From NCBI GenBank assembly GCA_025210515.1, contig JAOARM010000010.1, positions 1 to 64,000 on the forward strand: a DNA stretch of 64,000 nucleotides, given 5' to 3'. Positions 1 to 64,000 of this stretch are shown one piece after another. Source of the DNA: Vallitalea sp. (GTDB taxonomy: Bacteria > Bacillota > Clostridia > Lachnospirales > Vallitaleaceae). Numbering within the stretch: the first letter of the stretch is position 1; every line of letters starts with the position of its first letter. Both the position numbers and the translations under genes were made by a program. The notes below the pieces were generated by a model. The model was not told the DNA's origin, ran no database searches, and saw only the letters and a program-made list of their open reading frames with translations.

Positions 1-164
1 ATGAATTCAAAATTGTTTATGGAGGTAGTGTTACACCAGAAAATGCAGAGCAGTTAATGAATGAACCACATATTGATGGTGTATTTGTTGGTAGATCAAG
101 TCTTAATATCGAATCATATGAGACTATTTTTAGAAAAGTTTATGAAAGTTCATGTAGAAAATAA
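1..164 (+). CDS. tpiA: Triosephosphate isomerase, C-terminal end (partial)
   Basis: The window opens inside this gene; the readable frame begins at base 3 and stops with TAA at 162-164. The roughly 53 visible residues contain the YGGSVTPEN phosphate-binding loop and the DGVFVGRSSL segment typical of the end of triosephosphate isomerase, which interconverts dihydroxyacetone phosphate and glyceraldehyde 3-phosphate. The catalytic residues lie outside the window. It is followed after 45 bp by a class II aldolase on the same strand, so this copy may belong to a sugar-catabolic operon and need not be the glycolytic housekeeping copy. That placement is inference. Confidence 0.85.
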   Translation, partial: EFKIVYGGSVTPENAEQLMNEPHIDGVFVGRSSLNIESYETIFRKVYESSCRK

Positions 165-209
165 GATATATGTATAATTATGGAATTAGCTTAACTAGAA
201 AGGAGAAAA

Positions 210-803
210 ATGGATAGAATAATTATTGATGAATTGAAAAAGGAATTTATAGCTGCTGCTAATAGAGCATATAATAGTAAAATTCAAACAGGTACAGGTG
301 GAAATATTAGTATTAGAGTACCTGGTGAGGACATAATGTTGATTAAACCAAGTGGAATTTCTTTTACAGACTGTACTATGGATAACATTATATTGACTAC
401 TTTAGATGGACAAGTTATTGAAGGAGATGGAAAACCTTCTAGAGAAGCTTATTTGCATAGGGAAATATATAAACTTAATGATGAAATCAATTCAATAGTA
501 CATTGCCATGCGCCTTGGTCCATTGCTTGGTCTTTACGTGAAAAAGTGCTAGATACTATAACACAGCATGCAAAGCTCAAGCTCGTTAACCAGATACCTG
601 TTATTGACATTATAAAACCTGTTATTACAGAAGAAGAAATCCATAAGATACTATGTCATTATACTAATAACACAATATTAAAAGCATTTTTACTTAAAGG
701 ACATGGAATTGTTGCTGTTGGTAGTAAGGTACGTGATACAGAATATCTTGCAGAACTGATTGAAGAAACAGCTCAAATATCCTGTATAGATAGAAGTATG
801 TAA
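210..803 (+). CDS. Class II aldolase/adducin family protein
   Basis: This 197-residue protein has the hallmarks of zinc-dependent class II sugar-phosphate aldolases/epimerases: GNISIR near residue 31, PSG near 47, a His-x-His pair at H98/H100, a third likely metal ligand H165 in KGHG, and E79 where fuculose-phosphate aldolase has its catalytic acid. The start is supported by AAGGAG a few bases upstream. The family cleaves phosphorylated ketoses to dihydroxyacetone phosphate plus an aldehyde, which fits the neighbouring triosephosphate isomerase. The true substrate (fuculose 1-phosphate, ribulose 1-phosphate or another) cannot be read from sequence. It is distinct from the araD epimerase at 7428. 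Confidence 0.8.
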   Translation: MDRIIIDELKKEFIAAANRAYNSKIQTGTGGNISIRVPGEDIMLIKPSGISFTDCTMDNIILTTLDGQVIEGDGKPSREAYLHREIYKLNDEINSIVHCHAPWSIAWSLREKVLDTITQHAKLKLVNQIPVIDIIKPVITEEEIHKILCHYTNNTILKAFLLKGHGIVAVGSKVRDTEYLAELIEETAQISCIDRSM

Positions 804-870
804 GGGATATTTTTATTGTTATTTCATAGTTTCTATATTAAAATATAAATATCTAATTAGGAGATTTGTT

Positions 871-2610
871 ATGAAGATATTTAGTTTATTAAGAGTTAAA
901 CTTTCATTATTTCATCTGATTGTTACTGTGACAACGATAACATTAATCGTGGTTCTTATTTCGTATGTTTATAAGGAAAAGAATAGACAGGAATTTGAAG
1001 GTTTAACTATGACAACTCTTAATTCTTTCGCAATTAATATTGAAACTTATTTAGATGACCTTGAAAGGTTAACAATAAGTCCTTATCTTGATGATGACAT
1101 TGTACATGCTCTAAATCTAAAGGCAGATGATCTTTATGACTTTGCAGATGATTATACCAAGCTTTTAGCTGATCGGTCCCTTGAAGATCTTCTTCCTAAT
1201 TATTTAACAAATACGAGGAAAGATATAAGTGGGACAATTCTGGTTGCAATGGATGATAGTTACTATTTAACGCCTAATTATTCGACTAGTGTTAAAAGCC
1301 AATATCCTTTTAAAAAACAAAGTTGGTATCAGAAATCATTTGAAGCAGATGGCAATGCTGTATTTATTAGTCCCCACTATCAAGAATATTTGAATAATAA
1401 TAATTCTAGTAAAGTTTTTTCCGTGTCTAGATTGATTAAAGATCCTACTTCGCACAAGCCATTAGCTATTATAATGGCTAATGCTAATTTTTCTATATTT
1501 GAAAAAATATTTAAAGATGTTGATTTAGGTGTTTATGCTATTAATTTAATTATGGATGGAGATAATAATATTATTTATTCAAGCAAAATAATTGATAGCA
1601 AAGTGGAAGATGAATTAAAGGATATTAGTGGTGACATTATTGTAGGTGAAAAAGACTCTTATTCTGTCATTACCAAATCAATAGGAAAAGCAAACTGGAA
1701 AATTGTTACATTGTTATCCAATAAAGAAATGCAAGATAAAATTAATTGGATGTATAGAATTGGGATTTTATTAGTTCTTGGTGGTCTGATTATTACATAT
1801 ATCTTTTTTGATATGTTAGTTTTTACAATAGTAAAACCTTTCAAAAAGATAATAGAAGTTATGGCAGATGTCCAAAAAGGTGATTTATCTTCTAGAGTTA
1901 ATTTGAATAAAAATGATGAGATTGGACAGTTAGGTCAGGCTCTTGATGAAATGATTGAAAATCTGGATTCGCTGATACAAAGCGAATATTTAGCTAAACT
2001 GAATCAGCGTAATGCTGAATATTATGCTCTTCAAGCTCAAATGCATCCACATTTTCTATACAATACATTAAATGGTTTTATTGCTCTTAACAGAATGGGA
2101 GAACGTCAAAATTTAGAACAAGCAATATTATCACTAACAGGAATGTTAAGATATACATTAGATGAAAAAAATTGGGCAACACTAGAAGAAGAGTTTTTAT
2201 TTCTTGAAAAGTATTGTAATCTTCAACAACTAAGACTTCAAGAAAAATTACAACTTTATTTTTATCTAGACGATAGATTAAAAATGGTACATGTTCCCAA
2301 ATTATTATTACAGCCCATTGTTGAGAATGCTATATTACATGGAATTGCACCAGCTGATAAAATATGTGAATTAGAAATTACTTGTGAACTAATTATTGAT
2401 GAAGAAAAGCAAATCATATTAATTCATGTTTCAGACAGTGGTATTGGTTTTGATAGTGAAAAATTCACAGAATATGGAATTGGAACTAAAAATACGGAAG
2501 AACGTTTAGGATTGTTTTTCCCAAATGGAAAAATGATTATAGAAAGTATTGAAAATGAAGGAACTGATATTAGTATGATAATTCCGATAGAGGAAGTGGA
2601 AGGTTTATGA
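871..2610 (+). CDS. Sensor histidine kinase, YesM/LytS type
   Basis: A 579-residue membrane kinase. It has a transmembrane helix near residues 13-33, a large extracellular segment consistent with a dCache sensor (about 40-290), a second helix near 296-320, a HAMP segment, then the His_kinase domain with the HPHFLYNTLN box (phospho-acceptor H394 expected) and a HATPase domain with the N box around P482-N486 and D522 in the DSGIGF box. It overlaps the next gene by the ATGA junction, so kinase and regulator form one cognate pair. Such pairs usually sense extracellular sugars or oligosaccharides and control neighbouring carbohydrate genes. Placed directly before araA, it probably controls arabinose or arabinan use; the ligand is inference. 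Confidence 0.93.
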   Translation: MKIFSLLRVKLSLFHLIVTVTTITLIVVLISYVYKEKNRQEFEGLTMTTLNSFAINIETYLDDLERLTISPYLDDDIVHALNLKADDLYDFADDYTKLLADRSLEDLLPNYLTNTRKDISGTILVAMDDSYYLTPNYSTSVKSQYPFKKQSWYQKSFEADGNAVFISPHYQEYLNNNNSSKVFSVSRLIKDPTSHKPLAIIMANANFSIFEKIFKDVDLGVYAINLIMDGDNNIIYSSKIIDSKVEDELKDISGDIIVGEKDSYSVITKSIGKANWKIVTLLSNKEMQDKINWMYRIGILLVLGGLIITYIFFDMLVFTIVKPFKKIIEVMADVQKGDLSSRVNLNKNDEIGQLGQALDEMIENLDSLIQSEYLAKLNQRNAEYYALQAQMHPHFLYNTLNGFIALNRMGERQNLEQAILSLTGMLRYTLDEKNWATLEEEFLFLEKYCNLQQLRLQEKLQLYFYLDDRLKMVHVPKLLLQPIVENAILHGIAPADKICELEITCELIIDEEKQIILIHVSDSGIGFDSEKFTEYGIGTKNTEERLGLFFPNGKMIIESIENEGTDISMIIPIEEVEGL

Positions 2611-4112
2611 TTATTATTGCAGATGACGAAAAACTATCACGAATCACACTTATTAGTATGTTGGAAGAGTTGAATTACAACAAATATGATATTCACGAAG
2701 CATCTAATGGTGAAGAATTAGTTGAGATGGTCAAAGAGCTAGCGCCTAGGATTGTTTTTGTTGATATTCAGATGCCAAAACTTAATGGTTTAGAGAGTAT
2801 TAAGCAAGCTAAAGCATATGCGCCAAATACAAAATGGATAATTCTATCAGGATATTCTGAATTTAGTTATGCTCAAGAAGCAGTTCATCTTGGTGTATCA
2901 GATTATTTATTAAAGCCTGTATCACTTATTGAATTAGAAAATGTTTTAAAGAACACCATCGGGCAGTATGAAGATAATTTACATGTTTTAAATATGAATT
3001 ATACTAACTTAATAACTAAACTATTTAATAGAGATAGTGATAAGATTAAGATGGAATTGTTTAACCGATATATTAGTAGCTATTTCATTGGGTATGTAGT
3101 TCTAGTAAATGGAAATAGATCTAATTTTAATAAAGTTTTTTATAAACATATGGATTTAGCTGTGAATGAAATAATTGGAATGAATAATAATATGGCTATT
3201 ATCAATCTTCACAATTCCCGTATTGCTATGATATGTAAATATTCTAAAATTGAAGAAAAACATCAGATTGAAGAGTTACTAGAAGAAAAAATTAATATTA
3301 TAGCAAAAGAGATTATGGATGAAGCCAGTGATGTAAGTTTTAGCGTTATTGATCTTACGCCAGATTCCTCTCTGGAAGAGTTAAAAGAACAAGTCAATTC
3401 AGTAGTTAAGTATGGACATTTATCGGTGATAACTAATATGTTTGGAATTATAAACATTAACTATTTTAATAAGCTAGCCAATAATGATGCACTAAATAAA
3501 CTCGGAAAATATTTAGGAGAGCTTGCTGATTGCTATAATCGTAGCATGTATTTGGATTATAACAATATTGTTGATGAATTAGAAAAACTATTAGCTAGTA
3601 ACGATATAGATCGGAAAATAATTTATAATGGTATGGGTTATCTAACTAAAGTGATGGATTTTGATGAAGAGTTATTTGAGAAATATCATAAGGTTAGTGC
3701 GAATAATAATACTGGTATAATAAAAGAATTAAGAGAAATTGGAGAGAAAATACTTACTAAAAAAAGTTCAAAAAGCGAAAAAAGAGGAACTATTGATCAG
3801 ATTAAACATTATATTAAGCAAAATTATATGTTGGATATTGGAGTTAAGGAGATCGCTAATTATTTTAATATCACTCCAAATTATCTATGTTCACTTTTTC
3901 ATGAAAAAACAGGTACAACATTACTGAAATATTTAACAAAAACAAGAATGTCTAAAGCAAAAGAAACATTGTCTTTAGATAATTCTATTAAAATTCAAGT
4001 TGTGGCAGAACAGGTGGGCTATTATAGCACAAGTCATTTTAATAAAGTATTTAAGAAGCACTATGGCTATTCGCCAGCTGCTTATAGAGATATGAAAGCA
4101 GAAAAAAAATAA
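2607..4112 (+). CDS. AraC-type response regulator, YesN type
   Basis: A 501-residue regulator with an N-terminal receiver domain (acidic pocket D6/D7, phospho-acceptor D53 in FVDIQMPK, K102-type switch lysine in LLKPVS) and a C-terminal AraC/XylS double helix-turn-helix of about 100 residues ending in the YSPAAYRD motif. The middle, about 130-390, is a divergent linker usual in YesN-like proteins. The start codon overlaps the stop of the kinase by four bases, indicating translational coupling. The ara genes follow 46 bp downstream on the same strand with no terminator between, so it may activate its own operon. Its DNA site cannot be named from sequence. Confidence 0.93.
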   Translation: MIIIADDEKLSRITLISMLEELNYNKYDIHEASNGEELVEMVKELAPRIVFVDIQMPKLNGLESIKQAKAYAPNTKWIILSGYSEFSYAQEAVHLGVSDYLLKPVSLIELENVLKNTIGQYEDNLHVLNMNYTNLITKLFNRDSDKIKMELFNRYISSYFIGYVVLVNGNRSNFNKVFYKHMDLAVNEIIGMNNNMAIINLHNSRIAMICKYSKIEEKHQIEELLEEKINIIAKEIMDEASDVSFSVIDLTPDSSLEELKEQVNSVVKYGHLSVITNMFGIININYFNKLANNDALNKLGKYLGELADCYNRSMYLDYNNIVDELEKLLASNDIDRKIIYNGMGYLTKVMDFDEELFEKYHKVSANNNTGIIKELREIGEKILTKKSSKSEKRGTIDQIKHYIKQNYMLDIGVKEIANYFNITPNYLCSLFHEKTGTTLLKYLTKTRMSKAKETLSLDNSIKIQVVAEQVGYYSTSHFNKVFKKHYGYSPAAYRDMKAEKK

Positions 4113-4158
4113 GTTTTTAGAACTAATTAAAATATATATTAATATCATAAGGAGGCAT

Positions 4159-5655
4159 ATGATGAAACTAAGTAAAAATTATGTGTTTTGGTTTGTAACA
4201 GGAAGTCAGCATTTATATGGACCTAAAACTTTGGAAGAGGTAAAAAAAGATTCACAAGGAATTGTAGAAGGACTTAATGAAAAGGGAGCCCTAGATTACA
4301 AAGTTGAGTTTAAGGCGCTACTAACTACATCTGAAGAAATCACGTCACTTATGAAAGAAGCTAACAATGATCCTAATTGTGCAGGTATTATTGGTTGGAT
4401 GCATACTTTTTCTCCAGCAAAAATGTGGATTAAAGGATTAAGTATACTAAGCAAACCTTTTGTTCATCTTCATACTCAATTTAACCGTGATATTCCTTGG
4501 AGCGAAATTGATATGGACTTTATGAATCTTAATCAATCTGCTCATGGTGGAAGAGAATTCGGATTTATTAACACTAGACTAAGACAACCACGTAAAGTTA
4601 TTGTTGGTTATTGGGAAGCAGCAGCAGTTAGTGAACAACTTAATAACTTCATGAATGTTTGTGTAGCTATTGCTGAATCAAAATGCCTAAAAGTTGCTCG
4701 ATTTGGTGATAATATGCGTTATGTTGCAGTAACTGAAGGAGATAAAGTAGAAGCTGAGATTAAATTTGGATGGGAAATCAATGGTTATGCTGTTGGTGAT
4801 TTAGCTCAATATGTTAATGCAGTAACTGATGAAGAAGTGGATGCTTTATATGAAGAGTATAAAAAGAGTTACAATATAGTAGATGAATCTCAAGATAATG
4901 TAAAATCTATTAAATATCAAGCTAAAATAGAAATTGGTATGGAAAGATTTTTAGTAGAAGGTGGTTTTGGAGCGTTTACTACAACTTTTGAAGATCTTCA
5001 TGGATTAGAACAATTACCTGGTCTTGCAGTACAGAGATTAATGGAAAAAGGATATGGATTTGCTGGTGAAGGTGACTGGAAAACAGCTGCATTGGTACGA
5101 TTAACTAAGATTATGGGAAATAATACAGGGCTTGGAACTTCTTTTATGGAAGATTACACTTATCATATGGATCCATCTAATCCAATGGTTTTAGGAGCGC
5201 ATATGCTAGAAATTTGTCCAACAATTGCTGATGGAGTTGTGGATATTAAAGTAAATCCTCTAGGTATAGGTGGAAAAGCTGCTCCTGCAAGATTCACTTT
5301 TGAATGTAAAACAGGGAAAGCTCTTAATGCATCTTTAGTTGATTTGGGTGGAAGAATGCGATTAATCATTAATGAAGTAGATGCTGTAAAAGCACCAAAT
5401 GAGATGCCAAAGCTACCAGTGGCACAAGCTATGTGGGTACCACAGCCATCTCTTGAAGAAGGAGCAAAAGCATGGATATTAGCTGGAGGAGCACATCACA
5501 CAGTATATTCAATGGATGTTAATACAGAGCAATTAATAGATTTTGCAGAATTTATGGATATTGAAACTGTTATAATTAATAATAATACAAATTTGAGTAC
5601 TTTTAGACAAGAACTAAAACTACAAGATTTAGTTTGGAATCTAAAATCTAGATAA
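4159..5655 (+). CDS. araA: L-arabinose isomerase
   Basis: A 498-residue enzyme, the usual length for bacterial AraA, which converts L-arabinose to L-ribulose. The family's GSQHLYG motif is at the N-terminus, and the expected metal ligands are present: E304 in GEGDW, E331 in SFMEDYTY, H348 in GAHMLE and H447 in GGAHHT. A strong AAGGAGG lies just before tandem ATG codons; the first is used here, the second would shorten the protein by one residue. It heads a compact araA-araB-araD set. Confidence 0.97.
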   Translation: MMKLSKNYVFWFVTGSQHLYGPKTLEEVKKDSQGIVEGLNEKGALDYKVEFKALLTTSEEITSLMKEANNDPNCAGIIGWMHTFSPAKMWIKGLSILSKPFVHLHTQFNRDIPWSEIDMDFMNLNQSAHGGREFGFINTRLRQPRKVIVGYWEAAAVSEQLNNFMNVCVAIAESKCLKVARFGDNMRYVAVTEGDKVEAEIKFGWEINGYAVGDLAQYVNAVTDEEVDALYEEYKKSYNIVDESQDNVKSIKYQAKIEIGMERFLVEGGFGAFTTTFEDLHGLEQLPGLAVQRLMEKGYGFAGEGDWKTAALVRLTKIMGNNTGLGTSFMEDYTYHMDPSNPMVLGAHMLEICPTIADGVVDIKVNPLGIGGKAAPARFTFECKTGKALNASLVDLGGRMRLIINEVDAVKAPNEMPKLPVAQAMWVPQPSLEEGAKAWILAGGAHHTVYSMDVNTEQLIDFAEFMDIETVIINNNTNLSTFRQELKLQDLVWNLKSR

Positions 5656-5747
5656 TTATTGATTTCAATCTAATAATTTACAATTTCTATTTAGTTGTAT
5701 AAAATGTTATTATGAATTAAATGTGTTTTAGAAGGAGGAAAATAGAA

Positions 5748-7415
5748 ATGGGTAAATATACTATAGGTATAGATTATGGAACACAATCAGGACGTGCGGT
5801 GATAATTGATGTTAGTAATGGTAACGAGGTTGCATCACATGTGACTCCTTATAGAGATCATGTTATTGATGAGAAATTACCTCACAAAGATATAAAATTA
5901 GAACAAGATTGGGCGTTACAAAATCCAGATGATTATGTGGATGTACTTGTTTCTAGTGTTCCAAAAGCAATGGAGATAGCTGGAATTAATAAAGATGATG
6001 TAATAGGTATAGGTGTGGACTTTACATCTTGTACTATGATGCCTGTTAATAAGGATGGAAAAGTTCTGTGTCAACTTGATGAATACCGAGATAATCCTCA
6101 TGCATGGACAAAATTATGGAAGCATCATGCTGCTCAAGATGAAGCTGATAAATTAAATGCTATTGCAAGAGAACGTGGAGAAACTTTTCTTGCAAGATAT
6201 GGGAATAAGATTTCATCAGAATGGTTAATTCCTAAGATTTGGCAGATAGTTGATGAAGCTCCTGAAATCTATGATGCTGCATATAGCTTTATGGAAGCAA
6301 CTGATTGGATCACTATGCAGATGACAGGAAATATGGTTCGTAATAGCTGTACAGCTGGTTATAAAGCTATTTGGCACAAACAAGAAGGATTTCCAGAGCC
6401 TGAATTTTTCAAAAGTCTACATCCAAAATTAGAGAATCTTGTTGAAGAGAAGTTTATTGGAGATATTCTTCCAATTGGATCAAAAGCTGGTGAATTACAA
6501 CAAAAATTAGCAGAGCAAATGGGGTTGAATGCTGGTATTTCAGTATGTGTTGGTAATGTAGATGCTCACGTAGCAGCACCTGCGGTTGATGTAACACAAC
6601 CAGGTAAAATGCTAATGATTATGGGAACAAGTGCTTGTGATATATTGCTTGGCTCCGAAGAAAAGTTAGTTAATGGTATGTGTGGTGTTGTTGAAGACGG
6701 TGCTATACCTGGGTACTTTGCATATGAAGCGGGACAATCTGCTGTTGGAGATATTTTCGAATGGTTTACAACTTACTGTATTCCAGAAAAATATCAAGTA
6801 GAAGCAAGAGAACAAGGAAAAAATATACACGTATATCTTGAAGAAAAAGCTAGAGAACTTAGACCAGGTGAAAGTGGTATTATCGCTCTTGATTGGTGGA
6901 ATGGAAATAGGTCAGTACTTGTTGATACAAATCTTACTGGTGTCTTCCTTGGTATGACACTATTAACAAAACCAGAAGAATTATATAGAGCTTTAATTGA
7001 AGCAACAGCTTTTGGAAAAAGAAAAATAATTGATACTTTTGAGCAGTCCGGAGTGCCAGTTAATGAATTATATGCTTGTGGTGGTCTTCCAGAGAAAAAT
7101 AAAATGTTAATGCAAATCTTTGCAGATATTACTAATAAACCTATTAGAATTTCAGCTTCTGCTCAAACTCCAGCTCTTGGAGCTGCTATGTTTGCGTCAG
7201 TTGCGGCAGGAGCAGAAGTTGGTGGATATGATAATATCGTAGATGCAGCAAAGAATATGGCAAAGCTAAAAGAAGAGGTTTTCAAGCCAATTCCTGAAAA
7301 CGTAGAAATATATGAGAAATTATATCAAGAATATGAACTATTACATGACTACTTTGGTCGTGGAGCTAATGATGTTATGAAGCGATTAAAGAAAATAAAA
7401 TCAGAAGTTAAATAG
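5748..7415 (+). CDS. araB: Ribulokinase
   Basis: L-ribulokinase of the FGGY family, 555 residues, phosphorylating L-ribulose to L-ribulose 5-phosphate. The N-terminal [11 protein letters not shown] segment is the phosphate-binding loop typical of AraB, and the second nucleotide-binding half contains ACGGLPEKN near residue 444. The reading frame is open from 5721, but GAAGGAGG at about 5731-5738 places the real start at 5748, giving the canonical [11 protein letters not shown] beginning. It sits between araA and araD, 12 bp ahead of the latter. Confidence 0.96.
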
Positions 7416-7427
7416 GAAGGAGAAAAT

Positions 7428-8126
7428 ATGCTAGAAAAGTTAAAAGAACAGGTATTTAAAGCGAATATGGAACTTCCTAAAAAAGGGTTAGTTACCTATA
7501 CATGGGGTAATGTTAGTGGCATTGACAGAGAAAAAGGTTTAGTTGTTATAAAGCCAAGTGGTGTGGAATATGAAGAAATGACAGCTGAAGATATGGTTGT
7601 TATTGATATGGATGGTAAAGTTGTAGAAGGTAAGTACAAGCCTTCTTCAGATACGGCAACTCATTTGGAGTTATACAAAGCATCACCAAATATCGGGGGA
7701 ATTGTTCATACTCATTCAAGATGGGCTACTAGTTTTGCTCAAGCAGGTAGAAGAATACAAGCTTTTGGTACAACTCATGGGGATTATTTCTATGGGGATA
7801 TTCCTTGTACAAGACCTATGAAAAATAGTGAGATTCAAGGGGAATATGAAAAAGAAACTGGAAAAGTTATTGTTGAGACTTTTAACGAAAAAGAAATAGA
7901 TTTTTCGCAGGTTCCAGCAGTATTGGTACATGAACATGGACCATTTACTTGGGGCAAAAGCCCAGCAGATGCAGTTTATCACGCTGTTGTACTTGAAGAA
8001 GTAGCACATATGGCTTATGCAACAATTGTTCTTAAAGATATAAGTGAAAAAGAGAGCATGAAACAAGAACTTTTAGATAAGCATTTTCTTCGTAAACATG
8101 GTGCCAATGCTTATTATGGTCAATAA
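7428..8126 (+). CDS. araD: L-ribulose-5-phosphate 4-epimerase
   Basis: A 232-residue class II aldolase/epimerase family member that converts L-ribulose 5-phosphate to D-xylulose 5-phosphate, the last step before the pentose phosphate pathway. Metal ligands expected for AraD are visible: H94 and H96 in VHTHSRW and H170 in VHEHGPF. The [13 protein letters not shown] segment is also typical of true AraD. An AGGAAGGAG ribosome site precedes the ATG. No arabinose transporter is seen in this window, so uptake must be encoded elsewhere. Confidence 0.96.
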
Positions 8127-8161
8127 TAAGAACTAATAATAATTTAGTATAATAATTACGA

Positions 8162-8234
8162 AAGACACTATTTAAGTATTATTAATAAATCTCCATTTAG
8201 GAGATACTATAAAAATACACATAGTGTCTTTTTT
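8162..8234 (+). terminator. Rho-independent terminator of the ara operon
   Basis: An outer stem AAGACACTAT (8162-8171) pairs with ATAGTGTCTT (8221-8230) and is followed by a T run. An inner hairpin ATCTCC/GGAGAT (8189-8205) is nested in the loop. It lies 36 bp after araD. Confidence 0.8.
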
Positions 8235-8368
8235 GTGCTGTTATATTAAAGAATAAATTTTCATTTAGCATATCAAATAGAAGTACTTTCATAATTGTAA
8301 AAGCATTTGCCTAATAATTGGAATTCACATATAGACATTAAACATTATAAGTCGCATCTTTGAGGCTT

Positions 8369-8410
8369 TGATTCGAATATTTTTGGTGTAAAAATAGAAA
8401 ATGTTCGAAT
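8369..8410. promoter_or_regulatory. Possible PurR box pair upstream of purA
   Basis: Two copies of TTCGAA(T/C)ATTTT face each other: ATTCGAATATTTT at 8371-8383 and its near-perfect inverse AAAATGTTCGAAT at 8398-8410. Central CGAA in opposed orientation, shortly before purA, resembles the inverted PurBox pair of Bacillus-type PurR. The right copy matches that consensus well and the left copy less well. The match to PurR is by analogy only. Confidence 0.4.
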
Positions 8411-8415
8411 TGCTA

Positions 8416-8444
8416 TTGATTTTTACATCTAAATCTGATAAAAT
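8416..8444 (+). promoter_or_regulatory. Predicted sigma-A promoter of purA
   Basis: TTGATT (8416-8421), a 17-bp spacer and TAAAAT (8439-8444) form a plausible promoter directly downstream of the facing CGAA boxes and about 115 bp before the purA start. Confidence 0.45.
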
Positions 8445-8502
8445 TTTATAGGATTATGTTTATAACCCATATAAAAATATAATATTTCATATAAAGTGAT
8501 AA

Positions 8503-9834
<1,332 letters not shown>

Positions 9835-9856
9835 ATTCAATTATAAGTTATATGAG

Positions 9857-9896
9857 CAAGAATGTTAAAGAGGTATATTAGCATTCTTGTTTTTTT
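9857..9896 (+). terminator. Terminator of purA
   Basis: CAAGAATG (9857-9864) pairs with CATTCTTG (9882-9889), followed immediately by a run of T. Confidence 0.8.
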
Positions 9897-10186
9897 GTAT
9901 ATTCTTATAAATTATTTTGGAATAATAATTAATAAAAATAGGTATACGTTAGTAAGAGGTAATATTAATAATGAAGAAGTTTTGAAAAGAACAAAAGAGT
10001 TGTTAAGTGAATAAGATTGAGTTAATATAGTAAGATAGATAATATAATAGAAGGTGAAAACTTAGATTAAAAAAAGTAAGTCTTCATAAATAAATTGAAT
10101 GAATTTCATAAGTGGATAATATAATTTTAATTATTGGTTATATGAAACACAGAGATTACTCAATAAATATATAGGAGGATAAGATA
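9897..10186. other. Intergenic stretch without a supported gene
   Basis: AT-rich spacer between purA and deoC. One short open frame ends at about 10014, but it has no start codon with a ribosome site and no recognisable similarity. I see no clear promoter, although deoC must be expressed from here. Confidence 0.5.
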
Positions 10187-10831
10187 TTGAACGTACAATC
10201 TATAATTGATTACACATTATTAAAACCAGAATCAAGAAGAGATGATATTAAAAAATTATGTGAGGATGCAATAAAATATAATTTTGCATCAGTTTGTGTT
10301 AATCCGACTCATGTTAAGATGGTGGCAGAGAATTTAAAAGGTACTGATGTAAAAGTATGTACAGTTGTTGGGTTTCCGCTGGGAGCTACTACAACAAATG
10401 TAAAAGTTTTTGAAACAGAAGATGCTATTAAAAATGGAGCTATGGAAATTGACATGGTACTTAATATAGGTGCAATGAAAGAAAAAAATTATGATTTAGT
10501 GGAAAGTGATATTAAAGCAGTAGTTGATAAATGCAAGGAAAATAATGCTTTGTCTAAAGTGATATTAGAAAACTGTTTGTTAGACAATGATGAAATTGTG
10601 AAAGCATGCCAAATATGTAAAAATGCAGGAGCTGATTTTGTAAAAACTTCTACAGGGTTTAATTCTGGTGGCGCAACAGTTGAAGATATTAGATTAATGA
10701 GAGAAACTGTAGGTGCTGATATGGGTGTAAAAGCATCTGGAGGAGTAAGAAGTTATGAAGAAGCTGTAGCTATTATTGAAGCTGGGGCTAGTAGAATTGG
10801 GTCATCAAGGAAATTATTACCAGAAGATTAA
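10187..10831 (+). CDS. deoC: Deoxyribose-phosphate aldolase
   Basis: A 214-residue class I aldolase that cleaves 2-deoxyribose 5-phosphate to acetaldehyde and glyceraldehyde 3-phosphate in deoxynucleoside catabolism. The Schiff-base lysine is K153 in FVKTSTGF, K182 lies in VKASGGVR, and D89 sits in EIDMVLNIG, all as expected. The start is a TTG codon chosen because AGGAGG lies about ten bases upstream and the first residues match the family. No other nucleoside-catabolism genes adjoin it. Confidence 0.95.
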
Positions 10832-10834
10832 TAT

Positions 10835-10898
10835 ATTTTCTTGTTTAATAGTGTATGACTTCTAGTTCTTTCAAATGAAGTATCTTTGTATACAGTGA
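10835..10898 (-). pseudogene. Relic of a surface-protein gene related to the 1791-residue protein
   Basis: These bases resemble positions 13250-13319 inside the large minus-strand gene, with about four in five bases matching by eye. On the minus strand the frame is kept: the relic reads ITVYKDTSFERTR where the intact gene reads VTLYKGTSYERTR, followed by related TLL residues. A stop lies shortly upstream in frame and nothing else of the gene is visible. It looks like a decayed fragment of a paralog or a partial duplication. Confidence 0.6.
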
Positions 10899-11002
10899 TA
10901 TTTAAAAAGCTTTATGGAGATTTTGATATCAAGTTATTCTGGTGATATTGAATAAAGCCGTAAAAAGAATTTATTGGAATCTAATACTTTAGGATATCAT
11001 AT

Positions 11003-11042
11003 TAAAGCCCTTGACCTATTTATTTAATAGGTAGGGGCTTTA
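11003..11042 (+). terminator. Hairpin downstream of deoC
   Basis: TAAAGCCCTTGACCTATT (11003-11020) pairs with AATAGGTAGGGGCTTTA (11026-11042) around a short loop. The stem is strong but is not followed by a clean T run, so it is a likely terminator rather than a certain one. Confidence 0.6.
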
Positions 11043-11375
11043 GTATTTGGACAAATGTATTATTTAATAAAATAATAACTTTTTACAAAAGATACCGAAT
11101 GTCACGAGTTGACGACCAAATATTACGCCATTATTTACAATTTAAAATTATTAGTATATACTTAAATCAATACATATGCAATAAATAGTATTAATGTTGT
11201 AACGAATGATATTGGTGAGCAACAATAAGTGTTCATATAATAACTACGATCTAGTCATGAAAAACTATAAAATTACTATTAATTGAATTAGTTTTCTAGT
11301 TTACATTTAGTGATATTAACGTGTAAGTAGACTTATAAAATTTCTAGTAAAATAATTAAATAAGGAGGGTTAGTT
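11043..11375. other. Intergenic stretch, no gene seen
   Basis: AT-rich leader of the following membrane-protein gene. TTTACA and TATAAA-like hexamers occur near 11300-11340 but not at good spacing, so I call no promoter. Confidence 0.4.
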
Positions 11376-11981
11376 TTGAAAAAAAAAATTATTTTGGGTA
11401 TATTGATAGTTGTTATTCTAACAATATTTATATTTTGGAAAAAATATAAACTTGATATTCAGTTATTTGTTGAAGAATTAAAATTACGTGATGATAATAG
11501 TGTGGAAAAAATAGTAACTGTTAAAGCATCTGATTTAATTAATAGATTGAGCTATTGTTATAATAATAACAATTCAATAGACAAAATAAATAATTATTTT
11601 GATGATGATTGTAATATAGATTTATTAAATTCACTTTATATTTATAGCGAGGATATACAACCAAAAATACTCTATAACTTAAAAAATAGGAATCAATCAA
11701 ATGGAGGAATGCTGGTAATATTTCCTATAAGAGCAACCTCAAAGATTATTAATTCTGATAGAAACCAAATAACTATAGAAGTCCATGGTAATCTAAAAAT
11801 TTTAACTAATTATCAGTATTTTTCTAATATGCTTAATGAGGTAGAAGGATTAAGTTATAAATACTCTGTTACTTTTGATAAGAAATTTCTTTTTGTTTGG
11901 AAGGCATCTAAGTTTGAAACTAAAAGTAATGTTATTAAGAATTTATTGACTGGAGTTATAAATTCAGAAACTAATAAGTAA
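11376..11981 (+). CDS. Single-span membrane or secreted protein of unknown function
   Basis: A 201-residue protein beginning at a TTG codon preceded by AAGGAGGG at the right distance. Residues 1-22 are a short basic stretch followed by a hydrophobic helix, consistent with an N-terminal anchor or uncleaved signal. The remaining 180 residues are predicted soluble and extracellular, rich in Asn, Ile and Lys, with no cysteine motif or repeat I recognise. It stands alone between deoC and the transposase fragment. Confidence 0.7.
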   Translation: MKKKIILGILIVVILTIFIFWKKYKLDIQLFVEELKLRDDNSVEKIVTVKASDLINRLSYCYNNNNSIDKINNYFDDDCNIDLLNSLYIYSEDIQPKILYNLKNRNQSNGGMLVIFPIRATSKIINSDRNQITIEVHGNLKILTNYQYFSNMLNEVEGLSYKYSVTFDKKFLFVWKASKFETKSNVIKNLLTGVINSETNK

Positions 11982-12034
11982 AATGTTCTATTTTCAACAA
12001 GGTATTGTTTTTTATTAAAAAAATTAAATAGCAA

Positions 12035-12054
12035 TAGTGTCAAGTTTGACACTA
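12035..12054. terminator. Perfect inverted repeat, probable terminator
   Basis: TAGTGTCAA (12035-12043) and TTGACACTA (12046-12054) form a nine-base perfect inverted repeat. On the + strand it is followed by CTATCTTT; on the minus strand a T-rich run follows a few bases on. It may end the gene stopping at 11981, the minus-strand gene, or both. Confidence 0.5.
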
Positions 12055-12110
12055 CTATCTTTAAATATAATCTTATATTTGAAGGTTTACATCATTTTTT
12101 TAATAAAAAA

Positions 12111-12184
12111 AACAATGACCTCCCTTTTTCGAGTATAATTGGAGTTACTACACAACAAAAATACTAGGAAAGTTGGTCATTGTT
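12111..12184. repeat. Inverted repeat at the left end of the transposase fragment
   Basis: AACAATGACC (12111-12120) and GGTCATTGTT (12175-12184) are exact inverses flanking the leader of the transposase-like frame. This could be part of an insertion-sequence end or a hairpin shielding the transposase start from read-through transcription. Confidence 0.45.
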
Positions 12185-12389
12185 ATGGATAACATTATAC
12201 TCTATTTACTCAACATTATTCAATACCGGTATAAGCAATTTTGTTGGTTAATTCTTTTTATCGCAAAATATATTCCTCTAAAGCAGTGGGCTTTTGATGA
12301 TTCCCGTTCTCCTAAATATCAAAAATTTAAAACAGAAATTCTTCCTGTCGTTATCAACTATGAAATTGTAGATTATGACTTTCTAAAAT
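12185..12389 (+). pseudogene. Truncated transposase, N-terminal fragment
   Basis: From the ATG at 12185 about 65 residues read as the beginning of a DDE-type transposase: a hydrophobic start, then AKYIPLKQWAFDD, SRSPKYQKFK and ILPVV, phrases I associate with Firmicutes IS transposases. After about 12375 the frame only continues antisense to the large surface-protein gene, so the rest of the transposase is absent. The exact IS family is not assignable by eye. Confidence 0.5.
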
Positions 12390-15300
12390 TTCCTATGATA
12401 TCTCCAATAATCTTCTCTATCATCAATAGTAATTACTACAGTATCTTTTTTAACTGTACCATTGCTATATACTACAGTAAATTGTAATGATAAGTTTTCG
12501 GGGTTTTTTCTTCCCCATCTGTGAATCATAGAGTTTTCCCATAGTTCTCCATTCCAATTTGTTTTGTTTTTGGTGATTAAATTGATACTGTATGGCTCTT
12601 GTAATATTTTCACTTCTACTTCTTTTGCTTCTACTGTACTTTGGGGATTGATAATTGTTGTATCTGCACTTACTATAAATCTTTCTCCTGCCCAGTAAGT
12701 GTTATAGTCTCTTGGTGAGTTATCTGTATTAGTTTTGGACTGATTGTATTTTTTCCTGTTTTCATCCCACTTGGGGGTATGGTTTGCATGTCCTGTTATA
12801 TTTAGTTCGTATACTATAAAGATCTTGTTAGCTTTCGCTATTCCTCCATTGTTATCATCTACTGTTACTGTTATTTTATAGTTACCTGTTGGAATATTGT
12901 TTGTTAAATGGGCTTTTATTTTTTCATATGTATTTCCTTTGGGATTAGAAATTATTGTTTGTGTGTTTAATATTGTTTTATCTTTTGCTAGTTCTACTTT
13001 TATTGTAAGTATATCTAGGTCTATATCATGTACTTGTATATCAGCAAATACATTATCTCCTTCATATATATATTCTGGTTCTGTAGATTGTATATTTATG
13101 GTTGGGGGTGTATTATGGGTGAATTCATAGGTATGGTTTTCAGTTTCAAATTCACTACTTGGTAGAGTTGCTTTAAATTGTGCATTATAATTTCCATCAG
13201 AAATTGCAATTCTTTCTTCTTTGTAATTAAGTACCCAGTATTTTAATTCATTTTCTTGTTTTAATAGTGTAAGATTTCTAGTTCTTTCATATGAAGTCCC
13301 TTTATATAGTGTGACACTTACTGAATTAGCATACTTACTTGTTGTTGCAGATATTGTTGTTTCTCTGTCATAAGTTATCTTGTTTTTAGGTATAGTGCCT
13401 TTTAAGTTAATTGGTGTATCTATAGTTACATCAAATTCTTTGTATGCCTTATTACTTCTATTACCTTCTGATACTGCATATAGTCTAAATTTATAATTAC
13501 CACTTTTTAGGGTAGGTGGAATATTATAAGTAGAATCTATCCAAGTATAGTCTTGCCCCTTTATAGTTGCTTGTGAGCCTGTATTATGTACTTCTAAGTT
13601 ATTACTTACTTTAGTACCTTGTTTATATAAAGCCATCTCTAAGTAATGATTATATGGAAATCTTGTTATAGTATCATATGATATAAGATTTTCACTTGCG
13701 GGTATACTGTTTAAACTAAACTTTGATAGTTCTGTTTTAAGTTTTGTTTGTAATATTTGTGGTGGTGGTATTGTAGGTAGTGTGTATTGCTTGATACACT
13801 GGTCGCTCCAAGTTTTCTCTAAGTCTTTTACACTATAACTTACTGTATATGTTGCACCTGGTTGTAAGTTATCAGGAATCTTATAATATTTTTCACTTGG
13901 GTAAGCATTATCCCAGTATATTATTTTCCTATCTATAATACCTTTATCTTTGTGATTAAATTCATGGTCTAGGTCATAACTCTTGTCTATCCATATTGTT
14001 TTATATACCTTACTATTTTGATCATATGTCCAATCAAGATCAAAGTCACATATAGGTCTTCTGTGTATGTTAATACTTGTTTTGTATATATTAGAGTATA
14101 GTTCTTCATCTTCATAATCTTTTATACTGTCTTTTACTTTGTGATATATTTCTAGTTTTCCAGTTTTATTTAGTATAGTTGGTTTATGACTTGTCCAGTT
14201 TTTATCATCTATGAACTCTGATTGTGCAAAACTAAATGTACCTATAGGATTGTCATAGATATTAGGTTTATGTACATATTTAAAGCCGTTTTCTTTAAGC
14301 CCATCACCTTCTGATTCTAGTTCTATTGATTCTATGTTAATTTGATCTCCTAATTGTACAAGGTAGTCTGATGAAAATGGATTAGCATCTGCTATATTTT
14401 TTAAGAATTTGTCTATATTACCTAGCATATCATTGTTAGGATAATAATTATCGTAATGGTGACTCTGTGTTTTTATTATGTCATTTCCTATTAATCCAAT
14501 AGTTAGATCATGAGCTTTAATTATATCGTTAAACTCTTTTGTAACTAATCTTCCTTTATGATCACTAGATAATGTAGTATTTATTCCATCTTCTGATATA
14601 TATAGTATATATTTTTGTGAGTCTGGTCTAAATATGTTTACTGGCTCTTTTTGTCTTACATATTTGTATAGTGTTCCTGAGTAATATCCTGTATAGTCAT
14701 TAACTTTTCTTACATCTGATTCGTAAACTTGAACTATCTCACAAACTTCGTTTGTAGTATAGGTACTATCACCACAGTCACCACCCTGTTCATGTCCCGA
14801 AACTCCACAGTCACATCCACCACTATGACATCCATATTTAGGGTGACAGCATTCTTCTTCGGTATGACATTCGCGTCTACTAACATATCCACCAAAATCA
14901 CGATAGTAATAATTATTAACTGTATTATATAGTGTAAGTGTTCCAAAGTATTCTCCACTTGTATGAGATATACTACTTCTTGGGTATGATGCACCTGTAT
15001 TTCTGCTAGTAGATACAGGAGTTGTATGTTCGTAAACTTTCATATCCCACATAGATATTACTGGATTAATACCAAAAGAACGTAAATAATTGTCATATTG
15101 TACTTTTTGACTTTTTATTTTTGATTTCTTATTATTAGATAAATTTTTATCTAGTGCTATTATTACATCAACTTTTGGAAAGTTATAAGGTATGTCAAGA
15201 TGAACTTCCGCAAGTGGTCTTAGGTTTTCTACAAAGAAATCTCTTGTTATAGTGTTACTTCTATTTCTTGTATTATCTAACCATTTGGTAACTGTTTGTT

Positions 15301-17758
15301 GTCCATATGATTCATCTGCTGATATAATAGCTCTATAGTAGCCTAATTCTTTAGGTGTATAAGTGAAATCATCTGTTAGCGGTTTTGTAAGTATTTTTGT
15401 TTCGTATGTACCGTCTTTATCTTTGTCTTTATAGATAGTTATTGTTTTATTTGTGATTGTATCTTCATCTATCGATTCGACTCCATATTCCATTAATAGC
15501 TTTTCATTTCTAGCCAAATAGTTATTCCATATATTAAAATTCATTGCAGGCTTATAATCTTCTAAAACAACTAATGGTAATGTATATGTGCTACTTCTTC
15601 CAGTATCGTTAGTGGCTGTACATTTTATTTGATATGTACCTTTTTTGGATGATTGGAATATATAATCTTCTCCATGTTTTTCATAGTTTAATTTAGTTAT
15701 ATCACTATTATTTAAAGCTGTAATTTCGTATGAGTAGCTTGTTGGGTAATGACTTGTTAAGTATGGAACATTAATGTTATTTGATGTATTAGTTGTTTCA
15801 AATTTACGATTCTCTTTTAGAGTACCTGTAAGCTTTAATTGTGCTTTAGGTTTAGTGTTATATACTGTTACCCACCTTTGAACAGAACTTCTTAAATCAT
15901 CTTCACTAGTTGCAGATATTTCTACAAGGTGAAGTTCAGAGTTATTAAGATTTTCTATTGCTCCAAAGCTAAATCTATTATTGAAAAAATCATCTACAGA
16001 TACATGGATAGGTATTCCGTCTATAGTTACATGAAGCCTATCTATATCTTTTTGTTTCATACCATTTATAGTAGCATTATAAGTATGGATATCAAAAACT
16101 TTATCAGGTAATTCAACATCTATCTTTATTACTTCTTTAGTTCTCCATATAAGAATCATTTGTTGATATGTATCTGTTATTTCAGTAGTAGCAGGCTCTT
16201 TCTCTTCGTCATTCTCTTCGTCATTTTCTTTGTCATCTGAAGAACTAGTATTTTCACTAGCAATAGTCTTGCTTATTGTCTGTTTTATTATTATTTTATA
16301 AAACGTTTTGCCTTTTGACATATTATATAATATTTGATTAATAGTATCACTATCCATTGATGAAGTGTTATATATTTTAGTTATTGTTACATTATCATCT
16401 AATAAATCTGTTCCAGTAATTTCAAAAGTATATTTATCTCTATCACCTACAGATAAATCCTGGTAGTCAAATAGTGATGGTGTTAATGGTGTTATTTTTT
16501 GATCTATTGCATTTGTTACGCTAAATACTGATTTTAGATTACTACTTGAAAAAGTTGGTACGTATTTATGCTCCGTATCATTGTTAATTACTTTATTAAC
16601 TGTATCGCTATCATCATCTTCTGCATTACCCGATTTAATATTAGATGATTTTCCATATTCAATATGTGCGAGTCCATTAACTATAAAATTACTATCTTTA
16701 ATTTTATTTCTTGGTATCTTTAACATTATTTTTTGATGGCATATATTAGTTTCTTTATCCCCCTTCCATCTGAATTCCTCATCATTTATTTTTAGATAAT
16801 ATTGGTTAATATCTTCTCTATTGTAATATATTTGTTGTTGGATTATATCATTGCCATCATGTGTTTTATCATCATCAAAACAAAATTCATCTTTTAAAGT
16901 AATAGTTATGTCGACAGCTACAGTAATATATTCTTGGGATGGATATATATTATAATGTCCTTTGTTAAGTATGTTAACATCTAATTCAATTGGTGTTTGT
17001 TTTTTACCTTCTCTTTCTTTTAATGAAAAAGTTTGATACCAATATCCACTATTGTTTTTATGCCACATACGACATTCACCGTGACTAACTAATGAGGATG
17101 GTGTTAGTACGTTTGCGTAGTCATATGGCTGCATACTTATTTCTTTTTTATTTCCGTTTAGAATTTTAAAGGGGAAAGTTCCATTAATCCATTCTTGAGT
17201 ATGTATATCTCCACCTATAGCTTCATCATTAAATCTACTTATTTTATCATCTTCTCTTTTAGACATAATAGGATTTTCCCAATAATGATATTGCCATGTT
17301 TTAGTTTCGGGCTTACGTGTATAGGCTTGGTCTACAGGAAAACAGTCATTAGTATATTTAATACCATCTAACGAATAACCATGATAACGATATTCACCTT
17401 TTACTCCGTTTTTAGTATAGTATGGAGTTGTTACTGCTGGATCAGGATTTTCTGTATAGTTTTTAAAATCATTACTTGGTACATAACGATAATCTCCATA
17501 TACACCAATGTTATAATCAACCCATAATTCAGTATTAAATCTTAATGTAACCATCTTACCTCTAATTGGTACTTGTATTGTAGGTTTGTTTTCATATTCA
17601 GCAGGTAATATTAATGTATCAAATAGTATATCTCCCGATATTCCTTCATATTTATATTTATCATTTTTATAATAAATAGTAGCATTAGAAGTAATGTTTA
17701 TATTTGTTATTAAAACACATATAATTACTAAAATGCTTGTTATCTTCTTTTTATTCAT
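12383..17758 (-). CDS. Giant secreted multidomain surface protein
   Basis: A 1791-residue protein with a signal peptide (residues 1-26, basic start, hydrophobic core, SNA-type cleavage site) and AGGAGT upstream of its ATG. No transmembrane anchor or sorting signal is visible. An acidic Ser/Asp/Glu linker lies near 498-523. Several segments look like Ig-like or PKD-like beta modules. Around 858-1120 a Rossmann-like, possibly von Willebrand A-like region (VDVIIALDKN, then YILYISEDG and IGLIGND) is interrupted by a Cys/His-rich insert near 956-1006 with about ten cysteines. It lies 11 bp behind the SLH protein gene, so the two are co-transcribed. The C-terminus abuts a cut-off transposase and may be secondarily truncated. 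Function is unknown; a pilus-associated adhesin or surface scaffold is inference from the neighbouring Tad locus. Confidence 0.85.
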   Translation of the reverse strand: MNKKKITSILVIICVLITNINITSNATIYYKNDKYKYEGISGDILFDTLILPAEYENKPTIQVPIRGKMVTLRFNTELWVDYNIGVYGDYRYVPSNDFKNYTENPDPAVTTPYYTKNGVKGEYRYHGYSLDGIKYTNDCFPVDQAYTRKPETKTWQYHYWENPIMSKREDDKISRFNDEAIGGDIHTQEWINGTFPFKILNGNKKEISMQPYDYANVLTPSSLVSHGECRMWHKNNSGYWYQTFSLKEREGKKQTPIELDVNILNKGHYNIYPSQEYITVAVDITITLKDEFCFDDDKTHDGNDIIQQQIYYNREDINQYYLKINDEEFRWKGDKETNICHQKIMLKIPRNKIKDSNFIVNGLAHIEYGKSSNIKSGNAEDDDSDTVNKVINNDTEHKYVPTFSSSNLKSVFSVTNAIDQKITPLTPSLFDYQDLSVGDRDKYTFEITGTDLLDDNVTITKIYNTSSMDSDTINQILYNMSKGKTFYKIIIKQTISKTIASENTSSSDDKENDEENDEEKEPATTEITDTYQQMILIWRTKEVIKIDVELPDKVFDIHTYNATINGMKQKDIDRLHVTIDGIPIHVSVDDFFNNRFSFGAIENLNNSELHLVEISATSEDDLRSSVQRWVTVYNTKPKAQLKLTGTLKENRKFETTNTSNNINVPYLTSHYPTSYSYEITALNNSDITKLNYEKHGEDYIFQSSKKGTYQIKCTATNDTGRSSTYTLPLVVLEDYKPAMNFNIWNNYLARNEKLLMEYGVESIDEDTITNKTITIYKDKDKDGTYETKILTKPLTDDFTYTPKELGYYRAIISADESYGQQTVTKWLDNTRNRSNTITRDFFVENLRPLAEVHLDIPYNFPKVDVIIALDKNLSNNKKSKIKSQKVQYDNYLRSFGINPVISMWDMKVYEHTTPVSTSRNTGASYPRSSISHTSGEYFGTLTLYNTVNNYYYRDFGGYVSRRECHTEEECCHPKYGCHSGGCDCGVSGHEQGGDCGDSTYTTNEVCEIVQVYESDVRKVNDYTGYYSGTLYKYVRQKEPVNIFRPDSQKYILYISEDGINTTLSSDHKGRLVTKEFNDIIKAHDLTIGLIGNDIIKTQSHHYDNYYPNNDMLGNIDKFLKNIADANPFSSDYLVQLGDQINIESIELESEGDGLKENGFKYVHKPNIYDNPIGTFSFAQSEFIDDKNWTSHKPTILNKTGKLEIYHKVKDSIKDYEDEELYSNIYKTSINIHRRPICDFDLDWTYDQNSKVYKTIWIDKSYDLDHEFNHKDKGIIDRKIIYWDNAYPSEKYYKIPDNLQPGATYTVSYSVKDLEKTWSDQCIKQYTLPTIPPPQILQTKLKTELSKFSLNSIPASENLISYDTITRFPYNHYLEMALYKQGTKVSNNLEVHNTGSQATIKGQDYTWIDSTYNIPPTLKSGNYKFRLYAVSEGNRSNKAYKEFDVTIDTPINLKGTIPKNKITYDRETTISATTSKYANSVSVTLYKGTSYERTRNLTLLKQENELKYWVLNYKEERIAISDGNYNAQFKATLPSSEFETENHTYEFTHNTPPTINIQSTEPEYIYEGDNVFADIQVHDIDLDILTIKVELAKDKTILNTQTIISNPKGNTYEKIKAHLTNNIPTGNYKITVTVDDNNGGIAKANKIFIVYELNITGHANHTPKWDENRKKYNQSKTNTDNSPRDYNTYWAGERFIVSADTTIINPQSTVEAKEVEVKILQEPYSINLITKNKTNWNGELWENSMIHRWGRKNPENLSLQFTVVYSNGTVKKDTVVITIDDREDYWRYHRKF

Positions 17759-17769
17759 TTTATCAACTC

Positions 17770-19746
17770 CTATTCTCTAACTCTACTTGGCTTTTTCTCT
17801 ATTTGTGGATATGCATGATCTATTTTTCCACCTTTAGATGAAATATCAAAATGCACACTATGATTTTGATTAATAGTAATAAACATTTCTCTATCATTCA
17901 TTTTTAAAGTATATTTATATTGGTGTTCTTTCATATCTGCACCTATTTCTAATGCTTCAATAATTCTTGATTTAGCCCATTCAAATTTATCTTCATATAG
18001 ATACATAAGCATTGTGTTAAACATGGTTTCATACTTTTTATAACGTTCCATGTAGGACAGGTTGTGTACATCATTATATAACGATATAGAATATGAACTA
18101 CCCGTATTGTGATTAGCATTTCTTATAGAAAAACTAACCTCTGTATTTTGGATAATAGTAACAATAGGCGTTGTTGTTCCGTCAACTGTACTATTAATAT
18201 CATTTAAACATTTATAAGAAATACCAATTGGGTTTTCTTCATGTCCTAACTGAGAAACATAAACATACCCTTCATTATCTTGATAAACTTTATCCATAGC
18301 ATACATTAATTTAATAGCATCTTCATCGCCATTAGCATTAGTATAAACACGACCTTTGAAGTCTTTACCATCACCCATTTTATAATCAGCATATCTATAT
18401 ACATCAAAGTAGATTCCTTTATCATCTTTTGGTACATTTTCAATAACTGGTACATTATACTTTTTCATCATACAAGGAGAGCAAGGCTCTTCACCGTCTT
18501 TTTCTTCAACTTTTGTTTCATTAAGGACTTTATCGTTGGTAAGTATATTACCACCTTTAATACTTATATTAATAATTACATTTTTCTTTTTATTAAGAGC
18601 TATATACATTTCTCTATCGCCCATATCAATAGTATATTTTTCTATTTCTATGTTCATATGTTGTGCATCATTTAATATTCTTAAAACAGTTTCTTTGGCT
18701 TGTGGAAACTTATCATTATATAAATACATAAGAATTGTATCAAACATACCTCGATACTTATCATAACGATCACTATAAGAATATGTATCGTTATAATCAA
18801 GACTTATACTATATGAACTATCTGCGTCATGCTTACTATGTCTAATATTAAAAATAGCTTCACTAATATTTTTATCATTATCACTACTCTTATTTAAACA
18901 ATCATATTTAACACCTATATAATGCTCTTTAGTACCGATTTCAGACACTTTAATATCTGCATCAATATCTTTATATGCCTTATTAAGTCCATACATTAAT
19001 TTAATAGCATCATTTTCACCGTTAGGGCATTCATAAATACGAGCTAATTTTTCATCGTTGTTATATAAGTCAAAGTAAAACCCTGCATCATCTTTTTTAA
19101 TATCATTATCTGATACTGTAGGTGGAATATACATAGGCTTACGATAAGATGAATCTAATAGTCTTGATATTACGGTTACGGCTTCAACTCTAGTAGCATT
19201 ACCTTTTGGATCAAAACCTTTGTCTTTTCCAGTAATTAAACCATAGTAATAACATTCAACAACATCTTGAAGATATCTACCATCTATATTGTAATAATCT
19301 TTAATACTATTTTTTACAAAGTTAAAATCTTTAGTAATATTATCTCTTTCTTCTTTATAACCAAAAGCTTTCATAACAATTGATGCTATTTCTTCTCTAG
19401 TAATAATTTTATTATATTTATCAAATTGCCCATCTTCAACTAACCCTAGTTCTAATGCTTTATTAATATAATTCTCAGCCCAATAAGAAGAACCATTTTT
19501 AATGTTAGTATGTCCTAGAGCTGTGACACATAGTTTAATAAAAGCATCAACATTAATGTTATCGTTAGGCTTAAAAGTACCATCTCCATAACCGCTAATA
19601 ATTCTTTTGGATACTAATTTATTAATGCTATCTATTGCCCAATGATTGTTGGAAATATCAGAAAATATACTTCTTTCTGTTGCATTTGCTGATAGAATGT
19701 TGTTTGTTAACATTATGGCTATTATTAATATTATTGTTTTTTTCAT
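17770..19746 (-). CDS. SLH-domain surface protein with a duplicated unknown domain
   Basis: A 658-residue protein: signal peptide (about 1-22), three SLH modules (about 26-70, 85-130 and 140-200; GYGDGTFKPN is the clearest motif), then two related domains of about 190-220 residues (about 213-395 and 425-645). The two copies share ENDAIKLMY/DEDAIKLMY, SSYSISL, a MFDTILMYLY/MFNTMLMYLY helix and DREMYIAL/DREMFITI near their ends. SLH modules bind pyruvylated secondary wall polymer, so the protein should sit on the cell surface. A GGAGGAG site precedes the ATG. It is the first gene of a minus-strand operon with the giant protein and is divergent from the Tad locus. Confidence 0.88.
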   Translation of the reverse strand: MKKTIILIIAIMLTNNILSANATERSIFSDISNNHWAIDSINKLVSKRIISGYGDGTFKPNDNINVDAFIKLCVTALGHTNIKNGSSYWAENYINKALELGLVEDGQFDKYNKIITREEIASIVMKAFGYKEERDNITKDFNFVKNSIKDYYNIDGRYLQDVVECYYYGLITGKDKGFDPKGNATRVEAVTVISRLLDSSYRKPMYIPPTVSDNDIKKDDAGFYFDLYNNDEKLARIYECPNGENDAIKLMYGLNKAYKDIDADIKVSEIGTKEHYIGVKYDCLNKSSDNDKNISEAIFNIRHSKHDADSSYSISLDYNDTYSYSDRYDKYRGMFDTILMYLYNDKFPQAKETVLRILNDAQHMNIEIEKYTIDMGDREMYIALNKKKNVIINISIKGGNILTNDKVLNETKVEEKDGEEPCSPCMMKKYNVPVIENVPKDDKGIYFDVYRYADYKMGDGKDFKGRVYTNANGDEDAIKLMYAMDKVYQDNEGYVYVSQLGHEENPIGISYKCLNDINSTVDGTTTPIVTIIQNTEVSFSIRNANHNTGSSYSISLYNDVHNLSYMERYKKYETMFNTMLMYLYEDKFEWAKSRIIEALEIGADMKEHQYKYTLKMNDREMFITINQNHSVHFDISSKGGKIDHAYPQIEKKPSRVRE

Positions 19747-19866
19747 ATAACTCCTCCATCTTTTTGAGTATCATAGTTAATTACCTGTTATTTTAATATA
19801 TTTGACATAAATTATCAATATAATATTTAATAATATAGAATTATACTAATATACAAATAATAACTT

Positions 19867-19896
19867 ATTATAATACAATAACTGACATTATTACAA
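19867..19896 (-). promoter_or_regulatory. Possible promoter of the SLH/giant-protein operon
   Basis: Read on the minus strand: TTGTAA at 19896-19891, an 18-bp spacer and TATAAT at 19872-19867. The region is so AT-rich that other hexamers compete, so the assignment is tentative. Confidence 0.35.
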
Positions 19897-19915
19897 AAAA
19901 TACAACAATTATATA

Positions 19916-19944
19916 TTGCATTATTTTAAGATATAGTATATAAT
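19916..19944 (+). promoter_or_regulatory. Predicted sigma-A promoter of the Tad locus
   Basis: TTGCAT (19916-19921), 17 bp, TATAAT (19939-19944). This leaves a leader of about 165 bases before the kinase gene. Confidence 0.55.
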
Positions 19945-20117
19945 ACCTATATGATTATATGAATGATAATAAAATTATAATAATTAAAAATAACTAAAAA
20001 ATAAATAATTATCTGAATAGACAACTGAATATATAGATGATATATACAAATGTTGATTATAAACAGTAATTAATCTATCTAAACATAAATTAATTGGATA
20101 TTAATGGAGGTATCATT

Positions 20118-21692
20118 ATGATAGGGAGTATTTACTTTGGTAAATACCGAATTATTAAGCAAATAGGAAAAGGTGGCATGAGTCAAGTTTTTCTTGCTAA
20201 AAATATTAAACTTGGAAATAAATTAGCAATAAAAAGAGTTAATAAGAAAAACAACGCTATTAATTTATTGATTGAGCCAAGCATATTAAAAGATCTTAAC
20301 CATCCATTAATTCCACATATAGTTGATATAGAAGAAGATAGAGAATATCTATATATAATAGAAGAATATATAGAAGGAGTTAACCTTGCAGTATATAAAA
20401 ATATAAATAAAAATATTAGTGAAGATATGATTATTAATATTGCTATTCAGATGTGTGATGTACTTGAATACTTACATTCGAGAAAACCATATCCTATAAT
20501 TTATCGTGATATGAAACCAGAGAACATTATAATGTTAGATGATAATATTATTAAATTTGTTGATTTTGGTATAGCAAGGCAATTTAAACATAATGATGAT
20601 ACTGATACTGTACTAATTGGAACAAAAGGCTACTGTGCACCAGAGCAATATGTTAGCGATTGCCAGAGTGATACAAGAACTGATATATATAGTTTAGGAG
20701 TGACGTTATATTATCTGGTTACAGGAAAAAATCTATCTTCACCTCCATATAAATTAGTACCAATTAGAGAATTGAATAATAATTATTCTAATAAATTAGA
20801 GAATATTATTATTAAGTGTACTCATAATAATCCAGAAAATAGATTTCAGTCAGCGAAAGATATTAAAGAAGAACTACTAGAAATTAGAGATACTTCTAAA
20901 AAGGTTAATAATACAACATATTCAGTAATTAAACAGAAAACTATTGGAGTAATATCTCTTACTAAAAGAGCAGGAGCCACATTTTTTGCCACCAATCTAG
21001 CTATAGCATTATCTGAAAAAAATATAATAACCTCATTGATTGAGTTGCCATACGAAGAACCATATATTTATGATATGGTTGGTATTTCTAATTACAATAA
21101 GGAGTATTACTCCATAATAAATGAAATAGATAATGAAAATCCCATACATAGAGAAAAAATAACTAAAATTGAAGATATTCTATATTTAGTCATTGATCCA
21201 ACTAGAAGAAAAATTGCTTCTTGGGATGATAATAAAACTATGAAACTAATTTATTCAGCCAAAGAGTCTTTAATATCAATAGTTGACATAGGTAGTAACT
21301 ATTTCAATGTTGAAAATATATTAGATGAATTTGATTTGCTGTATGTAATTTATGATGCTATGCCTCCTGATCTAATGGCTAATTATTCATTGTACGAAAA
21401 AATATATAAGTATAATGAATCAAGTAAGAAAGTAAGATTTGTGTTGAATAAGGATAATAAAGGTATTAACAAAAAAACACTTAATAAGTATTTAGGAATA
21501 AAACCGGATATAACTATACCACATATGCCGTTAGAACTAATATATAAAGCAATATATAATAAAGAATATCCATATGAAGAATCAAAGCTTAAAAATACGT
21601 TTGATATATGCTTTTCTAATATTTATAGAGAATTATTGCCGAAAGGGTTTAATAATAATAAAAATAAACGTAGCTTTTTAAAACGACATTAA
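20118..21692 (+). CDS. Ser/Thr protein kinase fused to a TadZ/MinD-like P-loop domain
   Basis: A 524-residue protein starting at 20118, seven bases after GGAGG; an earlier ATG at 20094 lacks a site. Residues 10-265 are a Hanks-type kinase with the glycine loop GKGGMSQV, K39, catalytic D131 in YRDMKPEN, D149 in DFG and an APE motif near 174. From about 275 the protein is a MinD/ParA-like fold: SLTKRAGATFFATNLA resembles the deviant Walker A of TadZ/CpaE, with Ala in place of the usual second lysine. No transmembrane helix or PASTA repeats are present, so it is cytosolic. As first gene of the Tad locus it may phosphorylate or position the pilus machinery. The fused architecture is directly visible; the role is inferred. 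Confidence 0.88.
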   Translation: MIGSIYFGKYRIIKQIGKGGMSQVFLAKNIKLGNKLAIKRVNKKNNAINLLIEPSILKDLNHPLIPHIVDIEEDREYLYIIEEYIEGVNLAVYKNINKNISEDMIINIAIQMCDVLEYLHSRKPYPIIYRDMKPENIIMLDDNIIKFVDFGIARQFKHNDDTDTVLIGTKGYCAPEQYVSDCQSDTRTDIYSLGVTLYYLVTGKNLSSPPYKLVPIRELNNNYSNKLENIIIKCTHNNPENRFQSAKDIKEELLEIRDTSKKVNNTTYSVIKQKTIGVISLTKRAGATFFATNLAIALSEKNIITSLIELPYEEPYIYDMVGISNYNKEYYSIINEIDNENPIHREKITKIEDILYLVIDPTRRKIASWDDNKTMKLIYSAKESLISIVDIGSNYFNVENILDEFDLLYVIYDAMPPDLMANYSLYEKIYKYNESSKKVRFVLNKDNKGINKKTLNKYLGIKPDITIPHMPLELIYKAIYNKEYPYEESKLKNTFDICFSNIYRELLPKGFNNNKNKRSFLKRH

Positions 21693-21706
21693 TATGGAGG
21701 TAACTT

Positions 21707-22378
21707 ATGAAAAATTTATTGAAAGGTTTTTTTGGTGTAATTCTAATTATATGTGCAATTGGGACAATATTTTATTGGGAGATGTATGGAAGAGAACATT
21801 TATTATATGAAAACATTGTTGTATTAACTAAAGATGTGAATAGAAATGATATTATAACAATTGAAATGATAACATATCAAAAAAGAGAGGGTAGTCAGAT
21901 TGTAAAAGGAGCAATACTTGATGAAAATAAAATTATTGGAAAAGCAGCTAAATCATATATTCCAAAAGGAGTTCAATTAGTAGAAAAATACTTTGAAAAT
22001 CATAAGTTAGTTTTAGATAATAATGAATATATATTTCAGATTCCTACAGAATGGATTAGAGCTTTTCCCAGTTCCATTAGGAGAGGGGATACTATATATT
22101 TCTATGAAGTAGGACAAGGAATTGAGAATCATAATGGGGCTGAAGTAGAAATAATATTAAACAACACACAAGCTTTAGAAAAAGAACCCATCACAAGTGC
22201 CACAGTTGCATATGCTAAGGATAGTGCTAATCGGGAAGTAGTAACGTTAAGTGATAATGAACGCTATGATGGTTCAAGTAAAATAAGTGAAATAGAAATC
22301 ATTGCCAATCTGGAAATAGTGAATTCATTAAGAGAATCAGTTGATGATAATAAACTATTTATTATAATGTATCAGTAA
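21707..22378 (+). CDS. CpaB/RcpC-like Flp pilus assembly protein (SAF domain)
   Basis: A 223-residue protein with one N-terminal hydrophobic helix (about 6-24) and a SAF-like domain beginning near residue 35 (VVLTKDVNRNDIITIEMI, then PKGVQLV near 88). This is the arrangement of CpaB/RcpC proteins of Tad pilus loci. It starts 14 bp behind the kinase-ATPase gene with GGAGG upstream. Gram-positive Tad loci lack an outer-membrane secretin, and CpaB there is thought to act at the cell envelope. Confidence 0.75.
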   Translation: MKNLLKGFFGVILIICAIGTIFYWEMYGREHLLYENIVVLTKDVNRNDIITIEMITYQKREGSQIVKGAILDENKIIGKAAKSYIPKGVQLVEKYFENHKLVLDNNEYIFQIPTEWIRAFPSSIRRGDTIYFYEVGQGIENHNGAEVEIILNNTQALEKEPITSATVAYAKDSANREVVTLSDNERYDGSSKISEIEIIANLEIVNSLRESVDDNKLFIIMYQ

Positions 22379-22436
22379 ATAATACTTGAGATTAATTAGC
22401 ATCATTCATAAAAATAACTTATATGGGGGACAGTTT

Positions 22437-23561
22437 ATGATAACAAAAAGATATAATATTAATCTAATTTCTAACAATGAAAATCTAAGAAGAAAGCTAT
22501 ATAATGTTACATATTTTGACGAAGTGTTAATTAATACCACTCTAGAAGAAATGAATCAGCAAATAGCTATAATTGATGATGAACTAATTAATATAAATGA
22601 GTTATTACAATATAGAGAAAATATATTATCAGAATATATTTTTTATAAAATATCAGAGAAAAATTTTAAGTTCTCAACAAAAAGTATATTAGAGTCCTAT
22701 AATATAAAATTGCTTCAACCATATATGACAGATGATAATGTTGTTGAGTGTGTTTGCTCAGAAGTTATTAAACATTATAAATTCACGGTAAATAAGAATA
22801 TTATTACTTTTTTTGGTGCAGATAGCAAAGTTGGTACAACTCAAGTTGCTCAAAGTATAGCTGAAGAAATTGTAGATAAATCATATGCAAGAGTATGCTT
22901 AGTTTTTCTAGATGGAGAATCGGGTACAGATTATTTCGACATATCTTTTAGAAATAATATAGATACAATAAAAATAAAACTTATATCTAATTTAGCTACT
23001 GTAGATGAAATATTTGATATTTCAGAGAATATAAAAGATAATCTATTTGTAATAGAAGGAACGAAATCAATACTATATAGAAAAGAATATCAACCAGAAC
23101 ATATATCATATTTATTAAACATTTTATCAGTAGCGTGCGATTTAGTGGTGGTAGATGCAGGAAGCTGTATAGATAGAGCAATGTCTATTGCCGCTCTAAC
23201 ATCAACTAATCATAGATATTTGGTTACTACCCAGCAGGCTAATAGTCTAAGAAGATATAAAGAAAAAAAGCCTATTTTAGAAAGGTTATCTTTAGATGAT
23301 TTTCAAATTATTGTTAACAAACATATGGCAAATGGAGCGTTGTTAACTACATTCGATATTGCTAAATTATATAGTCACCCATATCTATCTAAGATAGATT
23401 TTTCTCGTTATGCATTACAAGCTGAAAATGATAAAAAATCTCTACTTCATTATAAAGATAAATTATTTAATCGTGATATTAACAAATTAGTAGATATAAT
23501 AATTAATCAAATAAAACTTAGTAAAAAAGAAACTACTAAGAAAAAATTATTTCGAGTATAG
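22437..23561 (+). CDS. CpaE/TadZ-like ATPase
   Basis: A 374-residue protein. The start at 22437 is chosen because GGGGGA lies just upstream; an earlier TTG at 22386 has none. The first 115 residues could be a receiver-like domain, and from about 135 a MinD-type domain follows with the altered P loop GADSKVGTTQVAQ, in which the Walker A lysine before Thr is missing, and VVVDAG as a Walker-B-like strand. CpaE/TadZ proteins localise the Tad assembly machine. It is the second TadZ-like domain in this operon, after the kinase fusion. Confidence 0.78.
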   Translation: MITKRYNINLISNNENLRRKLYNVTYFDEVLINTTLEEMNQQIAIIDDELININELLQYRENILSEYIFYKISEKNFKFSTKSILESYNIKLLQPYMTDDNVVECVCSEVIKHYKFTVNKNIITFFGADSKVGTTQVAQSIAEEIVDKSYARVCLVFLDGESGTDYFDISFRNNIDTIKIKLISNLATVDEIFDISENIKDNLFVIEGTKSILYRKEYQPEHISYLLNILSVACDLVVVDAGSCIDRAMSIAALTSTNHRYLVTTQQANSLRRYKEKKPILERLSLDDFQIIVNKHMANGALLTTFDIAKLYSHPYLSKIDFSRYALQAENDKKSLLHYKDKLFNRDINKLVDIIINQIKLSKKETTKKKLFRV

Positions 23562-23572
23562 AGGTGATTTGT

Positions 23573-25060
23573 ATGAGTGAGTTAGGTACATATAAGGAAA
23601 CTTATTTTGATAAAGCGATGATTAAAGAGTTTAATTTACAAGAGTATATATACTCAGTAACAGGTGAAAAAAGAGAAGAAGTTATTAATATTACTCGTGA
23701 TGAATTAACAAGATTTCAGATGCTTTGCGATACAATATTTCTATACTTTCATTCTGAATGGGATAGAGAAGGATTAGAAACAAGCACATTAAATAGACAA
23801 AAAAATGCAATTCTTGGAAAAGAGATTGAAGTAAAATACTTCAAAGATAACATTGAAGATTATCTCAAGAAAAATAATAAATTAGGTGAATGGTATCCTA
23901 ATTGGTATATAGATTTAATAGATGCAATTTATCAAGAGTGCTGGGGGTTAGGTGGAATTGCAGAATGGAAAAATAGTAAGGAATATGAACTTTCTCAATC
24001 TGCCAAAATAATAGGAAATAGAATATATTTTATGGAAAACGGGAAAATGAAATTACAACAGCAGACTATCTCTGACGAAAGAAGAAGGCAACTAATAAAA
24101 GCATTATTGTTAAACGAAAAAAATATTCATTATGATGGTAGACATGCAGAGGTATCTATGCATGATGGAACAAGAATTACAATATACGGTGAAAAGATAG
24201 TTAAAGAAAATCTCGAGGTAATAATATTTAGAAAATATATAATACCTAAACTAACTTTTGAAGAACAAGCAAAAAGAAAAACTATTCCATATGAAGCTAT
24301 CACTATGTTTAAGAACATGGTTGATATTGGATATAATGTGTTATTTACTGGAGCCGTAAGAACAGGTAAAACAACTTTTCTTGAAACGTGGCAAATGTAT
24401 GAGAATACAAGTCTTGAAGGACTTATGATTGAGACTGGGGCAGAGATTCCTTCGCATAAACTTCAACCTTTTGCACCTATTATTCAATTAGTAGCTGATG
24501 ATGACGAACTTGGTAATATAATTAAACCTATTCTTCGTTCAGATGCTGATTATATAATAGCAGCAGAAGCTAGAGATGGTAGAGCCTTAAATGTTTCCAT
24601 GAGAGCAGCCAATAAAGGCACTAGAAGATGTAAAACTACTTACCATACAACTGAGCCAATAGATATTTGCTATGATATAGCAGATGAAATTGTTAAATTC
24701 TATGGTGGAGATTTGTATAATACTATTTTTAAAGTATCTAAATCGTTTCATTATGTTTTCCATTTTATTCAATTAGCCAATAAAGATAAGAAAAGATTAA
24801 AAGGTATATATGAAATTAGGTTTGATAGACAACTACATACCATTACTATACACCAAATATGCCAATATGATTATGACAAAGACTCTTGGAAATTCAAGTA
24901 TGATATTGGACAAGATAAAGAAGACATAGGACATGAAGAAGATAATAGAGCTTTAATAAAATTTAAGAAAGAGTTAAAAAAACTTGAGCAATTATTTCCC
25001 TATGATGATTATAGTATATATGAACCAACATATGAAAGAGTAAAAGGGGTGAATCAATGA
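23573..25060 (+). CDS. CpaF/TadA-type secretion ATPase
   Basis: A 495-residue type II/IV secretion-family ATPase that should power pilus assembly. Walker A is GAVRTGKTTF (about residues 260-269), and the later ADYIIAAEARDGRAL segment corresponds to the Walker B/Asp box region, followed by a TTYHTTEP segment in place of the usual TIHANSP. GAGGTGA overlaps the upstream stop and sets the start at 23573. The C-terminus overlaps the next gene at ATGA. The C-terminal 100 residues are divergent and charged. Confidence 0.9.
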   Translation: MSELGTYKETYFDKAMIKEFNLQEYIYSVTGEKREEVINITRDELTRFQMLCDTIFLYFHSEWDREGLETSTLNRQKNAILGKEIEVKYFKDNIEDYLKKNNKLGEWYPNWYIDLIDAIYQECWGLGGIAEWKNSKEYELSQSAKIIGNRIYFMENGKMKLQQQTISDERRRQLIKALLLNEKNIHYDGRHAEVSMHDGTRITIYGEKIVKENLEVIIFRKYIIPKLTFEEQAKRKTIPYEAITMFKNMVDIGYNVLFTGAVRTGKTTFLETWQMYENTSLEGLMIETGAEIPSHKLQPFAPIIQLVADDDELGNIIKPILRSDADYIIAAEARDGRALNVSMRAANKGTRRCKTTYHTTEPIDICYDIADEIVKFYGGDLYNTIFKVSKSFHYVFHFIQLANKDKKRLKGIYEIRFDRQLHTITIHQICQYDYDKDSWKFKYDIGQDKEDIGHEEDNRALIKFKKELKKLEQLFPYDDYSIYEPTYERVKGVNQ

Positions 25061-26001
25061 TAAACTCTATTATAGCAATCATTAAAATAATATGCTATTG
25101 CTTAGTGATTATTGGCATATGGATGATGTTTTCTAATCATATATTTTATTTTATAAAAGTTGCTAAGCCAAAGAAAACTTTTAGGCAAGAAAAAGAAGTT
25201 ACATATTCGGCTTTATACAAGCATATAAAACGGTTATTGCTTGTTGTATATGGAAAAGACGATGATAAAAACGTATCTGCTTTTTATTTAATAAGTATCG
25301 TATTATTCTTTCTTACATTTTTAGTTGTTGTTCAGAGAACTGGAGTTATTCGTTGTATTCTCTTTGCATCAATAATCGCCCTTGTTCCTTATATATGGTT
25401 AAGATTACAATTAAAACAAATTAGAGTTGAAGGTAGTTATGAGGCAGATATAATTATTAATGAATTATTGAATCAATATAAATTAAACAATCATAATATC
25501 TATGATGCTATTGATGAAACTGTTATTAAAATAAAAGAAGCACCTATGATGAAGAAACAACTATTTATTATGTCTCTTAAGTTAAAAGAGTATAGGAAAA
25601 TAGAAGAGTTAGATGATATAATTGATAACTTTGTATATGCTGTAGGAACTGAATGGATTATATTACTAGCCAATAATATATATATAAGTATTACTGATAA
25701 TGTAGTCATTACACCAGGGCTTGAAGATATACAAAGAGAGATTAAACAAGCAATATCAGATAAAGAAAGAGAAAAGAGAATAAACCTTGAGAGTGTAAGT
25801 ATTGTGAAGTTCTTGACTCCAGCATTATACATCGCTTCTATAATACTGGCTAATTTTGTTTTTAACATTTCAGTCAGAGAATTTATTAATTATCAACTGA
25901 ATACAAAAACAGGATTTAATTATTTTATGCTTATTATTATTATGACTATATTTAATAGTAGCGTACTATTATTATTAAAAAAACAAAAATTTGACATATA
26001 G
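25057..26001 (+). CDS. TadB-like inner-membrane platform protein
   Basis: A 314-residue membrane protein with hydrophobic segments near 7-27, 75-115, 248-270 and 287-306, and a cytosolic helical region between, as in TadB platform proteins. It overlaps the ATPase gene by four bases, indicating coupled translation. Sequence divergence is high; the call rests on topology, length and gene order. Confidence 0.65.
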   Translation: MINSIIAIIKIICYCLVIIGIWMMFSNHIFYFIKVAKPKKTFRQEKEVTYSALYKHIKRLLLVVYGKDDDKNVSAFYLISIVLFFLTFLVVVQRTGVIRCILFASIIALVPYIWLRLQLKQIRVEGSYEADIIINELLNQYKLNNHNIYDAIDETVIKIKEAPMMKKQLFIMSLKLKEYRKIEELDDIIDNFVYAVGTEWIILLANNIYISITDNVVITPGLEDIQREIKQAISDKEREKRINLESVSIVKFLTPALYIASIILANFVFNISVREFINYQLNTKTGFNYFMLIIIMTIFNSSVLLLLKKQKFDI

Positions 26002-26015
26002 TCTGGAGGTTTTTT

Positions 26016-26882
26016 ATGCATAAAAATATACTAATAATTTATTATTGTTTAATTATGATATTATTTACAACTTCTTGGTCAGTTTTTAAGAACATAAATA
26101 AAAAAACAAAATATAAATATACATTTCGGAAACCAAATAAAAGATTACCAATAAATAATAAAGAAAAAAACGCAATAAATAATGTTTTTGCTGAAGCGGG
26201 ATTTAATATTACTTTTCATAAGTATATTAGAATAAGATTAATTGTTTTTATTGTGTTTTCCATATTTATAAGCATTACGTTATTTCAAAGTGATAAGTTA
26301 AAAGTAGCTATAGGAATACTTATAAGTATATATTTTATTACTACCCCTGTATTAACCATAGGAAAAAAAGAAAGCCCGTTTATAATCTTTATGAAAATGA
26401 TAAAAAACATTCATAATCAAAAAAAAGATATAGAAATATATAGAATACTTATTCAACTAAAAAATATTGCTATTACCCAGAAAGAACAACCATATAGTGC
26501 AGATTATACTATAAATCAGCTAATTAAATTCTCAAGACTAACTAAAAAAGCATTAATTAACTTTTTGATGTTTTATAACTTAGGAAGAGAAGATGAAGCT
26601 TATGATAAATTTACACAAGAAATTAATACTAAGATGGGTAATGAAATAGGAATAATTCTTTTGAAACTTGATAAGTTAAAGCCTTTAGAATTAGTACAGC
26701 AGATAGATATTATAAAGAATAGAAATAGGGAGAGGCATATAACAAGAAAACATAGAAAACAAAATAAAATTTCTGATCTTATTTATCTACCAATAATTAT
26801 TCCTGTATTTGTTATATTTCTTAATTTTATTATGATTACTATATGGATTCCTAGAATTGAAAATTCAATATTTTTTGGTTAA
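26016..26882 (+). CDS. TadC-like inner-membrane platform protein
   Basis: A 288-residue membrane protein with an N-terminal helix, a central hydrophobic pair near 72-110 and a C-terminal helix near 255-280. It follows the TadB-like gene by 14 bp with GGAGG before its ATG. Position as the second platform protein after the ATPase and its topology support TadC; sequence motifs alone would not. Confidence 0.6.
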   Translation: MHKNILIIYYCLIMILFTTSWSVFKNINKKTKYKYTFRKPNKRLPINNKEKNAINNVFAEAGFNITFHKYIRIRLIVFIVFSIFISITLFQSDKLKVAIGILISIYFITTPVLTIGKKESPFIIFMKMIKNIHNQKKDIEIYRILIQLKNIAITQKEQPYSADYTINQLIKFSRLTKKALINFLMFYNLGREDEAYDKFTQEINTKMGNEIGIILLKLDKLKPLELVQQIDIIKNRNRERHITRKHRKQNKISDLIYLPIIIPVFVIFLNFIMITIWIPRIENSIFFG

Positions 26883-26925
26883 ATAATTAATACTTAATAT
26901 AATTACATATAAGGAGGCATATGAC

Positions 26926-27096
26926 ATGAAAGATTTTTTAGTAATGTGTGCAAAGATTGCACTAGGAATATTTATTGGATTTGTTCTGATTTTTGGAGGT
27001 GCTAATTCCTTAGATAAGAAGGCGGAAACAATTAAGAACAAAGCAGTAAATGAATTAGATAAAATAACATTTACTAATACAATAAAAAATAACTAA
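26926..27096 (+). CDS. Small hydrophobic pilin-like protein 1
   Basis: A 56-residue protein with AAGGAGG eight bases before the ATG. MKDFLVMCAKIALGIF begins a long hydrophobic helix (about 3-26), followed by a charged tail rich in Lys and Glu. It is a clear paralog of the next gene (MKDFIIMCAKIGLGIF). Size, single hydrophobic helix and location make it a candidate Flp-type pilin subunit, although I see no classic prepilin cleavage motif (G followed by F/L-E). Confidence 0.6.
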   Translation: MKDFLVMCAKIALGIFIGFVLIFGGANSLDKKAETIKNKAVNELDKITFTNTIKNN

Positions 27097-27144
27097 TAGC
27101 TCACAATGATACTAAATAACATTACATTTAGAAGGGAAAAGACA

Positions 27145-27303
27145 ATGAAAGATTTTATTATTATGTGTGCCAAGATAGGACTTGGGATATTTATAGCAGG
27201 TATGCTAATACTTGGAACAATGGAAGGTTCAAAAGATAGCTTATTATCCAAGACAAAAAGCGTAATGCAAGAAAGTTTAAAATACCAAAAAAATTATCCT
27301 TAG
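27145..27303 (+). CDS. Small hydrophobic pilin-like protein 2
   Basis: A 52-residue protein starting at 27145 behind GAAGGGAAAAG. The N-terminal half is nearly the same as its upstream neighbour, with hydrophobic residues 3-24; the tails differ. The tandem pair probably arose by duplication. It may be a minor or alternative pilin subunit; function is inferred from context only. Confidence 0.58.
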   Translation: MKDFIIMCAKIGLGIFIAGMLILGTMEGSKDSLLSKTKSVMQESLKYQKNYP

Positions 27304-27368
27304 CACTATATAATATTTTAATATTAATTGATAAAGTCACAATAATTTCAAAAGGGGATACAATAAAA

Positions 27369-27782
27369 ATGAAGGATTTTATAGTATTAATTGCAGTATT
27401 ATTAATATTGTTACCTTTTCCACTACAATATGCTCTTGAAGAATATAATCATCATCAAAAAGCTGAGATACAATCCTATGTTTATGCAGCGAAAGAAAAG
27501 GCTAAACAACAAGGGTATTTTTCTAAAGAAATAATAAACGAATTAGAAGCAAATATTACTAAAACTTTTAATATTAGTAAGGAGAATATTAACATTGAAG
27601 CTACAAAAACACCAAAGTATAGAACTAATAATTTTTCAAGAAGGGAATTGATATATTATAAAGTAGAAGTCCCTATTAGGAAAATTATAGCAGTTCCTAA
27701 AATATGGGGAATAAATGATCAAGAAAACAAAACAGTATATACTATAGAAGGATATACATCAAGTGAGGCGATTATGCCATGA
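27369..27782 (+). CDS. Pilin-like protein of the Tad locus (137 residues)
   Basis: A 137-residue protein starting MKDFIVLIAVLLILLPFP, again with the MKDF beginning seen in the two small proteins before it. One hydrophobic helix (about 4-22) is followed by a soluble domain with an amphipathic helical region and a beta-rich end. TadE/TadF-like pseudopilins have this shape. The stop overlaps the start of the next gene at ATGA. GGGG lies upstream of the ATG. Confidence 0.55.
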   Translation: MKDFIVLIAVLLILLPFPLQYALEEYNHHQKAEIQSYVYAAKEKAKQQGYFSKEIINELEANITKTFNISKENINIEATKTPKYRTNNFSRRELIYYKVEVPIRKIIAVPKIWGINDQENKTVYTIEGYTSSEAIMP

Positions 27783-28267
27783 AACCATTTATATTTACTC
27801 TTGCTATGTTAATACTATTTTCAATATTTTTAACTTATCAAGTGGATAATAATAATTATATTAGACAGCTGGAAAAATTAAAAAATGTAGCAGACGAGTG
27901 CTCTTCGTCTGCTGGATTATTTTATGACGAAGAATTGTACTCTAAAGGAACAACTATATATAATCAACAAGAAGGTAATAAAGTTATAAAATACGTAATT
28001 AGAAAAAGCTTGAAGTTAGAAGAAGATTTGACGTCTTCACCTAGTAGTTACTGGAAAAATCAGATACAGTACAAAGTTACTTATCTAGACAATAGTAACA
28101 CATCATTTCCATATATGTATAGCGACGAAAAAAATGGATTTACAAAACTTATAACGAAGCCAACTATTGTAGTAGAAATAAATGCATCTAAACCACCCTT
28201 TAGATTGAAATTTATTAACACAAGAGATGCAATAAGAGTATCCGCATACGAATATTTGGACAGATAA
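27779..28267 (+). CDS. Pilin-like protein of the Tad locus (162 residues)
   Basis: A 162-residue protein with a hydrophobic N-terminal helix (about 4-20, MKPFIFTLAMLILF) and a soluble remainder. It is translationally coupled to the previous gene and ends the operon. No prepilin peptidase gene is seen in the window, so any processing enzyme is encoded elsewhere. TadE/TadF-like pseudopilin is the best guess from topology. Confidence 0.5.
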   Translation: MKPFIFTLAMLILFSIFLTYQVDNNNYIRQLEKLKNVADECSSSAGLFYDEELYSKGTTIYNQQEGNKVIKYVIRKSLKLEEDLTSSPSSYWKNQIQYKVTYLDNSNTSFPYMYSDEKNGFTKLITKPTIVVEINASKPPFRLKFINTRDAIRVSAYEYLDR

Positions 28268-28302
28268 TCATAAAACATCGTTATAAAATATACAATCTTT
28301 TC

Positions 28303-28321
28303 AACTATAATAAATATAGTT
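28303..28321 (+). terminator. Weak hairpin after the Tad locus
   Basis: AACTATA (28303-28309) pairs with TATAGTT (28315-28321). The stem is AT-only and lacks a T run, so terminator function is uncertain. Confidence 0.25.
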
Positions 28322-28467
28322 AGTTAAGTATATTTATAGAAAATATTGGGATGTTTAATTTGATGGTTTTAAAACTCTATAAATAGAGATATAGTAGCTA
28401 GAGGAAAAGTGGATTATTAATAGATGGAATTGTTAAAAAATTAACTGTGCATACAATATACTTTCTA

Positions 28468-28497
28468 TTGACATTAGGTATGTAATAGTGTTACACT
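28468..28497 (+). promoter_or_regulatory. Predicted promoter of the por operon
   Basis: TTGACA (28468-28473) is a perfect -35 hexamer; TACACT at 28492-28497 is the best -10 at an 18-bp spacing. The -10 lies in a 13-base palindrome TAGTGTTACACTA (28486-28498). Confidence 0.5.
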
Positions 28498-28518
28498 AAC
28501 AATGTTGAAAATTGTTAG
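28496..28518. promoter_or_regulatory. Operator-like inverted repeat before porC
   Basis: CTAACAAT (28496-28503) and ATTGTTAG (28511-28518) are perfect inverses separated by seven bases, placed at the expected transcription start of the por operon. It could be a repressor site or a leader hairpin; no regulator is assigned. Confidence 0.4.
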
Positions 28519-28553
28519 AAAAATTATAATAATATATAAGGAGGGAACTGTCA

Positions 28554-29132
28554 ATGGGTAACATGTTAGAAATACGTTGGCATGGCCGTGGCGGACAAGG
28601 TGCTAAAACAGCATCATTATTGTTAGCTGAGGCTGCGTTCGACACAGGAAAATTCATCCAAGGCTTCCCAGAGTATGGTCCAGAACGTATGGGAGCTCCA
28701 ATCACTGCATACAACCGTATAAGTGATGAAAGATGTCCAATTCATTCAAACATCTATGAGCCAGATTTTGTAGTAGTAGTAGACGAAACATTAATCGACG
28801 TAGTTGATGTAACTGCAGGCTTAAAAGAAACTGGTGGTATTATTATTAATACATCAAAAACTCCAGAAGAAGTAAAAGATAAGTTAAAAGGTTATAAAGG
28901 TGGAATCTATACAATTGATGCTAGAGAAATTTCTATGGCAACTCTTGGAAGATATTTCCCTAATACACCTATGCTTGCAGCTGTAGTTAAAGTAGCAAAC
29001 ATTATGGATGAAGAAACATTAATTACTTCAATGGAAAAATCATTCCACCACAAATTCTCAAATAAACCACATGTAATTGCTCCTAATATGGAAGCATTAA
29101 AGAAATCACTTACGGAGGTGAAAGGTGCATGA
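28554..29132 (+). CDS. porC: Pyruvate:ferredoxin oxidoreductase, gamma subunit
   Basis: A 192-residue gamma subunit of the 2-oxoacid:acceptor oxidoreductase family, with RWHGRGGQGAKTA at the N-terminus and the EYGPERMGAP motif near residue 40. Por oxidises pyruvate with CoA to acetyl-CoA and CO2 and reduces ferredoxin. GGAGGG upstream supports the ATG at 28554. Codons here are less AT-biased than in neighbouring genes (many C-ending), as expected for a highly expressed operon. Gene order is gamma-delta-alpha-beta. Confidence 0.92.
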   Translation: MGNMLEIRWHGRGGQGAKTASLLLAEAAFDTGKFIQGFPEYGPERMGAPITAYNRISDERCPIHSNIYEPDFVVVVDETLIDVVDVTAGLKETGGIIINTSKTPEEVKDKLKGYKGGIYTIDAREISMATLGRYFPNTPMLAAVVKVANIMDEETLITSMEKSFHHKFSNKPHVIAPNMEALKKSLTEVKGA

Positions 29133-29443
29133 GTAAGAAATTTGAACATGATATAGTACCAGCTTATACGCCTTGGCAAGAAACAACTCCAGGTGGATTA
29201 GTAACTGAATCAGGAAACGCACATTACTTTAAAACTGGTGACTGGAGAGCTATGAAGCCTGTATGGAATACAGATAAATGTAAGCAATGTTTATTATGTT
29301 TCCCAGTATGTCCAGATAGTTCAATAGTAATTAAAGATAAAAAAATGACTGGAATAGATTACGATCATTGTAAAGGTTGTGGCGTATGTGTTAAAGCCTG
29401 TCCATTCAATGCATTTGATTTCGTTCCAGAAGGTGAAGAATAG
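29129..29443 (+). CDS. porD: Pyruvate:ferredoxin oxidoreductase, delta subunit
   Basis: A 104-residue ferredoxin-like subunit with two 4Fe-4S motifs, CKQCLLCFPVCP near residue 51 and CKGCGVCVKACP near 81. It passes electrons from the thiamine diphosphate centre to external ferredoxin. Its ATG overlaps the stop of porC by four bases. Confidence 0.93.
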   Translation: MSKKFEHDIVPAYTPWQETTPGGLVTESGNAHYFKTGDWRAMKPVWNTDKCKQCLLCFPVCPDSSIVIKDKKMTGIDYDHCKGCGVCVKACPFNAFDFVPEGEE

Positions 29444-29462
29444 ATAGGAGGGAAATGAAGAT

Positions 29463-30647
29463 ATGGCAATTCGTGATAAATTATCAGGTAACGAGGCTGT
29501 AGCCGTTGCAATGAGACAAATTAATCCTGATGTAGTAGCAGCATTCCCTATTACTCCATCAACAGAAGTACCTCAATACTTCTCAGCATTTGTTGCTAAT
29601 GGCCAAGTAGATACAGAGTTCGTTCCTGTAGAATCAGAACATTCAGCTATGTCAGCTTGTATTGGAGCAGGTACTGCAGGTGCAAGAACAATGACAGCAA
29701 CATCAGCTAATGGTTTAGCATTAATGTGGGAGATGTTATACATCGCTGCATCATGTAAATTACCAATGGTATTATCAGTTGTTAACCGTGCTTTATCAGG
29801 TCCAATCAACATACATAATGATCATTCTGATTCAATGGGTGCAAGAGATTCAGGATGGATTCAAATATATGGTGAAAACAATCAAGAAGCATATGATAAT
29901 GCAATTATGGCAGTAAGAATTGGTGAGCACAAGGACGTTCAGCTTCCAGTAATGAACTGTTATGATGGATTCATTACTTCTCATGCAGTTGAGAATATTG
30001 AATTAATTGAAGATGAAAAAGTTAAAGAATTTGTTGGTACATATGAACCAAGTAATTACTTATTAAATAGTAAAGAGCAAATAGCTGTAGGTCCACTTGC
30101 AATTACTACTCATTACTTTGAGCATAAGCGTCAACAATCTGAAAGTATGAGAAATGCTAAGGACGTTATTTTAGAAGTTGCAAAAGACTTTAAGAAAATG
30201 TCTGGAAGAGAATACGGTCTATTTGAAGAATATAAAATGGAAGATGCAGAAAGAGCTATTATCGTGATTGGTTCAACTGCAGGAACATCAAAATTCGTTG
30301 TGGATGCTCTTAGAGCAAAAGGCGAAAAAGTTGGTTTAATTAAAATGAGAGTATTCCGTCCATTCCCAGCTGAAGAATTAGCAAAAGCTCTTGCAAATGT
30401 AAAAGCTGTAGCAGTTCTTGATAAATGTGATGGATTTAATGCAAAAGGTGCTCCATTATTTACAGAAACAGTTAGTGCTTTATATGTTGAAGGTGTAAAA
30501 CCTTTAGCAGTAAATTATATTTACGGTTTAGGTGGACGTGACGTTAAAACTAATGATATAGAAAAAGTATACGCTGATTTAGAAAAAATTGTAGAAGCTA
30601 ACAAAGTAGACGATACTTATCGTTACTTAGGCGTAGTTGAAGCTTAA
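29463..30647 (+). CDS. porA: Pyruvate:ferredoxin oxidoreductase, alpha subunit
   Basis: A 394-residue alpha subunit. The N-terminal AFPITPSTEVPQ, the VESEHSAMSACIGA segment and the later KMRVFRPFP are typical of PorA, which carries part of the substrate and CoA binding region. It follows porD by 19 bp with GGAGGG upstream. Subunit identity is clear; substrate preference (pyruvate against other 2-oxoacids) is inferred from similarity to pyruvate-type subunits. Confidence 0.92.
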   Translation: MAIRDKLSGNEAVAVAMRQINPDVVAAFPITPSTEVPQYFSAFVANGQVDTEFVPVESEHSAMSACIGAGTAGARTMTATSANGLALMWEMLYIAASCKLPMVLSVVNRALSGPINIHNDHSDSMGARDSGWIQIYGENNQEAYDNAIMAVRIGEHKDVQLPVMNCYDGFITSHAVENIELIEDEKVKEFVGTYEPSNYLLNSKEQIAVGPLAITTHYFEHKRQQSESMRNAKDVILEVAKDFKKMSGREYGLFEEYKMEDAERAIIVIGSTAGTSKFVVDALRAKGEKVGLIKMRVFRPFPAEELAKALANVKAVAVLDKCDGFNAKGAPLFTETVSALYVEGVKPLAVNYIYGLGGRDVKTNDIEKVYADLEKIVEANKVDDTYRYLGVVEA

Positions 30648-30668
30648 TTAAATGGAGGTGAAAAGAAA

Positions 30669-31601
30669 ATGGCATATAATTTAAAAGAAACAACTACAAA
30701 ACCAGAAAGATTAACTGGTGGACATAGAATGTGTGCTGGATGTGGTGCTCCTGTAGTAGTACGTACTGTACTTAGAGCATTAAAAGAAGAAGATCACGCA
30801 GTAATCGGTGCTGCAACAGGATGTTTAGAAGTTTCAACTTTCTTATATCCTTATACAGCATGGAAAGATTCATTTATCCATTCAGCTTTTGAAAATGCTG
30901 GAGCAACAGTTTCAGGTGCAGAAGCTGCATACACATCTATGAAAAGACAAGGAAAAATAGATGATACTTATAAATTCATAGCATTTGGTGGAGACGGTGG
31001 AACATATGATATCGGACTTCAATCATTATCAGGAGCTATGGAAAGAGGTCATGACATGGTTTATGTATGTTATGACAACGGAGCTTACATGAACACTGGT
31101 ATTCAAAGATCATCAGCTACACCAAAATATGCTGATACAACTACTTCACCAGCAGGTTCAGCAGTACCTGGTAAGCAACAATACAGAAAAGATTTAACTA
31201 CAGTTATGGTAGGACATGGTTTACCATATGTAGCACAATCAGCTCCAATGAAAAACTTCAAAGATTTATATGAAAAAGCAGAAAAAGCTATCTATACAGA
31301 AGGACCAGCATTCCTTAACGTATTAGCTCCATGTCCACGTGGTTGGAGATATGAGACTGATAGATTAATGGAATTATGTGAAATTGCTGTAGATACTTGT
31401 TTCTGGCCATTATTTGAAGTTGTTAATGGTGAGTATAAGTTATCATACAAACCTAAGAAAAAACGTCCTATCAGTGATTGGTTAGAAGCTCAAGGAAGAT
31501 TCAAGCATGTTGCTAAGAATGAAGAAGTTGTTGCTGAAATCCAAGCAGAAATCGATAGAAGATGGGAAAAATTATTAAGACTTTGTGGAGAAGAAGCGTA
31601 A
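30669..31601 (+). CDS. porB: Pyruvate:ferredoxin oxidoreductase, beta subunit
   Basis: A 310-residue beta subunit that binds thiamine diphosphate and one iron-sulfur cluster. RMCAGCGAP near residue 20, GATGCLEVSTF near 49 and the GGDGGTYDIG thiamine diphosphate/Mg region near 109 are all visible. GGAGGTG precedes the ATG 21 bp after porA, and the operon ends at the terminator just downstream. Confidence 0.93.
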   Translation: MAYNLKETTTKPERLTGGHRMCAGCGAPVVVRTVLRALKEEDHAVIGAATGCLEVSTFLYPYTAWKDSFIHSAFENAGATVSGAEAAYTSMKRQGKIDDTYKFIAFGGDGGTYDIGLQSLSGAMERGHDMVYVCYDNGAYMNTGIQRSSATPKYADTTTSPAGSAVPGKQQYRKDLTTVMVGHGLPYVAQSAPMKNFKDLYEKAEKAIYTEGPAFLNVLAPCPRGWRYETDRLMELCEIAVDTCFWPLFEVVNGEYKLSYKPKKKRPISDWLEAQGRFKHVAKNEEVVAEIQAEIDRRWEKLLRLCGEEA

Positions 31602-31626
31602 GCTAAAGCTCTTATTAATTAGATTG

Positions 31627-31663
31627 AAAGCACTAGTCATCTAGACTGGTGCTTTTTCTTTTT
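31627..31663 (+). terminator. Terminator of the por operon
   Basis: AAAGCACTAGTC (31627-31638) pairs with GACTGGTGCTTT (31644-31655), one mismatch, followed by a T-rich run. Confidence 0.88.
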
Positions 31664-31724
31664 ATAAAAAACAAGGTGAAACATATGCAAACCATGATTA
31701 AAATCTACGCCGGCTTCTATAGAA

Positions 31725-31733
31725 TGATATAAT
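31725..31733 (+). promoter_or_regulatory. Possible extended -10 promoter of the rhomboid gene
   Basis: TGATATAAT is an extended -10 element about 135 bp before the gene; no convincing -35 is present. Confidence 0.35.
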
Positions 31734-31866
31734 TTAACAAATAATGGTTGACTTATTGCAACTAAAGGATACAATAATAATAAATATATATTAAGAAATA
31801 ATTTAACTAGCGACGCAGTTTTTATTAAATAAAAGAAAAATAAAATAATAGCTAAAAGGTGGGCGT

Positions 31867-32928
31867 ATGAAAACAACAACATATAATAATTTATGTAGAC
31901 TTTTAGAGAACTATGAATATCAAGGGATTCCAACAGATAGTGAAAAAGTTAAGATGTATGCAACATTTAGTAACAACAGTCTATACCTAATAAATATAAT
32001 ATCACTAGATGATTCATATACATTCAATAAAGATAAATTTAAAGAATACAAAACTATAACGTGGAAGCAATTCTCCAGAGTTAATGCTAATAAAATTATA
32101 TTATTAAATTTATTATTAACGGATAACGTAGAAGATATATACAGCGATGTGAATTATACACCAGACTTTGATGATGATATTATTGACATCAATTGGATTG
32201 TTAATATTAATGAAGAAAGATTAATTATTCCTAGTGAACAAGTAAGTAGTGTTATAGGACTTGAAAAAGACATTAGAAAATTACTGAAATCTAATGATGA
32301 ATCATATATACCAGAAAAGATGTTAGAAAATAATAATAAACCCTATGTTACTTATTCACTAATAACTATTAACATTGTTATATGGATATTAATGGAGTTA
32401 GCTGGAGGAACGACAAATATAGAAATATTAGTAAAATATGGTGCTATAGACTCTTTCTCATTTTTTATAAAACATGAATACTATAGATTATTTACTTCAA
32501 TGTTTATTCATATTGGAATCTTTCATCTTATTTATAATATATTTGGACTCTATATATTTGGAACTAGACTGGAGAAACATATGAAATCCTGGTCCTTTAT
32601 ATTACTATATATATTATCTGGATTTTTTGGAGGAATACTTAGTATTGTTATCGATTATGTGAATAATAGAGTAATAATATCAGCTGGAGCATCAGGAGCT
32701 ATATATGGCATTATAGGAGCAATAATAATATACTCTATTGTATATAGAAAAGAGATAGGAGGACTAACGTCTTCAACTCTATTAATAATGTTTATAATTG
32801 GAATAGCTGTTGGCTCAATTAATCCTCAGATAAGAAATTTAGTACATCTGGGAGGATTTATTGGTGGAGCAATTGTTGCCTATGTTATGACCAGAATACC
32901 GCAAAGAAATACAGTAGAACAAATATAA
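31867..32928 (+). CDS. Rhomboid family intramembrane serine protease
   Basis: A 353-residue protein. The first 155 residues are a soluble cytosolic domain without recognised motifs. From about 158 six or seven hydrophobic helices follow, with the rhomboid signatures: HIGIFHLIYN near 214-223, the catalytic serine S276 in GASG and the catalytic histidine H327 in LVHLGGF. The enzyme cleaves transmembrane proteins within the bilayer. The layout with an N-terminal extension recalls GluP/YqgP of Bacillus. AAAGGTGG upstream supports the start. Its substrate is unknown; nearby single-span surface proteins are candidates only by proximity. Confidence 0.9.
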   Translation: MKTTTYNNLCRLLENYEYQGIPTDSEKVKMYATFSNNSLYLINIISLDDSYTFNKDKFKEYKTITWKQFSRVNANKIILLNLLLTDNVEDIYSDVNYTPDFDDDIIDINWIVNINEERLIIPSEQVSSVIGLEKDIRKLLKSNDESYIPEKMLENNNKPYVTYSLITINIVIWILMELAGGTTNIEILVKYGAIDSFSFFIKHEYYRLFTSMFIHIGIFHLIYNIFGLYIFGTRLEKHMKSWSFILLYILSGFFGGILSIVIDYVNNRVIISAGASGAIYGIIGAIIIYSIVYRKEIGGLTSSTLLIMFIIGIAVGSINPQIRNLVHLGGFIGGAIVAYVMTRIPQRNTVEQI

Positions 32929-33045
32929 ACTATAATTATTATAACGTTTATTTAGTTGAAGGAAACAGATGAACTTATGAATAAAACATCACATCTAAGT
33001 GAAAAATAAGTAAATATATAAGAAACTTATTGTGGTGGTGATTGA

Positions 33046-33804
33046 ATGTTTTTTAGTAAAGAAATGTTGCAACAAGATACTAATATATTATACGATGACA
33101 AAGAAGTAATTGAAGTAATTAACGATTATTATAATCATGTTTTAACACAAGTAGCTAATATTGAAGATAGTAGAAAAAATGCTTTAAGCATATTTTCAAG
33201 ATATTGTAAGATGTTATACAACAAACAATTGATATCAACTCTAGAAGATGATTTCTATAATAGATTTCTCCTTGTGTATATGCCAAGCTATAGTTTGAAA
33301 TTATCGGAAAAAGAGTTAAGAGTAGTATTGATAGAGATGGGTAAATTACTAGAATTCATAAATTCATATCATGGAATAAATCTATCTAAATCTTATAAAA
33401 AAGATTGGACATCTAATCTTGATGATATGTTAAGAGTATTTTATATTATTCGTAAGATGCAGAAATATACAGATGCACCAGTATTAAGTTTTAATCCAAT
33501 GATTATAGATATGAACTGTTATAAAAAAAGAAAGCATAATTATCAAGAAATCTCCAAAAGAGAAATATACGAACAAGGATATTTTGAGATAATAGAGCGA
33601 ATTGGTGGAACAATTATTCTAAAGAAAACCAAAACTAAGAATAACTTTTACGTAAAATTAAAAGTTGAAAGTAATTTAGCAATTGATATGCATAATAAAG
33701 ATATAATCAATATGAGAATTAAAAAAAGATTTTTTAACACTACTTGGGACATTATAGATATGAAAGATTATTATTCTTATAGAGCAATAAATTATATATT
33801 CTAA
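33046..33804 (+). CDS. Protein of unknown function (252 residues)
   Basis: I do not recognise this family. The protein has no signal peptide or transmembrane helix, is rich in Lys, Tyr, Asn and Ile, and is probably helical over the first 150 residues with a more beta-like, basic C-terminal third (KKTKTKNNFYVKLKVE). GGTGGTGATTG precedes the ATG. It lies 117 bp after the rhomboid gene with its own terminator, so it may share that transcript. Confidence 0.65.
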   Translation: MFFSKEMLQQDTNILYDDKEVIEVINDYYNHVLTQVANIEDSRKNALSIFSRYCKMLYNKQLISTLEDDFYNRFLLVYMPSYSLKLSEKELRVVLIEMGKLLEFINSYHGINLSKSYKKDWTSNLDDMLRVFYIIRKMQKYTDAPVLSFNPMIIDMNCYKKRKHNYQEISKREIYEQGYFEIIERIGGTIILKKTKTKNNFYVKLKVESNLAIDMHNKDIINMRIKKRFFNTTWDIIDMKDYYSYRAINYIF

Positions 33805-33844
33805 ATAAATATAATATTGGCTAATGAAATTTTAGTTCACATAA

Positions 33845-33904
33845 GAAACAACTACAGTCTACAGCACCCTATATAATATGGGAATAGACTGTAGTTTCTT
33901 TTTG
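33845..33904 (+). terminator. Terminator after the 252-residue protein gene
   Basis: ACTACAGTCTA (33851-33861) pairs exactly with TAGACTGTAGT (33885-33895); flanking AAAC and TTTC extend the stem, and a T run follows. Confidence 0.75.
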
Positions 33905-33961
33905 AGTTCGTAATTAATTATAAGATGGAACTAATTTTTAATTAAGGTACACAACTTTTTA

Positions 33962-33970
33962 TGTTATAAT
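33962..33970 (+). promoter_or_regulatory. Extended -10 promoter of the flavodoxin-SCP2 gene
   Basis: TGTTATAAT contains the extended -10 TGnTATAAT, 42 bp before the start codon; the -35 is weak. Confidence 0.5.
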
Positions 33971-34012
33971 AATTGTAGAATAACCAAAGAATTTGACGAA
34001 GGAGAAGATTGT

Positions 34013-35044
34013 ATGGATATACTAATAGTATATGGTGGTAATGGATTAGCCAATGATTTATCTCTATTAGCAGTTGAGCAAATAAATACAGTATTAAACG
34101 AGCTAGAAGTTAATGTTACAACATTTCATCTTACATATAATAATATATTAGAGGAATTTATTGAAGCACTTAAAAAAGCAGATGGAGTTGTTCTAGCAAC
34201 AACTGTTGAATGGATAGGAATTGGGGGCAAGATGCAGGCTTTCCTAGATAGCTGTTATCTTTCTGATAATCAACAAATATTCAACGATAAGTATTTAATG
34301 TCAGTAGTATTAACAAAAACAACAGGCGATAGAGATGCAGCTTCATATTTATTAAAATCATGGGAAATGCTTGGTGGCATTGAAGGAGTGACTCTATCTG
34401 GAAGAATTGAGAGTTCTGTAGATTTAGAAACCAATAGAAATGTTATATCAATAATAGATAAGAAGACAGAAGATTTCTATAGAATAATTAATCAAAAAAG
34501 ACAGGTTCTTCCAACAGGAACAATTGGTACAGTTATTAATAATAATATGACATTAGAGCAGAAGAATGTTAATAACGATATGAATATTGTTAATGAATTA
34601 ATTAACGATAATTTATTATATAATAATCAATCAGTTTATCAAAAAGAAGATCCTCATATTATAAAACAAAAACAAGATATACAAGAATTAACAGCGTTCT
34701 TTAATCAAAAGCTTACATCAGATGAGAAGTTTTCTAACAATGAGTACATTCATACGTTAATAAAAGCTTTTAATTACAAAGAAGATATTAATAATTGTAC
34801 ATATAATATTATTATTACTGATAAAGAGAAGGAAGATATTATTATCAAAATTATTGATGGGAAAATAAATGGATACACTGGAACAGATAACAATGCTGAT
34901 GTGATAATCAATGTTGAATCACATATATTTGATAGAATACTTAGTGGAAAACTAACTGCACAGAGAGCCTTTTTAACAGGGCAATTAAAAGCAAAAGGTA
35001 ATTTTACTCTATTATATGAATTTGATCATTTGTTTAAGTTATAG
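34013..35044 (+). CDS. Flavodoxin-like protein fused to an SCP2 sterol-carrier domain
   Basis: A 343-residue cytosolic protein of two parts. Residues 1-165 resemble NADPH-dependent FMN reductases/flavodoxins: an MDILIVYGG first strand and a GVVLATTVEWIGIGGKMQAFLD segment like the flavin loop. Residues about 225-343 match the SCP2 fold (IKIIDGKINGYTGTDNNAD, then ILSGKLTAQRAFLTGQLKAKGN), which binds lipids or acyl groups. The Asn-rich linker near 170-225 joins them. GAAGGAGA precedes the ATG. The fusion suggests redox chemistry on a hydrophobic ligand, but no substrate can be named. Confidence 0.78.
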   Translation: MDILIVYGGNGLANDLSLLAVEQINTVLNELEVNVTTFHLTYNNILEEFIEALKKADGVVLATTVEWIGIGGKMQAFLDSCYLSDNQQIFNDKYLMSVVLTKTTGDRDAASYLLKSWEMLGGIEGVTLSGRIESSVDLETNRNVISIIDKKTEDFYRIINQKRQVLPTGTIGTVINNNMTLEQKNVNNDMNIVNELINDNLLYNNQSVYQKEDPHIIKQKQDIQELTAFFNQKLTSDEKFSNNEYIHTLIKAFNYKEDINNCTYNIIITDKEKEDIIIKIIDGKINGYTGTDNNADVIINVESHIFDRILSGKLTAQRAFLTGQLKAKGNFTLLYEFDHLFKL

Positions 35045-35083
35045 ATATTTATAATAAAAGAATTCACAAGCAATATTTTTCTC

Positions 35084-35833
35084 TTATTTTTGTACAAAAA
35101 GTTGTGTGAATACTTTGCCGTATCTTGGATCATTGGTTATACCAATTCCTATATAATTATAATCTGTACTTAATATATTTATATTATGAGAGGGGCTATT
35201 CATTAAAGAGTTCATTGCGCTTTCTATAGTGCTATTACCTGCTATGTTTTCTCCTGCCATATTATAATCAATTGAAAAATCTTTTAGCATTTTAAAAGGA
35301 GATCCATAGATTGGAGAATTATGACTAAAGTATTTATTGTTAGAGATATCTCTTGACTTAATTCTTGCTACTTTCATAAGTTCCATATCAATTTTATAAT
35401 CTGGTAGCCCAGCTTTTTTGCGTTCAGAGTTAATTAAGTTAATCATAAGAGTTTCTTCAGCAGATAAATTATTACTATATTTATCTTCTTTTTCGCTGGT
35501 ATAAGCAGGATTATAATAAGAAGATGCTTTTGTATAAGTACTAGATATAACTCCTATTGAGCCATTTTCCATGTGAATAACATACCAACTACCAATCATA
35601 CCGAGAACATCTAATACGTCACCACTAGACACTGTTCCTATTTTCTTATATGAAGTACTAGGACCTGTGCGTACATTTAGGTTATTAGTTGTAATCTCAA
35701 TCTGTTTTATATTAGTCCATTTGAATATATTAGTTCTAGAAGCAAATATATCTACTCTAAACAATAATGATGAAATAATAAATATAAATGTTATTATAAG
35801 TACAACTCTTCCTTTGGTCATTATTTTTCTCAT
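35084..35833 (-). CDS. Secreted CAP-domain protein with SH3-like domain
   Basis: A 249-residue secreted protein. An N-terminal hydrophobic helix (about 8-27) is followed by a bacterial SH3 segment (NLNVRTGPSTSYKKIG near residue 51) and a C-terminal CAP/SCP domain of the YkwD type (LMINLINSERKKAGLP, YFSHNSP, AGENIAG, MNSPSHNINIL). The frame is open to 35875, but GGAAGGAAG stands just before the ATG at 35833. SH3b domains often bind cell wall, and such proteins occur in sporulating and wall-associated settings. Its biochemical activity is unknown. Confidence 0.88.
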   Translation of the reverse strand: MRKIMTKGRVVLIITFIFIISSLLFRVDIFASRTNIFKWTNIKQIEITTNNLNVRTGPSTSYKKIGTVSSGDVLDVLGMIGSWYVIHMENGSIGVISSTYTKASSYYNPAYTSEKEDKYSNNLSAEETLMINLINSERKKAGLPDYKIDMELMKVARIKSRDISNNKYFSHNSPIYGSPFKMLKDFSIDYNMAGENIAGNSTIESAMNSLMNSPSHNINILSTDYNYIGIGITNDPRYGKVFTQLFVQK

Positions 35834-35873
35834 ACTGTCACTTCCTTCCAATAATATTATGGAAAAAATAATC

Positions 35874-35902
35874 ATTATATATTCGTATATGTAAGTGGTA
35901 AA
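35874..35902 (-). promoter_or_regulatory. Predicted promoter of the CAP-domain gene
   Basis: On the minus strand TTTACC (35902-35897), 17 bp, TATAAT (35879-35874). Confidence 0.45.
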
Positions 35903-35909
35903 ATTTTAC
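35898..35909. promoter_or_regulatory. Palindrome between divergent promoters
   Basis: GTAAAATTTTAC is a perfect 12-base palindrome. It overlaps the predicted -35 of the CAP gene and, on the other strand, the TTTACT -35 candidate of the divergent gene. It may be a shared operator. Confidence 0.35.
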
Positions 35910-35933
35910 TGTGTAAAGTAAAGATATTAATAT
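35905..35933 (+). promoter_or_regulatory. Possible promoter of the 149-residue protein gene
   Basis: TTTACT (35905-35910), 17 bp, TAATAT (35928-35933); each hexamer matches consensus at four positions. Confidence 0.35.
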
Positions 35934-35995
35934 TTTTGGATTACTGTGAGTATATATAGATAAGGATATTATTATCCCAAAAAGGAAGATGATAT

Positions 35996-36445
35996 ATGGA
36001 ATCTAATCAAATAGCAAATGAATTAATAGAAAAAGAGCAACTATTATTGCTCTATGAAAATCTGATTGATGAAGGATTGCATCTATATAATATATATAAG
36101 TCAATTCATAATAAGTTAATTTCTCATGAAAATAGAAACATAGTACAAGATATTATGAAAACAAGATTATATCAGATTAGAGAATTAATTAGTATATATA
36201 ATAAGTTAAGTGGGGAATGTTATAGAAGTAAACAATCAAATGTCCATAAAAAAAATAAGTTAAAGAAGATGTTTGCAAAAGAAAGCAATTATGTAGAAGC
36301 AATTAATCATATATATGCTAACACTAATGATATAGTAACAAAAGTGAAACTAACCAAGCTAATACAAGATGAAAATATAATATTATTTAGATTGTTATAT
36401 TTGCAAAGTTTAATTGGTATCTGTTGGGAGGCTAATGATAAATGA
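35996..36445 (+). CDS. Helical protein of unknown function (149 residues)
   Basis: A 149-residue protein predicted almost entirely helical, without signal peptide or membrane helix. Two halves of similar helical character (about 5-65 and 95-145) hint at a four-helix bundle, possibly ferritin-like, but no metal-binding ExxH motif is obvious. A GGAAG site precedes the ATG. Its 3' end overlaps the convergent kinase gene by 36 bases. Confidence 0.65.
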   Translation: MESNQIANELIEKEQLLLLYENLIDEGLHLYNIYKSIHNKLISHENRNIVQDIMKTRLYQIRELISIYNKLSGECYRSKQSNVHKKNKLKKMFAKESNYVEAINHIYANTNDIVTKVKLTKLIQDENIILFRLLYLQSLIGICWEANDK

Positions 36446-37135
36446 CGTACCTTCATTAACTTTACTTGTTACGTTAATAGTACCATTATGTTGTTCGATA
36501 ATTGTTTTGACTATAGGAAGTCCTAGTCCTGTACCGTTTTCTTTATAGGTAATAAAAGGTTCAAATATATCTTTTAGATGTTCTTCACTGATTCCTATAC
36601 CTGTATCATTAATGGTTATTATAATAAAATCATTAAGATGTTTTATATCTATAGCAATAGTGCCATCAGTATCAGTTGCTTCTAGTGCGTTTTTAATTAA
36701 GTTAAAAAATACTTCTTTTAGACGTGTTTCATCTCCAAGTATTGATGGAAGATGTTTGGTTTTAGTTACATATAAATTAATATTTTTCTCATATGCTACA
36801 GAATAAAAGCATTCAGTTAATGAATCAAGAATTGATGAAATATCCATGCTTTTTTTATGTATATTAATTGACTTATTATAAGAATTAAAATCATCTAGTA
36901 ATAAACCAACATAATCAAGTTCTTCATATAGAGAACTCCAGTGCTTATTATCTCTAACTTCTGGTGTCTGAGATTCAATAAGCTGAAGAGTACTTCTAAT
37001 TAAACCAATTGGATTTTTAATCTCGTGACACATTCTTGCTATTATTTCTGGTTTTCTTGTTTGTTGATATAATACTAACCAATCATCAAGCAATACAGAA
37101 AAATCATTTATCATATTATTTTGTCCAGAATTCAT
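36410..37135 (-). CDS. Soluble sensor-less histidine kinase
   Basis: A 241-residue cytosolic kinase with only the catalytic core. The HisKA domain carries H37 in CHEIKNPIGLI, and the HATPase part shows NLIKNALEA, DTGIGI and GTGLGLPI. About 30 residues precede the core, with no PAS, HAMP or membrane segment. GGGGTGAG upstream points to the ATG at 37135; the open GTG at 37144 lies inside that site. Similar short kinases feed the sporulation phosphorelay in Bacilli and Clostridia, but no response regulator adjoins it, so its partner is unknown. Confidence 0.85.
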   Translation of the reverse strand: MNSGQNNMINDFSVLLDDWLVLYQQTRKPEIIARMCHEIKNPIGLIRSTLQLIESQTPEVRDNKHWSSLYEELDYVGLLLDDFNSYNKSINIHKKSMDISSILDSLTECFYSVAYEKNINLYVTKTKHLPSILGDETRLKEVFFNLIKNALEATDTDGTIAIDIKHLNDFIIITINDTGIGISEEHLKDIFEPFITYKENGTGLGLPIVKTIIEQHNGTINVTSKVNEGTSFIISLPTDTN

Positions 37136-37365
37136 TATACTCACCCCTAATTACTACTATTGTATCAAAAGAAGCATAATAATACAACAAATACTGACTA
37201 ATTAATACTAAGGTTAATAGTTTAATTGTTCTATATATGATAATACTTTAGTTATATCAAATAATTTAAACAATTATTACCAATAAATTAATAGTAATTA
37301 AATAAATATATAAACACACTTAAGCATAATAGTAAAATAATGGAATAATAATTGTTAAATTATCC

Positions 37366-37394
37366 TTGAAAAATATACAGATATAGTTTAGTAT
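37366..37394 (+). promoter_or_regulatory. Predicted promoter of the HIT protein gene
   Basis: TTGAAA (37366-37371), 17 bp, TAGTAT (37389-37394). The rest of the 320-bp gap before the gene is featureless AT-rich DNA. Confidence 0.45.
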
Positions 37395-37455
37395 AGTCTA
37401 TACAGACTAGGAAAAAATAACTCAATTGCAATGGGAAATATCGGAAGGAGAAAAT

Positions 37456-37872
37456 ATGGTTAAACAAAATTGTTTGTTCTGTAATGTAGCCAATAACTCA
37501 ATGGAATCTGCAACTATTTTTGAAAACAGTGAATTTAAAGTGGTATTAGATCCATTTCCAGCATCTAAGGGGCATACATTAATAATTCCAAAAGAACATA
37601 TAGAAAATATATATGAGTTGGACACTGAATCAGCTTCAAGATTATTTGCTCTTGCGACACATATTGCTAAAGTATTAAAAAATACTTATGATTGCGACGG
37701 ATTAAATGTATTACAAAATAATGGTGCAGCAGCTGGTCAAACAGTATTCCATTATCATATGCATCTTATTCCAAGATACAGCGATGATAAAGTTAATATT
37801 AATTGGGAAACTGTTAAATTTGAAAAAGAACAGTTACAAGAAATGGCTAGTGAGATAGCAAGTAAGTTATAG
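37456..37872 (+). CDS. HIT family nucleotide hydrolase
   Basis: A 138-residue histidine-triad protein. The catalytic triad region reads HYHMHLIPRY with H99, H101 and H103 alternating as required, and CLFC near residue 6 may bind zinc, as in many bacterial HIT proteins. The family hydrolyses nucleoside phosphoramidates and adenylated compounds. GGAAGGAG supports the start at 37456; an earlier open ATG at 37426 lacks a site. Confidence 0.92.
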   Translation: MVKQNCLFCNVANNSMESATIFENSEFKVVLDPFPASKGHTLIIPKEHIENIYELDTESASRLFALATHIAKVLKNTYDCDGLNVLQNNGAAAGQTVFHYHMHLIPRYSDDKVNINWETVKFEKEQLQEMASEIASKL

Positions 37873-37877
37873 TGAAG

Positions 37878-37918
37878 ATGACTAACAGATTATGAAAATA
37901 TCCGTTAGTCATTTTTTT
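37878..37918 (+). terminator. Terminator of the HIT protein gene
   Basis: ATGACTAAC (37878-37886) pairs with GTTAGTCAT (37904-37912), followed by seven T. Confidence 0.88.
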
Positions 37919-37959
37919 GTAGTAATCTATACTGATAATAGTAAAATGTTCATATATAG

Positions 37960-37991
37960 AAAATAACGGTGGATAAAACCGCCGTTATTTT
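37960..37991 (-). terminator. Terminator overlapping the murG stop codon
   Basis: AAAATAACGGTGG (37960-37972) pairs with CCGCCGTTATTTT (37979-37991), one G-T pair. Read on the minus strand it ends in TTATTTT. The last codons of murG lie inside the stem. Confidence 0.75.
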
Positions 37992-39049
37992 GCAGTATTG
38001 TTAATAATATTAATTATATTTTCTATCCCATTACTAGATTTACTATGATTCATATGAGTAATATAATCATTTCTATTACTATATGCAGTGTCAATAGCAT
38101 GTAATATACTTCTACAGTTCATATCCTCCTCTTGAAGTATATAGCTATATCCGTGTTTTTCAAAAGAAGATGCATTTAGAATCTGGTCACCTCTACTGGC
38201 ATTAGCTGGAAGAGGAATAAGTACATTAGGTTTTTTCAGAGCAAGAAGCTCAGATATAGTATTAGCACCTGACCTAGAGATAACAACATCACTAATAGCA
38301 AGAATATCTGCCATCTCTTCACTAACATATTCAAATTGCTTATATCCTTTAATATTTTCTAAGTCTTTATTTAGATTACCTTTACCACACAAATGAACTA
38401 ACTGATACTTTCTCAAAATATCTGATAGAGCTTCTCTAATAGCTTCATTAACTCTTACAGCTCCAAGACTACCACCTGTCATAAGAAGAATAGGCTTAGA
38501 ATTATTAAAATTACATAGAGATAAACCTCTATTTCTGTCACCACTCAAAATCTCTTCTCTTATAGGTGTGCCTGTAAGAATAGCTTTATCCTTAGGAAGA
38601 TGTTCAAGAGTTTCTGCAAATGTTGTACATACTTTTGAAGCAAAAGGAATACTTATTTTATTAGCTAGCCCAGGTGTCATATCAGATTCGTGGATAATAG
38701 AAGGAACTCTATTAAACTTAGCACCCATAATAACTGGAACAGTAACAAAGCCACCTTTTGAAAAAATAATATCGGGCTTTAGTTTTCTTATTAATCTAGT
38801 TGCCTGCCCTACCCCTTTAACTACTCTAAGAGGATCTGATAAGTTTTTTATGTCAATATAACGTCTTAGCTTTCCGGATGAAATTCCATGATAAGGAATA
38901 TCTTTAGCTTCTACTAAGCTTTTTTCAATACCATTATAAGAACCTATATAATGAATATCATAACCATGTTTCTGTAAGTGAGGGACTAACGCTAGGTTAG
39001 GGGTTACATGCCCGGCAGTTCCTCCACCTGTCAATACAATTCGTTTCAC
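37985..39049 (-). CDS. murG: UDP-GlcNAc:lipid I N-acetylglucosaminyltransferase
   Basis: A 354-residue MurG, which adds GlcNAc to lipid I to make lipid II at the inner face of the membrane. The N-terminal GGGTAGHVTPNLAL loop, GFVTVPVI near residue 100, the GGSLGA loop near 192 and the C-terminal SRSGANTISELL donor-binding segment are present. The start is GTG, eight bases after GGAGGT. It stands alone here, away from a dcw cluster. Confidence 0.95.
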   Translation of the reverse strand: MKRIVLTGGGTAGHVTPNLALVPHLQKHGYDIHYIGSYNGIEKSLVEAKDIPYHGISSGKLRRYIDIKNLSDPLRVVKGVGQATRLIRKLKPDIIFSKGGFVTVPVIMGAKFNRVPSIIHESDMTPGLANKISIPFASKVCTTFAETLEHLPKDKAILTGTPIREEILSGDRNRGLSLCNFNNSKPILLMTGGSLGAVRVNEAIREALSDILRKYQLVHLCGKGNLNKDLENIKGYKQFEYVSEEMADILAISDVVISRSGANTISELLALKKPNVLIPLPANASRGDQILNASSFEKHGYSYILQEEDMNCRSILHAIDTAYSNRNDYITHMNHSKSSNGIENIINIINNTAK

Positions 39050-39345
39050 TTTCTTACCTCCAATATGGTTTCCTTATTTAACGTAAAACTGTATAATTAA
39101 ATTATTTACATAGTAGACTTCGTCCTATTATATATTATTCAAGTATTAAATTATATTTACTACATAAGATCAATTAATTAATCGTTAAATTCTACATATA
39201 TAGTATAATTATCCCTTTTGAAAAGTTAAATGTCAATAGGTTACTTGAATTTGCTATGTACGCCATGTAATGTTTTCATTCCTTATAGGAAATTTCTCTA
39301 ATTTAACAAATGAAATAGAACGATTTTCATATGCGTCAAGTTAAT

Positions 39346-39380
39346 TTCCTTACGACTGATAAGCTTCCGTTCGTAGGAAA
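39346..39380. other. Imperfect hairpin in the murG/39494 intergenic region
   Basis: TTCCTTACGA and TTCGTAGGAA form a stem with one bulge. The whole gap 39050-39493 carries no gene; apart from this hairpin and the promoter at 39385 I see nothing else in it. Confidence 0.3.
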
Positions 39381-39384
39381 AGAA

Positions 39385-39413
39385 TTGAAATAAAGTTGTA
39401 CTAATGGTAAAAT
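39385..39413 (+). promoter_or_regulatory. Predicted promoter of the alpha/alpha-barrel-like gene
   Basis: TTGAAA (39385-39390), 17 bp, TAAAAT (39408-39413). Confidence 0.5.
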
Positions 39414-39493
39414 ATACCATAAAGTTATTGAATCATTGAAGGAATCACTTGATTAAGGTAAAAATCAATAAATACTAAGGGGGAAGTTCACAA

Positions 39494-41143
39494 ATGAGAA
39501 AAAGATCTAATGGCAAATTATTTGGAATAATTTTAATAATTATAATAACAATTGCTTTTTACTTGATTAACAATATACAAAACAATAAGATAATAGCTAC
39601 CAACGACCAGATACCTACTAATAATGAAATGTCTACTAATAATAAAATAGATGAACAAACACTGTTAATGAGTAGAATTATATCTGAAGTATCTTCAACT
39701 TCTGTTCAACTTATGCTTGATTTGGATGAAGATGGTACGAAGGATTATACACTTTTTATTAATGGAAGCTCCAACAAAGAAATTAATCCTACAATATCAA
39801 AAACGGAACTTAAAGAACATAAATATATGAATGAACATATATACTATGTGGACTTAGCAAAAGATTATGGAAAGTTAATTATTACGTTACATGATGTTTT
39901 GGATAGTGGGGTTGCATACTATATTGAATACATACCTAATGATAGTAATAGTAGGGAACTTACATTTGAATTAAAAGCGGGTAATAGTAAAGAATTAAAT
40001 CTTTTGGAAGGATATTATACAAAGGATGTTTTACAGTACAAAGACAAGAAAATTGCTAATAGCACATCTCTTCCAAATGTAGTGAATTACCTAGATGGAG
40101 ATAATAACCATATACGATTAGGACGAGTCTTCCATGAAACAGATCTTGGCAGAACTGTAAAATCAGTTAGCAAAATTGAAAAAGATATCGAATTAACAAT
40201 GAACAAAAAAGAAACTAGTTATCACTATACTCTTCCTGTAAAAGAACATTATTCTACTAAGGTAGAAGGAATGGTATCTAACAAAAAGTTAGTTACTAAT
40301 AAACATATCAAATTCAATATAGATACTTTGTTGGTAATGGATCTAGCTGATAAAAAATACCTATGGACTGATGGGGTGTATTATGAAAATCCTGCACTCT
40401 ATGAACCTTTTGCAGAAAATGATTTTTTTCGTACTCCTAGTGCATTACATATGAGAGCTTGTTATTGGGTTTTGGATGAAGGTAGTATCTATACTACTTA
40501 TGGAATAAGTTTAATGTACAAATATGCAGAAGCTTATAATGATAAGAACTATATTCCAACAAAACCAAGATCAGGATGGATATTTCAGGAGTATGGTATT
40601 GTAGAAGATTTTTATGATACTAGATTTAATACAGATACGGTAAGTAGCTTCTTGCATATGCAAGAAAAATATCCAGATGATGAAGTTGAAAATGTAATAG
40701 ATAAATATTTTGAGTTTTATGTTGATTTTGTTGAAAATAACAGTTTCTATATTAATGAGAATATTTTTGTTCCAGATTATATGGATTACAATGGAAATGA
40801 CCAAGTACCTCATTGTTCATTAAATCATATGCTATCAGAAATGACAGTCTTATATCGTTACCATTTATTATATGACAATACAGAATACTTTCATCTAGCA
40901 GAAAAACTTTTAAATAGTATTTTGAATACAAAAGATGAGTGGGTTAAAAGTAATGGAGACCTGTATTATTGTATAACAAAAGATGGTGAGTACATTAGAG
41001 ATGATTACCCATTGGTTACTTATAATGATTTGATGAGAGCAGAATATTATATTAATAAGATTTATGGGGAAGTTCCTAAAGGGTACTTAGAAATGAAGGA
41101 TGCAAAAGAAAAATGGGCTAAGAAAAATGGTTATCTAAAATAA
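39494..41143 (+). CDS. Membrane-anchored protein with alpha/alpha-barrel-like domain
   Basis: A 549-residue protein with an N-terminal hydrophobic anchor (about 10-26) and an Asn/Thr-rich stretch to about 55. Residues 60-300 look beta-rich and include an acidic DLDEDGTKDY segment, a possible calcium loop. The C-terminal 250 residues are helical with repeated aromatic motifs (CYWVLDEGSIYTTYG, RSGWIFQEYGIVEDF, SEMTVLYRYHLLY) reminiscent of the (alpha/alpha) barrels of D-glucuronyl C5-epimerases and some glycosidases. That resemblance is only by eye. A role in polysaccharide handling would fit its position before the gal genes. Confidence 0.6.
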   Translation: MRKRSNGKLFGIILIIIITIAFYLINNIQNNKIIATNDQIPTNNEMSTNNKIDEQTLLMSRIISEVSSTSVQLMLDLDEDGTKDYTLFINGSSNKEINPTISKTELKEHKYMNEHIYYVDLAKDYGKLIITLHDVLDSGVAYYIEYIPNDSNSRELTFELKAGNSKELNLLEGYYTKDVLQYKDKKIANSTSLPNVVNYLDGDNNHIRLGRVFHETDLGRTVKSVSKIEKDIELTMNKKETSYHYTLPVKEHYSTKVEGMVSNKKLVTNKHIKFNIDTLLVMDLADKKYLWTDGVYYENPALYEPFAENDFFRTPSALHMRACYWVLDEGSIYTTYGISLMYKYAEAYNDKNYIPTKPRSGWIFQEYGIVEDFYDTRFNTDTVSSFLHMQEKYPDDEVENVIDKYFEFYVDFVENNSFYINENIFVPDYMDYNGNDQVPHCSLNHMLSEMTVLYRYHLLYDNTEYFHLAEKLLNSILNTKDEWVKSNGDLYYCITKDGEYIRDDYPLVTYNDLMRAEYYINKIYGEVPKGYLEMKDAKEKWAKKNGYLK

Positions 41144-41183
41144 AATTATTAAAAAAGTAACCCCTTTTATTGAAAATTTCTAC

Positions 41184-41212
41184 TTGAATATTATAGATAA
41201 AAATCATATAAT
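41184..41212 (+). promoter_or_regulatory. Predicted sigma-A promoter of the gal operon
   Basis: TTGAAT (41184-41189), 17 bp, perfect TATAAT (41207-41212). Confidence 0.65.
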
Positions 41213-41217
41213 GAATT

Positions 41218-41233
41218 TAGAAAACCTTTTCTA
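41218..41233. promoter_or_regulatory. Operator-like inverted repeat at the gal operon start
   Basis: TAGAAAACCTTTTCTA: two seven-base inverse arms around CC, placed at the expected transcription start and just before the ribosome site of the LacI-type regulator. Its position suits autoregulation. Confidence 0.4.
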
Positions 41234-41250
41234 TAGGAGGTGAAAGAAAA

Positions 41251-42288
41251 TTGAGTCTGTTAAAAAGAGCTACAATAAGTGATGTTGCTAAACTAGCAGG
41301 GGTATCTATGACAACTGTATCAAGAGTACTTAATAAAAACTATCCTGTGAAAGAAGCCACAAGAATTAAAGTAGAAAAAGCCATAGGAGAACTAGAGTTT
41401 AAGCCTAATTTACTAGCTAGGGGGCTCATTCATAATAAGACACAAACAATAGGTATACTTACGCCTAGCATAGAAAACCTTTTCTTTTCTGAAGTTGTAA
41501 AAGGTATTGATAGTGTTATGAAAGAGAGAGGATATACAACCTTCTTATGTAATACAGAAGGAGACCCTAAGCAAGAGCAGCGTATGATTGATAATTTAAA
41601 AGACAGAAGTGTTGATGGAATCATTACCATTAACCCAAGAACTAAAAATATCAAATCAGGCTATTACCAAACCCTTAGCAAGCAAATACCTGTTATTATC
41701 ATTAACGGATACAATAGAGGAATTCAATGTAATTATGTTCTTAATGATGGAGAAGTGGGAACATTAGAAGCACTGAAATACCTCTATGAGTTAGGACACA
41801 GAGAGATAGCTTTCTTAAGAGGACAATTTAGTTATTCCTATGATGTGAAAGAAAGTATGTACAAACAGTTTTGCAAGGATAATCATCTAGAATTTGAAGA
41901 AGAAAACATAATAGTGGTTGAAGATGGTAACGGACCTCAGACAGTAGAGCAGTCAAAGGCATTGGTAGAAAAGATCCTTAGAGAAAACAAAAGATTTACT
42001 TGTTTGTTTGCTTGTAATGACTGGATGGCAGTAGGAGCACTGAATGCTGCGAAATCTCTTAATATATCTGTACCAGATGAATTTTCAATTATCGGTTTTG
42101 ATAACACGATTATTAGTCAGATTACTGAACCTAGACTTACGACGGTTGATCAGAATATGACAGGTTTGGGGCAAATATCTGGTAAAAGAATATGTGAGTT
42201 GATTGAAGATAAGAGTAGTGGGAATAAAAAGATTGTTATTGAGACCAAGTTGGTGAAAAGAGAGAGTGTTGCAAAAGCTTGTAGATGA
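41251..42288 (+). CDS. LacI/GalR family transcriptional regulator
   Basis: A 345-residue regulator with an N-terminal helix-turn-helix and hinge (TISDVAKLAGVSMTTVSRVL, then PNLLARGL near residue 53) and a periplasmic-binding-protein-like sugar sensor domain. The start is a TTG codon with GGAGGTG upstream. It is the first gene of a cluster with galK and galT, so it probably represses or controls galactose use. The effector is not readable from sequence. Confidence 0.92.
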   Translation: MSLLKRATISDVAKLAGVSMTTVSRVLNKNYPVKEATRIKVEKAIGELEFKPNLLARGLIHNKTQTIGILTPSIENLFFSEVVKGIDSVMKERGYTTFLCNTEGDPKQEQRMIDNLKDRSVDGIITINPRTKNIKSGYYQTLSKQIPVIIINGYNRGIQCNYVLNDGEVGTLEALKYLYELGHREIAFLRGQFSYSYDVKESMYKQFCKDNHLEFEEENIIVVEDGNGPQTVEQSKALVEKILRENKRFTCLFACNDWMAVGALNAAKSLNISVPDEFSIIGFDNTIISQITEPRLTTVDQNMTGLGQISGKRICELIEDKSSGNKKIVIETKLVKRESVAKACR

Positions 42289-42293
42289 CTTCC

Positions 42294-42340
42294 GTAGGTG
42301 AAGATATATACAAAACAGCTTACGTTATATATTCACCTAC
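42294..42340 (+). terminator. Hairpin between the regulator gene and galK
   Basis: GTAGGTGAAGATATA (from 42294) pairs with the inverse ending ATTCACCTAC at 42340, with one bulged base. No T run follows, so it may be an attenuator or an mRNA-processing or stabilising stem rather than a full terminator. Confidence 0.45.
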
Positions 42341-42403
42341 TGGGCTACTTAATTATTATAAAGATAGTTTGAAATAAATATCGAAGAAAGGAAGGTAATA
42401 ATA

Positions 42404-43564
42404 ATGCAAGAACAAATGATTGATAAGTTTGTAGAAATGTATGGAGGAGAGGCTAGTACAGTTCAGACGTTTTTTGCTCCTGGAAGGGTGAATTTAATTG
42501 GAGAACATATTGATTATAATGGAGGATATGTTTTCCCATGTGCACTTGATTTTGGTACATATGCAGTAGTGAGAAAAAGAGAAGATAATAAGATAAGATT
42601 TGCAACGCTTAATTTTAATCTTAAAGTAGAGCTTGATGTTCAGGATATTATATATATAGAAGAACATAACTGGACGAATTATCCAAAAGGTGTTATTAAG
42701 GAGTTTATATATAAAGGGCATAAGGTTGGTGGATTTGACATTTTATATTATGGTAATATTCCTAATGGCTCTGGACTATCATCATCAGCTTCACTTGAGG
42801 TTCTTACAGCTGTTGTAATCAATGAGCTATATGATTGTAAAGAAGATATGGTAGAAATGGTGAAAATGAGCCAGAAAGCAGAGAATGAATTCATAGGAGT
42901 TAACTGCGGTATTATGGATCAATTTGCAGTCGGCATGGGAAAACTAAATAATGCTATTTTATTAGATTGTGGTACATTAGAATACAAATATGCTTCATTA
43001 CAATTAAATGGTTACAAAATAGTAATAGGCAATACAAAAAAAAGAAGAGGATTAGCCGATTCTAAATATAACGAAAGACGAGCAGAGTGCGAATATGCAC
43101 TACAATGCCTTCAAAAAGAACTAGATATTAATAATCTATGCGATATAGACACAGAAACATTTGAAAAAAATAAATACTTAATAGATAAAGAGATAGAAAG
43201 AAATAGAGCACAGCATGCAGTTAATGAAAATGTCAGAGTGAAAAAAGCGGTAGAATCACTTAATGCAGGAGATATCATTACATTTGGAAAGCTAATGGAT
43301 GCATCTCATAAATCTCTTAGAGATTTATATGAAGTAACTGGAGTAGAACTAGATACTATGGTAGAGGAAGCATGGAAGATAGACGGAACTATAGGAGCTA
43401 GAATGACGGGAGCAGGATTCGGTGGATGTATCGTAAGTATTGTAAATGAACAGTATGTTGATACATTTATACAAGAAGTAGGAAAAAACTATGAAGCTAG
43501 AACAGGACTTAAACCAGAGTTTTATGTAGCTAATGTCGGAAACGGAGCAGGCAGATTAGATTAA
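42404..43564 (+). CDS. galK: Galactokinase
   Basis: A 386-residue GHMP kinase that phosphorylates galactose at C1. Signature motifs are PGRVNLIGEHIDYNGG (about 28-43), the ATP loop GSGLSSSASLE near 124-134 and GARMTGAGFGGC near 337. GAAAGGAAGG upstream supports the ATG. Confidence 0.96.
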   Translation: MQEQMIDKFVEMYGGEASTVQTFFAPGRVNLIGEHIDYNGGYVFPCALDFGTYAVVRKREDNKIRFATLNFNLKVELDVQDIIYIEEHNWTNYPKGVIKEFIYKGHKVGGFDILYYGNIPNGSGLSSSASLEVLTAVVINELYDCKEDMVEMVKMSQKAENEFIGVNCGIMDQFAVGMGKLNNAILLDCGTLEYKYASLQLNGYKIVIGNTKKRRGLADSKYNERRAECEYALQCLQKELDINNLCDIDTETFEKNKYLIDKEIERNRAQHAVNENVRVKKAVESLNAGDIITFGKLMDASHKSLRDLYEVTGVELDTMVEEAWKIDGTIGARMTGAGFGGCIVSIVNEQYVDTFIQEVGKNYEARTGLKPEFYVANVGNGAGRLD

Positions 43565-43612
43565 AAATCAAAGAACTTATAAATATTATTAAAAACATAG
43601 GAGAGATAATCT

Positions 43613-45136
43613 ATGGAAAATATATTAATCAATATAGAAAAACTAATTCAATTCGGACTTAACAATTGTATGATAGAGAAATGGGACGTAGAAATGGTAA
43701 GGAATCAGATTATGGATATATTAGAAATATCTGAGCCTTTAGATAAAGAAATACATATAGAAATCCCAGAAACACCAGTTCCTATATTAGAAGAGATATT
43801 ACAATACTGTATATATAACAATATAATAGAAGATTCAATAACTGATAGAGACATGTTAGACTCTAGAATAATGGCTACACTTATGCCAAGACCATCTGAA
43901 CTTATTAATAGATTTTACAAAATAGCTAGAGAAGATGGAATAGAAAGAGCAACAGATTATTATTATACATTATCAAGAAATTCTAACTATATAAGAACAG
44001 ATAGAATAGCCAAAAATGAATACTGGCTTGCAGAAACTAAAGTAGGAGAGTTAGAAATAACAATTAACTTATCAAAACCAGAAAAAGACCCAAAAGAAAT
44101 AGAAAAAGCAAGAAGTATGTCTAGTGCTAACTATCCAAAATGTTTCTTATGCATTGAAAATGTAGGCTACCCAGGAAGACTCAATCATCCAGCTAGAAAT
44201 AATCATAGAGTAATACCTGTAACACTTAATGAAGAAAATTGGTATTTACAATATTCACCATATGTATATTATAATGAACACTCTATAATATTTAATGAAA
44301 AACATATACCAATGAAAATATCAGAAGATACATTTACAAGACTATTATCATTTGTTGAGCAGTTTCCTCATTATTTTATAGGTTCTAATGCAGACTTACC
44401 AATAGTAGGTGGTTCTATACTAAGTCACGACCATTTTCAAGGAGGACATCATACGTTCCCTATGGAAAAAGCACCTATCATAAAACAGTTTAACAAAGAT
44501 AACTATAATGAAGTAAATATCGGAATAGTTAAATGGCCTTTATCCGTTATTAGATTATCATCACATAATAAAGAAGAATTAATTAATATAGCTAATGATA
44601 TTCTTAAAAATTGGAGAAATTACTCAGACGAAGATCTTGAAATACTAGCATATACAGAAGAAGATGGTAAGAAGATACCTCATAATACAATAACACCAAT
44701 AGCAAGAATGAACACAATAGGAGAATATGAGATTGATTTAGTTCTTAGAAATAATAGAAGGAATGAAAAACATCCAGATGGAATATTCCATCCTCATAAA
44801 CATCTTCATCATATTAAGAAAGAGAATATAGGGTTAATAGAAGTGATGGGTCTTGCAGTGCTACCTGCTAGATTAAAAAAAGAACTTACATTAATAGAAG
44901 AGATATTAACGGGTAACATTAGGGATATTAATAAATATGATGAACTTGAGAAACATTCTGAGTGGATAGAGCAATTAAGAGATAAATATATATTACCTAT
45001 AGATATAGATAAAGCAAAAGATATTATTAGGAAAGAAGTGGGAGAGATATTTGCTCAAGTACTAGAATGTGCAGGGGTTTATAAGATGGATGAAGAGGGT
45101 ATTGAGGGTATGGAAAGGTTTATCAGTTGCATATAG
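43613..45136 (+). CDS. galT: Galactose-1-phosphate uridylyltransferase, Firmicutes type
   Basis: A 507-residue GalT of the long form found in Gram-positive bacteria, distinct from the shorter E. coli type. It exchanges UMP between UDP-glucose and galactose 1-phosphate. The YPKCFLCIENVGYPGRLNHPA-like region near 180 and GGSILSHDHFQGG near 266, containing the catalytic His-x-His, are visible. GAGAGAT-type site upstream. With galK it forms the Leloir pathway; galE is not in the window. Confidence 0.93.
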   Translation: MENILINIEKLIQFGLNNCMIEKWDVEMVRNQIMDILEISEPLDKEIHIEIPETPVPILEEILQYCIYNNIIEDSITDRDMLDSRIMATLMPRPSELINRFYKIAREDGIERATDYYYTLSRNSNYIRTDRIAKNEYWLAETKVGELEITINLSKPEKDPKEIEKARSMSSANYPKCFLCIENVGYPGRLNHPARNNHRVIPVTLNEENWYLQYSPYVYYNEHSIIFNEKHIPMKISEDTFTRLLSFVEQFPHYFIGSNADLPIVGGSILSHDHFQGGHHTFPMEKAPIIKQFNKDNYNEVNIGIVKWPLSVIRLSSHNKEELINIANDILKNWRNYSDEDLEILAYTEEDGKKIPHNTITPIARMNTIGEYEIDLVLRNNRRNEKHPDGIFHPHKHLHHIKKENIGLIEVMGLAVLPARLKKELTLIEEILTGNIRDINKYDELEKHSEWIEQLRDKYILPIDIDKAKDIIRKEVGEIFAQVLECAGVYKMDEEGIEGMERFISCI

Positions 45137-45173
45137 AAATATTATATATATTATAGTAGTAAAAGTTGTATTA

Positions 45174-45213
45174 AGGTTTAACCTCTAGTAAGATTAGTAA
45201 GGTTAGAGTTTTA
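45174..45213 (+). terminator. Possible terminator of the gal operon
   Basis: TAACCT (45179-45184) pairs with AGGTTA (45200-45205), followed by GAGTTTTATTT. The stem is short. Confidence 0.3.
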
Positions 45214-45270
45214 TTTATGGATAAATCTGATTACAAATTATTACACTAATTGACATATAAAACTCTATAT

Positions 45271-45287
45271 ATTACGGTAATATTACA
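45271..45287 (-). promoter_or_regulatory. WalR-like box, distal
   Basis: ATTACG-GTAAT-ATTACA; on the minus strand TGTAAT-N5-CGTAAT, one base off the WalR consensus TGTWAH-N5-TGTWAH. It ends 14 bases before the -35 of the upstream S-layer promoter. Confidence 0.4.
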
Positions 45288-45301
45288 AACTAGTAAAATG
45301 C

Positions 45302-45330
45302 TTGTATTTATAGCTAATTATGTATATAAT
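45302..45330 (+). promoter_or_regulatory. S-layer gene promoter, distal
   Basis: TTGTAT (45302-45307), 17 bp, TATAAT (45325-45330). Confidence 0.55.
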
Positions 45331-45384
45331 ATATTCAGCATCATTATTATCCATAATATAACATATCTAGTAAGTAATAACTCT

Positions 45385-45401
45385 ATTACAGAAATATTAC
45401 A
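45385..45401 (-). promoter_or_regulatory. WalR-like box, proximal
   Basis: ATTACA-GAAAT-ATTACA; on the minus strand an exact TGTWAH-N5-TGTWAH. It ends 15 bases before the -35 of the proximal promoter, the same geometry as the distal pair. Confidence 0.5.
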
Positions 45402-45416
45402 TATATAGATAATATA

Positions 45417-45445
45417 TTGACTGGTTAATTATGAAGTGCTATAAT
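45417..45445 (+). promoter_or_regulatory. S-layer gene promoter, proximal
   Basis: TTGACT (45417-45422), 17 bp, TATAAT (45440-45445), a near-consensus promoter with a leader of about 65 bases. Confidence 0.7.
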
Positions 45446-45516
45446 TTACCATGTGCTATGGAAGGAAATATACCTTTCACAATAAAAGCAATAATTAAAA
45501 GGAGGAGAAAGATTAA

Positions 45517-48500
45517 ATGAAAAACTTAAAAAAAGTTTTAGCTTTAGTATTATCAATGGCATTATTAATTTCAACATTCACAGTGTCATTTGCAGCTGAA
45601 GCTACAAAAAATCTTGACGAAGCTACAAAGTTAAACACAATGGGCTTATTCAATGGTGTAAGTACTACTGAATTCAAGCCTGCATTAGAAGATGCAACAA
45701 ATAGAATCCAAGCATTCGTAATTATTGGTAGAGAGTTAAACTGGGATTTAACAGAAATTAAAGCTACTAATACTGATGAATACTACTTCACTGATGTTGA
45801 AGGTGAAGAAGCTATGAAAATGGCTCAATATGCTTGGGAACAAGGTTACACTAAAGGTATTGGCGATAATAAATTTGGTTCAAAAAATCCTGTAACAAGC
45901 AGAGAGTTATATACATGGTTCTATAATGCATTAGGATTTAACAAAGATGGAGATGCTTATGGAGATCCAATGTTATTAGTAAAAGCTGGATTAGCTTCTA
46001 CAGAAGAAGCTGGAGCAATTATTAAAGATTCATACACAACTAAAAAAGCTTTATTAAGAGATGATTTAGTAGGTGTTATGTATGCTGCATTAAACTGGAA
46101 AGCTAAAGATAGCGAAACTGATTTAGTAACTGATTTAGTAGCTGCTAAAAAAGTAACTGAAGAAGCAGCTGTAGCAGCTGGTGTTTACACTAAAGTTGTT
46201 GAAGAATTAACTGTTACTAATGTTGAAGCTCTTAACTTAGTTCAAATAAAAGTTGAGTATGCTACTGATGTAGATAAAGATACTGCAGAAGATACTACAC
46301 TTTATACAGTTAAAAAAGGTTCTAATAAGCAAGCAGTTGCTAATGCAACATTATTAGAAGATGGAAAAACAGTTGTGTTAACATTAGAAAAAAGATTAGA
46401 ACAACAAGACAAAGTTAGCGTTAGTGTTAAAAATGTAAAGGATACTAATGAAAATAAATTAGAAGAAATAACAGTAAAAGATATAGAATTGTTAGATACT
46501 ACTATTCCATCAGCTGTTTCTGCTGAAGTTGTTGGAAATGATACTATTAAAATTGTTTTCTCTGAACCAATTATGAGTGATGAAGATGAATATCCAAATG
46601 GAACATCAGGTGCAGACACTGATTCAGATAAAGAATTAGACAAGAAAGCATTTAGTGTTAATGGTGGTAAACTATATGTTAAGAATGTAAAAGTTCAAAA
46701 GAATAATACAGAAGCTTTAGTTGAGTTATACTCTGATTTAAAAGCTGGAGATGTAACTATTGAAGTTAATGGTAAGGCTAAAGACTTCGCTGAATTTGGT
46801 GTCTTAAAATCCTCATTCACTATTGAAGTTTCTGAAGATAAAGATGCTCCAGAAGTAGTAGGTTTTGAAAAAGCTACACCAAATGGTGTTACATTAATAT
46901 TTAATGAAGATATTGAAGTTAAAGCTAAAGAGTTGAAAAATTTCTATCATACAAATGAGAAAAACCCAATAGATGATAATATTGATGTTGAAAAAGATGT
47001 AAATGGTAACAAATTAAGATTAAAATTTGTTAACAACCCTCTTCCAACTGGTGGTGTTGCATATGTATATGTAGCAGAAAAAGCTGTTAACGATTTATGG
47101 GATAACTTAAATACTCAACAAATGATTAAAATTGAAGTTGACGTTGATGTTACAGCTCCAGAAGTTGAAGGTGAAGTAGAAGTTAAGGCTGAAGATAAAG
47201 TTATAGTTTACTTTACTGAAGATCTTAATGAAAAATTAGCAGAAGATGAAGATAATTATCAAGTATTAGATGCTGATGGAAAAGTTGTTAAAAATATTAT
47301 TGACGATGTAGAGTATACTCCTTCTACAAGTAAAAAATCAGCATATGTAATTATAGAGTTTTCTAAAAAATTAAGTGGTGATCATGCATTAGTTATTGAA
47401 GATATTAAAGATACTTCTAATAATGAAATTGATGATACTACATTAAGTTTCACAGCTACAGATAAAACTAAACCAGAAGCTAAAGATTGGACTGCTAAGA
47501 TATATAAAGCAGGAGTTGCAGGTCAAATGGTTAGAGTGACTTTTGGTGAAGTTATGGCAACTGAAGGTAAATATTCAGTATTAGATTTAGATAAATATAA
47601 AATTGGTAGTACTAGATTAGTAGATTTAGAACTAGAAGCTACAATTATATCAGTTGATGGTGGTAAAGCTGTAGAAATAGAAATACCAGCAAAAACTCAA
47701 GACGAACAAAAAGGTACAGATTTCAGTCAAAATGAGATATTAACAATTGCTAGAGTTGCTGATGCAGCTGGTAATTATACAGCAGATTATATAAATACTA
47801 GAACATTAGCTGAATCAGGTAAAGTTTACATTAAGTCTGTGGTTGCAACTGCAACTGATAAAGTGAAAATCACATTCGATGGTAAATTTGAAGAATTTGA
47901 TGATGATGATATCGTAATTACTACTAACAAAGATAGTAAACAATTAGCAGAAACAAATGCTTTAGATATTGCTGAAGTTAATAATGATTTAGATGATGAT
48001 GGTAATACAGTAATTGTTTACACATTAACTTCAGACGCTAAACTTAATCATGTTGCTGAAAAATCAGGTTTAGTATATGCATATGTTGTTGATAGCATTT
48101 CACATAATGAACTTGATGAATCAATAGCTAATAATAGTGACTTGGATAAGCAAATTGTTAAAGATAGAATTGCTCCAGCATTAGCTAAGGTTGATCATGA
48201 TAATGATAATGATAAAAACACTAAAAAGGTTGTTGATATTACAGTAGATAATAGTGTGAAACAAGATTCAGGTTCCAATGCTGTTGATGGTGTTGTGAAA
48301 CTTACTTTTGAAGAACCTATCAATGGAAATACATTATCATTATTAACATTTGAAGTAGAAGATTTCGTAGTTAAAGAAGTTACAGTAGCTAATAAGTTAG
48401 TGACTCTATTTGTTCTTGATAAAGATAAAGATACAGCTCCAGGAGCAGGATTCATAGAGCATGGTACTCAAGTAACTCAAAAATACCCAATTAAAGATGG

Positions 48501-49191
48501 CAATGGAAATGCTTTAGAAGGTATTGATGATGAAGTATATGAGCCAATAAAAGAAATTAATGAAGCCAATAAAGCAATTGCTGAGTTATCAACTACACCA
48601 AGTGATAGCGATATTAATGCAGTTGTAGTAGAAGTAAAGGAAGCTACTGATAAAGGAGCTACTTCTGGTAATGATGATAAGTATGATATTGATACTACTA
48701 AGTTAACAAAATATGTTGATGAAGCTGTAACGGCTGCTAATGCCGCAATTGCTAATTTACCAGCTAAACCAACTGATATTGAAGTTAATGATGTTAAAGC
48801 TAAAGTAGATGCTGTTGTTGCCAATGGTGCTACTAAAGGTGATGGTAGTGAATTTGATATTGATACAACTAATTTGACACCATTATTAGAGTTAGCTGCT
48901 GAGGCTGCTAAATATGATGATTCTCAAATTGCTAATGATGTGGCAACAAATACTACTGTTACAAATACAATAATAAATCCTTCAAGTTCTGTTGAGGCTT
49001 CAATTACTGTAACATATGAGATTACAGAAGACACAGGTAGCTATTTAAGTTATAATTCATCTACTAAGGCTATTACTCTTGTAAAAGATAATGATTCTGG
49101 TGATGATGTAATAGCAAAAGTGACAATGACTTTTACAAAAGATAGCAAATCATTAGAGAAGGTATTAACTGTTACAATTGAGCATAATTAA
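45517..49191 (+). CDS. S-layer protein with SLH-like N-terminus and Ig-like repeats
   Basis: A 1224-residue secreted protein with signal peptide (about 1-27, ending SFAA), SLH-like modules (about 30-215; YYFTDVEGEEAMKMAQ and GIGDNKFGSKNP are recognisable) and then a series of Big_5-type Ig-like modules with the recurring phrase NGVTLIFNEDIE or DTIKIVFSEPI (about 230-1000). Two tandem repeats of about 60 residues (about 1013-1130, each with a DKYDIDTT/SEFDIDTT end) precede a final beta domain. Acidic composition and few cysteines suit an S-layer subunit. AAAGGAGGAG precedes the ATG. Two strong promoters and relatively GC-richer codons suggest high expression. Confidence 0.88.
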   Translation: MKNLKKVLALVLSMALLISTFTVSFAAEATKNLDEATKLNTMGLFNGVSTTEFKPALEDATNRIQAFVIIGRELNWDLTEIKATNTDEYYFTDVEGEEAMKMAQYAWEQGYTKGIGDNKFGSKNPVTSRELYTWFYNALGFNKDGDAYGDPMLLVKAGLASTEEAGAIIKDSYTTKKALLRDDLVGVMYAALNWKAKDSETDLVTDLVAAKKVTEEAAVAAGVYTKVVEELTVTNVEALNLVQIKVEYATDVDKDTAEDTTLYTVKKGSNKQAVANATLLEDGKTVVLTLEKRLEQQDKVSVSVKNVKDTNENKLEEITVKDIELLDTTIPSAVSAEVVGNDTIKIVFSEPIMSDEDEYPNGTSGADTDSDKELDKKAFSVNGGKLYVKNVKVQKNNTEALVELYSDLKAGDVTIEVNGKAKDFAEFGVLKSSFTIEVSEDKDAPEVVGFEKATPNGVTLIFNEDIEVKAKELKNFYHTNEKNPIDDNIDVEKDVNGNKLRLKFVNNPLPTGGVAYVYVAEKAVNDLWDNLNTQQMIKIEVDVDVTAPEVEGEVEVKAEDKVIVYFTEDLNEKLAEDEDNYQVLDADGKVVKNIIDDVEYTPSTSKKSAYVIIEFSKKLSGDHALVIEDIKDTSNNEIDDTTLSFTATDKTKPEAKDWTAKIYKAGVAGQMVRVTFGEVMATEGKYSVLDLDKYKIGSTRLVDLELEATIISVDGGKAVEIEIPAKTQDEQKGTDFSQNEILTIARVADAAGNYTADYINTRTLAESGKVYIKSVVATATDKVKITFDGKFEEFDDDDIVITTNKDSKQLAETNALDIAEVNNDLDDDGNTVIVYTLTSDAKLNHVAEKSGLVYAYVVDSISHNELDESIANNSDLDKQIVKDRIAPALAKVDHDNDNDKNTKKVVDITVDNSVKQDSGSNAVDGVVKLTFEEPINGNTLSLLTFEVEDFVVKEVTVANKLVTLFVLDKDKDTAPGAGFIEHGTQVTQKYPIKDGNGNALEGIDDEVYEPIKEINEANKAIAELSTTPSDSDINAVVVEVKEATDKGATSGNDDKYDIDTTKLTKYVDEAVTAANAAIANLPAKPTDIEVNDVKAKVDAVVANGATKGDGSEFDIDTTNLTPLLELAAEAAKYDDSQIANDVATNTTVTNTIINPSSSVEASITVTYEITEDTGSYLSYNSSTKAITLVKDNDSGDDVIAKVTMTFTKDSKSLEKVLTVTIEHN

Positions 49192-49221
49192 ATATTAATA
49201 AATAAAGATATTTGTAAATAG

Positions 49222-49252
49222 ATGGGGTGGAATTCTCTGAATTCCACTCCAT
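49222..49252 (+). terminator. Terminator of the S-layer gene
   Basis: ATGGGGTGGAATTC (49222-49235) pairs with GAATTCCACTCCAT (49239-49252), 14 pairs with one G-T, followed by TCTTCTGTTT. Confidence 0.8.
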
Positions 49253-49421
49253 TCTTCTGTTTGAGTAGATTTTAGATTAATAATGATCAATTGGTACAGT
49301 GTATGATTCTGCGGTGAATCTTTTTAGAGATTTTTAATTAAGTACACTTTAATTATTAAAATTATTGTTGTACATGATTCATTCATGCTCAAATATTTAT
49401 TATATAACCTGTTTTTATTTA

Positions 49422-49450
49422 TTGTTCAGCCTTCAAATAAATGGTATAAT
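49422..49450 (+). promoter_or_regulatory. Predicted promoter of the 760-residue SLH protein gene
   Basis: TTGTTC (49422-49427), 17 bp, perfect TATAAT (49445-49450), 34 bp before the start codon. Confidence 0.5.
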
Positions 49451-49484
49451 ATTCATATTATATCAATAAAGGATGGAGTTAAAT

Positions 49485-51767
49485 ATGAATATTTTAAAAA
49501 AAATAATTGTGTTATTTATAATAGTAGTACTATCAATAAACACAAATATAACTTTTGCAGCAACTAATGATAATAATATGGACTTAAACTACAAAGCTAT
49601 GATTATTAACGAATTAGAAATACTATTAGGTGATGGCAAGGGGTATCATTTAGATGAGCAACTTACAAGAGCCCAAGGGGTAACTTTAGTTACAAGAATA
49701 TTAGGCAAGACGAAATATATTAATAATAACAAGGATATTTTTAGTAATACGAATTTCAAAGATGTAGATACTAATCAATGGTATGCTGCTAACGTAGGTT
49801 ATTGTGTTAAACAAGGAATAATTAATGGATTATCTAATAATACATTTAAACCAAATGAAAGCATTAGTGAAAAATCTTTTCTTAAAATACTTCTTGTATC
49901 AATGGGATATAGTGCTACTGAAGATTTTAATTGGAATAGTGTTTATCAATTTGCATATAGCGTTAAATTAGTTGATGATAGTAGCTATGCATCTAGAACA
50001 CAAGATAATCTTAATTATTTACGAAAAGATGTAATAGATACAGTATATAGATCATTACAACTTAAAGACAAGAAAACAGGTATAAGATTAATACAGAGAT
50101 TTATAGATAATGGGAAAATTACAAAAAGTAAAGCTATTCAATATGGTTTAGCAAAAGATGATGTGAAAACAAAACTTGAAAAAGTATATACAGTTAATAG
50201 TTCACTAATTGAATTATTTTTTAATGAACATATTAATTTGAGTATAGATAATATTATTATTCACGAAGCTGATAATGATGAAAATAAACTTGATGTTAAA
50301 AGTGTTGAGAGAGGATTAAATAATTCCTATATAGTGAAATTAGATGAAGAGCAAATATCTGACAAAGATTATATATTATACATTGAATATGTAGTTGACG
50401 ATGATGGAAACACTTCTCATCAGTTATTATATAATTTTATAGGCTATAGAAATCCAGAGATTAAATCTAACTATATGAAGATAAGTAAGTTAGAACCTAT
50501 TAGTAATAACATAATTAATGTTTATTTTACTCATCCAGTTAACGAGAATGTATTAAATACGGCATATTATACTTTGACTAAAGAACAAGAAACTATTGTA
50601 AGTGGTAAAAGTAGTAATATGATAATAGGACAACTTCCTAACTGTGATAATGGTATATCATTATATTTTAAAGATTATATTTTTGAGAAAGAGCATTATG
50701 AGTTAATTATTAGTGGTGAGTTAACAAGTAAATATGGAGTTACTCTTAATAAGGGATTAGGAGAATCAATTAAATTTGAAGGAGTTACTAAGGAAAACGA
50801 GCCGTTAATAGTTAAAAAGATCGAAACGATAAGTGATAGTATAGTTGAAATTATATTTAACAAGAAAATAAATCCAGTTATAGCTAAGCAAGTATTTAGT
50901 TATTATATAACTGACTACAATAAAAAGCCTATGGCAATAGAGAAAGTATATATAGTGAATGGGCTTAATTCATATGGAAACGTAATTAGATTAGTACTTA
51001 AAACTCAATTTAAGGAAGATAAAGAATATGATATTATAATTAATAATATTAACGATATAACAAGACAATTTAATATAACAGAAAAGAAATATAGTTTTGA
51101 AACTGAATTTGATTCAACAGATAGTGTAAGGGTATCTGATATTAATGTGATAGATTCTGATTTAATTTTATTAGAAGTTGATCAACCATTAGATATTGAG
51201 TCTGCTTCAGATATTAATAATTATAAAATAAACAGTATGACACGTAATTCTTATAGTACACATCCGTATGCTGTATTATATGATAAATCAAAGAATCCTT
51301 TTACGCTAAAAATATATTTGCCAAAAGATAAACTATTGCCAAAGTTATCTGATTTTGAACTAGAGATTAGTAAAGATATAAAAGATGAAATGGGTAATAA
51401 GCAATCAAAAGATAAAAGATATGAATTTGATTATGGGCAAGAAATTTCTCCTGATGTTTCTATTAAAGAAGCAGTATATATAGGTGACAATAGTGTTAAA
51501 CTTATATTTAATAAAGAGATTTCATTAGATGTGCCTAATGTACTAAATAATAATTATAACCTTAGATATATGGATAATGGATTTGAACATATACAAGTCC
51601 CTATTGGTACTAATTATATTAACCCTACAACAATAATATTAAGGTTTAATAAGATAGACGAAGATGTTACATATGAAATAATTTTTAATAAATTAGTGGA
51701 TTACGGTGGAACGGTAACAGATAATGCAGATAAAAAATATATTGAGACGATTGAATATACGGATTAA
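49485..51767 (+). CDS. SLH-domain surface protein with Ig-like modules
   Basis: A 760-residue secreted protein. Signal peptide about 1-25 (ends TFAA), SLH-like modules about 30-190 (FKDVDTNQWYAANVGYC and INGLSNNTFKPNESIS are clear), then four or five Big_5-like modules with motifs such as SIVEIIFNKKI and NSVKLIFNKEI. GGATGGAG precedes the ATG at 49485; the open ATG at 49473 is within that site. It sits between two related S-layer genes but has a more AT-rich codon use than either, suggesting lower expression. Confidence 0.83.
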   Translation: MNILKKIIVLFIIVVLSINTNITFAATNDNNMDLNYKAMIINELEILLGDGKGYHLDEQLTRAQGVTLVTRILGKTKYINNNKDIFSNTNFKDVDTNQWYAANVGYCVKQGIINGLSNNTFKPNESISEKSFLKILLVSMGYSATEDFNWNSVYQFAYSVKLVDDSSYASRTQDNLNYLRKDVIDTVYRSLQLKDKKTGIRLIQRFIDNGKITKSKAIQYGLAKDDVKTKLEKVYTVNSSLIELFFNEHINLSIDNIIIHEADNDENKLDVKSVERGLNNSYIVKLDEEQISDKDYILYIEYVVDDDGNTSHQLLYNFIGYRNPEIKSNYMKISKLEPISNNIINVYFTHPVNENVLNTAYYTLTKEQETIVSGKSSNMIIGQLPNCDNGISLYFKDYIFEKEHYELIISGELTSKYGVTLNKGLGESIKFEGVTKENEPLIVKKIETISDSIVEIIFNKKINPVIAKQVFSYYITDYNKKPMAIEKVYIVNGLNSYGNVIRLVLKTQFKEDKEYDIIINNINDITRQFNITEKKYSFETEFDSTDSVRVSDINVIDSDLILLEVDQPLDIESASDINNYKINSMTRNSYSTHPYAVLYDKSKNPFTLKIYLPKDKLLPKLSDFELEISKDIKDEMGNKQSKDKRYEFDYGQEISPDVSIKEAVYIGDNSVKLIFNKEISLDVPNVLNNNYNLRYMDNGFEHIQVPIGTNYINPTTIILRFNKIDEDVTYEIIFNKLVDYGGTVTDNADKKYIETIEYTD

Positions 51768-51773
51768 AAAATT

Positions 51774-51804
51774 AAAGCTATCCCATGAATAGGGATAGCT
51801 TTTT
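51774..51804. terminator. Bidirectional terminator between convergent surface-protein genes
   Basis: AAAGCTATCCC (51774-51784) pairs perfectly with GGGATAGCTTT (51792-51802), with T on one side and A on the other, so it can stop transcripts from both directions. Confidence 0.88.
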
Positions 51805-51824
51805 AGAATACATAGTTTAATTTA

Positions 51825-54653
51825 TTAATTAGCTTTTTCTACTTTTACAGTTAAGCTATCTACAGCATTTCCTTTAAGGTCATGAATAGGAGCTTTTTGA
51901 GTTACTTTAATTCCTGTTTCAGGAGCTGTAGCATTAGCATCAGTATTAAGAACTAACTGAATTACATTACTTGTTACATTAAATGCAAGTACATCATAAT
52001 CTTCAACTTCAAATGTAAGAATTGATAATGATGAAGCTTTAATATCTTCGGTAAATGTAAGAGTTACAACGTCATAATCTCCTGCAGATACGCCAGTTGG
52101 ATTAGTTACAACTGATGATTGTACGTCATTAACCATATTTCCAGAAACATCAATTTTTTCTAATTCAGGAGCAATCTTGTCTGTAGCCATCTTATTATGA
52201 TCCATAGACAAAGTTTCTGTATATTTATTATTGGATTGGGTGTTAACAACATAAGCATATACGTCAGTTGATAAATCATGTGAAAGTTTATCTGCTTCTA
52301 CAAGAGTAAATGTAGCAACTGTTTTATTATCAGCATTTAATGCAGTAGTAACTTTTCCAATATCCAATTTGTTAGAATCAGCAGATGCTGCATCAGAATT
52401 ATTAGTAGTAATAACTAGGTCAGTAGCATCAAATTCTACTAATTCATCTCCAAATGTAACTTCAACTGTTAATGTATCTTTTGCAACTACAGATTCAATA
52501 TTTACATTACCTTGTGAATCTAAATTAAAAGTATTTGTTAAAGTAGCAGTGTAATTACCAGATGCATCTGCAATTCTGGCAGTAACTATTTTATCGTTAC
52601 CAGAAGTTAAATCTACGCCATTATTAGCAGCATTAGGTATATTTATTTCGATTGCAGTTCCATTATCAACAAGAGTAAATGTTACATCATCAATATCAGC
52701 TAATTGATTTCCATCAACCGTATATTTTTCAATATCTAATACAGAATATTTTCCTGATGTAGCCATTTTTTCATTAAAGTCTATTTTTACCATTTGATCA
52801 GAAGCTCCAGCATTATATAATTTAGCTGACCACTTTGTTGAAACTGGTTTAGTTAAATCATCAACAACAAATTGGATACTTGATGTAGTGATAATATTTG
52901 AAGCTAAATCTTTTAAGTCTTCAATAACAATAGTATAAGTTCCATTAAGTTTACTATCAAAGTTTATTGTTATTTTGTCAGTATTTAAAGTAACACTATC
53001 GATGATATCTTTTACTTCTTTTCCATTTTCATCTAAGATAGTAAAGTTTGATTTAGATGCATCAACTAATGCTTCTGTAAAGTCAATAACGATTTTTTCT
53101 TCTGAAACTATTTCAATATCTCCATCAACTTCTGGAGATGTAACGTCAAGTTCAACATCAACTTTAATCATAACTTGTGAATTTGCATTATCCCATAAGT
53201 CATTAATTGAACCTTTAAGAATATAGACATAAGCTATTCCTTGTGGTAAATTTGCATCAGTAAATGATAATTTTAATTCATTACCATTAATATCATTAGA
53301 AGTAACATCGTTATCAACTAAGTTATTTGAGTTAGTATGATAGAAGTTAGCTTTCGCACCAGCTTTTAATTCGATTTCTTCATTGAATATTAATGTAACA
53401 CCGTTTGGAGAAGCATCTTTGTACCCAATAACTTTTGGAGCATTGGTATCTTCAGAAACTGTAGCAGTTAAAGTTGTTGGAATAACTCCAAATGAAGCTT
53501 CATCTTCAACTTTATTAGAAACATATATTGATACTTGACCGTCTGATAAATCAGAGTATAGCTCAACATTAGCTTCAGTATTGTTATTAAGTGGAGTAAC
53601 AGATTTAATATATAATTTACCACCGTTCACATCAAAATTAGATTTTACTAATGTTCCAGCTGAAATTGGCTCAGAAAAAGTAACTTTAATAGTATCGTTA
53701 CCGATTACCTCAGCTTTTATAGCACTTGGAAGTGTAATGTCTAAATATTGAAGTTCATCGCTAGTAGTATCAGCTATAGTTTTAGTAGTATTAAGATTTT
53801 TAACATTCTTAACAGTAATAATAGCGTTCTCTTGTTGGTTGATTTTAGCATGTGTTAATATAATAGTCTTTTCATCATTTAATAATGAAGCATCAGTTAT
53901 AGCAACATTATTATTGTTTTTATCTTTTATAGAGTAGTTAGCTAATTTTTCAGATGTAGTTGAATCAACTTCTGAGTTGAATTTAATTTCAGTTTGAACT
54001 AAATTAATAGGTTTTATTGATGATATAGTAAATTTAGTAACAACAATAGGATATCCTAATTTCTCACCAAAGCTAACATCGTCACCTTTAGCTTTCATAG
54101 TTAATCCATCATAAGTATAATCAGCAAAGTTAGCTACTTTGAAAGTATCAGTAGTGTTAACGTCAGCAGTAGAATCAGCAAGTCCAATCATTACAGCAAC
54201 GTCAGCAACTGTATCCCAAGTATAATCATAACCAAGTGCATCTACAAGAACTTTTACATACTCTTTAGTAGTGATTTCTTGGTAAGGTCTGAAAGTTCCA
54301 TCTGGATAACCGATAACCCCTAATTGTGGATTGTTTTTAATGTAAGCCATTAATCTTTGTTGGTATCCATTTTGTCCATCAGCATCAGCAAAAGTATCTT
54401 TGTCTACATAATCATAAGCCATCATGTCAGCTTCTAGACCTTTAAGTCTTAACATCATAACGATTGAACGGTATCTAGTCATTGTCTTAGTACTATCAAC
54501 ACCGTTTCCTTCTCCTTGAAGAACGTTTAACTGAACTAACTTGTTAACTTTGTCTTCATTAGTAACTGTGTTAGCGAACGCATTAGGTGCATTGCTAAAT
54601 AGAACGATTGCAGCTAGGGCAAACGCCACGAGTTTTCTCATTGCTTTTTTCAA
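51825..54653 (-). CDS. S-layer protein with SLH-like N-terminus and Ig-like repeats (paralog)
   Basis: A 942-residue secreted protein with signal peptide (about 1-28, NAFA end), SLH-like modules (about 30-180; GVIGYPDGTFRPYQEIT is clear) and Big_5-type modules. It is a paralog of the 1224-residue protein: both share VGNDTIKVTFSEPI or close variants, VNGGKLYIKSV-like text, NNTEANVELYSDL-like text and NGVTLIFNE in the same order. It lacks the C-terminal tandem repeats of the larger protein. The start is TTG, eight bases after AAGGAGG; an ATG four codons later is the alternative. Confidence 0.88.
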   Translation of the reverse strand: MKKAMRKLVAFALAAIVLFSNAPNAFANTVTNEDKVNKLVQLNVLQGEGNGVDSTKTMTRYRSIVMMLRLKGLEADMMAYDYVDKDTFADADGQNGYQQRLMAYIKNNPQLGVIGYPDGTFRPYQEITTKEYVKVLVDALGYDYTWDTVADVAVMIGLADSTADVNTTDTFKVANFADYTYDGLTMKAKGDDVSFGEKLGYPIVVTKFTISSIKPINLVQTEIKFNSEVDSTTSEKLANYSIKDKNNNNVAITDASLLNDEKTIILTHAKINQQENAIITVKNVKNLNTTKTIADTTSDELQYLDITLPSAIKAEVIGNDTIKVTFSEPISAGTLVKSNFDVNGGKLYIKSVTPLNNNTEANVELYSDLSDGQVSIYVSNKVEDEASFGVIPTTLTATVSEDTNAPKVIGYKDASPNGVTLIFNEEIELKAGAKANFYHTNSNNLVDNDVTSNDINGNELKLSFTDANLPQGIAYVYILKGSINDLWDNANSQVMIKVDVELDVTSPEVDGDIEIVSEEKIVIDFTEALVDASKSNFTILDENGKEVKDIIDSVTLNTDKITINFDSKLNGTYTIVIEDLKDLASNIITTSSIQFVVDDLTKPVSTKWSAKLYNAGASDQMVKIDFNEKMATSGKYSVLDIEKYTVDGNQLADIDDVTFTLVDNGTAIEINIPNAANNGVDLTSGNDKIVTARIADASGNYTATLTNTFNLDSQGNVNIESVVAKDTLTVEVTFGDELVEFDATDLVITTNNSDAASADSNKLDIGKVTTALNADNKTVATFTLVEADKLSHDLSTDVYAYVVNTQSNNKYTETLSMDHNKMATDKIAPELEKIDVSGNMVNDVQSSVVTNPTGVSAGDYDVVTLTFTEDIKASSLSILTFEVEDYDVLAFNVTSNVIQLVLNTDANATAPETGIKVTQKAPIHDLKGNAVDSLTVKVEKAN

Positions 54654-54766
54654 AATATTGTCCTCCTTATTAAATAATTTTTAAGTTTTGTTGATTGCAT
54701 GACAACAAGCAATCAGTATGCATAGTGCATTTATGTCGACTTATTATGTCAACCCTTACAATCACA

Positions 54767-54795
54767 ATTGTATATAACACAGAGCAAAATATCAA
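54767..54795 (-). promoter_or_regulatory. Predicted promoter of the 942-residue S-layer gene
   Basis: On the minus strand TTGATA (54795-54790), 17 bp, TACAAT (54772-54767). The leader is about 105 bases and contains TGCATAGTGCA-like palindromic sequence. Confidence 0.55.
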
Positions 54796-54932
54796 CGCGT
54801 AAATTCTTCCATTAAGGCGCATATATGGAAAAACACTGTATGTATAAAAACTATGCATTAATGGGAAAAATACAAAATAGGCTTAGAATTAGTAATAAGA
54901 AGAGGTGCAATTATTAAAATTTGCTAAAAGAC

Positions 54933-54961
54933 TTTACATTTATTCATTTATTTGGTAAAAT
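54933..54961 (+). promoter_or_regulatory. Predicted promoter of the M23 peptidase gene
   Basis: TTTACA (54933-54938), 17 bp, TAAAAT (54956-54961). Confidence 0.5.
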
Positions 54962-54972
54962 TAAATTGAATT

Positions 54973-54989
54973 ATTACGAAAATATTACG
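54973..54989 (-). promoter_or_regulatory. WalR-like repeat after the M23 promoter
   Basis: ATTACG-AAAAT-ATTACG; on the minus strand CGTAAT-N5-CGTAAT, each half one base off the WalR half-site. It begins just after the expected transcription start, a position that would suit repression. Confidence 0.3.
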
Positions 54990-55027
54990 AGAAGATTTAA
55001 AAAGTATTACTGAGAGGAAATAGAGAT

Positions 55028-56593
55028 ATGAATGGAGTACCCAAATATAGAGAAATAAATTTATTAAAATATAGAAAAGAAATCATCTTAATATTATGTT
55101 CCCTATTTATATTTTTTATGATAGGAAATGTACTTGTGCCATCTAATAAGATTCAAACAAAAGCAACTATGGCAACTAATTCATACAACATTGTTTATGA
55201 ATATAAGAGCGTAGGAATAGTATATGATAAAGAAACAGCAGAAAGAGCTTTCACATTAGCAAAGTCTAAAATGAAAGATGAGAACGGCGAAAGAGTTAAG
55301 ATAACTAAGAACCTACAATATTATTTAGAGTATTCTGAGCCAAGTAAAATAACTGATGAGGATGTATTAGTTGAAAACTTAACTAATGCTTTATTAGAAG
55401 ATAAAGATTCTTTTATGGTAAAAGGATTTGTTCTAAAAATCGGTGATGATTTTGAGGTAGTACTAAGAGATGAAGAACAAGTTAAAGAAGTTCTAAGAAG
55501 AGCTCAGAGTATGTATGTAAGCGAAGGATTTGATATAGAACTTGAAAGAGTTCCTTATACAGAAGCTACTAGTATACCAGTTATTGTTAAGAATGAAAGT
55601 AACGAAAGAGCGTTTAAAACATCTACTTTAACAGCACAGGCTGATGAGGCTACAGATGAAGATAAGAAAGAAACACCAGTAGAAACAGTTGGGGTATCTT
55701 TCGCAGAGAATGTTCAAGTAGAGAAAAAGTATGTTAGCAAATCTTCTATAGCATCTGTTACTAATGCAACTGAACTTATTACTAAAGAAAATGAAGAAGA
55801 AAAAGTATACAAAGTAGTAAAAGGAGATTGTCTATCAATCATTGCACATAAAAATGATATGAAACTAAATGATCTCATTAAACTTAATCCAGATATTGAA
55901 AAACAAAAGTACCTTAATATAGGACAGAATATTACAGTTACAGTACCTGAGCCTGAATTGTCAGTTTCATATGAAGAAAAAATTGTATATACTAAGCCAA
56001 TCAAACGTGAAACTAAAAAAGTAGAAAATAATAAAAAATACAAAGGTTCTAATAAGGTACTTGAGTATGGTGCTGATGGTGTTATGGAAGTTACAGCAAT
56101 TGTGACTAAGGTAAATGGATATGAACAATCAAGGAAAGTAGTTGGAGAACAAGTTCTACAAGAACCAAAGGATAAAGTTATTGAAGTTGGAATTAAACCA
56201 TTTCCATCAAAAGGTTCAACAGGAAATTTCATATATCCAGTAGTAGGGGCTAGAATAACTTCGCCATTTGGATATAGGCATGGAAGTTTCCATCATGGAC
56301 TTGACCTTGCTATTTCAACAGGTACGCCTATTAGAGCTTCTGATGGTGGAAGGGTTGTTCATGCAGGATGGAAAAGTAGAGTATACGGTTACTGTGTAGA
56401 TATTGATCATGGCAATGGTGTATTGACTAGATATGCACATTGTAGTAAAGTGTTAGTTAAAAAAGGTCAGAACGTATCTCAATACCAAGAAATAGCTAAA
56501 GTTGGTAGTACAGGAAGAAGTACAGGACCTCATGTTCACTTTGAAATAAGATTTAATGGGGTAGCTGCTAATCCAATAAAATATTTGAATTAA
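55028..56593 (+). CDS. M23 family peptidase with LysM and G5 domains
   Basis: A 521-residue envelope protein. An N-terminal membrane helix (about 17-37) is followed by a charged region, a LysM domain (YKVVKGDCLSIIAHKND, about 255-305), a G5 domain (about 310-390, EKIVYTKPIKRETKK) and a C-terminal M23/LytM peptidase domain. Zinc ligands expected for M23 are visible: the His and Asp of HHGLDL and the second His of HVHFE. It should cleave peptidoglycan cross-links or stem peptides outside the membrane. GAGAGGAAA precedes the ATG. Such hydrolases are classic WalR targets. Confidence 0.94.
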   Translation: MNGVPKYREINLLKYRKEIILILCSLFIFFMIGNVLVPSNKIQTKATMATNSYNIVYEYKSVGIVYDKETAERAFTLAKSKMKDENGERVKITKNLQYYLEYSEPSKITDEDVLVENLTNALLEDKDSFMVKGFVLKIGDDFEVVLRDEEQVKEVLRRAQSMYVSEGFDIELERVPYTEATSIPVIVKNESNERAFKTSTLTAQADEATDEDKKETPVETVGVSFAENVQVEKKYVSKSSIASVTNATELITKENEEEKVYKVVKGDCLSIIAHKNDMKLNDLIKLNPDIEKQKYLNIGQNITVTVPEPELSVSYEEKIVYTKPIKRETKKVENNKKYKGSNKVLEYGADGVMEVTAIVTKVNGYEQSRKVVGEQVLQEPKDKVIEVGIKPFPSKGSTGNFIYPVVGARITSPFGYRHGSFHHGLDLAISTGTPIRASDGGRVVHAGWKSRVYGYCVDIDHGNGVLTRYAHCSKVLVKKGQNVSQYQEIAKVGSTGRSTGPHVHFEIRFNGVAANPIKYLN

Positions 56594-56625
56594 AGATAGA
56601 TAAGAACTTTATATAATATAAAAAT

Positions 56626-56652
56626 AGAACTCACCGACAGGTGAGTTCTTAT
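56626..56652 (+). terminator. Terminator of the M23 peptidase gene
   Basis: AGAACTCACC (56626-56635) pairs with GGTGAGTTCT (56640-56649) around GACA; the downstream T run is poor. Confidence 0.65.
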
Positions 56653-56666
56653 AATATATGTAAAAT

Positions 56667-57011
56667 TTAATTTGCTTTTTTCATTTCTATAATATCAGAC
56701 CAGTTACTAGCTGTAATTTGCTGTAATATACTAATATCTTTTCGGATTGCTGATACATCCCCTTTGAGTTCAGCAATGTCATTTTGCATATTATTCTATT
56801 CAGCTTTGTTAACTTCAGCTGCCTGCTCAAGAGCTCTAAGCAATAAAATATGTTGTTCAAGAGTTGCCTTTATAGAACGTACGTCAGATTTCAAAGAATC
56901 TACATCAAATTTTATTTTTTTAGTGTCAACAGATATACACTTTACTTTGAGATTTCTTTTTGATATGATATTACAGAAGATAATTATGATTATAATAGAT
57001 AGTATTATCAC
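56667..57011 (-). pseudogene. Coiled-coil membrane protein interrupted by a nonsense codon
   Basis: On the minus strand a frame from GTG at 57011 gives a hydrophobic N-terminal helix and a heptad-rich region, then TAG at 56798-56796. The same frame continues without shift as NNMQNDIAELKGDVSAI and further to TAA at 56669-56667. Before and after the TAG the coiled-coil character is continuous (RALEQAAEVNKAE, then the TAG, then NNMQNDIAELKGD), and I recall related small coiled-coil proteins where this junction is uninterrupted. The start also lacks a ribosome site. A decayed gene is the simplest reading. Confidence 0.65.
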
Positions 57012-57081
57012 TATTTTGTGGATTAATTAATACATTTAATTACTAATTAAATAAATATTAATTATAGAGAGGAGAATACTT

Positions 57082-57771
57082 ATGTCTAAGATACTTGTTG
57101 TTGATGACGAAAAAGCAATTGTGGATATTTTGAAATTCAATTTACAGAGAGAGGGATATAGTGTAATAACTGCTTATAACGGAGAAGAAGGCTTAGAGTT
57201 ATTTGAGAAAGAAAAACCAGACTTAGTATTACTGGATATAATGATGCCAAAAGTAGATGGACTTCAAGTGTGTAAAGTAATAAGAAATAATTATGATACG
57301 CCTATTATTATGTTAACAGCTCGAGCAGAAGAAGTAGATAAGGTACTAGGTCTTGAACTGGGTGCAGATGATTTTGTTACAAAACCTTTTAGTGTAAGAG
57401 AACTTATGGCTAGAGTAAAAGCTAATCTTAGACGTACTGTATTAGATAATAAAGATAACCAAGATGTACATATAATGACATTTGATAACATGAGCATTAA
57501 TATTGATCGTTACGAAGTATTAATCGATAATGAACCTGTTGCATTAACAGTTCGAGAATATGAATTACTTAAATTTATGGCAACATGTAAAGAACAGATT
57601 TTTACTAGAGAACAATTGTTAGAAAAAGTCTGGGGATATGAATATTACGGAGATGTGAGAACTGTAGACGTAACAATAAGAAGATTAAGAGAAAAAATCG
57701 AAGATACTCCTAGTAAACCAAGATTTATTCTTACAAAAAGAGGTATAGGCTATTATTTCAAAGGGAAATAA
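57082..57771 (+). CDS. walR: WalR/YycF-type response regulator
   Basis: A 229-residue OmpR-family regulator with receiver domain (D8/D9, phospho-acceptor D52, K101-type lysine in VTKPFS) and a winged-helix effector domain with the VWGYEYYGDVRTVDVTIRRL recognition region. WalR controls wall hydrolase genes in low-GC Gram-positives. The assignment to WalR over other OmpR regulators rests on the downstream walK, yycH and yycI genes. GAGAGGAG precedes the ATG. Confidence 0.93.
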   Translation: MSKILVVDDEKAIVDILKFNLQREGYSVITAYNGEEGLELFEKEKPDLVLLDIMMPKVDGLQVCKVIRNNYDTPIIMLTARAEEVDKVLGLELGADDFVTKPFSVRELMARVKANLRRTVLDNKDNQDVHIMTFDNMSINIDRYEVLIDNEPVALTVREYELLKFMATCKEQIFTREQLLEKVWGYEYYGDVRTVDVTIRRLREKIEDTPSKPRFILTKRGIGYYFKGK

Positions 57772-57806
57772 TGCTTAATTAATAAATTAATAGGCTGGTG
57801 TTATAT

Positions 57807-59555
57807 ATGACAAGAAGTATTAAGTGGAGAATGGTTTCTATCTATGTATTACTAGTTTTAATAGTAATGATTGCCAGTGGAACGCTAATTGTAACCAAAA
57901 TAAGAAATAATGCATATAAAGATATAGAAGAAAATCTAAAAGGCGCTATTTCAGATATGAAAAACAGAGGAATAAGCGATGCCGCTACAGAAGAAGAAAT
58001 AATAATAAAATGTCAAGACTATATTAATAGTTATCAAGATAGTGATAGAAAGATATATTTATTAAATACTAATGGAATAGTAACTTTTCCTGAAAAATAT
58101 ACGGGAACTAGTAGCTATTTTAATACTATGGTTATGGCTGCACTTAATGATTCACCTATTAATAAGACTGATAAAGTATACTTAGATGAAAAGGAATATA
58201 GAGGTTATGCAGAGCCTATAAAATTAGGAAATAAAATAATAGGTGTTATATATATGTTAGAGCCCTCAGAGCAAGTTAAACAAAACTTAATTAGTACAGT
58301 TAAGATTATTATACTTGCTATAGTATTAGCTATATTTCTATCAGTTGTATTTGGTGTAATGTTTTCTAATTTTTTAACCAAACCTATCATTGCACTATCT
58401 GATAAAGCAAGAGCCATGTCTCAAGGAGATTTGGATAATGAGATAGAAGTATTATCTAATGATGAAATTGGAGAGCTTACTAAGAATTTTAATATTATGG
58501 CAAAAACACTAAATAATAACTTGATTGAGATATCAAGTGAGAAGAATAAATTAGAAACAGTATTTGCACATATGACAGATGGTATCTTAGTGTTTGATGC
58601 CTTCGGTGTTTTAATACATAGTAATCCAGCATCAAAAGATTTTATAGATTTAATAGATAAATTTTCATTCGGAGAAATTATGGGAGATTATCTTGAAGTT
58701 ACATACGATGAAATTCTAAGAAATATTAATACTGAAATAAGACAATACATTATTCAGATAGATAATAAATATGTTAATCTATGTTTCGCTCCATATTTAG
58801 ATCAAAAAGATAACATATTAGGAAATATTTGTGTGTTACAAGATATTACAGAACACAAAAAGTTAGAAGAGATGCAAAAAGAATTTGTAGCTAACGTATC
58901 TCATGAACTCAGAACACCGCTAACTACAATTAAAAGTTACGCAGAAACTTTACTTGATGGTGCAATGGAAGATCCAGAGATAGCTACTAATTTCCTCAAT
59001 GTAATTAATCATGAAGGAGATAGAATGACAGAGCTTGTTAAAGACCTTCTTGAACTGTCAAGACTTGATAATAAACAAACAAAGTTCAAGATGCAAAGCA
59101 TAAGTTTATCTAAAATTTTAGAAGGAAGTATTAGTAAATTTCAGATACACGCTAAAAAGAAGAATCAAACTATGGTATATAATAGCCCCGAGATAGATTA
59201 TAAAATAACTGGTGATCCTAATAGAGTTGAACAAGTTATTAAGAATATCATATCTAATGCAGTTAAATATAGCTTTGAAGATGCTAATATAACGATAGAT
59301 TTAATTGATAAAGATAGATATGTAGTTGTTTCAATACAAGATACTGGAATGGGAATACCAGATGAAGATTTAGGAAGAATATTTGAACGTTTCTATCGAG
59401 TGGATAAGGCACGATCAAGAGCTATGGGTGGAACAGGACTTGGTCTTGCGATTGCAAAAGAAATAATGGATTATCATGGTGGACATATTAAGGTTAAGAG
59501 TGAAGTAGGAAGCGGAACTTGCTTTAGCTTATATTTTCCACACAAAGTTGCTTAA
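57807..59555 (+). CDS. walK: WalK/YycG-type sensor histidine kinase
   Basis: A 582-residue membrane kinase: transmembrane helix 1 near 10-32, an extracellular sensor of about 135 residues, helix 2 near 165-190, HAMP (about 190-243), a PAS domain (about 250-355), HisKA with H366 in NVSHELRTPLTT and HATPase with VIKNIISNAVKY, DTGMGIP and GGTGLGLAIAK. This is the WalK domain order. GGCTGGTG precedes the ATG at 57807; the GTG at 57798 belongs to that site. It starts 35 bp after walR. Confidence 0.93.
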   Translation: MTRSIKWRMVSIYVLLVLIVMIASGTLIVTKIRNNAYKDIEENLKGAISDMKNRGISDAATEEEIIIKCQDYINSYQDSDRKIYLLNTNGIVTFPEKYTGTSSYFNTMVMAALNDSPINKTDKVYLDEKEYRGYAEPIKLGNKIIGVIYMLEPSEQVKQNLISTVKIIILAIVLAIFLSVVFGVMFSNFLTKPIIALSDKARAMSQGDLDNEIEVLSNDEIGELTKNFNIMAKTLNNNLIEISSEKNKLETVFAHMTDGILVFDAFGVLIHSNPASKDFIDLIDKFSFGEIMGDYLEVTYDEILRNINTEIRQYIIQIDNKYVNLCFAPYLDQKDNILGNICVLQDITEHKKLEEMQKEFVANVSHELRTPLTTIKSYAETLLDGAMEDPEIATNFLNVINHEGDRMTELVKDLLELSRLDNKQTKFKMQSISLSKILEGSISKFQIHAKKKNQTMVYNSPEIDYKITGDPNRVEQVIKNIISNAVKYSFEDANITIDLIDKDRYVVVSIQDTGMGIPDEDLGRIFERFYRVDKARSRAMGGTGLGLAIAKEIMDYHGGHIKVKSEVGSGTCFSLYFPHKVA

Positions 59556-59579
59556 TATGTTATGTAAAAGTTAAGGTGT

Positions 59580-59596
59580 TGTAATGAAATTGTAAT
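59580..59596 (+). promoter_or_regulatory. WalR-like box inside the wal operon
   Basis: TGTAAT-GAAAT-TGTAAT is an exact match to TGTWAH-N5-TGTWAH on the coding strand, 24 bp after the walK stop. It ends 10 bp before a TATAAT and takes the place of a -35. Confidence 0.5.
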
Positions 59597-59606
59597 ATTT
59601 TTCATG

Positions 59607-59612
59607 TATAAT
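59607..59612 (+). promoter_or_regulatory. -10 element of an internal wal-operon promoter
   Basis: TATAAT directly after the WalR-like box, without a recognisable -35, a layout typical of activator-dependent promoters of the PhoB/OmpR class. Confidence 0.45.
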
Positions 59613-59696
59613 ATCATTAATTAAGTTAATATATATAGTAATATTAACCTAGTTATATACTGATTAATAATAATTTATCTAGAAAGGTGTGAGCAT

Positions 59697-60446
59697 ATGT
59701 GGAAAAAATCAATTAAAATATTTTTTGTAAGTATATTATTTATTTTGTTTATACCTATGATAGCATGTGCTAGCCCTGCAGAAGATAAAGAAGATATAGC
59801 TCAGCAGAGCTTTTTTGAGTATTTTAACTTAGAACAACAAGATTTTCTTAAGAAAGAAAAGTCAATAGAACCTGTGTATATTGATTTGAATATCGATAAT
59901 GTATCTAACCAAAACGAAGATGTGGAAATATATAGAGAAGATATTAATGAGTTTACATATCTATATCTTAATGAAGGTTTTGATAAGAAATTAGTAGATG
60001 GTGAAGGTTACAAAGTTCATACTAGTAATGAAATAATTGATGTTGTACCAACTTTTTCATCAGTTAAAAACATATCAGGGACAGGTGATGAAGGAATTAT
60101 TGTTGGTATACTAGTATATAACTATACAGAAGATAATGAACTTAATATTACTTATCAATCAGAATATCTAACAGTAGGTCCATCTATGATATTTAATGAA
60201 TCTATTGAATTAAATACAGTTGGAGTTAATAATATAATTATAGCAGTTATGAAAGATAGCGAAGTAGAATGTAGAAGATATGTTATTAATAGAAAAGAAG
60301 AACAAACTAAAGAAAAGCTAGAAAATATTGAGGTTGAGTTTATACCTGAAGAACAGAAGAAATTAACACAACCAGAGGAAACTTTTGATTTATTGCAGAT
60401 TATTGAAGATTCACAAGAACAGAACACATTAATTAAGCAAAAATAA
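59697..60446 (+). CDS. Secreted protein or lipoprotein of the wal operon
   Basis: A 249-residue protein with an N-terminal signal (about 1-24; the run ends MIACASPA, so the cysteine could be a lipobox Cys or the site could be a type I cleavage after CAS). The mature part is acidic with a beta-rich middle and a Glu/Gln-rich helical C-terminus from about 200. I do not recognise the family. It lies between walK and yycH on the same strand, 12 bp before yycH, so it may be a further outer-surface regulator or partner of WalK. Confidence 0.72.
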   Translation: MWKKSIKIFFVSILFILFIPMIACASPAEDKEDIAQQSFFEYFNLEQQDFLKKEKSIEPVYIDLNIDNVSNQNEDVEIYREDINEFTYLYLNEGFDKKLVDGEGYKVHTSNEIIDVVPTFSSVKNISGTGDEGIIVGILVYNYTEDNELNITYQSEYLTVGPSMIFNESIELNTVGVNNIIIAVMKDSEVECRRYVINRKEEQTKEKLENIEVEFIPEEQKKLTQPEETFDLLQIIEDSQEQNTLIKQK

Positions 60447-60457
60447 ATGGTGATATC

Positions 60458-61846
60458 ATGAAGAAGAATAGTCTCAAATTAATTGTTTTATTTTCATTAA
60501 TAATATTTAGCTTATATCAGACAACAAGGTTATGGTTTGATGATTTGTCAGACCTTAACCTTTTTTATGATATAATTAATTCTAATGGGATAGAGGAAAA
60601 TGATGTACTAAGTGAACGAAGCTATTTTGTACAACCAGAGACTATTGCAATATATTTATTAAGTGCAGAAAAAAATTATTCTGTTATACAGAAGAATAAG
60701 TTGGATTTTGATGATATATCTAGGAAAAGCATAGATATCCTTAAATCCATTATACAAAATGGAGAGTTAGTGCAAGAATCGATTAGTTTAGATATACTAT
60801 GGGAGAAAAGACATATTTTACTAAAGTATAATTTTGAAATTACTTCTAGTCAGTTGTTAGAAGATCTTAATATTAAGGATTTAGCTTTTACACGAAGTAT
60901 AAGTGAGTTTAATGAAATTATTATTCAACCAAATTTTAATCAAGAGGAATATACATATGTGTACTTCATTAATAAAGATTATAGTCAAATAAAAGCATTT
61001 AGGATGAAGAATAAATATAATGAAATAAATAAAAGTTTAGAAAAAGTTATAAAACAGCTTGAAGATAAGAAAGAAGGATTCCCAACTTATGTATCTTCTA
61101 AAAACCTTAAAATAGAATGGTTCAAAAATAATATATTATTGCCAGGGCCTAGAACTGAGATGATTAACTCAGCGGTTGTAAAAACTAAGAAGATTAAACC
61201 TTTTTACAATGATGGTGAGATAGATAGTAGTAAACTTGAGAATTATGTTAATGGTTTTTTTGCTAATAGTTATAAATGGAAGATAGAAAAGCAAGATGAC
61301 CATTGGACATATAGTGATGAAAGTGTATTTCTTAATTACAATACAGATGGAGTTATTGAATATGTTAATGATAATATTAACAACAAAAAGGACTTAACAA
61401 TAATAGATTCTTATTATGTTGCTAATAAATTTTTAGAAAAAGATAATAAGATTGTTGACCAAGAGTATTATCTAGCTAATTATAAAGTAAATGGAAACGA
61501 AGTAAAATTTAATTATAACTATAAGTGTAGAGATATTAAGATGATTATCTCTGATGATTATTTGGAAAAATATCATATGAAATATCCAATGGAAATAACT
61601 GTAGTAGATGGGCAGGTTAAAACTTACAAACGTCTATTATTAGAATTAGAATCAGATGAATATACAATCCAAGGTGAAAAATCAAATATCAGTTATAATA
61701 CAGTACTAGATAAATTTTTGGAAACATACCAAGAAGAGAAGAATGATTTGCAGCAAATGGAATTAATATATTATCTTCCTTCAAGAGATGAAGACTTGAC
61801 TTTAAAGTGGATGATTAATAATAAGATATTTGTTAATCAGAATTAA
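60458..61846 (+). CDS. yycH: YycH-family regulator of WalK
   Basis: A 462-residue protein with an N-terminal transmembrane helix (about 5-22) ending in TTRLWF, the region equivalent to TWxLW of YycH, and a large extracellular part. YycH and YycI interact with the WalK membrane helices and tune its activity (inhibitory in Bacillus subtilis, activating in Staphylococcus aureus). Sequence similarity by eye is low outside the N-terminus; position and size carry the call. GGTGATATC precedes the ATG. Confidence 0.8.
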   Translation: MKKNSLKLIVLFSLIIFSLYQTTRLWFDDLSDLNLFYDIINSNGIEENDVLSERSYFVQPETIAIYLLSAEKNYSVIQKNKLDFDDISRKSIDILKSIIQNGELVQESISLDILWEKRHILLKYNFEITSSQLLEDLNIKDLAFTRSISEFNEIIIQPNFNQEEYTYVYFINKDYSQIKAFRMKNKYNEINKSLEKVIKQLEDKKEGFPTYVSSKNLKIEWFKNNILLPGPRTEMINSAVVKTKKIKPFYNDGEIDSSKLENYVNGFFANSYKWKIEKQDDHWTYSDESVFLNYNTDGVIEYVNDNINNKKDLTIIDSYYVANKFLEKDNKIVDQEYYLANYKVNGNEVKFNYNYKCRDIKMIISDDYLEKYHMKYPMEITVVDGQVKTYKRLLLELESDEYTIQGEKSNISYNTVLDKFLETYQEEKNDLQQMELIYYLPSRDEDLTLKWMINNKIFVNQN

Positions 61847-61909
61847 TTGTTGGTAATAATTATTTCATTTATAACTAAATACATAATAATGAAGAAAATG
61901 GGTGTTGAT

Positions 61910-62800
61910 ATGAATTTTGGTAGAGTACTTAATATTTTTATTATTATATTTTTAATTGCTAATATAGTATTATATGGTGCTTATGAGTATATAAGTCGTA
62001 AACAGTATACAATATCTACTGAGAAAGAGATACAATTAAATGAAATACTGGCTAAAAATAATATATATATCTATTGTTTGTTGCCAAAGTATGAGCCAAG
62101 AAAAAAAATGTTGGTTAAGCATCAAGAACTAGAAAAAGAAAAATTAGCTAGAGAATTTTTTGAAGATTCATATACATATAAGCTACAAGCATATCAAGAA
62201 ATATTTCAGAAAGAAGATGAACAAATAATTATATTTAAAGGCGGAAAAGAAGGGGTTATCTCCTATACTAATAATTCATCTGAAACAGAATTGAATTATC
62301 AAAGTAAAGCCGAGGTAGTGAAATTTGGTAAACAATTAATGAATAAGTTGACTATGAAAAAGGGAAACATGAAATTAACAAGTAGTCAATTAGATGATAA
62401 CAATAATTATTACAATCTAGAATATAACGATATTATGAAGAAAGAGATAATATTTAGTAACTATGTTCGTATTAGAATTAATGGTAATGGTGTTATTATT
62501 GCAGATAGTTATAGATACGAGCCTGTTAAATTTCTAGGAGAGAAGAAAAGAATTGTTTCTGTTGATGAAGTTTTGTACAAATTTATGTATAATATGAGGC
62601 AAAAGGATAATAATGAACTTATAAAAATAATGGGGATTGATATTGGGTATCATGTTGAAGAATACGATATGAGTGATAAAGATATCATAGAAGCAGAACC
62701 TTGTTATAGAATAAGTTTAGGTAGTGGAGAAGTACATTATATTAACGCATATAATAACAAAGAAGTATATTATACAAATAGCTTTTTAGATAAATTCTAG
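61910..62800 (+). CDS. yycI: YycI-family regulator of WalK
   Basis: A 296-residue protein starting MNFGRVLNIFIIIFLIANI, which aligns with the characteristic MDWSKAKxIxI-type beginning of YycI. The frame is open to 61847, but the start at 61910 gives the family N-terminus and has GGGTG upstream. One membrane helix (about 5-24) is followed by an extracellular YycH/YycI-like domain. It follows yycH and ends the wal transcript; yycJ/walJ is absent from this position. Confidence 0.82.
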   Translation: MNFGRVLNIFIIIFLIANIVLYGAYEYISRKQYTISTEKEIQLNEILAKNNIYIYCLLPKYEPRKKMLVKHQELEKEKLAREFFEDSYTYKLQAYQEIFQKEDEQIIIFKGGKEGVISYTNNSSETELNYQSKAEVVKFGKQLMNKLTMKKGNMKLTSSQLDDNNNYYNLEYNDIMKKEIIFSNYVRIRINGNGVIIADSYRYEPVKFLGEKKRIVSVDEVLYKFMYNMRQKDNNELIKIMGIDIGYHVEEYDMSDKDIIEAEPCYRISLGSGEVHYINAYNNKEVYYTNSFLDKF

Positions 62801-62819
62801 TAGTATTAGCCTAAAATAT

Positions 62820-62843
62820 CCTTAATAATAACAATTATTAGGG
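62820..62843 (+). terminator. Possible terminator of the wal operon
   Basis: CCTTAATAAT (62820-62829) pairs with ATTATTAGGG (62834-62843), one G-T pair; the following T run is weak. Confidence 0.4.
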
Positions 62844-62878
62844 TCTAATTATGTATTAAAACTGGGTATAAAGAATTT

Positions 62879-62907
62879 TTTACAAATATAGTAAAGTGTG
62901 ATATAAT
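62879..62907 (+). promoter_or_regulatory. Predicted sigma-A promoter of murA
   Basis: TTTACA (62879-62884), 17 bp, TATAAT (62902-62907), about 120 bp before murA. Confidence 0.65.
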
Positions 62908-63030
62908 AAGGCTTGGTGTATATATACAAATGCATATAAATAGTACAATACAGATAATCTATTATATGCAGATTTATTATTATTAGAAGTTATATTGCCT
63001 TTGTAAAAGTATATTTAAGAGAGGTGTAAC

Positions 63031-64000
63031 ATGGAACAATTAGTGATAAAGGGTAATGTGAGATTAAATGGGGAAGTTTCTATCAGTGGAGCTAAGAACG
63101 CGGCACTTGCAATATTACCAGCTGCTATATTATCCAATGATGTGTGTGTAATTGAAAATGTACCATGTGTAAACGACATAAAGATATTATTACAATCAAT
63201 GGAACAACTAGGCGTATTAATACAATATATAGATGAACATAAAGTAAAAATTGATAGTCGTAACATTCATAATCTAAAAATTGATTATGATTATATTAAG
63301 AAAATAAGAGCTTCTTATTATTTATTAGGAGCTTTACTTGGTAAATATAAAGAAGCAGAAGTTGCATTACCAGGTGGATGTAACATAGGTAGCAGACCAA
63401 TAGATCAACATATAAAAGGTTTTGAAGCTTTAGGAGCTAATGTTGATGTAATGCACGGGATGATTGTTGCAAAAGCTTCACAGCTTATAGGAACTAATAT
63501 ATTCTTAGATGTAGTAAGTGTAGGAGCAACTATTAATATTATGTTGGCGGCAGTACTTGCTAGTGGTACAACAACTATTGAGAATGCTGCGAAAGAGCCA
63601 CATATCGTTGATGTAGCAAATTTCTTAAATAGTATGGGTGCTGATATTAAAGGTGCAGGAACTGATGTAATTAAGATAAATGGAGTAAAAGAACTTCATG
63701 GAGCAGAATATATGATTATTCCTGACCAGATTGAAGCTGGAACATATATGGTTGCAGGAGCTATTACTGGTGGAGATGTTACGGTAACTAATATTATACC
63801 AAAACATATGGAAGCTATATCTGCAAAACTATCTGAAATGGGAGTTGTTATTGAAGAGTATGATGAAGCTATACGAGTAATTGCCAACGAACCACTAAAA
63901 AATATTCATGTTAAGACTTTGCCATACCCAGGATTTCCTACAGATATGCAACCACAGATGACTGCCATATTGTCTAAAACTAGTGGGACAAGTATTATGA
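63031..64000 (+). CDS. murA: UDP-N-acetylglucosamine 1-carboxyvinyltransferase (partial)
   Basis: The gene runs off the window end; 323 residues are visible of a usual 415-430. MurA transfers enolpyruvate from PEP to UDP-GlcNAc, the first committed step of peptidoglycan synthesis. K22/N23 (GAKNAAL) and the catalytic, fosfomycin-reactive cysteine C117 in LPGGCNIGSRP are present. GAGAGGTG precedes the ATG. Firmicutes often carry two murA copies; which one this is cannot be told here. Confidence 0.95.
   Translation, partial: MEQLVIKGNVRLNGEVSISGAKNAALAILPAAILSNDVCVIENVPCVNDIKILLQSMEQLGVLIQYIDEHKVKIDSRNIHNLKIDYDYIKKIRASYYLLGALLGKYKEAEVALPGGCNIGSRPIDQHIKGFEALGANVDVMHGMIVAKASQLIGTNIFLDVVSVGATINIMLAAVLASGTTTIENAAKEPHIVDVANFLNSMGADIKGAGTDVIKINGVKELHGAEYMIIPDQIEAGTYMVAGAITGGDVTVTNIIPKHMEAISAKLSEMGVVIEEYDEAIRVIANEPLKNIHVKTLPYPGFPTDMQPQMTAILSKTSGTSIM

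Follow-up and report, generated by a model that had tools for sequence, protein, structure and literature searches.

A Ser/Thr kinase fused to a predicted TadZ/MinD-type domain, encoded with a Tad-like operon in Vallitalea and usually beside Tad genes in other Bacillota

TadZ/CpaE proteins, such as Eubacterium rectale TadZ (3FKQ) and Caulobacter CpaE, carry a SIMIBI/MinD-type domain behind an N-terminal partner, the receiver domain, and are encoded with CpaB-, CpaF- and TadB-like genes. In Caulobacter, CpaE dimers form a ring around CpaF, CpaE has a C-terminal amphipathic helix, and the REC domains are thought to link the CpaE dimers (PMC13170226). Use of a TadZ-type domain outside Tad pili has a precedent in TsfV of T7SSf, where a TadZ-like receiver is carried on an AAA+ ATPase; the same source also places T7SSg and T7SSh loci next to Tad genes, lists T7SSi in Vallitalea, and describes TscD/TsdD as Hanks kinases that accompany secretion systems and retain an intact active site (PMC11217815).

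Here, we analyzed a 64,000-nucleotide stretch of a Vallitalea sp. genome (contig JAOARM010000010.1, positions 1 to 64,000; hereafter the window), which encodes on the forward strand a 524-residue fusion of a Hanks-type Ser/Thr kinase and a degenerate SIMIBI/TadZ-like domain (20118..21692). The reading frame runs from an ATG at 20118, preceded by GGAGG, to a stop at 21692, and the protein consists of the kinase (residues ~8-250), a linker helix (246-269), the SIMIBI domain (~272-506), and a basic C-terminal tail. The Pkinase model PF00069 matches residues 10-248 with an E-value of 3e-47, and K39, D131, D149, and the APE motif are all present, with YRD in place of HRD in the catalytic loop. No TM helix is found, so the protein is expected to be soluble. 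Like TadZ and CpaE, the fusion pairs a SIMIBI-type domain with an N-terminal partner and lies among CpaB-, CpaF- and TadB-like genes; unlike them, it has a kinase in the N-terminal half where TadZ has a receiver. It also differs from TsfV, since it keeps the SIMIBI part and no receiver. Matches of the kinase to PADLOC models (PD-T4-6, Mad6, and similar) were rejected as signs of a defense function, being generic kinase matches.

The C-terminal half escapes single-sequence searches: Pfam gave no match to residues 268-524 alone, Pfam and NCBIfam together gave nothing useful for this half, and phmmer against the PDB returned only Wzc (E 0.51), so that family profiles and structure prediction were required. 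A profile built from 22 related C-terminal halves matched PDB chains of ParA, MinD, and BY-kinases, the best match being ParA (E 5e-11). Using residues 259-524 together with eight relatives, AlphaFold2 generated a model with a pLDDT of 72.9 and a pTM of 0.79, for which the top Foldseek match was the ParA-family structure 3ea0 (E 2e-10), with FlhG and MinD also among the matches. These predictions confirm, at the level of the model, a SIMIBI fold of the MinD/ParA/TadZ type. In the full-length AF2 model both domains are kept and joined by the 246-269 helix, with an uncertain relative placement (pTM 0.52); the best PDB matches of this model are the kinases Stk1 and PknB. The P-loop of the fusion reads TKRAGATF and lacks the P-loop lysine of a deviant Walker A motif. 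The first-pass annotation, made from the sequence of the window, had described a complete Hanks kinase core joined to a MinD/ParA-like domain with a degenerate Walker A, and both parts of this description hold, including the fold that it had proposed to check by structure prediction.

Mapping conservation on a set of 40 non-redundant fusions sets the two halves apart. In the kinase, K39, E53, D131, K133, N136, and D149 are invariant in all 40, and the activation-loop position T164 is Thr or Ser in 35. In the SIMIBI domain, P-loop position 287 is a lysine in only two fusions (L056 and L061) and the lysine is lost in the other 38, whereas all 40 retain G286 and Thr/Ser288, and 39 of them the Walker B D390. 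The loss of the P-loop lysine in 38/40 makes it unlikely that the SIMIBI module works as a normal ATPase, and the uniformly intact kinase makes phospho-control plausible. Such a pattern is consistent with the kinase being under selection for its catalysis and the SIMIBI half for its fold, without a normal P-loop. The last 20 residues have a mean net charge of +3.7, compared to -0.35 for the rest of the C-terminal half (paired Wilcoxon 1e-9, a value that ignores the kinship of the sequences and applies to a feature, the basic C-terminus, that is common anyway). This tail is basic (net charge of +4 or more) in 21 of the 40 fusions and absent in about half; as a pointer to membrane docking it is only suggestive.

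The fusion is the opening gene of an operon whose other members share its strand and are mostly separated by short gaps; an unrelated oxidoreductase cluster comes after the last of them. The first gene downstream of the fusion encodes a CpaB/RcpC-like SAF-domain protein (21707..22378; PF08666 1.6e-5, TIGR03177 0.0034) with one TM helix at residues 4-22. It is followed by a CpaE/TadZ-like protein (22431..23561; minD_arch 2.2e-7, phmmer to 3ea0 7.8e-5), in which about 120 N-terminal residues precede a MinD-type domain whose P-loop, SKVGTTQ, also has no lysine. The CpaF/TadA-like secretion ATPase (23573..25060) matches PF00437 (T2SSE) at 4.1e-8 and has the Walker A sequence GAVRTGKTT; ComGA, TrbB, and TadA models match it weakly, and its score of 3.6e-169 against our A6 profile comes from a profile that includes the window CpaF itself. 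Next is a TadB-like inner-membrane platform protein (25057..26001), assigned by hhalign (P 8.8e-5 over 231 columns to the TadB-like proteins of L064 and L071) and by a TM pattern resembling that of canonical TadB. A TadC-like membrane protein (26016..26882; TM helices at 5-23, 65-83, 97-115, and 260-278) has no significant family match and is assigned by position and topology; neither it nor the TadB-like protein matches a T2SSF model in Pfam. The neighbors had been named in the first-pass annotation as CpaB-, CpaE-, CpaF-, TadB-, and TadC-like: the first three are borne out by profile matches, TadB by hhalign and topology, and TadC by position and topology alone.

Further downstream, two small reading frames encode tandem paralogues of 56 residues (MKDFLVMCAKIALGIFIG..., 26926..27096, preceded by AAGGAGG) and 52 residues (MKDFIIMCAKIGLGIFIAG..., 27145..27303). 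Both fall below the usual ORF cut-off, begin with MKDF, and contain one hydrophobic segment each, which makes them candidate pilins, although the leader of the pilin-like 56-residue protein is not of the canonical Flp kind. Proteins of 137 residues (27369..27782; one N-terminal TM helix, 5-23) and 162 residues (27779..28267; one N-terminal TM helix, 4-22) occupy TadE/F-like positions and have orthologues in 5/5 genomes of the same genus. Inside the 162-residue frame lies a strong stem-loop of 11 pairs (27888-27914), which scores as a terminator on both strands and may be due to chance. A canonical Flp class III leader (G/xxxxE) was not found in the small TM proteins of the operon, and Pfam gave no match to a prepilin peptidase within it; a candidate prepilin peptidase, recognized by sequence reading only, is encoded in a canonical tad locus elsewhere in the genome (C4, L204). 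The designation "Tad-like" is thus safer than "Tad pilus": what stands of the original "Tad pilus operon" is a compact, divergent Tad-like operon, and the Flp leader and peptidase are the parts that do not. No WXG100 genes are present in the operon, Pfam detected neither an FHA reader nor a PP2C phosphatase among its products, and no substrate of the kinase was found among them. Divergently upstream of the operon lie genes for a secreted-looking protein of 1,791 residues (12383-17758) and an SLH-domain protein (17770-19746). Related Tad-like loci (L031, L034, L036, L197, and L202) are likewise flanked by SLH proteins, in many cases accompanied by a large partner, and the 1,791-residue and SLH proteins may anchor or cap the structure.

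The fusion is not confined to the window. It was found in 22 of 22 sampled genomes of the family, and among 59 relatives we counted 29 fusions, 26 of them with a CpaF gene in the same operon region. Two of the others (G006 and G042) are truncated where the contig stops, with further operon genes adjoining, and one (G055) is unlinked to tad genes and surrounded by genes for a two-component system and an ABC transporter. A survey of 398 genomes of the phylum, in which the best three candidates per genome were scored, added at least 12 further fusions. Four of these 12 lie in tad operons (G124, G390, G431, and G218), three, all from one genus, about 8 kb from a CpaF gene (L183, L185, and L186), and five away from tad genes (G116, G267, G163, G080, and G275). 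The three fusions with CpaF about 8 kb off had looked like orphans; the one followed further (L206) closes a canonical tad operon at its 3' end. Over both surveys, 6 of 41 fusions are not near tad genes (G055 and the five above); in G080 and G275 the flanking genes are like those of tad-carrying relatives and the tad genes are missing. Linkage of the homologs to tad genes, which the first-pass annotation had predicted, is therefore the rule among relatives (26/29 with CpaF in the operon), with 5/12 lying away from them phylum-wide.

Named species with a tad-linked fusion include Paenibacillus thalictri, P. planticolens, P. contaminans, Thermoclostridium caenicola, and Herbivorax sp. P. thalictri (L105) and L178, which belongs to another family, repeat the gene order of the window operon, and the fusion heads canonical-looking tad operons in Paenibacillus and Herbivorax; in L145 and L071, too, it comes before the tad genes. 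The kinase is missing from some Tad-like operons of this type (L197-L203). The fusion is followed in many relatives by a gene for a free-standing SIMIBI protein of 195-228 residues that is kin to the C-terminal half of the fusion and is perhaps a tandem duplicate; in L043 (5452-6087), this gene overlaps the end of the kinase gene. In L064 (1444-4407), a pair of WXG100 genes immediately precedes the fusion and its CpaB/CpaF/TadB/TadC-like operon.

The operon context also bears on what the fusion is in relation to TadZ. P. planticolens (L107) has, downstream of the fusion, a canonical tad operon with a TadZ of its own, which includes a receiver domain (PF21194, 4e-5), along with T2SSE (3e-54) and T2SSF proteins. 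Because a CpaE-like protein is still encoded separately in the window operon, as is a true TadZ with its receiver in L107, the fusion is not the positioning ATPase itself, and the earlier picture of a kinase built into that ATPase has to be given up. The fusion is an additional, kinase-bearing TadZ-like paralogue which, unlike TadZ/CpaE, has lost the P-loop lysine and occurs beside a CpaE-like protein. The canonical tad locus on C4 has no kinase, and its TadZ matches 3FKQ at 3e-21 with an intact P-loop.

Trees of the SIMIBI and kinase domains, made by quick methods, place these proteins in a wider context. In the SIMIBI tree, L199 and the pair L197/L198 form two lineages whose N-terminal half is not a kinase; both branch from within the kinase-fused proteins, which suggests at least two changes of the N-terminal partner. 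The L199 operon is otherwise collinear, and where the kinase gene would stand it has a gene for this SIMIBI family with a non-kinase N-terminal half. Neither Pfam, hhalign (probability 0.3), nor a PDB search supports the L197-type N-terminal half as a TadZ receiver. L197 (1-4177), L198 (1-4955), and L208-L210 represent a second Tad-like locus, found in Vallitalea relatives and in G008 and lying beside an FtsK/SpoIIIE ATPase; its TadZ-like protein has the non-kinase N-terminal half and, by reading of L197 and L198, a C-terminal TM helix. An FHA domain is encoded in L197 at this FtsK/SpoIIIE-linked locus (EssC-type, probably T7SSi).

In the kinase tree, the fused kinases and a set of TM-anchored kinases form one group apart from the PASTA kinases (100 SH-aLRT). 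One TM-anchored member, L047, adjoins PP2C and WXG100 genes, a setting that fits TscD of T7SSc (PMC11217815). On the kinase tree, the nearest relatives of the fused kinase are type VII secretion kinases of the TscD type. In TscD, a TM helix is combined with an extracellular helical region, and PP2C and WXG100 genes lie nearby (PMC11217815), whereas the fusion is soluble and carries a SIMIBI domain. PrkC, PknB, and Stk1 share the catalytic fold, but the fusion has neither TM helix nor PASTA repeats and belongs to a separate clade. A PASTA-type kinase is encoded separately in the window genome, on C19 (L066).

We favor, with a probability of about 0.6, a Tad-associated regulatory kinase, in which an intact kinase is carried on a lysine-less TadZ/MinD-type docking module and acts on Tad proteins. 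As the fusion recurs in many Bacillota, usually beside Tad genes, pilus assembly may be controlled by phosphorylation; of the interpretations that we can infer, phospho-control of Tad assembly fits best. Given the loss of the P-loop lysine, the SIMIBI half is probably a dimerization or docking module rather than a normal ATPase. Hanks kinases such as PknB are activated in trans through dimerization. By analogy with the CpaE/TadZ rings of Caulobacter, the kinase could dock where such rings lie, with the SIMIBI half bringing it to the ring by pairing with itself or with the CpaE-like protein of the operon, and the basic tail might help the fusion to sit on the membrane beside the CpaF motor. Clustering at the ring would let kinase domains meet and trans-phosphorylate the conserved DT motif of the activation loop, and the active kinase would then phosphorylate Tad proteins and switch the state of assembly or of the motor. 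Weighing against this reading are the lack of an FHA reader and a PP2C phosphatase among the operon products, the six fusions remote from tad genes, the kinase-free operons L197-L203, the missing basic tail in about half of the fusions, and the uncertain placement of the two domains in the full-length model.

The fusion might instead be a general or T7SS-type signaling kinase that occurs in tad loci by chance, its SIMIBI half serving to localize it and its substrates lying elsewhere. The placement of the kinase domain together with TscD-type (T7SSc) kinases and apart from PASTA kinases (100 SH-aLRT), the two WXG100 genes upstream of the L064 operon, and the orphan fusions, including those of the Paenibacillaceae L187 and L188 with their flanks kept and tad genes absent, all point this way. 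However, the operon linkage of 26/29 fusions in relatives and the recurrence of the fusion by at least three different tad architectures speak against it, and the window protein has neither the TM helix nor the extracellular part of TscD, nor does its operon encode PP2C or WXG100 proteins; we regard this explanation as rather unlikely.

Improbable in our view is a purely structural role, in which the kinase domain would replace the TadZ receiver as an adaptor in ring assembly and catalysis would be incidental. It would account for one SIMIBI family with swapped N-terminal halves (non-kinase in L199 and L197/L198/L208-L210) and with the L197-L199 domains nested among kinase-fused ones, and it would suit the suggested linking of CpaE dimers by REC domains in Caulobacter (PMC13170226). 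Against it, the catalytic residues are all conserved in 40/40, unlike in a pseudokinase, and the swapped-in N-terminal domain resembles a receiver with an hhalign probability of only 0.3. The C-terminal profile also matches CapA/CapB and Wzc chains (E 5e-7), as it would if this half were a BY-kinase and the protein a dual kinase of polysaccharide export unrelated to Tad, but ParA, MinD, and FlhG are the better structural matches, the P-loop Lys is lost, a Tyr-rich C-terminal cluster is lacking, and the neighbors are tad-like, which leaves this reading with hardly any weight.

A search of open-access papers, with most subscription journals outside its scope, returned no description of a kinase-TadZ fusion, nor is the fusion protein described in the passages of PMC11217815 that were covered. 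A broader and so far unlikely extension of the regulatory-kinase reading is that the kinase-bearing TadZ paralogue defines a signaling module, with kinship to type VII secretion kinases, coupling Tad-like machines to type VII secretion in Bacillota, with ring assembly activating the kinase through SIMIBI pairing. Tad machines are widespread, yet we know of no Ser/Thr kinase reported to be physically built into one. The fusion would offer a direct way into the switching of monoderm Tad systems, with a hint of an evolutionary tie between Tad regulation and type VII secretion.
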